From Acidobacteriota bacterium (GTDB lineage Bacteria > Acidobacteriota > Terriglobia > Terriglobales > Acidobacteriaceae), in NCBI GenBank assembly GCA_028872955.1, contig JAGWNX010000026.1, positions 1 to 40,085 of the forward strand: a stretch of 40,085 bases of DNA. Reading direction: 5' to 3'. Of the stretch, positions 1-40,085 are shown piece by piece. The position numbers and the translations under genes were made by a program. Each line of letters starts with the position of its first letter. Within the stretch, counting starts at the first letter, position 1. The notes under the pieces are model-generated. The model saw only the letters and a list, made by a program, of their open reading frames with translations. It was not told the origin of the DNA and searched no databases.

Positions 1-83
1 CCTAGCGCGAAGAACACACCAGCCACCAAGTCCGCAAGTGTACTTGAGCGGTGAATCCCGGCCATCCCTAGCGAAATCCAGTC

Positions 84-170
84 CACCTGGCGGGGGCCCA
101 GGATCGCTACGGCTGGAAACTGATTCAGCATCTGAAAGACCACCGGCTGAATGTGGCGAGGGATATGCAC
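84..170 (-). pseudogene. N-terminal remnant of a DUF4143-type AAA ATPase
   Basis: Read on the minus strand from a GTG at 170, the frame gives a start resembling the AAA_14/DUF4143 ATPase family. It contains the stretch LNQFPAVAILGPRQV, which normally runs straight into the P-loop GKTTLA. Here the match stops at GPRQV, and the following residues (DWISLGMAG and on) have no P-loop. The frame then stays open to the window edge without recognisable family sequence. I read it as a broken gene fragment or a recombination junction downstream of the relaxase gene. The rest of 1-276 shows no supported gene. The assignment rests on about 29 residues recalled from family knowledge. Confidence 0.42.
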
Positions 171-276
171 CTTGTATTTATGCCAAAGGACTTCATAATT
201 GCAAGGTTTGCGCGTCATCGCCAATCATCCACCCACAAACACCCATATTTCGACGGCGGTCCGAGGCGAAACTGGC

Positions 277-3063
277 TCAAAGACTCATCCCAGGGCGTTC
301 CACCTCAATCTTGCTTTGGTCAGATCCGATTACGGTCGGACCCAGGATTGGAGATTGCTCGCCTAAGGCAGGTCCGCAGACCGAATCGAGTGCGGCAGTC
401 TTCGTGACATCGGATTGCAGGCGTTCTCCGAGCGTTTGCGCCTCGTTCGTGTAAATGCGGGCATCGAGAGAAGCCCGGGAAACGGAGACATAGGCGAGCC
501 GACTGTTGATGAGACTGCGCGAGGAATCAGTGTCTATATGAACGAGAACTCGGGAAGCGGTAATTCCCTGAGAGCTATGCGATGTGACGGCATAGCCGTG
601 GTCAAATTGCCTAAAGTCCGTCGGGTTGAAAGTCACAATGCGTTGCACCTTGCCGTCCAAGCGTACCGTCATCTTCCCTTCGTCCACTCCGATGACTGTT
701 CCTAGGTCGCGGTTCGCGACCTTGAGCTCTTTGTTTGGTGCAGTGAACTGAAGTCGGTCGCCAGCCGCGAACTCACGCTCCATCTCACGGAACACGTTCA
801 CGCCCTGCAAGCGGCGCGGGTCGTATGTGACCCTTGTCCCATTCTGCAGCTCAACGGTTAGGGCGTTGGCGCTTGCATCGACGGAGCGGACCGTCGCAAA
901 GCTGTTGCGCTCGATGCCTTCGGTCTTGCTTCCGGTGTTGTACTGCAAGACGTCACCTTCGCTGTACCGCGCCGCCCATTTGCGATCAGCTCCGGTCATA
1001 TCCGATCGGTGCGACAACGTCTGGAACACGTGGCCGTCTTCAGCAAGAGTTCCGTTTCGCCGCAGCTCTACCCTGACGGCTTCATTGATCTGCTGGCGGC
1101 TTCGATTGTCCGGAGAGACGATGATCGTGCTGGTCGGGTTCGCAGCGTAGTCCCGGGCAATCGCGGCGATGCGAGCCTGGGAATCTCGCACCTCGGTGAC
1201 CCGGCCTTGATTCGTTAGCATGGCTATGCCCTCGACCGTCTCGTTGTTCGAAAGATGCTGGACGGCCTTAAGCAGTTCGGGGTCTTTCTGGCGCATGATC
1301 CTGTCTAACTGGGAGGTCTGCATCCCCGCTTCCTGCATCTGCTGGAAGGGGCGTCCGGCGTCTACGCCTTGATGCTGGCGAGTGTCCCCGATCACAAGAA
1401 CTCGATCAGTGGGATTGAGTTTTTCCAGAAACGATCTCATCTGCCTGGTACTGGCGAGACTGGACTCATCGAGCATATAGAGATGGCGGTTGGCAGGATC
1501 GGCGCTCGGATGATTCTGGCCACGCGCGAGAAAGCTCTGGAGGGTCGTAGCATCGATGCCGGCCTCTCGAAGTTGGCCAGCCGCTTTGGAAGTTGGCGCG
1601 AATCCTTCGACGATGTAGCCGCTCGCTTCCGCTCCTTCGCGGATACTCTGGAGCGTCGTGGTTTTCCCGGTGCCGGCCAATCCCTGTAGCCCGTGAATGC
1701 GATCGGACGAGTTAAGAACTTCTTCGATGACTCGACGCTGCGATTCATTCAAAAAGGGTCGTGCCTTAGCCTGTTCTCGGGCCATCTCCGCAGACATGAT
1801 CGGCGCAACGGCATTGCGTCCTTCGAGGACATAGCGGATGTTCGCCCGCTCGGCGGCGATGGTTTCAGGTGTAGTCAAGCTGCGCGCGGAACTGTGCTTC
1901 ATCCCTTGGACGATGCGAAGTTCTCCAGCCTCTTGACGACGGTCAAACTCAAGTCGGATCTCACGATGGGACGCATGCCCCATACCGCGCCGGAGGGCAT
2001 CGCGGAGAATCACCCGCTCATCGGCAACCGCCTCACGTTCGAAGATGCTGTCGCGTGCGAACGTCACGGCTTCTTTCGCGAGCGTCGTTCGGTTGGGCTC
2101 TCGATCGTGCTGCGCGGCGCGGTGGCGAGCAGCGGCGATCACCTTCTGCGGCTGATCTCCGAAGGCGGCGGCCATCTCTTTGTGCGCTCGAAGCACCTCC
2201 TCGGCAGAGAGCGTCTGCTTGCGGTCCCGGGTGGAGTGTGCCGCGATTTGAGCTGCCTCGGGACCCACGAATCCGCTCTTTTCAAGTTGCTCTCTGATCT
2301 GTCGCGACCGTGGACTGGAGGCATCCAGATACTCCTGCGAATACCCCTTGATCTCGGGTGCGCCGCTTCTCCCGGATTCAATTTCGTAGCCAAGCTGGCG
2401 GAGTTGATACATGAGAGCCGACTGATAAATAGCGGTCGCATACTGCTGGCTCTCGAACAGTGCCCGCTCCTGCAAGGCGCGGGTCGAGCCGTTCTCCCGC
2501 TCCGTGACATTGAAGATGACAGCGTGGGTGTGAAGCTGTGGCGCGGCGTAACCTGCGACCGGACGGGCCGTATCGTGCTCAAACTTCGCAGCGATGAACT
2601 TCCCGGTACTCTCGGCTGGATTGTTGCCGCCGATCCGAGCCTGGGTATAGCGTTCCAACTCGTCCAGAGCCGTTGTGACGGCTGCGCGGTGGGCTTCTCG
2701 AACACGATGATCGCCTCCGACCAGAGCTGTGAGCGAAACCGATTTTGGCGCGGAAAAGGTGGCGTCCCAACCCGCCCGATGCTCAACCGATTTCGTGGTT
2801 GTGCCATCGGCATTCTGGTATTCGGTTGCTACTCGGTGCCGTACCAGTGCTTCGCCTGATTGCGGATGGATGCCGTCCGCGAGCCGGGAGAATTCCAGCG
2901 GGGACACCTCCCCGGATAGTCCCAAGCAGCCGGAGAGCTTCCCTTGCCACTCTCCTTGGATCGATTCGCCCTGCTTGTAATAGTTCTGCGAATCGGAGGT
3001 GAACTCCAGCTTGTGGTAACTCTGCGCCTGGGCAGAATTGAGCGGTTTCGAGATCGTCAACAT
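277..3063 (-). CDS. trwC: MobF conjugative relaxase-helicase (TrwC/TraI family)
   Basis: 928 residues, the usual size for TrwC-like enzymes. It nicks oriT, stays covalently attached to the DNA end through a tyrosine, and unwinds the transferred strand. Visible relaxase features are candidate catalytic tyrosines at Tyr16 and Tyr28/29 followed by GEWQGKL, the GWDATFSAPKSVS motif around residue 100, and the metal-binding histidine triad His163, His178 and His180 (LHTH). The C-terminal half is a RecD-like helicase with Walker A GLAGTGKTTT near 461-470, Walker B LDESS near 531-535, GDTRQHQG, and a late SHSSQGIT motif. It starts 3 bp after the coupling-protein stop, so the two are cotranscribed. 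The accessory protein, coupling protein, relaxase order matches trwABC of R388. Confidence 0.95.
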   Translation of the reverse strand: MLTISKPLNSAQAQSYHKLEFTSDSQNYYKQGESIQGEWQGKLSGCLGLSGEVSPLEFSRLADGIHPQSGEALVRHRVATEYQNADGTTTKSVEHRAGWDATFSAPKSVSLTALVGGDHRVREAHRAAVTTALDELERYTQARIGGNNPAESTGKFIAAKFEHDTARPVAGYAAPQLHTHAVIFNVTERENGSTRALQERALFESQQYATAIYQSALMYQLRQLGYEIESGRSGAPEIKGYSQEYLDASSPRSRQIREQLEKSGFVGPEAAQIAAHSTRDRKQTLSAEEVLRAHKEMAAAFGDQPQKVIAAARHRAAQHDREPNRTTLAKEAVTFARDSIFEREAVADERVILRDALRRGMGHASHREIRLEFDRRQEAGELRIVQGMKHSSARSLTTPETIAAERANIRYVLEGRNAVAPIMSAEMAREQAKARPFLNESQRRVIEEVLNSSDRIHGLQGLAGTGKTTTLQSIREGAEASGYIVEGFAPTSKAAGQLREAGIDATTLQSFLARGQNHPSADPANRHLYMLDESSLASTRQMRSFLEKLNPTDRVLVIGDTRQHQGVDAGRPFQQMQEAGMQTSQLDRIMRQKDPELLKAVQHLSNNETVEGIAMLTNQGRVTEVRDSQARIAAIARDYAANPTSTIIVSPDNRSRQQINEAVRVELRRNGTLAEDGHVFQTLSHRSDMTGADRKWAARYSEGDVLQYNTGSKTEGIERNSFATVRSVDASANALTVELQNGTRVTYDPRRLQGVNVFREMEREFAAGDRLQFTAPNKELKVANRDLGTVIGVDEGKMTVRLDGKVQRIVTFNPTDFRQFDHGYAVTSHSSQGITASRVLVHIDTDSSRSLINSRLAYVSVSRASLDARIYTNEAQTLGERLQSDVTKTAALDSVCGPALGEQSPILGPTVIGSDQSKIEVERPGMSL

Positions 3064-3066
3064 CGC

Positions 3067-5160
3067 TTAAAGAATTCCCTGTTCGATGACGTGCGCGCGT
3101 CTTCCAAGCTGATCGTGAATCTCATTCTGCCTTTCAGTTTCAGCCGCAGACGCATGCTCAGTGGACGCCGCGAGAGGCTCTCGCTCGACGGGTTGACGTG
3201 CTGTGGTTTGCTGCGATGTCGCCACTTCGAGCTCTCGATTGTGAGCAAGCGGCGCCCCATGTCCTGGCGGCTCATCTACATCAACTTTGGCTGTGCTGAC
3301 CGCATCAAGATTGTCGCGAGGCAACAAGGTGTCGGGATCGAAGCTCATCTCGCCATCCGGGGAGCGTCGCGGCAGGAAGCCCGGAGTCGGAGTGGGCAGA
3401 TCGAGGTAGTCGAAGTCGAAGCGAGCGACAAGATTCCCGAGCTTCAAATAGGCATGACGGTCATCGAGTCCGCTGATCTCGGAGCCCATGACGAGCGGTT
3501 CAATCTGACGATCCACGGTGAAGTTTCTTCCAGATCGAGAGCCATCGAACTTGGTCTCCTTCAGCCGTTCGATCTCAACCTTCCCGATGGCCTCGGAGAT
3601 CCACTCTGATGCCTTCGGCTCCGCAGTCTTCATGAATATCTTCGTCGCTGGCTGCGAGAGCATGACCTCGGCAAGGTGGCCATAGATAACCTCAAGCTGC
3701 GCCTTCCCCTGGAAGCCGAGTACGAGCGGGTTCTTACTCTTCCGGTTCTCGGTGATGGCGGTGTGAAGCTGCGGGAGCTTTTGGAGACTCGCCAGTTCGT
3801 CGATCACAAACCAGACCGGCTTCTGGCCTGGCTGAGGCGCTGTGAGCAGCCGCATCACGAGCAGATCGATCCACAGCGAGTGCAAGGGGCGAAGCGTCTC
3901 CCTCTCGGCTGGACGCGAGGTAATGAAGACCCATCCCTTCCGCTCCTTGGCCCAGGTGCGTGCGTTCCACGTGCGCTTTGTCTCCTCCCTCTCGGGCAAG
4001 ATACGAAAGCACTTCGCGACCAATCCAAGCGATGCAAGGACGCCTGCGCGTTGCGGGCCAGCCTTCCGGTCGATGTAGAAGGACATCTCCGTTCCGGCCA
4101 CCAAGGTCTCCAGAGTGTCGCTGTTTGCCATCCACTCGGCGAGTTGGTGGGCGGTCGGCCCCTTTCTAAGTAGGTGGGCGAATATCTGCGCAGGCGTTTG
4201 GTGAAAGAACTCATCTTTCACGTCCGTCGCAGGCTGGTAGAGCGACGCCGCAATGGCATCGGCCTCTGCATTCGAGGCCATCTCCTGGGCCGGTCCCCAA
4301 TAAGGGCAACGTTCGTCGAGCGGGTTCAAGACAACATCTCCGCGCTCACCATCGTAGAAGCGTTGCAGATATTCGCAGGCCGGATCATAGATGACGGCTG
4401 AGTCACCTCGCTCCCGAATCTGGCGGAGGATTTGCATGATGAGCTGAGTCTTCCCGACACCGGTATCGCCCATGATCTGGAAGTGTTGCGACTCCTTACG
4501 GAGCGGAATCCGCATCATCTTTCCCAACTCCGTCGTCTTGAATCCGATGCCATCGCCCTTCTGCTGCCGGTTGAATTCTTCGGGCGTGAGCATCTGGGGT
4601 CCACGCAACACCCGCCCATACTTCATCTGCTTGAAGCGCCGGATGTCCTGCGGAATTGCGAACCAAAGTAGCGCGACGGAGACAACACCTCCCTCGATCA
4701 GGCTCACGGCAAAGAGCCTCGACAGGCTCTCCTCGCCGAACACGAAGGTGCGAAGCCAGCGGTGCATTGCCGCGTCCGCGAACTTCTCTGAAGGGCCGCG
4801 AAAGAACCAGCGATAGCCCTGAAGTCGGGCAACATCCCCGAGTCCCACCGGGAAGATCTGCCCGTTGGGCAGCGAAGTTGTCCCGTCTACCAAGTCGGCA
4901 GGAAGTGCGACGCGGGCCTTCGCCTTGCCGCCGCCGAGGTAGATGAGCCGATAGCTCTGACGGGCCTTGAAGACTGCGCCTACGTCCGACCGGACGTAGG
5001 CGGTGAGGTAGCTTTTCTGCAGAGGCTCAAGCGAGAAGTTGATCCGTTGCCAGACGAAAAGGCAGGTGCAGAGGATCGCCGAAGAAATGGCGCAGTAGCT
5101 CAGGATCGGAACGTGCGGCGGCCAGATGATGGTTTCCCGGCGTCCCCATTGACTCGCCAT
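3067..5160 (-). CDS. trwB: Type IV coupling protein (TrwB/TraD family)
   Basis: 697 residues from the chosen ATG. This inner-membrane hexameric ATPase docks the relaxase-DNA complex to the secretion channel. Two N-terminal membrane segments are visible (about 18-37 and 148-169), with a periplasmic region between them. Then come Walker A GDTGVGKT at 231-238 and a Walker B-like stretch FVIDELASLQKLPQLH. The tail beyond about residue 600 is polar and probably disordered. The ATG at 5160 was preferred to longer frames because a strong GAAGGAGG Shine-Dalgarno sits just upstream and the preceding gene stops 1 bp before it. It lies between the accessory protein and relaxase genes in one operon. Confidence 0.94.
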   Translation of the reverse strand: MASQWGRRETIIWPPHVPILSYCAISSAILCTCLFVWQRINFSLEPLQKSYLTAYVRSDVGAVFKARQSYRLIYLGGGKAKARVALPADLVDGTTSLPNGQIFPVGLGDVARLQGYRWFFRGPSEKFADAAMHRWLRTFVFGEESLSRLFAVSLIEGGVVSVALLWFAIPQDIRRFKQMKYGRVLRGPQMLTPEEFNRQQKGDGIGFKTTELGKMMRIPLRKESQHFQIMGDTGVGKTQLIMQILRQIRERGDSAVIYDPACEYLQRFYDGERGDVVLNPLDERCPYWGPAQEMASNAEADAIAASLYQPATDVKDEFFHQTPAQIFAHLLRKGPTAHQLAEWMANSDTLETLVAGTEMSFYIDRKAGPQRAGVLASLGLVAKCFRILPEREETKRTWNARTWAKERKGWVFITSRPAERETLRPLHSLWIDLLVMRLLTAPQPGQKPVWFVIDELASLQKLPQLHTAITENRKSKNPLVLGFQGKAQLEVIYGHLAEVMLSQPATKIFMKTAEPKASEWISEAIGKVEIERLKETKFDGSRSGRNFTVDRQIEPLVMGSEISGLDDRHAYLKLGNLVARFDFDYLDLPTPTPGFLPRRSPDGEMSFDPDTLLPRDNLDAVSTAKVDVDEPPGHGAPLAHNRELEVATSQQTTARQPVEREPLAASTEHASAAETERQNEIHDQLGRRAHVIEQGIL

Positions 5161-5161
5161 C

Positions 5162-5542
5162 TCAGGCCTCCTTCGGCGCTGCGGGCAGGTATTGTTGCTG
5201 GATTTCTTGAGCCACTTTCCGCTTCTCGTTCCGCACGGAAGCGGTAATTCGCGCGAAATCCTCCGCCGTAACTGGCTGGCCCATTGCAAGAGGCTTCAGA
5301 AGATTCAGAAGGACCATGCGCGTTGCGATGAGCTCCGTGAACAGCATGTCTTCCTGCGCCCGCCTGGCTTCGCGTAGCAGAACATCGCGCGACCAAGCCC
5401 GGATCGTTTTCCCGGCTGCCGCGGCGGCATTGCCGAGCGTGCTCACTTCTGCTTCCGTGAAGCGGGTCGCCAGACTCTCGGTTCTCGACAGTGACGTTTC
5501 GTCCGTCCGGGCATGATTTGGATTGGCTCCTCGGGTCGCCAT
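5162..5542 (-). CDS. Relaxosome accessory DNA-binding protein (TrwA/MobC-like)
   Basis: 126 residues. The central part (SLATRFTEAEVSTLGNAAAA, then GKTIRAWSRDVLL) resembles the ribbon-helix-helix/MobC accessory proteins that bind oriT and stimulate the relaxase. The N-terminus is polar and the C-terminus helical. The ATG at 5542 is preferred to upstream starts because AGAAAGGA lies at a good distance before it. Upstream starts would also run through a 16-bp inverted repeat that looks like an operator. It is the first gene of the accessory, coupling protein, relaxase series, which is the position of trwA in R388, and TrwA there represses its own operon. Function is inferred from motif and position; a general RHH regulator is the alternative. 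Confidence 0.72.
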   Translation of the reverse strand: MATRGANPNHARTDETSLSRTESLATRFTEAEVSTLGNAAAAAGKTIRAWSRDVLLREARRAQEDMLFTELIATRMVLLNLLKPLAMGQPVTAEDFARITASVRNEKRKVAQEIQQQYLPAAPKEA

Positions 5543-5740
5543 CACGGTTCCTTTCTGGCCGGTTCCAATTGCAACCGCACTGGTTGCAACTGGAACCGCC
5601 GTGCCATGTAAGTTGTTCCTCATCTGCGCGTTTCCAAACGGAACCTTTTCGCCACTTTGCACGACCCTCGGAGGGATGGAGTGTCAACATTCTTCCGGTG
5701 CGCAGCACCGCGGTGGTGCAGCTACCCCATCCTGACGGGG
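5543..5740. other. Candidate origin of transfer (oriT) and operator region
   Basis: This 198-bp non-coding stretch sits directly upstream of the accessory protein, coupling protein and relaxase genes, where oriT lies in R388. It is dense in symmetry: a 15/16 inverted repeat at 5561-5597, a CCCTC-G-GAGGG palindrome at 5665-5675, and a hairpin CGGTGC-GCA-GCACCG at 5696-5710. On the minus strand that hairpin is followed by GGAAGAATGTTGACAC. R388 also has a GCACC/GGTGC hairpin shortly before its nick site, so the nick could lie in the minus-strand sequence at about 5682-5695. A perfect TTGACA (minus, 5682-5687) may instead be a promoter -35, but no good -10 follows it. The role is inferred from position and symmetry. 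Confidence 0.5.
5561..5597. repeat. 16-bp inverted repeat upstream of accessory protein gene
   Basis: The left arm GGTTCCAATTGCAACC (5561-5576) and right arm GGTTGCAACTGGAACC (5582-5597) pair at 15 of 16 positions around a 5-bp centre. Further copies of the hexamer GGTTCC/GGAACC lie at 5546-5551 and 5640-5645, giving four exact hexamers in 100 bp. The repeat starts 19 bp before the ATG at 5542, so a protein bound here could repress the trwABC-like operon as well as mark oriT. A 16-bp RNA hairpin in the mRNA leader is the other reading. Confidence 0.75.
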
Positions 5741-6067
5741 CTAGACCTTCTTTGCGGACCCATGCTGCGGACCGGAGAGGCTTGCATCCGGCAAAGGCGA
5801 AGGCTTCTTCGAAGCCGTCTCCGCTGCGTCAGCAGGTGACGGCCTGCGGACTCGCAACGTGGACGGTACAGCCCGAGCTTCGTCGGTCTTCAAGAAGTCC
5901 TGGAAGTCGCGGTCTTTCGAGAAGACGTAGACGAGGGCTTGCTCGACGACATCATCCCCACTGGCTCGGATGAAAGCAGCATATTGATCGACTTGATTGG
6001 CGGTCGTCTCGGTAAGGCGGATGAAGGCGCTGATCTGGCGGACTTGAACAACTTCAAGCAGTGGCAT
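5741..6067 (-). CDS. Small conserved-looking protein of unknown function
   Basis: 108 residues; no confident family. The first 65 residues are well structured, with an amphipathic beginning (VRQISAFIRLTETTANQVDQ) and a segment ending in VYVFSKDRDFQDFL. The tail is rich in Ser, Pro, Ala and Lys and probably disordered. The ATG at 6067 is chosen for the AGGAGAA sequence just before it, and the start overlaps the end of the primase gene by 14 bp, so translation is probably coupled. A DNA-binding or plasmid-maintenance accessory role would fit the place between primase and oriT, but nothing in the sequence proves it. Confidence 0.7.
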   Translation of the reverse strand: MPLLEVVQVRQISAFIRLTETTANQVDQYAAFIRASGDDVVEQALVYVFSKDRDFQDFLKTDEARAVPSTLRVRRPSPADAAETASKKPSPLPDASLSGPQHGSAKKV

Positions 6068-7043
6068 CGGGGTTCTCCTGAGTGGGTAGGTGGGTGGTGG
6101 ATTCGGGGTGGGCGAGCATGCGTTGCGCGGTAGCCGCAATCTCTCTGGCGCGCGACGCGCAACGCTGTGGGGCAAGCTCCTGCAAACGACGCTGATAGAG
6201 CTGCGCGATCACCTCGTCAAGCGCAGCTCCGGCACGCAGCGCAAGCCGTGCCGAGGCGAGATCGACGGTCCTCGCGGCGTAGTACGTGGGGTTGGGTTTG
6301 TCGGGGCGTCGGAGGGAGAGTTCGTGCGTGAGTTGCCGGGCGTCTACGCCAAGCCGCAGGCGCTCGAAGGTCCATGCCCAGTCTTCTTCGGAAGGAGTCC
6401 GTGGTCCCTTGGGTTTTGCGGATGTAGGTCGCAGCGATGCGGCCGTGGACAGTGACTCAATTCCACTCAGCCGGAAGTCCTGCGGCGAGTAGATTGTCGT
6501 GCTTGGATACTCCGCCGTGACGACGTGTGCGAGCGCGTACTTGCAGTTTCGGAATCCAGGGAGCCGGAGCACCCGGTTGCGATCGGTGCAAGCAGGGTCT
6601 CCGCCGAAGGCTTGGGCCAACACTTTGAGGGTCGCTTCCTGCTGGTCGAAGTCGAAGCCAGCGACCCTCCAGAGCACCTGGTACTTGGCCGGTGAGGTCT
6701 GGAGGATCACACTCGGCGTGGGCACATGCTGCGATGCTCGCAATGCGGCCAAACGTGCTTCGCCATCCGTGTCGAGATCGAGGTAGAGGTGCCGGACCTG
6801 CTCAATGCTGTCCTTGGTGCGTCTGCGACTTCCGGAGAGCAGCGGATTGGCGGAGACGTAGATGTTGGCGCCCTTGGCATTCTCGTAGGCCAGCCAGGCG
6901 AGATAGCGTGGCATCCGTAGCTGCTGGAGCGTCACGATGCGTTGCTGCATCGCCCGAGGACTCTCGCGGAGAAGAAGCAGGGCGAGCGTCTCCTCCGGGT
7001 TGAAGCAACGGGATAGGAACTCTTGGACGAGCTTCGTAGACAT
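6054..7043 (-). CDS. RepB-like DNA primase
   Basis: 329 residues. It resembles the RepB-type primase domain of mobile elements, which makes primers on transferred single-stranded DNA. Visible family features are the acidic metal-binding motif HLYLDLDTDG near residues 85-95, the stretch SPAKYQVLWRV, and DRNRVLRLPGFRN about 40 residues later. The C-terminal third is helical and carries basic patches. The start MSTKLVQEFL at 7043 is preferred to the slightly longer frame, though neither has a strong ribosome-binding site. The gene lies downstream of ssb and overlaps the next gene. Together these support second-strand synthesis or element replication after transfer. Confidence 0.82.
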   Translation of the reverse strand: MSTKLVQEFLSRCFNPEETLALLLLRESPRAMQQRIVTLQQLRMPRYLAWLAYENAKGANIYVSANPLLSGSRRRTKDSIEQVRHLYLDLDTDGEARLAALRASQHVPTPSVILQTSPAKYQVLWRVAGFDFDQQEATLKVLAQAFGGDPACTDRNRVLRLPGFRNCKYALAHVVTAEYPSTTIYSPQDFRLSGIESLSTAASLRPTSAKPKGPRTPSEEDWAWTFERLRLGVDARQLTHELSLRRPDKPNPTYYAARTVDLASARLALRAGAALDEVIAQLYQRRLQELAPQRCASRAREIAATAQRMLAHPESTTHLPTQENPDATA

Positions 7044-7109
7044 GGCGGGTCTCACAGGGTTGGAAGCCCGGCGTTGGCCGGGCTTCCGGGTGGTTACGAG
7101 AAGCGGGGC

Positions 7110-7505
7110 TTAGGCCGCTGCTTCGAGCGGAAGCTGCGCTTCGGCTTCCTGCTCTTCCGGGCTAGCCTTCTCGGCCCGGTCCAGCTTGAGAATCGAGTTC
7201 ACCCGGATCTCCCAGATGGTCTTCTTCTCCGGCTGCTTCTTGCCGGTCTTCTTCGGCTCGTAGACCCGGCTGCGCAGCTCGCCTTCGATCTGCAGATGGG
7301 CTCCCTTGCGGAGCGTGCCAGCGAACTCAGCCAGCTTGCCGAAGACCACGCAACGATGCCACTCCGTGTGCGCGACGTACTGGCCGTCCTTCTTGTAGGA
7401 GGACTTGGTTGCCACCGAGAGGGTGGTAAAGCTGCGGCTGTCGTTGGTGCGAACCTCGGCGTCGTTGCCGAGGAAGCCGATGAGGGTGACTTTGTTCTGG
7501 TACAT
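7110..7505 (-). CDS. ssb: Single-stranded DNA-binding protein
   Basis: 131 residues. The N-terminal 100 residues form an SSB-type OB fold: NKVTLIGFLGNDAEVR, then FTTLSVAT, TEWHRCVVFGKLAEFA, and KGAHLQIEGELRSR. The C-terminus is Glu/Ala-rich and lacks the classical DDDIPF tip, as is common for SSBs of mobile elements. The ATG at 7505 follows a GGAG; the longer frame upstream has no SSB character. It probably protects transferred single-stranded DNA and works with the primase gene 66 bp downstream. The element carries its own copy, separate from the host chromosomal ssb. Confidence 0.93.
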   Translation of the reverse strand: MYQNKVTLIGFLGNDAEVRTNDSRSFTTLSVATKSSYKKDGQYVAHTEWHRCVVFGKLAEFAGTLRKGAHLQIEGELRSRVYEPKKTGKKQPEKKTIWEIRVNSILKLDRAEKASPEEQEAEAQLPLEAAA

Positions 7506-7983
7506 GGTGATGTTCTCCGTTTCGTTGAAGTTCCCGTTCGCTGACCGGGTCACACCTGGCGAAGCCCAGCAAGTGGGCACGGCTCCCAAGCGCCAAGCTC
7601 TGCATTTGCGGAGGGTCCGGCGAAGCTGGAAACCGTAACCCAACGGGCGTGGAACACGAAGCAGAAGAGCGCCGAGCCGCAGGGCGCCGGTTGTAGCCCC
7701 GCAGCGTGATCCCAGGGCAGAGGACGGGATACGGGACGGTAGACTCCTCCTGAACCAGCGTCACCCCATCTCTTCCTCAGGCATGCCAGTCGCTCCCAAC
7801 ACCGCGCCCCTCGACGGTTCAACCTGGCCTGCTCGGGATGGCCTTCGCAGCACTGGTTGCGTGAGGTACGACGGCTGGCAGGCACATACGCAATGGGCGC
7901 TTGCAGATCAGTCTGTGCTGCCGGATTGGCGAGAAGAAGATGCATGGAAGACTCCATCGATTCGGGTTGGTTTGTCAGTCGGT
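7506..7983. other. Non-coding gap between virB11 and ssb
   Basis: About 480 bp without a supported gene. Open frames exist on both strands, but they are rich in Cys, Trp and Arg, lack ribosome-binding sites and resemble no family. It probably carries the promoter of the ssb-primase operon and the end of the virB transcript. One CCATCTCT sequence near 7765 resembles a single half-site of the LysR-type palindrome seen elsewhere, but the second half is missing. I could not identify a convincing promoter or terminator. Confidence 0.4.
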
Positions 7984-8949
7984 TCAGGCGGCAGCCCGGT
8001 AGAGGATGTTGGTTGTGAAGCTCTGCTCGTGGTGGCTATAGCCCTCGACCGTAATTAACTCGCGCACGCGCCGCCGGCCTCTCTGGTCTCGCTCGCAATA
8101 GACGACGAAGTCGATGGCTTGTGCGGCCTCGGACCGCACAAAGCCATGATTGAGGTTGGGGCGGGCACTCAAGGCCAGGTTCGACAGACGATCGAGTGCG
8201 TCCCACGCCGACCGTGCATGGATGGTCGAGAGTGTGCCGCCATGCCCGGTGTTCATGGCCTGCAACAGGTCATACGCACACTCGTTGCGAATCTCCCCGA
8301 GGATGATCCGGTCGGGACGGTGACGGAGTGCTGCCGCGACCAGCTCGCTGGGAGTGATCTCCGCCTGCCCCGGGATCGCCTCGACCGCCTCCCACCGGAG
8401 GGCATTGGCGTGCAGCACCTGAAGCTCCGCAGGCTGCTCGATGATGCACAGCCGTTCGTGGTTTGGAATGTGGTCGAGCAGTGCTTTCAGGAGCGTCGTC
8501 TTCCCTGCTCCGGTGCCTCCGCCGATCAGGCCGTTCTTCTTCTCGTTCATCATCTGGACAACCGTGTCGCGTACGCGCTCCGGCATCGCCCCAGCGGCGA
8601 TGAGATCGTCCGTGCTGTACCACTGGTTGAACTTGCGGATGGTCATGGTGATGCCATGGATCGAGGCCGGTGGACCCACCACGGCGACGCGCGAGCCATC
8701 CGGAAGGCGGGTGTTGAGGATCGGGTTCTGCTCGGAGAGGTTCTGGCCGAGCTTGCGGGCGATCTGCTGGGTCGCCGCCAGCAGAGTCTCGGTCGAGAGC
8801 TGCGCGCGCAGCGCTACCGGTTCAACGACGCCGTTCCGGTCTGCAAAGACCCCCGTCGTCCCGTTGATCATCAGGTCCGAGATAGTCTCGTCCAGGATGA
8901 GGCGCTGCATCTCCTCGGGGAAGAAGCCCAGTATCAGGTCCCAGCTCAT
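7984..8949 (-). CDS. virB11: VirB11/TrbB-type secretion ATPase
   Basis: 321 residues, close to the size of VirB11/TrbB hexameric traffic ATPases, which sit on the inner face of the membrane and power pilus assembly and substrate transfer. Walker A GGTGAGKT is at 144-151; further on are HRPDRIILGEIR (Walker B region) and the histidine box TGHGGTLSTIHA. The N-terminal half (SDLMINGTTGVFADRNGVVE) is the usual N-terminal domain of this family. Its ATG overlaps the virB8 stop by 4 bp. It is the last gene of the virB operon. Confidence 0.95.
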   Translation of the reverse strand: MSWDLILGFFPEEMQRLILDETISDLMINGTTGVFADRNGVVEPVALRAQLSTETLLAATQQIARKLGQNLSEQNPILNTRLPDGSRVAVVGPPASIHGITMTIRKFNQWYSTDDLIAAGAMPERVRDTVVQMMNEKKNGLIGGGTGAGKTTLLKALLDHIPNHERLCIIEQPAELQVLHANALRWEAVEAIPGQAEITPSELVAAALRHRPDRIILGEIRNECAYDLLQAMNTGHGGTLSTIHARSAWDALDRLSNLALSARPNLNHGFVRSEAAQAIDFVVYCERDQRGRRRVRELITVEGYSHHEQSFTTNILYRAAA

Positions 8950-9734
8950 CGGCTCACCTCCGCCGTTGCAGCGAGTGCGGCGGTGTTTGCCGGAGCCGTT
9001 GCGGCTGGATTCATCGGCTCGACCGCGACGCGGTTCTCGTGGAACTCGGTGATCGTCAGTCCCAGAGGATTGATGGTCTCGAACTGCGGAAAGGTCTGGG
9101 CTGCGGTGCTGACCTGCGCGGGGTTCAGGTAGTAGGTCACGGAGATCACCCAGCGCTCCCGGCGCGGCTGATGGGAGTCGCGTGGCGCAAAGACCTTGGT
9201 CAGGTTGATGAGCGCCGTTCCCCGCGCGATCGTCACGCCCTTCACCGTCTCCTGCCCCATCGACGTGATGGTGACGCTCTCGACCTCAGCCTCGCTCGAC
9301 TCAACCTGGTTGTTGAGAACCTGAGTCGCAAGATGGGCCGCGTTGTCCTCGGCCATGTACTGGCTGGCGAGCGAGGCCGAGAGGAAGTAGTAGCTCATCG
9401 GGTACTGCTTCGACATGGTCGCGCGGTTGAGGGTGTAGCGATCGTTCGCCCAATCGGTCAGATAGGTGCGGACTTCGCCCTCGCGCGGCGAGTAGGCGAG
9501 ATCGGAGTACTGAATGGCCGTCGCCCGGCCCACCTCGTCGATCCGGACATAGCGTGATGGAACAGGCCGGCGCGCGAGCGTTACGATCACGCCAAACGCG
9601 GCCAGCAACAGGACACTCTCGGCCAGGATGACCAGACGGCTCATCCTGCGTTCGGCGTAGAAGCCGACATACTTCTCGTGTGCAATCTCATCGGTGCGCA
9701 GGATCTGGCTGGGTGTAAGGACTTCGTGGTTCAC
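8946..9734 (-). CDS. virB8: VirB8/TrbF-type inner-membrane channel protein
   Basis: 262 residues. One transmembrane helix (about 33-54) is followed by a periplasmic domain with the VirB8/TrbF pattern: a conserved arginine region (SPREGEVRTYLTDWANDRYTL), long helices, and WVISVTYYLNP strands. VirB8 nucleates assembly of the channel and contacts VirB9 and VirB10. It uses a GTG start, with GGAGG 5 bp before it. Its end overlaps virB11. The last 30 residues are Ala/Pro-rich and variable. Confidence 0.88.
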   Translation of the reverse strand: MNHEVLTPSQILRTDEIAHEKYVGFYAERRMSRLVILAESVLLLAAFGVIVTLARRPVPSRYVRIDEVGRATAIQYSDLAYSPREGEVRTYLTDWANDRYTLNRATMSKQYPMSYYFLSASLASQYMAEDNAAHLATQVLNNQVESSEAEVESVTITSMGQETVKGVTIARGTALINLTKVFAPRDSHQPRRERWVISVTYYLNPAQVSTAAQTFPQFETINPLGLTITEFHENRVAVEPMNPAATAPANTAALAATAEVSR

Positions 9735-9774
9735 AGGGCCTCCGTTAGGTGCTTCATGGACTGGTTAGGAACAG

Positions 9775-10698
9775 CTACGAGACCAGCGCGGCGCGGACCA
9801 GCAGGCTCTCAACCATCTGGGCGACCTTGCCAGCGGTTCCGGAGCCACCACCGAAGAGTGTCTGCGTGATGGCGGGGACCATCGCCATGTTCAGGATGAA
9901 GGCGATGAAGACTGCTATCACCCCATAGAGGTTTGCGATCCACATCGGCAGCGAGTAGTCGCCGTTGAAGGTCTGCTGCAGAAACGTGATCAGGAACCCC
10001 GACCACACGAAGATGAAGGCCGCTGCAACCGCACGGATCATGGCAAAGCTGAGCAAGACATCCACAAAGTGGAAGAACTTGCCGCGAAAGGTGCGTGTCA
10101 TGAGCAACGGCACGAAGACCGGCCCGAACAACGCCGCAACGCCGTAGAAGATGAACGACGAACAGTTGATGAGGAAGAGGACACCCCCGGCAAGGCCGAC
10201 AAAGACGTAGACCAGCAGATAGGCAAGAATCTCGAGCGGCGCTAGATAGTTCGGTTGCGGGGTGTTGTTGAGAGCTGTGCTCAGCGCGCTCTGCAACTGC
10301 GTCAGCGAGTTCTGATCCAGCGCCGCAACGATTACCTGGGCGCAGTAGGAGAAGAGGTGGTTGAACCCAAAGCCAGCACCTGGAATCGGTGTGACCCAGT
10401 AGTTCAGGATCAGCAGGCATAGAATCAGCTGCAACATGAACTCAACAAGATCGCCGATCCGCACCGGTTGCGCACGCAGGCTGATGGTCATGGTGGCGAT
10501 ATTCCAGTCGATCACCATGCGGACCAGCTTGAAGAGACTGATGAAGGCCAGCAGCGTGAGGCCGATTGCGGAGAGCGCGCCACCGTTCTGGGTCGTCAGG
10601 TTGGTCAGGTTGTTGGTGAACTGATACAGCCAGTCCACACCCGGGGCGGTGACCGCTTGCTGAAAGTACGCCAGCGGCAGGATCCAGTGATCGAGCAT
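9775..10698 (-). CDS. virB6: VirB6/TrbL-type polytopic inner-membrane protein
   Basis: 307 residues with about six hydrophobic helices, including LSAIGLTLLAFISLFKLVRM, ILCLLILNYWV, LAYLLVYVFVGLAGGVLFLI and VIAVFIAFILNMAMVPAI. This topology and length fit VirB6/TrbL, the inner-membrane part of the channel that contacts transferred DNA. The ATG at 10698 (MLDHWILPL) has GAGGAGT upstream; the longer frame is low-complexity and lacks a site. It lies between virB5 and virB8 in the operon. Sequence conservation in this family is low, so the call leans on topology and position. Confidence 0.85.
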   Translation of the reverse strand: MLDHWILPLAYFQQAVTAPGVDWLYQFTNNLTNLTTQNGGALSAIGLTLLAFISLFKLVRMVIDWNIATMTISLRAQPVRIGDLVEFMLQLILCLLILNYWVTPIPGAGFGFNHLFSYCAQVIVAALDQNSLTQLQSALSTALNNTPQPNYLAPLEILAYLLVYVFVGLAGGVLFLINCSSFIFYGVAALFGPVFVPLLMTRTFRGKFFHFVDVLLSFAMIRAVAAAFIFVWSGFLITFLQQTFNGDYSLPMWIANLYGVIAVFIAFILNMAMVPAITQTLFGGGSGTAGKVAQMVESLLVRAALVS

Positions 10699-10756
10699 GA
10701 CAGAGACTCCTCGCGTAGCAGAGGTGGTTGGTCGACGTGCAGGGCGTCGTTCCGCG

Positions 10757-11623
10757 TTAAGGGAGGTATGACTGCCAGGTTGCGGAGCTATTGGCGGGTG
10801 CGGAGTTATTCGTGGCCCGTTGTTGCTGCACAAACGCCGCGTTGTTGATCTCATTGGCTGCAGCGGTTCGCTGGGCCATGTTCTGGATGGCTGCCTGCGC
10901 GGCCTGACAGGCGTGCAGCGCGCCCTGGGCCTGCGCCTCGTTGAGATGGTGCGCGTTCGCCATGTTGAGCAGATTCATCTGCTCAAGCTCGCTGCTGGTT
11001 GCGCTGGTGCTATCAAACTGCGATTGCATGAGGGCGCCTAAGGGTGAGGTATTGGCGGAGCGTACCGCGTTGTAGTCGCCCACCGCGTTGAGACACTGCG
11101 TCGAGACGCCGTCGAGCGCCTCCATGCGCGAGAGCGTGACCAAGGCAGAACTCGTTCCCAGCACTTGACTACTCAGATACGACGACGAGGTAGCGTTCAG
11201 GCCCAGATTCATCAACCGCCACACCTGATTTGCCGTACCCGGTGCCTGCCCGCTGGTCACGGACTGGAGTCCGGTTGTCTCACCAAACTGATTTGCGAAG
11301 CTCGCCATGCTCAGCCGCGCCTGGATGGTCTGCCAGAGCGCCTTGGTGCTGAAGGTGCGCAGGTTGTTGTAGATGGTGTTATAGGTCGTCACCGCTTGCT
11401 GGTAGTCCTTGCCGAGTGTCGCCACCATCTGGATCTCATTGAAGAGCTGCTGCTGCCACGTGATGCTGTTCTGGACGTTCTGTGCGATCTGCTGGAGCGC
11501 GTGCACGGACTGCGTAGGGTCGAAGACGATGCCGCCGAACTGAGCCTGTCCGGGCAGCGTGGACAGCGCCAGAAACGTTGCGGTGAGGACGATATTGCGG
11601 AGCGTGTGAGAACGGAGCTGCAT
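10757..11623 (-). CDS. virB5: VirB5/TrbJ-like pilus-associated periplasmic protein
   Basis: 288 residues. A signal peptide is visible (charged start, hydrophobic stretch, cleavage probably after GQA at about residue 26). The mature part is helical and Gln/Asn/Ala-rich, starting with FDPTQSVHALQQIAQNVQNS, a pattern common to TrbJ/VirB5 minor pilin proteins. The ATG follows AAGGAG at proper spacing. It lies between virB10 and virB6. VirB5 proteins sit at the pilus tip and help contact the recipient cell. TrbJ is the closer relative by appearance. Confidence 0.83.
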   Translation of the reverse strand: MQLRSHTLRNIVLTATFLALSTLPGQAQFGGIVFDPTQSVHALQQIAQNVQNSITWQQQLFNEIQMVATLGKDYQQAVTTYNTIYNNLRTFSTKALWQTIQARLSMASFANQFGETTGLQSVTSGQAPGTANQVWRLMNLGLNATSSSYLSSQVLGTSSALVTLSRMEALDGVSTQCLNAVGDYNAVRSANTSPLGALMQSQFDSTSATSSELEQMNLLNMANAHHLNEAQAQGALHACQAAQAAIQNMAQRTAAANEINNAAFVQQQRATNNSAPANSSATWQSYLP

Positions 11624-11638
11624 ACGGGACTCCTTCGT

Positions 11639-12889
11639 TTAGAGTGCGGGTTCGACGCGATGCTCTGCGTAGGATGGGACCAACAGGTCGCGGCCGATGT
11701 AGATGCGCGCACGCGAGCCTTCCTTGAGCGTGATGATGGGAAGCCGGTTGAGGAAGTGATTGAGCATCTGCTCAGCTTCCTGGCTGGTCTGGGATGCGAT
11801 CCCTGTACGTATCTCCACCGAAGGCGTCAGGATGCTGGCGTCGTTGCCAATCTGAGCCAGACCACCCAATCCACCCAACACCGCAGCGACCGCGAAGCTT
11901 TGCAGGTAACGGTTGTCGACCTTCGTCGCAAGCCCGGTCGTTCCAATCGGGTCGAGCCCTGCAAAGTTCGCAAGATCGACCGAGAAGCCATCCGGACAGA
12001 TAGCCCGATGGAACGTGACCACCATGCGCCGTGCCTGGCTGTTGTTGACCGCCTGCACCGTGCCAATCAGCCGCGTACCCTGCGGCAGAAGAAGCTGCTG
12101 GTGATCGTGTGAGTAGTAGTCGGTCGTCAGCATGATCAGAATCGGACCGGCCAACCCGCCATCGATATGGTTGGTGACGACTCCTTCAAAGAAGCTTCCC
12201 TCAAAGATCCGGAAGAGCTTGCCGTCGTAGCGGTCGAAGTCATACGAATGGATCGCGGCATCGCTGGCCTCGGCGGGCTCTGAAGCTGGAGCGACAGATT
12301 CGGTCTTGCTGGGCATCGAAGGTGTGGCTGGTGGGGGCTCGCTTGCGTGATCGGCATGTACAGCAGTGCCTGTTGGCTGCTGCGCAAAGTCCACCACCAC
12401 GGTGTCGCTGTCGCGTGCCTCCTGGCGCTGCCGCTCACGCGCCAGAGCAGCCTCTTTGGCCTCGGCCTGCCGCTCGGAGTAGGGTGATGTACTGCGCGGG
12501 GCATCGGGGTTCTCCACGCCATACATCGCAGCGCGCTGGGCAGGCGTCAGGGGAGGAGCACTTGCTGCCTCCGGGCCGGGAGCCTCTTCAGCCTGGAGCT
12601 GCACCAGTAAGGCTGCGGCAGCAGCGCGTTGTACCTGCTCCTCCTGATCCTTCTTCGCCGATTCCTGCTGTTGCGCCTCAAACGCATGCACCTGTTGCGG
12701 GTTGGCCGTGGCCGGGCTTGCCGTCAACTGGCTCTTGAGCGGGGCGGCCTTCCGGCTGGCGTTCACGACAGTCGAGACGACGAGGACCAGCAGGATGAGG
12801 AACAACAGGATAAGGAGGGGCTGCTTGCGGCCGAGGGGCGTTGATGCCTCGGGCTGTTCGGGAACAGTGGCGTGCGGAGTCTCGGCCAT
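11639..12889 (-). CDS. virB10: VirB10/TrbI-type core channel protein
   Basis: 416 residues. A short cytoplasmic start is followed by one transmembrane helix (about 24-43), a long Ala/Gln/Glu/Pro-rich periplasmic linker, and the conserved C-terminal domain from about residue 220. That domain shows FRIFEGSFFEGVVTNHIDGG, LLLPQGTRLIGTV and RMVVTFHRAICPDG, typical of VirB10/TrbI. The protein spans both membranes and links ATPase energy to channel opening, which shows that the element is built for a diderm host. It ends 15 bp before virB5, and its start lies 2 bp after virB9. Confidence 0.95.
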   Translation of the reverse strand: MAETPHATVPEQPEASTPLGRKQPLLILLFLILLVLVVSTVVNASRKAAPLKSQLTASPATANPQQVHAFEAQQQESAKKDQEEQVQRAAAAALLVQLQAEEAPGPEAASAPPLTPAQRAAMYGVENPDAPRSTSPYSERQAEAKEAALARERQRQEARDSDTVVVDFAQQPTGTAVHADHASEPPPATPSMPSKTESVAPASEPAEASDAAIHSYDFDRYDGKLFRIFEGSFFEGVVTNHIDGGLAGPILIMLTTDYYSHDHQQLLLPQGTRLIGTVQAVNNSQARRMVVTFHRAICPDGFSVDLANFAGLDPIGTTGLATKVDNRYLQSFAVAAVLGGLGGLAQIGNDASILTPSVEIRTGIASQTSQEAEQMLNHFLNRLPIITLKEGSRARIYIGRDLLVPSYAEHRVEPAL

Positions 12890-12891
12890 GG

Positions 12892-13728
12892 TTAGCTCCC
12901 TGCCTTGATCTGCTTGAAGTCCACGCGTTGCTTGCCGATCGCGAGATACCCCTGCTCGATGGTCTTCGGCACCGTGTACAGGCCGTTCGCGAAGTCGTAG
13001 TTGATTAGCGAGCCTTTCCCGTCCTTCAGTTCGTAGAGCGCTGGCGTCTCCTCAAAGTGGCCACGCAAGTAGGTGAACTTGTCGTCGCGCCAAATCTGCT
13101 GTATCCCCAGTGCCCCGCCCTTCTTCTGGTCCCAGCTGTAGTCGAAGTGCAGGGTTCCGGGATACCGGGCCTGAAACGACTCGGTCTGGGCTGCAGCGGC
13201 CTGATGATCGGCGGCAGCCGCCTTGGCCGCTGTGTCGGCTTCCTTACGGAGCTGCGCTTCCCTGGCCTCTGCCTCCGCCGCCGGAACAAACACCGGAGCC
13301 TTGGCGAGATTGTCGCGTGCTGCCGCATCGCTCGATGTGACGTAGACCTTCGAGTCGAAGTGCGGATTGCTCTTGTCGCTCGAGATCTCGCGCAACTCCA
13401 GCGTGTACTCGTTGCCGTGGTCGGAGACGATGTGCAGGTCTGTCGCGGCGTCGGCCATCTTGGGCTTGACCGAGAGGTACCGGCTGGCAACGTGTCCCGC
13501 ATCAAAGACCCAGCTCACGGTATCGCCACCAAAGACCGTCGCGACCTTCTCTTCCGCTGGCAGCTCGATGAGTGTCGATTGCAACAGCCCGGCGCGGATG
13601 ACAGGTGGCGTCGCGGCATCGGCGATCACGACGGTGCGCGGTGCACTGGGTTCGAGGTGCGGGGTTTGAGCGGACACCGCAGAGGTAATTCCTGCGACAG
13701 CGACGGCGAGACACAAACGTAGAACCAT
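12892..13728 (-). CDS. virB9: VirB9/TrbG-type outer-membrane core protein
   Basis: 278 residues from the ATG at 13728, which has AGAAGG upstream and begins a clean signal peptide (cleavage near AVSA at about 20). The N-terminal domain carries VATVFGGDTVSWVFDAG and VKPKMADAATDLHIVSDHGN, the usual VirB9/TrbG/CagX strands. A coiled, Ala-rich linker leads to the C-terminal beta domain (LHFDYSW and on), which packs with VirB10 and VirB7. No separate VirB7 lipoprotein gene was found. A longer frame to 13815 exists but lacks a site. Confidence 0.92.
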   Translation of the reverse strand: MVLRLCLAVAVAGITSAVSAQTPHLEPSAPRTVVIADAATPPVIRAGLLQSTLIELPAEEKVATVFGGDTVSWVFDAGHVASRYLSVKPKMADAATDLHIVSDHGNEYTLELREISSDKSNPHFDSKVYVTSSDAAARDNLAKAPVFVPAAEAEAREAQLRKEADTAAKAAAADHQAAAAQTESFQARYPGTLHFDYSWDQKKGGALGIQQIWRDDKFTYLRGHFEETPALYELKDGKGSLINYDFANGLYTVPKTIEQGYLAIGKQRVDFKQIKAGS

Positions 13729-13759
13729 CGTGAACCTTCTTTCGTGGGTTGGTGGTGCG

Positions 13760-16120
13760 TTACGGCTCGACCGTCTCGCCTTGCGCGAAACGTTCGATGC
13801 CTTCTTCGAGTCCATATCGTTCGATCAGCCGGCTGCGGCGCACCTTGTCGCGTGGCCGGGTCGAGAACTTGGCGTAACTGCGCGCGTCCAGGTTGAGCGT
13901 CACCACCTTGGTGATGCCGTCCCGCCGCACGTACAGCGCTTCACGTGGCCGCAGACTCTCCATCAGGTCCAGTTGTTGTTCGCTGAGCTTGAACAATTCG
14001 CCATACGCCTTGCGGTTGAAGGTCGCGTCCGGCAGAAACAAAAATGAGGTGCAGGAGTTCACAATCGTCTCGGCGTTCTCGCCGAGGTCCTGCGCCGACT
14101 GGCCGATGAGCGTCACGCCACCGAGGTTCTTCCGAACCGTCTTGATCGACGCGAGCGCACTTGCAAGCAGCTGCTGGTTCTTCATGTTCGAGAAGATTTC
14201 CTCGATGAGCACGTGCTTCGGCACTCCGAGGTTCTTCGGGTCGTACACCACCGCGTCTATGCGGTGCAGAATCCACACCATCAGCGGCTCAATCAGGTCG
14301 GCGTACTGCTGGTTGTTCACCCCCTGAAAGTCGAAGCATTGCAGCCGTGCGAGCGACAGAGTGTCTTCCACGTTGTCGAAGACCGCGTGATAGACCCCTT
14401 GGTCTCTCCACTTGCCCAGATAGAGATCCAGGTGCCTGGGCAGAGTCAGATTCGCCAGCCGCCGCATCGCCGGCGGCAGATTGTAGATACCTTTGACCGA
14501 GCGAAAGACATCGTCTTCGTCTTCCGGGGCCAGCACGGCACCGGAGTTCGTGAGCAGTAGCTTCACAAATGAATGGAGGAAGGCCAGATTCGCCTCGGTC
14601 GGCTCAAGCGCAAAGGGATTGATGCGTGGTCCGTCTTTACCGACCCGGTCGATACGCCCGCCGTAGAGTTCAACCACACTCTCATAACTGCCGCCGATGT
14701 CGAAGATGAAGGTGAAGCCGCCATACTTCTGTTCCAGACTCAGCATCTGGTTGGCATGCACGCTCTTGCCCGTCCCGGTCGGTCCAAGAATCAACTGCAC
14801 ACGCACACCCTGCACGTAGACATCCTGGAAGTACGGTGTCCGGGTGCGGGTCTCGAAGACGTTGAGGTACTCCTGGCCGAGGTCTTCCGAGACCACGTGG
14901 CCTGTGTGCGGAGCGAAGAGGCTCGACAGGCGTGCATGATGGTCTTCCCGCAACCACAGCGGATAGACATTGAACTGCCGGTTGCCCGGGAACATGGCGT
15001 AGAAGGCGGAGAGGTTGCCGTAAGTCTCCTCCACAATGGGCGAGCGTGCTTCCACAAAGAGCCGATGCACGGCAGGTGTCGCCGCGCGTAACTCTGCTTC
15101 GGAGTCTGCAGCCAGCAGCAGCCGCAGCGCGTACTCACCCTGCGCCAGCTTGTCGAGCGAGGCAACGACCTCTGAGAGACTGTCTACGTTGCCAGCGACG
15201 GCCTTGGCGGTTGCAGTACCGTCGACTGCTGCGGCATCTCTGCCACGCATCAGCCGTTCGAAGGGGGAGAGCTTGAAGAACTCCAGAAACTTCTCCTGGC
15301 TCGACACCTCCTTGCGCGTCGCGCCATCAGACTGCGCACGCCACACCGAGCACACGATGCTGTCGCACTCCAACTCCATCAGGTTCGTAAACAGACATGG
15401 GCGCGCGATCTCCGGTGTATTGGTGAGCTGAAACATCTGCACGAAACGGCGGCCCACGCGGAGATGGTCGCGCTTCCACTCGACCGGTGTCTGCACCATC
15501 TGCCGGTCCACACCGAGGTCCGAGCGCAGTGGCTTCTCCACCGCCCACGCCTCCAGGTTGAAGAGATAGCTGAAGAACCGGAAGGTCTCTTGCTTACCCA
15601 GCAAACGCAGACCCAGTGCTTCACCAAGATGCGCTTCAAGAGCTGTCGCCGCCTTTTCGAGGTCGTAGAGCAGCCGGTCCGTGGCGCGCTTCTGCTCTTC
15701 GGGCCTCTTGCCGAAAGGGCTTCGGACCTCCGGCTCGATCGTCAGACACCAGAAGAGATCGATTCGGCGGAACCGGGCCGTCTGGGCAAGATGTTCCAGA
15801 CGGTCCCGCACAAAGGACTCGGTAACAGGATTGCCGTAGCGCGTCTGCCTTGGTAGCTCACAACCGGCCATGACCCGCGTGTACTGATAGAGGCAGGCAC
15901 CCTGCGGCAGACCGCGCAAGGCACCCTCCACACGACGTATCTGGACCTCAAGGTCCACATCCGTGCAACTCTCCGGATCGACTCCATCGAGCGCGAAGAG
16001 ACACCCGTAGCCTCCGCCCTTGAGCGCGAAGCTGTGCATCCCGGTGAAGTACGCGATCGGAAGGATACCGCTCGCGGCTCCAGCCTTCGTAAACCATGGG
16101 GCACTACTTGCGTGGGTCAT
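13760..16120 (-). CDS. virB4: VirB4/TrbE-type secretion ATPase
   Basis: 786 residues, standard for VirB4/TrbE, the largest energy-providing subunit of the secretion channel and a hallmark of conjugative systems. Walker A GPTGTGKS is at 446-453. The Walker B-like motif reads VLIEEIFSN near 660, with Glu where many VirB4 proteins have Asp. IGQSAQDLGENAETI follows, typical of the family. The N-terminal 400 residues are the CagE/TrbE domain. Its start overlaps the end of virB3 by 17 bp, indicating coupled translation. Confidence 0.95.
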   Translation of the reverse strand: MTHASSAPWFTKAGAASGILPIAYFTGMHSFALKGGGYGCLFALDGVDPESCTDVDLEVQIRRVEGALRGLPQGACLYQYTRVMAGCELPRQTRYGNPVTESFVRDRLEHLAQTARFRRIDLFWCLTIEPEVRSPFGKRPEEQKRATDRLLYDLEKAATALEAHLGEALGLRLLGKQETFRFFSYLFNLEAWAVEKPLRSDLGVDRQMVQTPVEWKRDHLRVGRRFVQMFQLTNTPEIARPCLFTNLMELECDSIVCSVWRAQSDGATRKEVSSQEKFLEFFKLSPFERLMRGRDAAAVDGTATAKAVAGNVDSLSEVVASLDKLAQGEYALRLLLAADSEAELRAATPAVHRLFVEARSPIVEETYGNLSAFYAMFPGNRQFNVYPLWLREDHHARLSSLFAPHTGHVVSEDLGQEYLNVFETRTRTPYFQDVYVQGVRVQLILGPTGTGKSVHANQMLSLEQKYGGFTFIFDIGGSYESVVELYGGRIDRVGKDGPRINPFALEPTEANLAFLHSFVKLLLTNSGAVLAPEDEDDVFRSVKGIYNLPPAMRRLANLTLPRHLDLYLGKWRDQGVYHAVFDNVEDTLSLARLQCFDFQGVNNQQYADLIEPLMVWILHRIDAVVYDPKNLGVPKHVLIEEIFSNMKNQQLLASALASIKTVRKNLGGVTLIGQSAQDLGENAETIVNSCTSFLFLPDATFNRKAYGELFKLSEQQLDLMESLRPREALYVRRDGITKVVTLNLDARSYAKFSTRPRDKVRRSRLIERYGLEEGIERFAQGETVEP

Positions 16121-16370
16121 AGTAGCTCCTCTGTCGCAGACTCAAGAACCACAGCTCGAACATGCGGGGGTGTTTGCGGGTAACGCTCCAGGCTCCGAGC
16201 ACCTGGACCGCGAAGGCGGCCAAGGCAAGGATGCGAAAGCCTGCGAGAAAGACCGTGGCAGTCAGGAAGACGATCGCCATCCACACCGGAAGCTCCAGGC
16301 CCAGCTTGGTGCGGGGCCGGTTCAAAGCGCCGTTGATCGGAATCGGTTTCCCTCGCTGGATCGTTCGCAT
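16104..16370 (-). CDS. virB3: VirB3/TrbD-type inner-membrane protein
   Basis: 88 residues. Short polar start with PINGALNRP, then two adjacent hydrophobic segments (about 29-43 and 46-62), then a charged tail. VirB3/TrbD proteins are this size, sit beside VirB4, and are often fused to it; here the two genes overlap by 17 bp. The start lies 8 bp after the virB2 stop. VirB3 helps place VirB4 at the channel. Confidence 0.88.
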   Translation of the reverse strand: MRTIQRGKPIPINGALNRPRTKLGLELPVWMAIVFLTATVFLAGFRILALAAFAVQVLGAWSVTRKHPRMFELWFLSLRQRSYYDPRK

Positions 16371-16378
16371 GGCAGCCT

Positions 16379-16771
16379 CTAGACCGACTGCCCGGTCAGC
16401 GAATCAATCCAGCCCACACCCCAGCCCAGAATGGCCGCACCGAAGAGTGCACCAAACAACCCCGGAATCGCGTCCTGAAAACGACCGCTCATCATCCGGA
16501 TGCCGGCGAAGATCAGTCCGCCGAAACAGATGATCGCGCCCGCAAAAACCGCGAAGGTCTTGAAGGTCTCAAGCAGGGTGGACGCGCCCGAGAAATCAAT
16601 GGTCGCCTGCGCGTGGGCCAGACCGGTGAAGGTCACCGAGACCAGCGCAGGTGCGAGGACACGTACCGCGCGGGCCAGAGTGCTCCGCATCCGTGAGGCC
16701 GGACGTGCGGAGCACAGAGGGTTGGAGGAAGCTCGATTCGAGCGCAGAGAAGTAGGGGTGGTGGTGGGCAT
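16379..16771 (-). CDS. virB2: VirB2/TrbC-type major pilin
   Basis: 130 residues. A long leader ends in a signal cleavage site (AHA, about residue 54). The mature part of about 76 residues has two hydrophobic helices joined by a short charged loop (MMSGRFQDAIPG), the classical VirB2/TrbC pilin plan. The ATG at 16771 is preferred for its GGAG 6 bp upstream; an internal ATG at 16690 would give a more usual 27-residue leader and cannot be excluded. It is the first gene of the nine-gene virB operon. Its upstream region holds the LysR-type palindrome cassette. Confidence 0.88.
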   Translation of the reverse strand: MPTTTPTSLRSNRASSNPLCSARPASRMRSTLARAVRVLAPALVSVTFTGLAHAQATIDFSGASTLLETFKTFAVFAGAIICFGGLIFAGIRMMSGRFQDAIPGLFGALFGAAILGWGVGWIDSLTGQSV

Positions 16772-16836
16772 CGGCGTCTCCAGCGACTGAGTTGCAGTCG
16801 TGATATGCGCCGACACTAAGGGCACGAACGCCCGCC

Positions 16837-16882
16837 GTCCAATAGTTTGTGGAGATGGCTTGGCCATCTCTCAGAGAGATGG
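16837..16882 (-). promoter_or_regulatory. LysR-type operator and promoter cassette of virB operon
   Basis: Minus-strand reading gives CCATCTCTC-T-GAGAGATGG (16882-16864), a perfect 9-bp palindrome whose core TCTCTCNGAGAGA fits the T-N11-A LysR box. A third half-site, GCCATCTC (16859-16852), and ATTGGAC (16843-16837) follow. If TTGGAC is the -35 and the weak TAGTGT at 16818-16813 is the -10, the palindrome centre lies near -67, the usual recognition-site position for LysR activators. The same cassette with identical spacing occurs at 18023-18068. The -10 is poor, as expected for an activated promoter. Confidence 0.75.
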
Positions 16883-16897
16883 ATCAGCCGATCTGAC

Positions 16898-17884
16898 TCA
16901 TCGCAGAGGAAGTGCCCCTGCTGCTCCCTCGAAGGGCAGCTGCCCCGAGCGAACCGGCTGCGGTGGCTTACGCGGCACGGTCTTCTCCTCTACCGGAAGT
17001 CTCCCTGCAAGCGTGCGCAGCAGAAATGCAATCGCGCCTCGCCGGTCGATGGGACGGAAGACAACGACCGATTCAGTGGCCCAGTCAGCGCCGCGTACGG
17101 GACGTGTGGTCAGGCTCTCCGGGAGTGCCTTTTGCTCCCGGATGAGCGCCAGACACACGTGCTCGCTTACCATCCACTGCACATGCTCGAGGTTGAGCGT
17201 GGGACTATAGAGCATCGGCTCGATCTGGCTCTGCGCTAACAGACCCAGCAACGCCGCGTGCGCGCGGGGATGATGCCGGGCATCGCTAAAGACCGCGAGC
17301 CTCCCAGTCAATTCAGACGCGGCCAGCTCGGCTTGGCTGGCGAGTGGATCGTCCTTGCAGAGCAGTACCACCAGACGTTCGCGCAAGACTGGTTGTACCG
17401 CGAGTCCTTCGAGATTGAGCGGAAGCGTCAGGATCGCTGCATCCAGCTCTCCTGCGCGAACGCGTTGCGACAACGCATCCGTGTCGCCGCCCTCCGGGCG
17501 GATCTGGCCTCGCGGAAACAGCTCGTGGTAGGAGTCGCAGATCTTCTGCAAAAGCATCGAGTCGACAAACGGGGAGAAGCCCAACCGTAACGGACGTGTC
17601 GCGGTCTGCTGCACGGCCTGCAGCGAGTTGATCGCTTCTTCGCGCAACTCCATCATCTGCCGCGCAAAGTGGTAGAGCGCCATACCCGCTTCTGTCAGCG
17701 TAGAACCTTCCCGTGTTCGATCAAAGATCGCGGCACCGAAGAGCTCTTCGAGCTCCAGAATTTGCTTGCTCAATGCGGATTGTGAAACGTGAATGCGCTC
17801 CGCAGCCTTGGTAAACGTTCCTGCTTCGGCTACGGCAATAATGTACTTCAGATGACGAAACTCCAGAACATCGTAGACACTCAT
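16898..17884 (-). CDS. LysR-family transcriptional regulator of the ICE
   Basis: 328 residues. The N-terminal winged helix-turn-helix is textbook LysR: FRHLKYIIAVAEAGTFTKAA, then VSQSALSKQILELEELFGAAIFDR. A linker helix and a periplasmic-binding-protein-like effector domain (from about residue 97, RPLRLGFSPFVDSMLL) follow. The last 30 residues are Pro/Arg-rich and look dispensable. It lies between the virB operon and the excisionase gene, transcribed toward virB2 and divergent from the excisionase. Palindromes with LysR-box geometry lie at both ends of this gene. It probably senses a small molecule and controls transfer and excision; the effector is unknown. Confidence 0.95.
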   Translation of the reverse strand: MSVYDVLEFRHLKYIIAVAEAGTFTKAAERIHVSQSALSKQILELEELFGAAIFDRTREGSTLTEAGMALYHFARQMMELREEAINSLQAVQQTATRPLRLGFSPFVDSMLLQKICDSYHELFPRGQIRPEGGDTDALSQRVRAGELDAAILTLPLNLEGLAVQPVLRERLVVLLCKDDPLASQAELAASELTGRLAVFSDARHHPRAHAALLGLLAQSQIEPMLYSPTLNLEHVQWMVSEHVCLALIREQKALPESLTTRPVRGADWATESVVVFRPIDRRGAIAFLLRTLAGRLPVEEKTVPRKPPQPVRSGQLPFEGAAGALPLR

Positions 17885-18022
17885 CCCTTGCTCCCGGAAC
17901 TCAACAATGCGGGCAACAAACGGGGCCTGGCTTTGGTGCTACTCACACGAGCAACCCAAGCTGAACAACTGCCAAGCACGCAAGATGCCAATGCAACAAA
18001 GTGCAATTTCCGGCCTTTTTGG

Positions 18023-18068
18023 CCATCTCTCCGAGAGATGGAAGTGCCATCTCTACAATGCATTGGAC
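18023..18068 (+). promoter_or_regulatory. LysR-type operator and promoter cassette of xis-int
   Basis: CCATCTCTC-C-GAGAGATGG (18023-18041) is followed by the half-site GCCATCTC (18046-18053) and ATTGGAC (18062-18068). Aligned without gaps to the virB2 cassette, 37 of 46 positions agree; nearly all differences fall in the spacers. Distance from palindrome centre to TTGGAC is 31 bp in both. It lies 61 bp before the excisionase ATG and 139 bp upstream of the lysR ATG, a classical divergent arrangement that also allows autoregulation. The -10 is weak. Confidence 0.75.
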
Positions 18069-18128
18069 AAAATTTCTCTTTCCAGTGACTCTTTTTGCAA
18101 GGATCGCTTGAGGGGAGACTGCCGAACC

Positions 18129-18362
18129 ATGGAGCCAAGTCAGAAGAAACCACCAACACGTGTCGCCTTGCCGACAGACCAGAGACTGCTCGTTGATCGC
18201 CGTCGAGCCGCAGAGTATCTCTCCATCAGTCAGCGCAGCCTCGATTACCTGCTCGCCAACCGCGCGCTGAACTATCGCAGGATCGGTACCAGGGTCTTAA
18301 TACCCCTGGTGGAACTCCAGCGGTATGCGAGACAAGACCATCCGGCACGCCTTGCGGTGTAA
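18129..18362 (+). CDS. Excisionase-like helix-turn-helix protein
   Basis: 77 residues. The core LLVDRRRAAEYLSISQRSLD, then a basic wing (YRRIGTRVLIPLVELQRY), matches the AlpA/excisionase-type MerR-like DNA-binding fold. Such proteins bend attachment-site DNA and turn the integrase toward excision. The ATG at 18129 begins the conserved part and follows GAGGGGAGA; the frame extends upstream through the operator cassette and is not coding there. It points toward the integrase gene 460 bp downstream, and its promoter carries the LysR-type cassette. It could also be a transcription regulator of int. Confidence 0.8.
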   Translation: MEPSQKKPPTRVALPTDQRLLVDRRRAAEYLSISQRSLDYLLANRALNYRRIGTRVLIPLVELQRYARQDHPARLAV

Positions 18363-18823
18363 CACCTCGATGGATGGCCGTGTAGAGCTCTGGCGCATCA
18401 GGAACAGACCCGGTGTGTTCTACCGGGCAAAATGGACCTAATTTACCAGCCCCAAATACGAAGGCAACGGAAGATGCAGGATTCGTCGCATCCGAGTCTT
18501 GCTATCGATGGGTGCATATCTCTATCTCGGCTCGAAAACTGCAGGCTCGGGTCGGATGGCACTGCGGGGCTCCGATCGTTAGGGTACTTTCTATGCTCTG
18601 CTGATCCGTGGCGACTCGACGACGGTGGCTAGACCACAAGTACTACATCCGCGACTCCTCTCCTTTTCACGTTTGATCTTTTTCCTGCTCCGCGTGACCG
18701 GGCCCAAGATCAAAGACAATCTTCGACGACCGCAACTAACAGCCACCAAAACAATCTTCGCCCCATAAACACTGATAGTATTCCTGATGTAAATCAGATT
18801 GATCAGACAAGTTGGGGCTTGCC
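18363..18823. other. Non-coding gap between xis-like gene and int, with repeats
   Basis: About 460 bp with no supported gene. It holds a perfect 9-bp inverted repeat TTTGATCTT (18672-18680)/AAGATCAAA (18706-18714), a direct repeat ACAATCTTCG at 18716-18725 and 18751-18760, and one copy of the ACAGCCACC motif (18739-18747) that recurs at the end of int. The clustering suggests integrase or excisionase binding sites or an int operator. A 23-codon frame at 18370 (MDGRVELWRIRNRPGVFYRA) vaguely recalls the N-terminus of a tyrosine recombinase and may be a relic. Confidence 0.5.
18672..18714. repeat. 9-bp inverted repeat upstream of int
   Basis: TTTGATCTT at 18672-18680 and its exact reverse complement AAGATCAAA at 18706-18714 are separated by 25 bp. 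It lies 110-152 bp before the int start. There is no T-tract after the right arm, so a terminator is unlikely. An operator or Xis/integrase site is more plausible. Confidence 0.6.
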
Positions 18824-19909
18824 ATGCCAAGAGGTGTTTGGGAAAAGGTTCCCGGAAGCGGAATCTGGTGGATTCACTATGTAGACGCCGAAGGTAAGCG
18901 GCGACGTGAGAAAGTTGGACGGAAAGGCGATGCGATCAAGCTCTACCACAAGCGCAAAGCCGATGCACAAGCGGGTCGCAAGCTCGAAAAGCCGCTTCGG
19001 CAAAGGGAGCGCACATTTGAGGAGTTCGCCACCGAAGCGCTATCGTACGCCAAAAAGCACAAAGCGAATCCGGCTGACGATGAGCAAAAAATCGGCGTCC
19101 TAGTCAACGAGTTCGGTGATCGCATCGCATCGTCTCTGACCCAGCAAGAGCTTGCGGCTTTTTTGGATTCTCGAAAAACAAGTCCGGCTACATTCAACAG
19201 GTATAGGGCTACCCTGAGCATGATCTACAGAGAAGCTATACGCAACGGATGGACTGAACGCAATCCCGCGCGGCTGATACGTGCCAAAAAGGAGCAAAAC
19301 GGCCGCATCCGATTTCTCTCCGATGAAGAAGAGGCCAGGATTAGAGCAGTGATCCTGAAGCACTATTCGGATCGCAACCTCAACGAATTTGAGATCGCTC
19401 TTCATACCGGTATGCGCCGATCCGAACAATTCTCGCTGGAATGGAAGCAGACAGACCTGAAGGCGAGACGCATTCACCTTTTAAAGACGAAGAATGGATC
19501 GGATCGAGCAATCCCACTCAACTCTATCGCTCTTGCCGCGCTGCAGCGCCAACACGCTATTTCAGGAAGCGCCGAGAGGGTATTTTTGACTGAAAATGGG
19601 AATCCATTTATCCGCAAAGCCATACGTCGCTGGTTCGAAGAGGCACTGACGATAGCCGGAATCGCAGATTTCAGCTGGCATTGCTTGAGGCACACTTTTT
19701 GCAGCCGTTTGGTAATGGCAGGGGTGCCCTTGAAAACCGCTCAAGAGCTGATGGGGCATAAGACGATTCAAATGACTGCCCGATACGCGCATCTTTCGCC
19801 AAGCTATCTTCAAAACGCAGTGGAGATGATCGCAGGCGAAAACAGCCACCCGACAGCCACCAAGCTTACATCGACGACAACAGCCACCAAAACAGCCACC
19901 GGCCGGTAA
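18824..19909 (+). CDS. int: Tyrosine recombinase (ICE integrase)
   Basis: 361 residues. The N-terminal arm-binding part (MPRGVWEKVPGSGIWWIHYV) and SAM-like core-binding domain (about 63-150) precede the catalytic domain. Active-site residues are all visible: Arg198 in TGMRRSE, Lys at 221/223 in LLKTKNGSDR, His286 and Arg289 in WHCLRHTF, His312 in LMGHK, and Tyr321 in TARYAHLSP. It should integrate and excise the element at the tRNA-Ser 3' end, 72 bp downstream. The ATG at 18824 is chosen because upstream codons in frame add only four residues from a TTG. The Thr/Ala/Lys-rich tail is encoded by repeated ACAGCCACC units that may double as DNA sites. Confidence 0.96.
   Translation: MPRGVWEKVPGSGIWWIHYVDAEGKRRREKVGRKGDAIKLYHKRKADAQAGRKLEKPLRQRERTFEEFATEALSYAKKHKANPADDEQKIGVLVNEFGDRIASSLTQQELAAFLDSRKTSPATFNRYRATLSMIYREAIRNGWTERNPARLIRAKKEQNGRIRFLSDEEEARIRAVILKHYSDRNLNEFEIALHTGMRRSEQFSLEWKQTDLKARRIHLLKTKNGSDRAIPLNSIALAALQRQHAISGSAERVFLTENGNPFIRKAIRRWFEEALTIAGIADFSWHCLRHTFCSRLVMAGVPLKTAQELMGHKTIQMTARYAHLSPSYLQNAVEMIAGENSHPTATKLTSTTTATKTATGR
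19841..19900. repeat. Four ACAGCCACC repeats at int 3' end, putative arm-type sites
   Basis: ACAGCCACC occurs at 19842-19850, 19853-19861, 19880-19888 and 19892-19900, all in direct orientation, and once more at 18739-18747 before int. Some copies extend to ACAGCCACCAAAACA (18739 and 19880). They sit 80-140 bp from the tRNA 3' end, where arm-type binding sites of tyrosine integrases are expected. They also encode the Thr-Ala-Thr tail of the integrase, so a protein-level repeat is the alternative. Confidence 0.55.
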
Positions 19910-19981
19910 ACACCATGCCGGGCAAGGCATTGACTGACTCACTCAATACTGCAATAAAGTATTCATTTACAGGGAGTTATG

Positions 19982-20010
19982 TGGCGGAGAGGGAGGGATT
20001 CGAACCCCCG
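19982..20010. other. Probable attachment site in tRNA-Ser 3' end
   Basis: The 3' end of the tRNA (acceptor stem and T-arm, including GGGATTCGAACCCCC on the plus strand) abuts the integrase gene. Tyrosine integrases of this type recombine within such sequences and restore the tRNA gene. The exact crossover cannot be seen, because the partner repeat lies outside the window. Confidence 0.6.
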
Positions 20011-20073
20011 GTACCCTTGCGAGTACGTCTGATTTCGAGTCAGGTGCATTCAACCGGGCTCTGCCACCTCTCC
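19982..20073 (-). tRNA. tRNA-Ser (anticodon CGA)
   Basis: Minus-strand reading gives a 92-nt type II tRNA with encoded CCA (19982-19984). The acceptor stem GGAGAGG pairs with CCTCTCC, the anticodon stem-loop is CTGACTCGAAATCAG with anticodon CGA (reads UCG), the long variable arm is ACGTACTCGCAAGGGTACC, and the T-loop is GTTCGAATC. The long variable arm and G at the discriminator fit serine. The gene is intact and is the ICE integration target. Confidence 0.96.
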
Positions 20074-20134
20074 GCTGGGAGAAAACGCCGCGCGCACGGG
20101 GCAGGAGCTACGAAAGGTCCTGTTCGGGCTGGGC

Positions 20135-20166
20135 GTACGTGAGCCAGGATGGCAAGCGTCACGTAC
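20135..20166 (-). other. 5' leader hairpin of the tRNA-Ser transcript
   Basis: On the minus strand GTACGTGA (20166-20159) pairs exactly with TCACGTAC (20142-20135); inside, GCCA-TCC-TGGC forms a second 4-bp stem, leaving a 5-nt bulge. The predicted transcription start is at about 20166, so the RNA would begin with this hairpin. Confidence 0.6.
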
Positions 20167-20172
20167 CTACCC

Positions 20173-20201
20173 AGTTTACCGGGAGAGCCTGAGAAGTGCA
20201 A
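20173..20201 (-). promoter_or_regulatory. Sigma-70-type promoter of tRNA-Ser
   Basis: TTGCAC (-35, 20201-20196) and TAAACT (-10, 20178-20173) are separated by exactly 17 bp on the minus strand. Transcription would start near 20166 and run into the tRNA after a leader of about 90 nt. The promoter lies on the chromosomal side of the insertion, so tRNA expression is independent of the ICE. Confidence 0.72.
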
Positions 20202-20300
20202 CGGCCAGGCGCAGCCCGCGGTGGGCCTGCCGAGATGCCGCATGCTTCATACTGGTTCCAGCGCGCTTGCGCCTATTCCACCAGAACGACGAGACGGGTC

Positions 20301-21434
20301 ATGATGCTTCCTCCACCACCTGCCGGGTATCCACACTGGATGCTGGCCGAGATCTACGAGCAGCCGACGACACTGCAGGCGACGCTGGATGCGTATCTCT
20401 CCGGCGGCAACTTCCGTGCCGACACCACAGGTGCCGTGCGCGAGTGGCTGCGCAGCCAGCACCAGCTCGTGATCAGCGCCAGCGGGTCCAGCCGTCACGC
20501 CGGGCTGCTGGCAGAGACGAATCTGGAGGCCGTGACGAATCTGCCCGTCGACGTGGAGTACGCCAGCGAGTACGCCTACAAACACTTCCATACCCCGGCG
20601 CAGTCGGGCGTGCTGGTGATCTCGCAATCTGGAGAGACGGCAGACACGCTCGGTGCCCTGCGCCGTGCCCGCGATCAGCGGCAGCCCACGTTGGCGGTAA
20701 CCAACGTCATCGGTTCCACCATGGACCTCGAAGCCGATGTCAGCATGCCAACCCATGCGGGCAAGGAGCGCGCGATTCCGGCGACCAAGAGCTTTACTGC
20801 GCAGCTGATGGTGCTCGAGCTGATTACGACCCTGGCCGCTGAGGTACGGGGCACTCTAGGTGCTGGCCAGGTCGCCAAACGACTCGCGAACGTGCTGGAA
20901 CTACCCGCACAGGTACAGGCACAACTGGACCGCTGGCGCGACGAAGCAGCCGCCATGGCGCAGCGGGCCAAGGCTGCCAACAGCTTTCTCTACCTGGGCC
21001 GGGACCTCCACTTCCCTGTTGCCCGGGAGGGCGCGCTGAAGCTGAAAGAGAGTGCCTATGTGCATGCGGAGGGGTATCCGGCAGGCGAGTTGAAGCATGG
21101 TCCGAACGCGCTGGTAAGCGAGGGCACGCCGCTGGTCATGATCGCCACCGTTGACCCCGACCGCGAAGACTCCGTGCGGCGTCACGGCAAGATGGTGCAG
21201 TTGATGACTGAGATGCGGCAGCAGGGCGCAACCATCTTTGCCCTGGCTAACGAGGGCGATGCCAAGGTTGCGGACCTGGCCGATGCAGTGCTGACCGTAG
21301 CCCCGGCGCCCGAGCCGGTGCTGGCAATCAGTGAGGTGGTGCCGCTGCAGATGCTGGCCTATTACGTGGCAACGCAGCGCGGAGTCGACGTGGACCGGCC
21401 TCGCAACCTGGTGAAGGCCGTGGTGGCAGAGTGA
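20301..21434 (+). CDS. Stand-alone GlmS-type double-SIS sugar-phosphate isomerase/deaminase
   Basis: 377 residues from the ATG at 20301. It aligns by eye with the isomerase half of glucosamine-6-phosphate synthase: PHWMLAEIYEQP at the start, SQSGETADTL at 108-117 in the first SIS domain, and a second SIS domain from about 205. GlmS catalytic residues are kept: Glu250 (KLKES), His266 (ELKHGP) and Lys372 in the C-terminal loop PRNLVKAVVAE. The N-terminal glutaminase domain is absent, and the tRNA lies upstream where it would be. It could be a GlmS-like/NagB-II glucosamine-6-phosphate deaminase or an ammonia-using isomerase. The start has only a weak ribosome-binding site; a 35-residue longer frame looks non-coding. 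Confidence 0.85.
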   Translation: MMLPPPPAGYPHWMLAEIYEQPTTLQATLDAYLSGGNFRADTTGAVREWLRSQHQLVISASGSSRHAGLLAETNLEAVTNLPVDVEYASEYAYKHFHTPAQSGVLVISQSGETADTLGALRRARDQRQPTLAVTNVIGSTMDLEADVSMPTHAGKERAIPATKSFTAQLMVLELITTLAAEVRGTLGAGQVAKRLANVLELPAQVQAQLDRWRDEAAAMAQRAKAANSFLYLGRDLHFPVAREGALKLKESAYVHAEGYPAGELKHGPNALVSEGTPLVMIATVDPDREDSVRRHGKMVQLMTEMRQQGATIFALANEGDAKVADLADAVLTVAPAPEPVLAISEVVPLQMLAYYVATQRGVDVDRPRNLVKAVVAE

Positions 21435-21495
21435 ACACCGCGCTGTACCGGAGCACCGGCAGCGACGCCAGGCGCAAGGAGAGCATCTAACCGCT

Positions 21496-23001
21496 ATGAG
21501 CAGTGCTTCCCTCCACAATGTTCTTGGCCTGGCCTGGGACAATAGTTATGCGCGGCTTCCGCAACGCTTCTTCGCGCCGGCGCGACCGGCGATCGTTGCC
21601 GCACCGCGCCTGCTGGCGATCAACGACCCGTTGGCCAGAGAGCTTGGCATGGAGCCCGCAGCGCTCCACACACCGGACGCGATAGCCATCTTCGCGGGCA
21701 ACCAGATTGCCCCGGGCTCTGAGCCGATTGCGCTGGCTTACGCTGGCCACCAGTTTGGGCACTTTGTGCCGCAGTTAGGAGACGGGCGAGCGATTTTGCT
21801 GGGCGAGCTGATCACGCGGTCTGGCGCGCGTGTGGACCTGCAGCTGAAGGGCTCGGGGCGCACAGCGTTCTCGCGCCGAGGCGACGGGCGCGCCGCGATT
21901 GGGCCGGTGCTGCGGGAGTTCCTGGTAAGCGAGGCGATGCATGCCCTGGGTGTGCCGACGACGCGTGCCCTGGCTGCAGTCGCCACGGGAGAGACGGTGC
22001 TGCGCGAGCGTCCCGTACCGGGTGCTGTGCTCACCCGCGTTGCCGCCAGCCACATCCGCGTGGGCACCTTTGAGTACTTTGCTGCGCATCAGGATGTGGA
22101 GGCGCTGCAATTGCTGGCCAGCTACGCGATGGCGCGCCATTACCCGCAGGCACGTGAGGCAGAGCAACCGATCCGCACCTTTCTGGAGCTGGTTCTGCAG
22201 CGCCAGGCCAGATTGATCGCGCAGTGGCTGCATGTTGGCTTCATCCATGGCGTCATGAATACGGACAACATGGCAATCTCCGGAGAGACGATTGACTATG
22301 GCCCATGTGCGTTTCTTGATGCCTACCACCCGGAGACAGTCTTCAGTTTTATTGACCAACAGGGACGGTATGCCTACCTGCAGCAACCGGAGATTGCGCT
22401 GTGGAACCTGGCGCGCTTTGCCGAGACACTGCTGCCGCTGCTGGAGCGCGAGACCGGGTCGCAGGCCGCAGCAGTCGATGCAGCGAGCCGCGTGCTGGAG
22501 GGCTTTGCCACGGCCTTTGCGGCAGCGCACCTGGAAGGACTGCGAGCGAAGCTGGGCCTGACCACGGCGCAAGAGGAAGATGCTGCGCTGGCCCAGGATC
22601 TGCTGCAGGCGATGGCCGCAAACCAGGCAGACTACACCAGCACCTTTCGCCTGCTGGCGGAGGCAGCACTGGGGCCACAGCACGAGGGTGCGTTGAGCGC
22701 TCTGTTCAGGAATCCTGCCGAATTTAGCGCATGGGCCACACGCTGGCGCACGCGGCTGCAACAGGAGCCAGCAGACCCCACTGGCCGCGCTCAGGCGATG
22801 CGCTGTGTCAATCCGGCCTACATCCCGCGTAACCACCTGGTGGAGGCGGCACTGGCAGCTGCAGAGCACGACAATATGGCACCGTTTGAGGCACTGCTTC
22901 AGGTCATCCGCCATCCGTTTGCTGAGCAGCCCGGGCGCGAGCACTATGCGCTGCCGGCGCGTCCAGAGCAACGCGTACGCCATACCTTCTGCGGCACTTG
23001 A
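21496..23001 (+). CDS. selO: Protein adenylyltransferase SelO (YdiU family)
   Basis: 501 residues, the normal length. SelO is a pseudokinase-fold enzyme that transfers AMP from ATP to protein hydroxyls, linked to redox stress. Family motifs are clear: YAGHQFGHFVPQLGDGRA at 82-99, LQLKGSGRTAFSRRGDGRAA at 115-134, HGVMNTDNM at 251-259 and DYGP at 267-270 (metal and catalytic region). The C-terminus ends Phe-Cys-Gly-Thr; the Cys corresponds to the selenocysteine position of eukaryotic SelO. It starts 61 bp after the SIS gene, with AGGAGA somewhat far upstream, and may be cotranscribed with it. Confidence 0.95.
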   Translation: MSSASLHNVLGLAWDNSYARLPQRFFAPARPAIVAAPRLLAINDPLARELGMEPAALHTPDAIAIFAGNQIAPGSEPIALAYAGHQFGHFVPQLGDGRAILLGELITRSGARVDLQLKGSGRTAFSRRGDGRAAIGPVLREFLVSEAMHALGVPTTRALAAVATGETVLRERPVPGAVLTRVAASHIRVGTFEYFAAHQDVEALQLLASYAMARHYPQAREAEQPIRTFLELVLQRQARLIAQWLHVGFIHGVMNTDNMAISGETIDYGPCAFLDAYHPETVFSFIDQQGRYAYLQQPEIALWNLARFAETLLPLLERETGSQAAAVDAASRVLEGFATAFAAAHLEGLRAKLGLTTAQEEDAALAQDLLQAMAANQADYTSTFRLLAEAALGPQHEGALSALFRNPAEFSAWATRWRTRLQQEPADPTGRAQAMRCVNPAYIPRNHLVEAALAAAEHDNMAPFEALLQVIRHPFAEQPGREHYALPARPEQRVRHTFCGT

Positions 23002-23094
23002 CGTATCAGTCCGTATTCCTGCAGCACGGCTTCGGTTGGAGGAGGCGCCGCAGGGCTCTACCATGGTGGGGATCTGCCCCGTGGAGCCCACTCC

Positions 23095-24357
23095 TTGCCG
23101 ACACCGACCGCACCTACCCAATCCAGCCTGCTGCGCGAGCATGCGAGCCTGTTGCTGGTGCTGTGCGCCATCACGCTGCTCTTCCGTGTCGTTCTGGATC
23201 TCGGCGTCTATCACCATCGGCCGGCCGAGTTCTGGGCTCACTCCTTTGAGCCGGAGCACATTGCAGCGGCACTGGTGCAGGGCGAAGGCTACAGTTCGCC
23301 ACTCTCGCCGCACACTGGCCCCACGGCCTGGAACCCACCGGTTTACCCGCTGCTGATTGCGCTGGTCTTCAAGCTCTTTGGCTTGTACTCCAACCGCGCC
23401 GTATGGGTATTGCTGGGCGTAAACGCCCTGAGTGCGATGCTGACGAGCGTGCTGTTGTTCCGCATTGGGGTGGAGGTCTTCAACGCGCAGACAGCGTTTC
23501 TGGGCACGTTGGCCTGGGCCATCTCTCCGGATACTGCCGCATGGGCAGCACGCAACTGGGAGAGCAGTCTGGGCGCACTGGTAAGCACCTTGACGGTGGT
23601 CTGCTTCCTGAAGCTGATGCAGGCAAAGCAGCCCGATTGGCGAGCCTACGCGGCATATGGCGCCCTGTGGGGCATCTGTGGCCTGACGACAGCCACGCTG
23701 CTGGCGCTGATGCCGCTGCCTCTGCTCGCACTGGCATTGCGGGATCGTTGGTCGCGGCTGAGGGCTGTGCTGCTGAGTGTGGTCGTCGCGACGCTGGTGC
23801 TTGTGCCTTGGACTGCTCGCAACTACCTGGTGTTCCACAAACTGATTCCCGTGCGTGGCAACTTTGGTGCCGAGCTATGGTCCGGCAATCATCCGGGCGT
23901 CACTGGTCCGCTCGCAGTCTCGCGTCATCCGCTTACGGACCCCGCCGAGCAACACGAGTATGCCGTCATGGGCGAGGCCGCGTACATGGCCTCTCGCCAG
24001 CAGATGGCCACTGCATTCATCCGCCAGCATCCGCGCCTGTTTGTTCACCTCTGCCTGCTGCGGGTGGTCAGCTTCTGGACCTCCGCACGTATTGTGCCTG
24101 CCGTGTGGCCAGCACTCACGACGTTGCTAGCGGCCATCGCTTTCCTGCTCCTGCTTGGCAGCTCCAAGCGCATGTTTGCCGCGCCATTTGCCTCGGCGCT
24201 GCTGGTGTTTCCGCTGCCGTACTACATCAGTCATGCGGAAAACTACTTTCGCTTCCCCATTGAGCCGCTTGTCCTGTTGCTGGCAGCACACACCGTGGCT
24301 ACGGCCCTTGAGCAGATCACAGGTCGTGGCCGTCGCCAGACGGTGACACCCGCATGA
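23095..24357 (+). CDS. GT39/ArnT-like membrane glycosyltransferase
   Basis: 420 residues with about nine to ten hydrophobic helices. The first extracytoplasmic loop contains a region ending in PTAWNPPVYPLLIALVFKLF, which resembles the GT-C (dolichyl-phosphate mannosyltransferase/ArnT) family; such enzymes transfer sugars from lipid carriers on the outer face of the inner membrane. The predicted start is TTG at 23095 (MPTPTAPTQSS) with a GGAG 9 bp before it; no in-frame ATG is available upstream. Its stop overlaps the start of the next gene (ATGA), so the three membrane genes form an operon. The substrate is unknown. Confidence 0.75.
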   Translation: MPTPTAPTQSSLLREHASLLLVLCAITLLFRVVLDLGVYHHRPAEFWAHSFEPEHIAAALVQGEGYSSPLSPHTGPTAWNPPVYPLLIALVFKLFGLYSNRAVWVLLGVNALSAMLTSVLLFRIGVEVFNAQTAFLGTLAWAISPDTAAWAARNWESSLGALVSTLTVVCFLKLMQAKQPDWRAYAAYGALWGICGLTTATLLALMPLPLLALALRDRWSRLRAVLLSVVVATLVLVPWTARNYLVFHKLIPVRGNFGAELWSGNHPGVTGPLAVSRHPLTDPAEQHEYAVMGEAAYMASRQQMATAFIRQHPRLFVHLCLLRVVSFWTSARIVPAVWPALTTLLAAIAFLLLLGSSKRMFAAPFASALLVFPLPYYISHAENYFRFPIEPLVLLLAAHTVATALEQITGRGRRQTVTPA

Positions 24358-25520
24358 CGACCTCTGCGTCAGCGCGCACAGCGACCACGACGCTCTCGCG
24401 AGAACCTGCGCTGCTGCTCATCATCGTTGCCATATTCAACTGGGTTGCGCTGATGCTGTACGCACGCTCTGTCACGCTCGACTTCACCGGGCTCTACACA
24501 GGTGGCATGCTGCTCTTGCACGGCCAACACCACCAGCTCTATAACCTCGCTACGCAGGCCACGGAGCAGGCCAGGCTCTTTCACTTCCAGAGTCCCTTGC
24601 CCTACAACCACCTTGCCTATGAAGCGCTGCTCTTTGCTCCGCTTGCGGCGCTCTCGTTCCACACCGCGCTATGGGTGTGGAGGGTGCTCAACGTGGCCGT
24701 CCTGCTCATGAGCGTGCACGGACTCTCCGCACTCTTCGCCTTGCCGCGGCCAATGGTGGCGCTGTTGCTCCTTGCATTTCTACCTGTCAGCCTGGCGGTG
24801 GTGCAGGGGCAGGATTCCCTGTTGTTGCTCGCAGCCATTACGGGTTGCCTCTGCATGCTGCAGCAGCGTCGCGGCTTCGCAGCGGGTCTGCTGCTCTCCT
24901 GCGCCTGCTTCAAGCCGCATCTGGTGCTGCCACTGGCCATCGTGCTTCTGCTGCGGCGAGAGATTCGGTTTGCGTTTGGCTTTGCCTGTGGTGCCATCGC
25001 CTGGGTGGCGCTAAGCATCGCAGTCACCGGGCTGGACGGCTGGTGGCAGATGATCGCGCTGCTGCGGTACGAGGCATCCGGCACCAGCGGGTTGGCCGCC
25101 GACGGCGCATGGTCGCACCCCAACCTGATCGGGGCTCTCCTGTCACTGCACCTGGCACCTCCGCTCACTCAAATGCTCTACGTGCTGCTGGCTGCATCGT
25201 TACTGGCTGCGACAGCATGGAAGATGCGAGCCGTGCCATCACTGCAGCAGGTAGCAGCAGTCACGCTCGCACTTACCGTGCTGGTAGCCCCTCACATTAC
25301 GCTGCATGACTTTACGCTGCTTGTAGTGCCCATCTTCACCCTCAGCCTGCGTGTTGTTCGCGCGCCGTCTCTGCTTTACGCCATTGGCCTGGCTCTTTGT
25401 TATGCCATGTTCCCCCTCATGGTGTTAGGCCCACTCAGCTTCTTCCTGCTGGCGGCCTACGTCATGTGGAGTGCCATGGGTGTGGCCACGCAGAGCACAG
25501 CAGAAACGAGTCATTCGTGA
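24354..25520 (+). CDS. GT87/DUF2029 membrane protein, copy 1
   Basis: 388 residues, about ten transmembrane helices. It resembles the DUF2029/GT87 family of lipid-linked sugar-dependent mannosyltransferases: DFTGLYTGGMLL and HQLYNLATQA in the first loop, LPYNHLAYEALLFAP, then VVQGQDSLLLL, and CFKPHLVLPLAI. Start and stop overlap both neighbours by 4 bp. The following gene is a clear paralogue with the same motifs in the same order. The two may act in sequence on the same glycan. The substrate cannot be told. Confidence 0.8.
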   Translation: MTTSASARTATTTLSREPALLLIIVAIFNWVALMLYARSVTLDFTGLYTGGMLLLHGQHHQLYNLATQATEQARLFHFQSPLPYNHLAYEALLFAPLAALSFHTALWVWRVLNVAVLLMSVHGLSALFALPRPMVALLLLAFLPVSLAVVQGQDSLLLLAAITGCLCMLQQRRGFAAGLLLSCACFKPHLVLPLAIVLLLRREIRFAFGFACGAIAWVALSIAVTGLDGWWQMIALLRYEASGTSGLAADGAWSHPNLIGALLSLHLAPPLTQMLYVLLAASLLAATAWKMRAVPSLQQVAAVTLALTVLVAPHITLHDFTLLVVPIFTLSLRVVRAPSLLYAIGLALCYAMFPLMVLGPLSFFLLAAYVMWSAMGVATQSTAETSHS

Positions 25521-26710
25521 CGCGACGCCCCTTCTATCTCGGCTGGCTCCTCTACAGCGTCCTTCTGCTGGGACTGTGCTTCACGCTTGCCAGGCTTCAT
25601 ACTGCAGAGTCGTTCGACTTCCGCTCGTTTTACGCAGCCGGGCATATTCTGCGAACTCATCCAGCGCAGCTCTACGACCCCGCAACCGAACTGACCACAC
25701 AAAATCAGTACGTCTCTCCTTTGCAGGAGCCGCTGCCTTTCTATCACCTGAGCTACGAGGCGCTGCTTTATCTTCCGTTCTCGTTGCTGCCCTTTCGCGT
25801 TGCCTACCTGGCCTATGCTGGCTTCAACTTGCTCCTGCTGCCGCTCCTCATGCGCTGCAGCGCCTCAGCGTTCGACGGCACGATACCAATCTGGCAACCA
25901 CGTCCAGGCTGGATGCTGTTCCCGTACTTCCCGCTGATGATTGCTCTGTGGCAAGGGCAGAACTCTCTGCTGTTTCTCGTCCTGCTGGGCCTTACCTGGC
26001 ACATCCTGCAGCGGGGCAGACTCACCTTGGCCGGCGCTCTGCTGGGGCTCGGACTCTTCAAGCCACAACTCGCACTGCCGATTGCTCTGCTGCTTGCACT
26101 CCGCTACCGGAGGGACTTCATCGTCGGCTTCATCGCAAGCAGTGCTGCGGTGCTGGCACTGTGCGGCACCGTGCTACGAGCAGCAGGTATGCGCGCCCAG
26201 TGGCACCTGCTTCTGCTCGGCAGTCTTTTGTCAGACCAGTCCAGTCGCGCGCAACAGGCCATGGCGGTCAAGCCAGCGGCCATGCCTAATCTGCTGGGCC
26301 TGTTGTATGTATGCGGAACGCGACACCTGCCACCCACAACCGCCGTAGTGGTGGTTCTGCTCACTTCGCTCGTGGCTCTGGTAGCAACAGGTCGAGCGTT
26401 GCGGAACATTGAGGACTGCAGCGTCGTCTTCTCCGTCGCAGTCCTGGTTGCCGTGCTGCTTAGCTACCATCTCTACATTCACGACCTTACCGTGCTGCTG
26501 CTGCCAATGGCATTGCTGGGCAAGCGTACCAGCCCATACTCGCTTGGCGCACTCTACCTGTTGCCCGTTTTACTGCTGCTCTATGGCGGACGCAACCAGA
26601 TCTGGTTGCTTGCTGTGCCCACGCTGTCTCTTGTCGTTGAAGCATTGCGCAGCGGGAATGCGACACTGTCGGCCAACACGGCCCTGCCTACTGACCACTC
26701 GCACCCGTAG
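25517..26710 (+). CDS. GT87/DUF2029 membrane protein, copy 2
   Basis: 397 residues from the GTG at 25517, which overlaps the preceding stop (GTGA). A longer frame to 25397 runs through the paralogue's coding region and is not a gene. Motifs match copy 1: DFRSFYAAGHILRTHPAQLY, LPFYHLSYEALLYLPFSLL, ALWQGQNSLLFL and LFKPQLALPIAL. About ten membrane helices. The last 23 bp overlap the end of the convergent TonB-like gene. Confidence 0.82.
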   Translation: MTRRPFYLGWLLYSVLLLGLCFTLARLHTAESFDFRSFYAAGHILRTHPAQLYDPATELTTQNQYVSPLQEPLPFYHLSYEALLYLPFSLLPFRVAYLAYAGFNLLLLPLLMRCSASAFDGTIPIWQPRPGWMLFPYFPLMIALWQGQNSLLFLVLLGLTWHILQRGRLTLAGALLGLGLFKPQLALPIALLLALRYRRDFIVGFIASSAAVLALCGTVLRAAGMRAQWHLLLLGSLLSDQSSRAQQAMAVKPAAMPNLLGLLYVCGTRHLPPTTAVVVVLLTSLVALVATGRALRNIEDCSVVFSVAVLVAVLLSYHLYIHDLTVLLLPMALLGKRTSPYSLGALYLLPVLLLLYGGRNQIWLLAVPTLSLVVEALRSGNATLSANTALPTDHSHP

Positions 26711-28400
26711 CCATGTTGCGCACAATCGGAATGCCGAGCAGGACTTTCACACGAACCGAGTCCTTGCCGATGCTGGCCGGCTGAAACTTCCACTGCGCCA
26801 GACATTGCAGCACCTGGGCTGAGACTCTGGAGTCGGGGCTCTGCAGCACTCGCATCGACTCAAGCACGCCATCGGTGGTTATCTCGCCCTGCACCACAAT
26901 CATCCTGCCCAGGTTGCTGCTTACGACAGTGGGCTGCAGCGAGGGCAGCATCTTGAGCAGCGCATAGGGTGGGGCAAACGCTCCAGGCGAATGCATCGCC
27001 CGGTCGCTATTGGAGATGCCGTACTGCAGAATCCACCGCCCGCCAACGACGCCCAGCGACGTCATATCCATGTAGTTTGTGTACGAGGTACCGTCGCGGA
27101 AGACTCCGTAGTCGCGCAGTCCGCCGCCACTGCCAGCACCACCGACAATCGTCATGCCGTAGCTCTCGCGCTCTACAATACGTGCCTGCGCCGGAGTCCC
27201 CACCGAGGGTACATTTGCAGCCTCGACGGTTACATTAGGGAAAGCCCCGTGCTGATCTCCTGCGCTGGCACCATTGCCCGTAGAGCTGCCCTGCCTGCCT
27301 ACGCCCGGCCCGTTGCCCGCCGTCGTACTGTTTCCACCAGACGCGCTGGCCTTTAGCTTGCCGCTGCCGGCGGCACTGCTTGCATCGCCGGAAGCGTTGG
27401 CTGTGCCGTCGGTGCTGCGCTTAGACTCCTTCGCACTACCGCTGCCATGCGTGACGGCCTCTGCGCTGGAAGCTCCCGCTGCTTGACGGGTTCGTTGTGC
27501 ATCCAGTGACGGCACTACCTCAAACGCGCCTCGAAGCTCTCCTTTAGGAAGCTCCTTCGGTGGCGCTTGACTGGGCTGTTTGACGGCATTGATGACGAGA
27601 AGATTACGGTCGTCATGGCCTGCGCCCTGCACCGTCGGCCCCACCTGCTGTGCTGTCTGTACAGGCTTCGCGACAGGCTTCTCCTCAGTCGGCTTGGTCG
27701 GGACTGGCGGCGCTCCGGCAGGGTGCGGGGTCTCCACCTTGGGCTCCGGGGCCTTTGCTCGTAGAGGCTCTGGCGCCACCGTCGCATGCACCGGAACCGG
27801 CAACTTCGGAGCGTCACGCTGCGGCAGTGCAGGCATCACCGGCGTGGGGGCAGCCGACAGCAAGGTATTGGCAGATACCTCTTGCGTCGCCACCTCACCG
27901 GTTGGCACGGCCATCCGTGTCTGCGTCTGCCTGGGTACAGGTGGCAGCACCAGTGACTTGGGCATCGCCACCTTCACCATATTCGGCACGGGGAGCGGTG
28001 CAGCAATCTTGGCTGCCTGCAGATCTGGCTGCAGAATTGTCTGCAAAGTGTTGTCAGGCTTTTCGGGGTTCGAGACGATGTGCTGCGGCCCAAAGTAAGT
28101 CTGGTTCCGCGCATTGCTTTGCGGATGAAACCGCCCCGCGCGAGTCGCTCGATGCGCCTGGCCGCTGGTGCCCTCCGCACCTGCGCGCGTCAACTCGGGC
28201 AGGATCGCCGCCTCAGAGATCTGCGGCAACTCGTTCGCCACACGCATACGCTCCACGCGCACCGGCACGTAGCGAAGTAACAGCAGCGCCACGAACGCCG
28301 CTGCATGCAGGCCCGCAGAAGTCGACATCCCGCGCCAGGGCAACAGACCTGAACGCAGAAGCGGCGGGGAAAGCACTGGTCGATGGTCGGGCAACGGCAT
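26688..28400 (-). CDS. TonB-like energy-transducer protein
   Basis: About 570 residues from the ATG at 28400. One N-terminal membrane helix (LHAAAFVALLLLRYV), then a long Pro-, Ser- and Gly-rich periplasmic spacer, then a C-terminal TonB-type domain (MIVVQGEITTDGVLESMRVL, VSAQVLQCLAQWKFQPAS). That domain normally touches an outer-membrane partner. No start has a good ribosome-binding site. Alternatives are 28436 and a GTG at 28508, which lies 6 bp after the tadG stop and would couple the two genes. It follows tadE and tadG on the same strand, so a role with the pilus secretion machinery is possible but unproven. The 3' end overlaps a convergent gene. Confidence 0.8.
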   Translation of the reverse strand: MPLPDHRPVLSPPLLRSGLLPWRGMSTSAGLHAAAFVALLLLRYVPVRVERMRVANELPQISEAAILPELTRAGAEGTSGQAHRATRAGRFHPQSNARNQTYFGPQHIVSNPEKPDNTLQTILQPDLQAAKIAAPLPVPNMVKVAMPKSLVLPPVPRQTQTRMAVPTGEVATQEVSANTLLSAAPTPVMPALPQRDAPKLPVPVHATVAPEPLRAKAPEPKVETPHPAGAPPVPTKPTEEKPVAKPVQTAQQVGPTVQGAGHDDRNLLVINAVKQPSQAPPKELPKGELRGAFEVVPSLDAQRTRQAAGASSAEAVTHGSGSAKESKRSTDGTANASGDASSAAGSGKLKASASGGNSTTAGNGPGVGRQGSSTGNGASAGDQHGAFPNVTVEAANVPSVGTPAQARIVERESYGMTIVGGAGSGGGLRDYGVFRDGTSYTNYMDMTSLGVVGGRWILQYGISNSDRAMHSPGAFAPPYALLKMLPSLQPTVVSSNLGRMIVVQGEITTDGVLESMRVLQSPDSRVSAQVLQCLAQWKFQPASIGKDSVRVKVLLGIPIVRNMATGASGQ

Positions 28401-28514
28401 AGTTGGCACGCTACAGTATGGCTTGTCTAGGTCCATGCTAGGGCACGCTAGCACGGCAACAATCCCTCGCTGGTTGCAGTGCTCATCCATAGGTGCCACG
28501 TGGGCCACCCTGCG

Positions 28515-29993
28515 TCAGGTACCGTTTGGCACCAGGCGCGCCGTGGAGAGCGAACCTGCAATCTCCGAAAAGATCGTGTTCAGGTTGGATGCCGGCAGTG
28601 CGCCCGACGGCGTATTGCACTGCCCTGCGTTCTGCGAGGCACCGACATCGGTAAAGAAGTCTAGATTCACGTTGGACGCCATATCCTGCATCGCCTGGCA
28701 CGGACTAATCCCTTTGAGCGGGCCGGTCACGTCGGTCGAACAGCCGGAACTGGAAGCCCCATAGGCAACCGTGATGACACGTGTACCTGCTGCCGTGGCG
28801 GCCTGCGCCTGCGAGATTGCCTGCTGGCACTGGTCATAGCTGGAGGGGTAGGTTGCCGCAACCCCTGCAGCGGGTTTGACGTTGGAGGCCCCAGAGAAGC
28901 GGGACGAGCTGGCGTCACCGTCGCTCAGGATAATCATCACGTTGTACGTCTCCACGCCAGCGGCCGTGGATGCAGTCTGCGCGGCAACCAGGTCTGACTG
29001 CGCCTGGGCGATGACACCAGCATAGTAGGTGCCAGAGCCTCCAATATCCTGCAGGCCCGAGCAACCACTGCCAGACGTACCGGCCGATTTAGCGAGTGTC
29101 GATGACGTATTCAGCGTAGTGGAGCCACTCCCCGACTTGTAGTCTCCCGCAAAGTTGATCACCTGGTAGATGGTGGACGAAACGCCATTCGTAAAGGAGT
29201 ACGGTGCAATCGCAGAATTGCCAAGGCGACCGCTGCAGTTCGAGTCCTGGGTGGCGTAGCTGGTAGAGGTAAAGCCGGGAAAGGTATACAGCGCCACCCG
29301 ATCCACTGCATTCGTTGCCGTCACTGTGCCACAGCTTGCGGCGGTTCCCGTGCAGGGCGTCAGCCCCTTCATCAGGGTCTGAAAGCCCAACAGAGCGCAG
29401 GCAATGCGCGTGGAGCAGCCCGTCTCACCGCTCTCGCTGGAGCTCATGGAACCTGTGGTGTCAATCACAACTGCGACGTTGTATTTCTTGGCCGCAGCCC
29501 CAGCAATCTCGGCTGTGGCCGTGTAGCTCAACGTGGTGGAATGAATTCCCAGCATCGCGGTAAAGTAGAGCGGCACGCTCACCTGCTGCTGCACAATCAC
29601 CTCATTTGCCGTGGCCGCGCCGCCGCCGGTATAGGTAATGCAGCCCGTTCCGGAGTTTTGCAGCGTTGTCGAACACTGGTACTTCGGGTAGCCACTGGCG
29701 ATGCTCACACCGGGGATGGTTACGTTGTAGTTGCCAGCCACGCCACTGTAGCTGGTCGCCACCGTAGTTGGATTCGTCCCTGCGGTCATCGCCTCTGCAC
29801 CCGCCATGGCTGCAGCTTCCGTCGAGGCGCGCAGATCGCTGTAGTAGAAGTAGATCTGCCCGAAGTCCACGACAAAAGCCAACATCGCCAGGAAGAAGAG
29901 CCATATCCACACGGCAACAATAGGCAGCACCTGCCCACGTTCATCCCGATGCAGACTTATCTCTTCAGGCTGTCGAGTGTTTCGCGTTCTCAT
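28515..29993 (-). CDS. tadG: TadG-like pilus-assembly protein with vWA domain
   Basis: 492 residues. The N-terminus has the TadE/TadG pattern (RDERGQVLPIVAVWIWLFFL) with one membrane helix. A periplasmic part follows, and then a von Willebrand A domain with MIDAS motif DTTGSMSSS and a later ILSDGDASSS. The protein is rich in Ser, Thr and Ala and contains paired cysteines, suited to an exported protein. The ATG at 29993 overlaps the tadE stop (ATGA), so the two are translated together. vWA-type TadG proteins are thought to be minor pilins or pilus-tip adhesins. Confidence 0.88.
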   Translation of the reverse strand: MRTRNTRQPEEISLHRDERGQVLPIVAVWIWLFFLAMLAFVVDFGQIYFYYSDLRASTEAAAMAGAEAMTAGTNPTTVATSYSGVAGNYNVTIPGVSIASGYPKYQCSTTLQNSGTGCITYTGGGAATANEVIVQQQVSVPLYFTAMLGIHSTTLSYTATAEIAGAAAKKYNVAVVIDTTGSMSSSESGETGCSTRIACALLGFQTLMKGLTPCTGTAASCGTVTATNAVDRVALYTFPGFTSTSYATQDSNCSGRLGNSAIAPYSFTNGVSSTIYQVINFAGDYKSGSGSTTLNTSSTLAKSAGTSGSGCSGLQDIGGSGTYYAGVIAQAQSDLVAAQTASTAAGVETYNVMIILSDGDASSSRFSGASNVKPAAGVAATYPSSYDQCQQAISQAQAATAAGTRVITVAYGASSSGCSTDVTGPLKGISPCQAMQDMASNVNLDFFTDVGASQNAGQCNTPSGALPASNLNTIFSEIAGSLSTARLVPNGT

Positions 29994-30556
29994 TGGATCA
30001 TCTCGGCAGTTTGCGCCGTGAGCGTACAACCCGAGGGGTCATAGTTCACCACACTGCCCAAAACGCCATAGACCACCATGCTGCACGGGTAGGTGGCCTT
30101 CATCTGAAATGTCTTGCCCTGCAGCATATTGCTCAAGGCACTGGTGCAGGTGGTTCCAGTGTAGGTCGAACCATTGATCGTAAAGCTGTAGGTAATGCTC
30201 GTCTTCGTCAAAGAAGACAAGGCCGCGTCTGACGCGGTTGTCGCGGTAGAACAGGGGTCCGTCGTCGTTCCGCGCGCGATGGCAGCAGCCTCTGCCCCAA
30301 TCCGTACCGAGTCAGTAAGTTGAAGATACTGATTGAGAGCAATGCCAAACGTCATCATCCCGGTAAGGAAGAGCAGCAACACCGGCATGACGACCGCAAA
30401 CTCCACCAGTGAGCTGCCGTCTTCGCTATGTCCGGCCTGGGGTAAGACGCGGCAACACCGGTAATTGAGGCCCTGGACTGCCTGGCTGACGACGCATGGC
30501 CGGGTTAGACCGCGAGATGGTTCGGACGTACGTGGTTGATCCATGGCAGGCATCAT
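29990..30556 (-). CDS. tadE: TadE-like pseudopilin
   Basis: 188 residues. The pseudopilin segment GSSLVEFAVVMPVLLLFLTG at about 47-66, with Glu five to six residues after Gly, is diagnostic for TadE. The mature part contains four or more Cys and many Thr/Ser. The N-terminal leader of about 46 residues is longer than usual. The start at 30556 is supported by AGAGGAGT upstream; a second ATG directly follows. It is first in the tadE-tadG pair, separated from the main tad genes by three opposite-strand genes and a DUF192 gene. Confidence 0.87.
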   Translation of the reverse strand: MMPAMDQPRTSEPSRGLTRPCVVSQAVQGLNYRCCRVLPQAGHSEDGSSLVEFAVVMPVLLLFLTGMMTFGIALNQYLQLTDSVRIGAEAAAIARGTTTDPCSTATTASDAALSSLTKTSITYSFTINGSTYTGTTCTSALSNMLQGKTFQMKATYPCSMVVYGVLGSVVNYDPSGCTLTAQTAEMIQ

Positions 30557-30945
30557 GATCCACTCCTCTGTCTCGTCAGACTAGACGAAGGGGCGCGTCT
30601 TGCAACTAGGCCGAAAGTGTTAGCGACCTCTACCACGTTTGCAGAGGATCTCTGCACATGCGCCACGATGCCTGCTCCCTGGTATTAGGCTACAGACGCG
30701 AAAGACCTCGGCCCCGCGCAGCAACTCGAACGCAAAAAGCATTTGCAACCAATCGTGATACTTGTCGCGGTGTCTACGGCTTCGGTAACACACCTGCAGT
30801 TACCTGATCGCGGATCAAGGCACCGCCCCTGCCCCATCTTCGCCATATCGCAAGCTCGGATCGCTTTGCTACTCTCCTGACAACAGCCAATGAGGTGGCG
30901 GCAGGCGAAAGCCCCCGCAGCCGGGCTACCAACCCTGAGGCATGC
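30557..30945. other. Divergent promoter region between tadE and GT-C-like gene
   Basis: 389 bp without a supported gene. On the minus strand TTGCAA (30605-30600) and TAGTCT (30583-30578), 16 bp apart, could be a promoter for tadE-tadG. A perfect 7-bp palindrome TGCAGAG-GAT-CTCTGCA at 30640-30656 lies upstream of it and could be an operator. I found no clear promoter for the plus-strand gene. Confidence 0.45.
30578..30605 (-). promoter_or_regulatory. Possible tadE-tadG promoter
   Basis: TTGCAA and TAGTCT separated by 16 bp, ending about 22 bp before the tadE ATG. Both boxes are imperfect. The GAGGAGT ribosome-binding site follows immediately, which would leave a very short leader. Confidence 0.35.
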
Positions 30946-32424
30946 ATGAGCACGCAACCAATTGCATCGCAACCAAGAACTGAGACTGCACCTCGACGCG
31001 TCTGGTGTAACTTTCATGCGGCGCTGGGTGCGCTGGTTGCCACTATTGCGTTTCTCTTTTGCGGCCGAAATATCTCCGACCCAGACATCTGGTGGCACCT
31101 GCGCAATGCGCAGCTCACGCTGCAGCAGCATCATTTCATCCGCTCCGACAGCTACGCATGGACCACGCACGGCATGCCCTGGATCAACTCCGAGTGGCTT
31201 GCCGAGATGGCTTATTACGCCATCTATCGCGTGGCAGGCTATCGCGGCATCTTTGGCCTGTTCTTTGTGCTTGCGGAGGCCGCGATGCTTGGCGTGCTGG
31301 TGATCGCGACCCAGGTGAGCGGCAAGGTGAAGTCCGCATTCCTGATCAGCCCGCTGGCTGTGCTGATGTCTGTCGTCAATTTTGGCCCACGCACTATCCT
31401 CTTCGGCTGGCTGTGTATGGCTGCGGTGATGCTTATCCTTTGGCGATTCACGCTTCGCGGCTCCGCACCACTCTACCTGATTCCGGTCATCTTTCTCCTC
31501 TGGGTCAACCTGCATGGCTCCTGGCTGGTTGGCCTGGTTGTGTGTGGAATCTTTGTGGCAGGCAGGCTGGTTCAAGGCAGTTGGGGCAGCATTGACGCGC
31601 AGCGCTGGACACCTGCGCAGCTGCGTCAACTGACGCTCACTGCCGTGTCAACCTTGGCAGTTCTGTTTATCAATCCCTACGGGTATCGGCTCGTCTTCTA
31701 CCCATTTGACCTTGCCTACCGGCAAAAGCTCAACATCGCGCACATTGAAGAGTGGGCATCTGTCAACTTCCACGAGCCGCGTGGCAAGATTGTTTACCTC
31801 CTGTTGATGCTCGTCATCCTCCTTGCGATGCTGGGGCGTAAGCGCTGGATTCTGACCGAGGTGTTGCTCGTTCTGTTTGCCTTCTACACGAGTCTGACCT
31901 ACATTCGCTTTCTATTTCTAGGTGCACTGCTGCTAGGCCCCGTGCTGGCACGGCACCTCGACTTTCTGCCACCCTACAAGCGCGAGATCGATAAACCATG
32001 GGTTAACGCTGTCTTTGTAGCCGCAGCAGCCGCCATTATCTTCTTCAGATTCCCCACCACGGCGGGCATTGTGCAGGACATGAAGGAGAAGTACCCCACG
32101 GCTGCGCTCCACTACGTGCAGACGCACGGCGGAGGCAAGGTGATGAACGCCTATGCCTGGGGAGGCTATATGATCTGGACGACACCGGACCTGCCCACCT
32201 TCATTGACAGTCGGACCGATATCTTTGAGTACAAGGGTGTTCTGAAGGACTACCTCGACATCACCGGGCTGAAAGACACCTTAGCCGTCATCGACCGCTA
32301 CCAGCCACGCTTTCTTCTCTTCCAACCAACGGACCCCTTGGTTTATATGTTGAGGAATACGACCCGTTGGCATGTAGTCTACGAAGACAAAGTGAGTTGC
32401 CTGCTTGAACGCTCTACACCTTGA
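30946..32424 (+). CDS. GT-C-like polytopic membrane protein of unknown substrate
   Basis: 492 residues with about ten transmembrane helices and an acidic first loop, SDPDIWWHLRNAQ, followed by SYAWTTHGMPWINSEWLAEM. Such loops occur in GT-C-fold glycosyltransferase-like proteins. The soluble C-terminus holds a region around MNAYAWGGYMIWTTPDLPTF and FIDSRTDIFEYKG that recurs in this uncharacterised family. The ATG at 30946 has CTGAGG 5 bp upstream. It heads a three-gene plus-strand set inserted within the Tad region, so it may modify a surface glycan or pilin; that is inference. Confidence 0.72.
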   Translation: MSTQPIASQPRTETAPRRVWCNFHAALGALVATIAFLFCGRNISDPDIWWHLRNAQLTLQQHHFIRSDSYAWTTHGMPWINSEWLAEMAYYAIYRVAGYRGIFGLFFVLAEAAMLGVLVIATQVSGKVKSAFLISPLAVLMSVVNFGPRTILFGWLCMAAVMLILWRFTLRGSAPLYLIPVIFLLWVNLHGSWLVGLVVCGIFVAGRLVQGSWGSIDAQRWTPAQLRQLTLTAVSTLAVLFINPYGYRLVFYPFDLAYRQKLNIAHIEEWASVNFHEPRGKIVYLLLMLVILLAMLGRKRWILTEVLLVLFAFYTSLTYIRFLFLGALLLGPVLARHLDFLPPYKREIDKPWVNAVFVAAAAAIIFFRFPTTAGIVQDMKEKYPTAALHYVQTHGGGKVMNAYAWGGYMIWTTPDLPTFIDSRTDIFEYKGVLKDYLDITGLKDTLAVIDRYQPRFLLFQPTDPLVYMLRNTTRWHVVYEDKVSCLLERSTP

Positions 32425-32434
32425 GGAGCCTTGC

Positions 32435-32896
32435 ATGCCCGCCAATCTCTTTGGAACAGCCGCTGCGCGATGGCTCTGGCTGGCCTTAATCGCCTTCGCA
32501 GTCTTTGCCTATGAGGCGGTGACCGTCAGCTATCAGCGCTCCCCTCGCCCACCTGCGGAGTTCGTCAATATCGTTACCTCAACCGTGGTAGATCGCGAGC
32601 AGATCGCCGAGGAGTACTGGCAGAGTGCGGCGGTTTTGGAGGCAACCTATCCACACCTGACGGAGTTGCCCGCGCTCGCACCCGCATCCTTCCAGTCGCC
32701 AACCGCGCTTGCCCGGCTGAGTGCAACCCAGCGAGACCTGCTGACGCAGCAACTTTGGAAACAGCTCCGCGTGCTCTGGCTGAAGCCGACTACCTGGCAG
32801 CGCACCTTCACGTTCGATGGCAACTGGGTGACGAACATGGTGCGCAGCTTATCGAATCTTTTGGAAAAGTACGTTCCTTTTGTGCGCGGCAGCTAG
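32435..32896 (+). CDS. Small membrane-anchored protein, unknown function
   Basis: 153 residues. One N-terminal hydrophobic helix (WLWLALIAFAVFAYEAV, about 13-29) anchors a mainly helical domain. I do not recognise a family. The ATG at 32435 has GAGGAG upstream and lies 10 bp after the preceding stop, so it is cotranscribed with the GT-C-like gene; the next gene starts 25 bp after it. Confidence 0.75.
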   Translation: MPANLFGTAAARWLWLALIAFAVFAYEAVTVSYQRSPRPPAEFVNIVTSTVVDREQIAEEYWQSAAVLEATYPHLTELPALAPASFQSPTALARLSATQRDLLTQQLWKQLRVLWLKPTTWQRTFTFDGNWVTNMVRSLSNLLEKYVPFVRGS

Positions 32897-32921
32897 ACAA
32901 TGTAGAAGAGCTGAGCACAGT

Positions 32922-33785
32922 ATGCAGACCATGGACGCCGCCATATCATCACCGTTGAGCCGCAAAGATACGGGCGTGCGCGCTACCTGTCTCTCCTGCC
33001 AGCGTGACTACCCGACGTCAATCACCACCTGCCCTCACTGCGAGTTGCCCACCGCCATCGTCCAGACCTGCTCGCAATGCCACCAGGTCATCTCTGCACG
33101 GCATCCGCGATGCCCGTTCTGCGGCTTCGCCTTCTACGACGAGCCTGCCCCGCCAACGGAGGAGCCTCTGCTACCAGTGCCGGAGCCTGACCTGATCCGG
33201 CTCGCTCGACGCCAGCGCTTGCGTGTCTTCCTTGTCACTTCGGCGGTCTTCGTCTCGGTTGCCGTAACGGCCTTCCTGTTCAACAATCAGCGCCCATCGG
33301 CGTCCCCTGCCAGGGCACTGGCCAACACGCAGTCGCTGGCTGTGTCGCCTCTCTACGCGGATGCGGCGCTCACCCTTGCCACCAGTCAGCAAGTCAAGCC
33401 CGGTAGCCCGCTCAGCATCATCTCGCTGGCAGTGCGTGCTGGTGGCGCGGCCGTGTTGCAGGTTGCGCTGCCCAATGGCGCACAGGGCTATCTACCTTCC
33501 ACGGCAGTCGCACCTCCAAAGTCCATCCTCTCGGTGCAGGCGCTCCCGCTTCTTCAGCTTTATGCGCAGCAGGCGTCGTCCCAGGATGACCTTGAGGCGC
33601 TGGCCCCAGCAGTCAGAGATCTGCCCGCGGAGATCCAAACGTCGCCTGAGGGAATTCGGCTCGAGTCGCTGATGGCCGAGAGGCTTGACGGTGCGGCCGC
33701 CCATCAGCCCCTGCCCGCTGATCTTCAAGAGCTCGATAGGCAGCTCCAAAGTCGCTTGGCCTCTCACGGCACAGCCGCTCACTAA
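32922..33785 (+). CDS. Double zinc-ribbon membrane protein with SH3-like domain
   Basis: 287 residues. Four CxxC knuckles (CLSC, CPHC, CSQC, CPFC, about residues 22-66) form two zinc ribbons, followed by one membrane helix (VFLVTSAVFVSVAVTAFLFN) and a periplasmic part with an SH3-like stretch ending in GAQGYLPSTAV. The start MQTMDAAIS at 32922 is the first sensible ATG after the preceding gene. The gene ends at a TAA (33783-33785), but the same frame stays open for 47 more codons with coding-like third positions, up to a TGA at 33929. It is not recognised as a characterised family. Confidence 0.75.
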   Translation: MQTMDAAISSPLSRKDTGVRATCLSCQRDYPTSITTCPHCELPTAIVQTCSQCHQVISARHPRCPFCGFAFYDEPAPPTEEPLLPVPEPDLIRLARRQRLRVFLVTSAVFVSVAVTAFLFNNQRPSASPARALANTQSLAVSPLYADAALTLATSQQVKPGSPLSIISLAVRAGGAAVLQVALPNGAQGYLPSTAVAPPKSILSVQALPLLQLYAQQASSQDDLEALAPAVRDLPAEIQTSPEGIRLESLMAERLDGAAAHQPLPADLQELDRQLQSRLASHGTAAH

Positions 33786-33929
33786 TCCAACGCGCCGGCC
33801 GCTACCGCAGCTGCGACATCAATTCCGCAGGAAAAGCAATCGCCGCACAGCGCGGAGGCACTGGCGGCGTTCGAGTTCAGCAAGACACTATGGACAGAAT
33901 CGCGGCGGCTTTACTCTTCGCCAGCCTGA
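33786..33929 (+). other. In-frame extension after the zinc-ribbon gene stop
   Basis: 47 sense codons follow the TAA in the same frame and end at TGA 33927-33929, six bases before the convergent DUF192 stop. About two thirds of third positions are G or C, and the residues (including ALAAFEFSKTLWTESRRLYS) look protein-like. This suggests a former C-terminus cut off by a nonsense change, or a sequencing error. Confidence 0.4.
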
Positions 33930-33934
33930 TTGCT

Positions 33935-34294
33935 TCAAACCTCTTCAGCCAGGATCTGGTCACCTACCGTCGTCTGTGAACGTTGCAGGACTCCGGCCGG
34001 CAGCTCCAGGGCACGCACTGCCTTCCAATGCATCCTGGTAATCCGGAAAGGCTTCAGGTGGTGGTACAGCGCCACAGCACGCCATTCGCGATCCAGGAAC
34101 AGCACATCGATCGCAAAGCGCATGCCCAGCATGTGCACGCTGTTCGAGGGCTCGATCAGCAGGCCCTCCGGTTCCCGCAACTCGCTTCGTCCGAGCAGCC
34201 CGACAAACCGAGTTAAGGATGTGTCCGCAACCTTAATTCTTGTGCCAAGGCTCTGCTGGCGCGTTAAGTTGCGCAGGTGGAGTAGTCGGCTCAT
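33935..34294 (-). CDS. DUF192 family protein
   Basis: 119 residues. The DUF192 signature is clear: DTSLTRFVGLLGR, a middle region EGLLIEPSNSVHMLGMRFAI, then DVLFLDREWRAVAL and ALELPAGV. Most DUF192 proteins carry a signal peptide; this one does not, so it may be cytoplasmic. It follows tadC and the 30-residue peptide gene on the same strand and is probably the last gene of the main tad operon. The biochemical role of the family is unknown. Confidence 0.9.
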   Translation of the reverse strand: MSRLLHLRNLTRQQSLGTRIKVADTSLTRFVGLLGRSELREPEGLLIEPSNSVHMLGMRFAIDVLFLDREWRAVALYHHLKPFRITRMHWKAVRALELPAGVLQRSQTTVGDQILAEEV

Positions 34295-34317
34295 CCTAAG
34301 CCCCGTTGCCCGGTTCT

Positions 34318-34410
34318 CTAGGCCTTCTTCTTGCGACGCTGCACCAGCACAAACAGAACGATAAGGAACGCTGCGCCAGAGATGATGCGAATGATCGTGG
34401 TGTTATCCAT
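34318..34410 (-). CDS. 30-residue membrane peptide in the tad operon
   Basis: ATG at 34410 to TAG at 34318, encoding 30 residues: a short polar start (MDNTTIIR), one hydrophobic helix (IISGAAFLIVLFVLV) and a strongly basic tail QRRKKKA. The ribosome-binding site GAAGGAGAAAG stands at ideal distance, among the best in the window, which argues that it is translated. It lies 48 bp downstream of tadC and 23 bp before DUF192. The tail predicts a cytoplasmic C-terminus. No family recognised; a regulator or stabiliser of TadB/TadC is a guess. Confidence 0.7.
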   Translation of the reverse strand: MDNTTIIRIISGAAFLIVLFVLVQRRKKKA

Positions 34411-34458
34411 AGCTTTCTCCTTCAGGTTGAAACAACAGTTGCTGTCACCGCCAGATGT

Positions 34459-35373
34459 CTACTGAAACATCTGACTCATATTATTGCGAATGCTGATAAT
34501 TGCCGGAGCTAAAAGTACGATAAACATGCTCGGGAAGATGAAGAGTACCAAGGGAAACACCATCTTGATACTGGTCTTGGCAGCGAGCTCCTCGGCAAGC
34601 TGCTGACGTTGCAGACGAAGCCCGTCGGCAAAGGTACCCAGCGAGCGTGAGATGGGCGTACCGAACTTATCTGTCTGCACCAGCATGCTGACGAACGAAC
34701 GCACCATCTCCAGCTTCGTCCGTTCTGCAAAGTGCCTCCAGGCCTCAATGCGGGGTGTGCCGGCGCGCTGCTCCAGATTAATCTGCCGCAGCTCTTCGCT
34801 CAGCTCGGGATGCGAGAGTGCCAGCTCTGCGCCAACCCGGATTAGGGCCTGATCCATGCCCAGTCCGGCCTCCATACAAATGACCAGCAGATCCAGAGCG
34901 TCCGGCAGCGCCAGGCGAATCGCCTCGCGGCGGCGTGTGATTGCGCCAGAGAGCCAGAAGTCCGGTGCCAGGTAGCCGACGACTCCGCAGGCAATCGTCC
35001 AGAAGACAGTGTTCTCGCGGACCAGGAAGCTCGCCAGCAGCGCGCCTCCCACCGGCAACATCAGTCGAACTGCCTGGAACAGCTCGACATGCGAACGCTG
35101 GCGAAACCCTGCCAGTCCCAGCCGCCGTTCTACATCGGAGGTGTCACCAAGTCCGACAGCCTTAGTGATCCTGGTGAACTGTGCGGCCAACGCACTCACC
35201 ACCACCGCGGTCCCCTCTTCTTCGGTCAGCTCGGCCTGCTGCTCGCGGAACACAGGCGCATCCACCGTTTCGGATAGGCGTCTTTCTGCGTTGCTTCGAC
35301 GCGAGAGGACCGAGACGATCACACCAACGGCAAGTAGAACGGTAACGAGAATCAGGAATCCGATCAGGATCAT
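34459..35373 (-). CDS. tadC: TadC, Tad pilus inner-membrane platform protein
   Basis: 304 residues of the type II secretion F family. N-terminal membrane helix, central helices (VRLMLPVGGALLASFLV, VFWTIACGVVGYLAPDFWLS), the conserved cytoplasmic part RLALPDALDLLVICMEAGLG with RAGTPRIEAWRHFAERT, and a C-terminal membrane segment (MVFPLVLFIFPSMFIVLLAP). With TadB it forms the platform that turns TadA motion into pilus extension. The start lies 4 bp after the tadB stop. Confidence 0.93.
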   Translation of the reverse strand: MILIGFLILVTVLLAVGVIVSVLSRRSNAERRLSETVDAPVFREQQAELTEEEGTAVVVSALAAQFTRITKAVGLGDTSDVERRLGLAGFRQRSHVELFQAVRLMLPVGGALLASFLVRENTVFWTIACGVVGYLAPDFWLSGAITRRREAIRLALPDALDLLVICMEAGLGMDQALIRVGAELALSHPELSEELRQINLEQRAGTPRIEAWRHFAERTKLEMVRSFVSMLVQTDKFGTPISRSLGTFADGLRLQRQQLAEELAAKTSIKMVFPLVLFIFPSMFIVLLAPAIISIRNNMSQMFQ

Positions 35374-35377
35374 GGCC

Positions 35378-36337
35378 TTATACCTTTATGTTCACAATCT
35401 TGCGGATGACAACCATGCCGAAACACATCAGAATCAGCCCCACGACGATCAGCTTTCGTCCCAGAGAGTCCTGTAACAACAGGTCAGAGTAGTGAGGATT
35501 GACGATTGAGATTCCAAAGAACAGGATGACGGGCAGCAGGCAGAGGATCCAGCCCGTCAGGCGACCTTGCGCCGTATGCACGCGAATCTCACCCTCCAGC
35601 TTAATGCGTTGACGCAAAACAGACGTGGTCTTCTCCAGCACTTCGACAAGGTTGCCACCTGTCTCGCGCTGAATCAGGATCGCGGTAATCAGGTAACGGA
35701 CGTCCGAGAGTGGCACGCGCTCCGTCAGGTTCATCAACGCGTCGCGCATCGGCAGGCCAAAGTTCTGCTCCTCAAACAAACGGCGGAACTCGGGCCCGAC
35801 GGGCTCTGCAATCTCCTGGGCAACCATCTCCGTTGCCGAACTGATCGAGTGCCCTGCCTTCAGCGCTCGGGCCAGCAGGTCCAGCGTCTCCGGCAATAGC
35901 TTGATGAACTTGGTAAAACGCTGATGCCTGGCGAACAGCAGATACAACACAGGGCCACATACTGCGAGCAGAGCCAGCAGGCCAACCGTAACCGGGTTAG
36001 GCAGCACCAGACGGCCAAACCACACCACCACAACCCCCGCCAGCAACGAACTGGAGACTAGCTTGCCCACGCTCCAGTTCTTGTCTGCCTCTGCGAGGAG
36101 GCGGCGAAGTCGTGCCGCAGGCTCAAGCCGAGACAGGATGGTGTTAAGCCAGGGAACATCGCTGAACGTATCCCGCTTGAGAATGTCGACCGGCACATAG
36201 CTCTCGCCGTCCGCCTCGCGAACGATGCCGGAGAGGCGTGCCTGCAGGCGCAACTCGCTCTGGCTAGGCTTGGTCAGCAACATGACCAGGCCAAACGCAA
36301 CCAGCAGGACGGAGATAAAGAGTAAAAACAGCGCCAT
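35378..36337 (-). CDS. tadB: TadB, Tad pilus inner-membrane platform protein
   Basis: 319 residues, type II secretion F family. Membrane helices at about 1-21 and two near 95-130, then LLPETLDLLARALKAGHSIS and FGLPMRDALMNLTERVP, then AILIQRETGGNLVEVLEKTT, all family hallmarks, and a C-terminal membrane segment. It pairs with TadC. It lies 19 bp after tadA. Confidence 0.94.
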   Translation of the reverse strand: MALFLLFISVLLVAFGLVMLLTKPSQSELRLQARLSGIVREADGESYVPVDILKRDTFSDVPWLNTILSRLEPAARLRRLLAEADKNWSVGKLVSSSLLAGVVVVWFGRLVLPNPVTVGLLALLAVCGPVLYLLFARHQRFTKFIKLLPETLDLLARALKAGHSISSATEMVAQEIAEPVGPEFRRLFEEQNFGLPMRDALMNLTERVPLSDVRYLITAILIQRETGGNLVEVLEKTTSVLRQRIKLEGEIRVHTAQGRLTGWILCLLPVILFFGISIVNPHYSDLLLQDSLGRKLIVVGLILMCFGMVVIRKIVNIKV

Positions 36338-36356
36338 AGTTGCCTCTGTTTCGAGA

Positions 36357-37727
36357 TCAGATCTCGACGTTCACATCAAAAAGACTCATGGGCACATCCA
36401 CACCAGAGGCACGGAGCTTGTCGATGAACTTGGGGACCACTCCGGTCGACCGGAATCGCCCCAGAACTTTGCCGCTCTGCCCAATGCCGCGCTTTTCAAA
36501 GATGTAAATGTCCTGCAAACTTACAATCTCTTCGTTCATGCCCATCACCTCAGTAAAGTGCGTGATGCGACGCGTGCCATCGCTCATGCGCGAGACCTGG
36601 ATGATGATGCCCACCGCAGACGCAATCTGCTGGCGAATCGCCTTCTCCGGCAGATTCAGATTGGCCATCAGTGCCATGGTCTCCATACGCGAGATTGCAT
36701 CGCGCGGATTGTTCGCGTGCACGGTGGTCAAGGATCCGTCATGTCCGGTGTTCATCGCCTGCAACATATCCAAAGCCTCTTCGCCACGCACCTCGCCCAC
36801 CACAATGCGGTCCGGCCGCATACGAAGTGCGTTGATGAGCAACTCGCGCTGCCGGATACCGCCGCGCCCTTCGACGTTCGCAGGCCTCGTCTCCAGACGC
36901 ACCTTATGCTCTTGCTTCAGCTGCAACTCCGCGGAGTCTTCGATCGTCACAATGCGCTCATCCTCAGGGATAAAGCCGGAGAGCACGTTGAGCAGAGGTG
37001 TCTTACCAGCGCCTGTGCCACCGGAGATGACAATATTCAGTCGCGCCTTGATGGCACCGCGCAGCATCTCGAGCATCTGCACCGTCAACGACTTATTCGT
37101 CAAAAGATCCTCAGCCTCGAGCGGCACCGTGCCGAAGCGACGAATCGACAGAATCGGTCCATCCACGGCCAGCGGCGGAATAATCGCGTTCACACGGGAG
37201 CCATCATCCAGTCTGGCATCGACCATGGGCGAAGATTCATCCACGCGACGACCGACGGCGGAGACGATCTTCTCGATGATGTGCATCAGATGATTTGCAT
37301 CTTTGAAGGTTACACTTGTCTTTTCGAGCAGACCCCGACGCTCTACATAGACGGCGCGATGCGTATTAACCAGGATGTCGTTGATGGTTGGATCCTGCAG
37401 CAAAGGCTCCAGTGGCCCCAGGCCGAAGACCTCATCCAATACCTCTCGCCCAAGACGGTCTTTCTCAACCATGCTCAGCGGCGTATTCAATGTATTCACC
37501 AGATCCTGAATCACGCTCAGAATCTGCTGCCGTGCACGATTATCCTGCATCGTGCTGAGCTTCTCCAGATCGACTCGCACCAGCATATCGCGATGAATTG
37601 TCGACTTGATCTCCTGATACTCCTTGGCAGACATACCGCCGCGCGACTGCAGGTTACCTGTCTGAAAGAGTACCCGCTCTGCGTTGGCTAAGTTCGTTCC
37701 CGCCGGATTTCCCATCGTATCCCCCAT
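36357..37727 (-). CDS. tadA: TadA/CpaF assembly ATPase
   Basis: 456 residues. The N-terminal domain is followed by a VirB11-like ATPase: Walker A GGTGAGKT at 236-243, [20 protein letters not shown] at 304-323, and histidine box [12 protein letters not shown] at 328-339. Directly after the Walker A comes Pro-Leu-Leu-Asn, where relatives commonly have Thr-Leu-Leu-Asn. It powers pilus assembly. The start could instead be the ATG at 37715, which is better spaced from a GGGGGA sequence. It lies 16 bp after tadZ. Confidence 0.94.
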
Positions 37728-37743
37728 CCTCTACGTGCTCACG

Positions 37744-38967
37744 TCAGATCCGCAGCAAGCCAAATCGTCCGCGGCCGGTGCTGGACTTCACCTCGGAGAC
37801 ACTCTCGTGTCCCGCAACGGATGCTGTCCAGCGATTGATTGCCTGCGCAAACTCGGACTTCGACTTGTGGCTCACCGGTACTCCTGCCCCAATTGCGTCC
37901 GCCAGTTCAGGACCAGCAAAAGGAATTGTGTGGCTCACCTTCAACTTGGTCGTCTTTTCAATATGTTCGTTCGAGATCGACGCATGCTTCGACGTGCGAT
38001 TCACGATGATCTTGATCTTCGCGAGCGGAATCAGCCGGCCGACATAGTCAACGTACCGTACCAGGTTGCGCACGGATGGAAGTTCCGGCGTCGTCACCAG
38101 GTAGAGTTCGTCCAACGCCTCCAGAATCGCCATGTTCATCTCGTCCAGCCCTTGTCCGCAGTCGACGATCACGTTGTTGAACATGCGCGTCATCGAACGC
38201 AAGGTCATCAGTGTGGCGTCCGAGGAGACTCGTGGTGGCGCGATGAAAGACTCGGGAGAAAGCAACACTTCAAGTCCGCTCTCGTGCTTCATCACAAACC
38301 CTTGCAGCAGCTCGGCATCCAGTCGTTCCAGGTTATGCACCAGCTCATGGAAGCCGTAGTTATGATGTTCGAGCCCGAGTTGCAGGGTGACATCTCCGAG
38401 ATCTTTGTGGGAGTCTGCCAGCAGGGTCCTATGCTGTCCGCGGGCAAGCGCAACGCCAAGATGACAAGCCAGGGTCGTGGCTCCCACGCCGCCCTTCACC
38501 CCCATCAAGGCAAGAATCTTGCCCTGCACTGGCGGCAGCAGTGCTTCCATGCGCTTCTTCTGCAGCTGCGTCAAGGCCTCGGTCAGCCTCGCCTTGTCGA
38601 GAGGCTTGGTCAGGTACTCCGTACAGCCACTCCGCATCGCAGCAATAATGGCATCCGAGGCGATGCTCTCGGAGACGGCAAAGATCGCCATATCGCGTCG
38701 CATCGCACGACGCATGTACTCCACCGTCTGCAGCGCGAGTTCGCGGTTCGCATCCAGATCAATGACACAGAGGTCTGGTCGGTACTCGCGAATGGCACGG
38801 ACCAGGGTCGCATCCTTCTCCCCGAAGTACTGCTGAAACGTGCCCATCAGGTTGACGTTGCCGGCCGCGCTGGCCGCGCTACGCAGCGTCCGCTCGCCGG
38901 CATCGTCAATGTGAATCGCAATCAATGACAGTGTTGCATCCGAGTTGAGTGTGCGCCGCTCGATCAC
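37744..38967 (-). CDS. tadZ: TadZ/CpaE pilus-localisation ATPase
   Basis: 407 residues, GTG start with GAGGAG upstream. The N-terminal 140 residues are an atypical receiver-like domain (LCVIDLDANRELAL, SGCTEYLTKPLD). The ParA/MinD-like domain has KGGVGATTLA at 158-167, with Ala in place of the second Walker lysine, as usual for TadZ/CpaE. VIVDCGQGLDEMNMAILEAL follows. It places the pilus machine in the cell. It lies between the secretin and tadA genes. Confidence 0.92.
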   Translation of the reverse strand: MIERRTLNSDATLSLIAIHIDDAGERTLRSAASAAGNVNLMGTFQQYFGEKDATLVRAIREYRPDLCVIDLDANRELALQTVEYMRRAMRRDMAIFAVSESIASDAIIAAMRSGCTEYLTKPLDKARLTEALTQLQKKRMEALLPPVQGKILALMGVKGGVGATTLACHLGVALARGQHRTLLADSHKDLGDVTLQLGLEHHNYGFHELVHNLERLDAELLQGFVMKHESGLEVLLSPESFIAPPRVSSDATLMTLRSMTRMFNNVIVDCGQGLDEMNMAILEALDELYLVTTPELPSVRNLVRYVDYVGRLIPLAKIKIIVNRTSKHASISNEHIEKTTKLKVSHTIPFAGPELADAIGAGVPVSHKSKSEFAQAINRWTASVAGHESVSEVKSSTGRGRFGLLRI

Positions 38968-39008
38968 GTTCTACTCCTCAGTCCATCCCAGACAGCTACC
39001 GCAAGCGG

Positions 39009-40085
39009 CTACTTTTTATCCTTGTTCTCATTGTCAAACGTATCCGAGCTCAGCATGGGTGCAGCCAGCTTCGGTTCGGCAGCGCTCTTCACATTGCCAT
39101 CTGCCGGGTCCAGAATCGTCGGAGTAACCAGAATCAGCAACTCAGAGTTCGATAGATTCATATTCTTGGAGCGAAACAGTTGCCCCAGGATCGGCACATC
39201 GCCAATGCCCGGCACCTTGCTCAGCTGTTCGGTTGTCGTCTTGTCCAGCAATCCTGCAATGCCAAAGCTCTGACCATCTTTCAGCTGAATGTCTGTCTCT
39301 GTTCTGCGGGTTGAAAGCGCGGGAATTGTAAAACCAGAGATCGTCACCGAGTTCGAGTAGTCCAGCGAGCTGACCTCTGGAGCCATGTGGATACGAATCG
39401 TGTTGTCCGGCTCCACCACAGCGGTAAAGTCCAGCTTCACACCATACGGCCGAAACTGAATCGTAACTGCAGGTGTCACTCCGGCTGTCCCCCCCTGCAC
39501 GACGGGATAGGGAAACTCGCCACCGGCCAGAAAGTGAGCCTGCGTCCCGCTGATCGCCATCAAGTTGGGCTCGGCCAGCAACTGCAATACATTATGCTGC
39601 TGCAGGTCCTGAAGCAACATGCCGAAGTTCAGATCCGGACGGTACAAAAAGATGTTCAACAGGCTATTGAGCGAGTAATTCGAGGTGTAGCCCTGGTTGG
39701 TCTGCCCAATCGCACCCGTCAGCACTCCGGTAGTCGGCGCGCTGAACTGCTGCGTGCTGGTCGTGCCAATCGTATTGCCCGCACCAGTGCTCAACAGATT
39801 TACCCCAAACGAGGCGAGGCGAGTCCGGTCCACTTCCGCAAAGCGCACTTTCAGCATCACCTGCTTCGGCCGGGGCGCAGGGGCAACATCGAGGGCACCC
39901 ACCACAGATTTGCTGTAGGCACCCGCTAACTTCACCATCGCGTCCGCAGTGTTCTGGTCGGCAGCCGTGCCGGTCAGAATCACCTTGTCCTCTTCTGCAT
40001 GCACATCGATCTGCTGGTTAGGAAACTGCTGCTGCAGCGCATTCCGCAGGCCATCCACATCAATATCTGCCGTAACGTCCAGCAG
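39009..40085 (-). CDS. cpaC: CpaC/RcpA outer-membrane secretin, 5' end cut by window
   Basis: The frame is open to the window edge, so only the C-terminal 358 residues are seen. A BON-like domain (VILTGTAADQNTADAMVKLA) and a stretch PRPKQVMLKVRFAEVDRTRL are followed by the secretin core: LLQDLQQHNVLQLLAEPNLM, SGTQAHFLAGGEFPYPV, and VPGIGDVPILGQLFRS. The C-terminal tail is Lys/Asp-rich. It forms the outer-membrane pore of the Tad pilus. The coding strand continues past position 40085. Confidence 0.93.
   Translation of the reverse strand: MLDVTADIDVDGLRNALQQQFPNQQIDVHAEEDKVILTGTAADQNTADAMVKLAGAYSKSVVGALDVAPAPRPKQVMLKVRFAEVDRTRLASFGVNLLSTGAGNTIGTTSTQQFSAPTTGVLTGAIGQTNQGYTSNYSLNSLLNIFLYRPDLNFGMLLQDLQQHNVLQLLAEPNLMAISGTQAHFLAGGEFPYPVVQGGTAGVTPAVTIQFRPYGVKLDFTAVVEPDNTIRIHMAPEVSSLDYSNSVTISGFTIPALSTRRTETDIQLKDGQSFGIAGLLDKTTTEQLSKVPGIGDVPILGQLFRSKNMNLSNSELLILVTPTILDPADGNVKSAAEPKLAAPMLSSDTFDNENKDKK

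Follow-up and report, generated by a model that had tools for sequence, protein, structure and literature searches.

The window, by which we mean the whole stretch of DNA analysed, is the entire contig C38 (40085 bases) of a 3.48 Mb genome. Its first 18 kb form a conjugative module on the minus strand, where a TrwC-type relaxase domain is encoded together with a TrwB-type coupling protein (for which an ATG was chosen as the start within the listed ORF 3067-5289) and, near the latter, VirB-type secretion genes (matches to PF00437, PF04335, PF04610, PF03743 and PF03524), as in MOBF (TrwC/TraI) conjugative elements. Since a phage-type integrase adjoins a tRNA-Ser, beyond which the genes look chromosomal, the element is probably an ICE, with one end seen in the window and the other off the contig. 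A LysR-type regulator is found at 16898-17884, between the secretion genes and the integrase. The main features of the locus are listed below.

277-3063, minus strand: TrwC-type MOBF relaxase-helicase, 928 aa (PF08751, E 3.6e-85, residues 11-300)
3067-5160, minus strand: TrwB-type coupling protein (PF10412, E 8e-79)
5162-5542, minus strand: NikA-like accessory protein, 126 aa; N-terminal half proposed as reader, C-terminal half proposed as dock
5546-5551, no strand assigned: fourth GGTTCC, immediately before the nikA-like gene begins, overlapping the likely ribosome-binding region and outside the common three-site register
5561-5576, no strand assigned: putative address site S3, GGTTCCAATTGCAACC (register and within-element similarity; inverted repeat)
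5582-5597, no strand assigned: putative address site S2, GGTTGCAACTGGAACC (register and within-element similarity; inverted repeat)
5630-5645, no strand assigned: putative address site S1, GTTTCC-AAAC-GGAACC (register and within-element similarity)
5654-5712, plus strand: conserved oriT core, 59 nt, with inverted repeat, spacer, predicted nick and hairpin (model R1, 81.5 bits in the window)
5665-5675, plus strand: inverted repeat CCCT-CGG-AGGG, putative relaxase-binding repeat on the 5' side of the nick (93% paired; position as in R388 and F)
5676-5684, plus strand: 9-nt spacer ATGGAGTGT, with the predicted nick T5684/C5685 at its end (9-nt spacer in R388, GTGGGGTGT in F)
5696-5710, plus strand: hairpin CGGTGC-GCA-GCACCG; its proposed place is on the 3' side of the nick, where the transferred strand has its 5' end
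5741-7643, minus strand: proposed leading region, with a small ORF (5741 to about 6067), a RepB primase (6054-7055) and an SSB (within 7110-7643)
18812-20073: phage-type integrase (18812-19909, plus strand) beside tRNA-Ser (19982-20073, minus strand), probable ICE end

The original prediction had placed a candidate oriT in the gap before the accessory gene on the basis of several repeats, all of which are present in the sequence: four GGTTCC/GGAACC hexamers within 100 bp (starts at 5546, 5561, 5592 and 5640), a 15/16 inverted repeat (5561-5576 with 5582-5597; 16/17 if extended), the palindrome CCCTC-G-GAGGG (CCCTCGGAGGG, 5665-5675) and a 6-bp hairpin CGGTGC-GCA-GCACCG (CGGTGCGCAGCACCG, 5696-5710). 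The whole window contains 19 GGTTCC/GGAACC and no other cluster of such kind, and none of 200 dinucleotide shuffles of the window reached such a density. The folds alone are unremarkable, with a modest z for the hairpin (-2.2 on the plus strand, -2.5 on the minus strand), a stability no better than that of shuffles for the 30-nt piece containing CCCT/AGGG (z 0.44) and nothing unusual for the 69-nt region overall (z -0.6 and -0.3); therefore, conservation had to decide. It is conservation, not fold strength, that raises these repeats above chance.

A search of the same genome with positions 5400-5800 matched contig C167 at 85% over 40 bases (window 5672-5711, E 1.5e-5), at the equivalent place in a gene order equal to that of the window (ssb, repB, small ORF, gap, nikA-like, trwB-like). 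TrwB relatives (125 with E<=1e-40) were searched for in 298 genomes of the order, and the core was present in all 30 TrwB-anchored loci that were kept, the window's own among them, with 28 to 37 of 37 letters matched. In an alignment of 31 loci (A1), 27 of the 59 columns are invariant. Considering the 29 distinct sequences, the hairpin is paired in 100% of cells, its four inner pairs being invariant and its two outer pairs changing on both sides (8 cells; 0/500 shuffles as high), while the CCCT/AGGG helix is paired in 93% of cells with three of its four pairs invariant. The order and phylum searches used the covariance model R1, in which two of the eight pairs are one column off and the score rests mostly on sequence; at E<=0.01 the core was found in 146 of the 298 order genomes, and at E<=0.001 in 26 of 396 genomes at the phylum level, 24 of these 26 belonging to the window's family. 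A degenerate pattern returned 68 named contigs, 67 titled Acidobacteria, Terriglobia or genera of that group and one titled Rhodanobacteraceae. The latter, a MAG contig of 10044 bases (L265, JANXWZ010000106.1), carries the core, and its label or binning is probably wrong.

We assembled 84 core loci, comprising the window, three plasmids and 80 genome stretches drawn by hand from the listed core matches sorted by core score. Downstream and on the same strand, a nikA-like gene is present in 83 of them, trwB in 83 and trwC in 81, counts that are biased upwards and do not represent a rate, since the loci were hand-picked and cores already suspected to be relaxase-less were left out; one element is included twice (L179 and L037). 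The nikA start lies at a median of +141 nt from the core anchor (IQR 135-144). Around the best-scoring core overall (G147:C36:16834-16892, 81.8 bits; L039, L134), the retrieved sequence gave no match to nikA, trwB or trwC. The same kind of core is also found beside mobF in plasmids, namely pACIX903, pACIX904 and pACIX905 of Granulicella tundricola and pACPOL1 of Acidisarcina; their gene tables list coding genes only, with no oriT, and no coupling-protein gene is listed for pACIX904. A comparison of the region across related elements had been proposed as a check, and its outcome, a 59-nt core in about half of the genomes of the order and, in the hand-picked loci, the arrangement core-nikA-trwB-trwC on one strand, upholds the oriT predicted upstream of the trwABC-like genes. 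From these comparisons, we consider it very probable that this stretch serves as the oriT for a MOBF (TrwC-type) ICE of Acidobacteriaceae.

Read on the plus strand, the core runs CCCT-CGG-AGGG, ATGGAGTGT, CAACATTCTTC and then CGGTGC-GCA-GCACCG. In F, an inverted repeat is followed by GTGGGGTGT, directly after which we take the nick to lie, and a stem-loop folds 3' of the nick site. According to one study (PMC12117103), the F relaxase site extends from 9 bases upstream of nic to 2 bases downstream, TraI in its helicase form is placed at the region 3' of the nick, and several ribbon-helix-helix (RHH) sites lie 5' of it. For R388, the proximal arm, nine bases and the nick occupy positions 12-16, 17-25 and 26 (PMC4176350), the sequence being GGTGC followed by the nine bases GTATTGTCT and the nick. 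The window spacer shares 7 of 9 letters with that of F, and the commonest spacer in the family, GTGGAGTGT (73 of 155 distinct instances), differs from the F sequence by one letter. Because the CCCT/AGGG repeat and the 9-nt F-like spacer are spaced as in R388 and F, the nick is predicted at T5684/C5685 on the plus strand, a position that we regard as likely; the succession of inverted repeat, about 9 nt and nick that characterizes a MOBF oriT is recognized here from position and sequence. The hairpin at 5696-5710 would then probably be located 11 nt past the predicted nick on the transferred strand, not before the nick. It is more strongly structured than the CCCT/AGGG repeat, which is short and unstable by itself, and its loop is GNA in 141 of 155 distinct instances. 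GNA loops are specially stable, a property that the fold model did not show. The spacing between the repeat and GTGTC was discarded as evidence on which strand is nicked, since the distance is set by the search pattern and the comparison is therefore not a fair one; the counts for neighbouring gaps probably reflect overlapping G runs.

To the right of the predicted nick, the small ORF, the primase and the SSB are all on the minus strand, so the transferred strand, running rightwards, would be their template. A previous work (PMC11541004) describes SSB genes, all oriented one way, as a typical component of leading regions; for F (L293), two of the three genes beside the nick have that relative orientation and the nearest one is opposite. 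R388 resembles the window in its MOBF relaxase (33% identical), in its RHH accessory gene and the side of oriT where this gene lies, in the inverted repeat and 9-nt spacer before the nick, and in a transfer operon predicted to enter last. It differs in the repeat and spacer sequences, in the absence of a hairpin directly 3' of the nick in its fold, and in its leading side, formed by stb genes where the window has the primase and SSB. The original prediction that position and order match R388 was thus only partially confirmed: the accessory gene and the sites are on one side of the nick and the leading genes on the other, but the R388 GCACC/GGTGC hairpin ends 9 nt before nic, a position occupied in the window by CCCT-CGG-AGGG. 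The R388 oriT has a GCACC/GGTGC repeat and a GTATTGTCT/A spacer; no R388-like spacer was found after the window's GGTGC/GCACC hairpin, and R388 gave only background scores against the core consensus. The likeness to F includes the 9-nt spacer, the stem-loops on both sides of the nick and the several RHH sites 5' of it (PMC12117103); F employs TraY, TraM and IHF where the window has one NikA-like protein and three sites.

Between the core and nikA, up to three short palindromic sites are found at fixed distances from the anchor (+36..58, +84..106 and +104..128) in a site-register analysis of 44 of the 58 ICE-type loci. For the comparisons that follow, 57 loci were retained from the 84, after removing three without a gene (L134, L151, L212), two with a TrwC match of <=200 aa (L197, L207) and a further 22 whose NikA is at least 90% identical to a kept one. 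Sites are more similar within a locus (0.73, 0.70 and 0.65) than between loci (0.57), with 0/5000 permutations for each site pair. The motif is GGTTCC/GGAACC in the window and, elsewhere, for example GTATGC, AAAACA/GTAAAC, GTAGAC, GGAGCT or GGATTC. The partner site of the same locus is the best or tied match in 24, 19 and 12 of the 57 loci, and three clear sites are not present in every locus. In 37 of 79 core loci of all classes, the internal address repeats exceeded every one of the 20 shuffles; the window was matched by one of its 20. Judging from these similarities, the GGTTCC cluster is one of many apparently element-specific addresses. The genome of the window contains a second full element of the family, that on contig C167 (L003), with the different address GGGAGCT..AGCTCCC, and also a third TrwC fragment (G000:C144:22621-22947). 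A CTTAN motif occurs in the +50..90 interval of 27 of the 57 loci (two control intervals gave 7 and 6), at about +72..74, which corresponds to about 5611-5613 in the window; R388 also has an ACTTAC beside its nick repeat.

The accessory protein of the window matches PF21983 with 22.5 bits, below the curated cut-off of 27, and NikA (2ba3) with E 0.019. Among its relatives, 42 of 57 have a match to PF21983 and 17 of 57 to RHH_1 (E<=0.01), so an RHH domain at the N terminus is a plausible assignment. The AlphaFold model (mean pLDDT 84, pTM 0.52) has four helices, which fit an RHH, and no strand in the single chain; a Foldseek search of the PDB with this model gave nothing significant. Across the 57 loci, the sites follow NikA when TrwC is given (0.48, 0/2000) and not TrwC when NikA is given (-0.14). 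The core is weakly related to TrwC similarity (0.21, 27/2000), a relation that differs from that of a smaller set, and to NikA (0.12, 16/2000). When the protein is divided, the sites follow the N-terminal half given the C-terminal one (partial r 0.55, 0/2000; the reverse is 0.00), and it is the C-terminal half that follows TrwC (0.61, 0/2000), not the N-terminal half (-0.04). The site correlation along NikA peaks just before the first helix, where the RHH strand is expected. Inside TrwC clades, the sites correlate with the N-terminal half at 0.80 (0/2000) and more weakly with the C-terminal half (0.33, 1/2000). As a linkage control, the inter-site DNA, given the sites, shows no tracking of the N-terminal half (0.06, 54/2000), and the sites, given the inter-site DNA, still track it (0.59, 0/2000), which speaks against mere linkage. 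This covariation lends support to a role of the hexamers as accessory-protein sites, and we consider a pairing between the address and a reader in the N-terminal half highly probable. The linkage control covered this relation; since the figure for the C-terminal half and TrwC stands without such a control, docking of that half on the relaxase is a guess. Some loci are single-letter neighbours in strand and site, with SIATRFT accompanying GGTTCC (L163, L164, L172, L192, L198), SIGTRFT accompanying GATTCC (L169) and SIAIRFT accompanying GTTTCC (L176), pairs that we regard as suggestive.

In a further set of 40 core loci searched by tblastn, selected in part because they had no known TrwB, 19 have neither TrwC nor TrwB, 13 have TrwC only, 3 TrwB only and 5 both; three of those 19 (L094, L121, L129) end within 3.5 kb downstream. 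A near-perfect core, a common address and a NikA-like gene are found at the relaxase-less loci L096, L097, L098, L100 and L113, and at 1e-10 PF08751 found no match in genomes G086 and G252. These relaxase-less loci are possibly hitch-hiking islands or decayed elements. Integrase-like ORFs were observed upstream in L096 and L100. In another class of core, which carries GACACGTCA on the minus strand, nikA and TrwC are often present and tblastn finds no TrwB; its loci could be MOBF mobilisable elements. This class (L103-L106, L109, L110, L114-L116) has mostly NikA-like matches, often an integrase match, and several copies per genome.

Close relatives agree well as far as the core, are hardly more alike than by chance across the address and the 5' half of nikA, and become similar again inside nikA. 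In L194 and L201, identity is 82-100% before the core, 36-50% from +50 to +299, 60% at +300 and 96% at +350. Of the 114 pairs whose TrwC identity reaches 85%, 47 have both flanks at >=70%; in these pairs, which are not independent of each other, the address and the nikA 5' half are both below 55% in 31 cases, both at least 65% in 9, and otherwise in the other 7. The two segments move together, being both high in 12 pairs, both low in 34 and mixed in one at a 60% cut (r 0.89). It is therefore likely, as read from the alignments, that the address and the N-terminal half are replaced as a cassette of roughly 300 bp between conserved flanks, and recombination is the route that we infer.

A trough between conserved flanks would also be produced by divergence alone, in case the oriT is right, no cassette is exchanged, and the address and the N-terminal half co-diverge fast by point mutation and co-adaptation. 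This is not what the mosaic pairs suggest, since they occur in both directions (L161/L201 with 74% in the N-terminal half and 27% in the C-terminal half; L136/L147 with 87% in the C-terminal half and 37% in the N-terminal half). Moreover, like strands and like sites recur in distant backgrounds, which also argues against co-divergence: site similarity is 0.77 in 46 like-strand pairs and 0.61 in 1077 unlike-strand pairs, the values for spacer DNA being 0.61 and 0.57. We consider co-divergence unlikely, and replacement of the cassette is the reading that we retain.

The strand of the nick and the function of the region also admit other explanations. Our initial reading was a minus-strand nick at the same oriT, dropped after the plus strand was compared with F and R388 and kept here as a rival; in it, the hairpin, read as CGGTGC-TGC-GCACCG, would be the relaxase site, with cleavage in or beside TTGACACTCC and trwABC transferred first. 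It would agree with the better structure of the hairpin and its changes on both sides, and with the conserved sequence 3' of the hairpin on that strand, and it is close to the view of the original prediction. However, the orientation would be opposite to that of R388, the SSB and primase would enter last, and the hairpin is not followed by a 9-nt spacer like that of F or R388. The distance from the hairpin to GTGTC varies somewhat (10 in 136 of 155 instances, otherwise 9, 11, 13 or 16), and the conservation of the loop fits GNA on the plus strand, so that a nick on the minus strand appears improbable to us. The region could alternatively be mainly an operator/promoter of nikA-trwB-trwC, the hairpin being regulatory or used in priming (e.g. 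as a start for the RepB primase) and the oriT being elsewhere. The sites are in fact directly upstream of nikA, as with autoregulating accessory proteins, and a RepB-type primase gene is adjacent, but among the 40 further loci RepB was found in 1 of the 18 with TrwC (L108) and the core persists in the 19 that have neither TrwC nor TrwB. A scan of the region for promoters and terminators found no sigma-70-like promoter and no terminator-like site, and this explanation seems very unlikely to us.

The preferred explanation is an oriT nicked on the plus strand, with RHH address sites and with cutting and address modules that are separable and subject to cassette replacement, and as a whole it seems quite probable given the sequence comparisons. 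The MOBF relaxase TrwC would recognise the CCCT/AGGG repeat and the 9-nt spacer and nick the plus strand at T5684/C5685. The recipient would first receive the 3' side, which has the GNA hairpin, then the small ORF, the RepB primase and the SSB, and trwABC last. Dimers of the RHH accessory protein would occupy the three GGTTCC-type palindromes on the 5' side of the nick, assembling the relaxosome at its own oriT, and the protein perhaps represses its own operon. We infer here the position and strand of the nick, the binding, the docking of the C-terminal half and the autoregulation. The cutting site and the address would be separate modules, the core being common to the family and the address and N-terminal reader half being swapped between elements, so specificity could change while the relaxase and the secretion system stay.

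The pWBG749 family consists of Gram-positive plasmids of another relaxase type. Its RHH protein SmpO is reported to set oriT specificity, which is determined near the SmpO N terminus, with one residue switching preference and five subtypes described, and oriT and smpO differ between clusters otherwise 96-99% identical (PMC8136818). The address-reader principle is therefore already known. The likeness to our family comprises a constant core, variable sites for an RHH accessory protein, and replacement of oriT and smpO between conserved flanks; the differences are that here we have MOBF ICEs, many site types and mosaic accessory proteins. A constant relaxase core with variable sites matched to the RHH protein is thus seen here at the sequence level, and we do not claim membership of that plasmid family. 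As far as our searches go, the novelty lies in the occurrence in MOBF elements, in how many specificities there are, and in an accessory protein divided into a reader half and another half linked to the backbone. Among the literature matches listed, with subscription journals mostly outside the search, no paper was found joining Granulicella and relaxase, and those naming Acidobacteri*, MOBF and relaxase were, judged by title and among the matches listed, general surveys.

We give about an even chance to a broader proposal, in which acidobacterial MOBF elements residing in one cell exchange, by recombination, a transfer-specificity cassette that is made up of address DNA and reader domain and lies between a nick core and a docking domain that the elements have in common. 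It would yield a large natural RHH recognition code (e.g. SIATRFT/GGTTCC, SIGTRFT/GATTCC, SIAIRFT/GTTTCC and VAQARVT/GTATGC), keep sister relaxosomes in one cell apart, and let relaxase-less islands of core, address and reader hitch-hike. The results provide a nucleotide-level oriT prediction for a conjugation family present in about half of the sampled genomes of the order (146 of 298), and the table of strands and sites can serve directly as data for an RHH recognition code. With many natural elements that have a near-identical cutting site and unrelated addresses, experiments can directly address which relaxosome component selects the element whose DNA is transferred.
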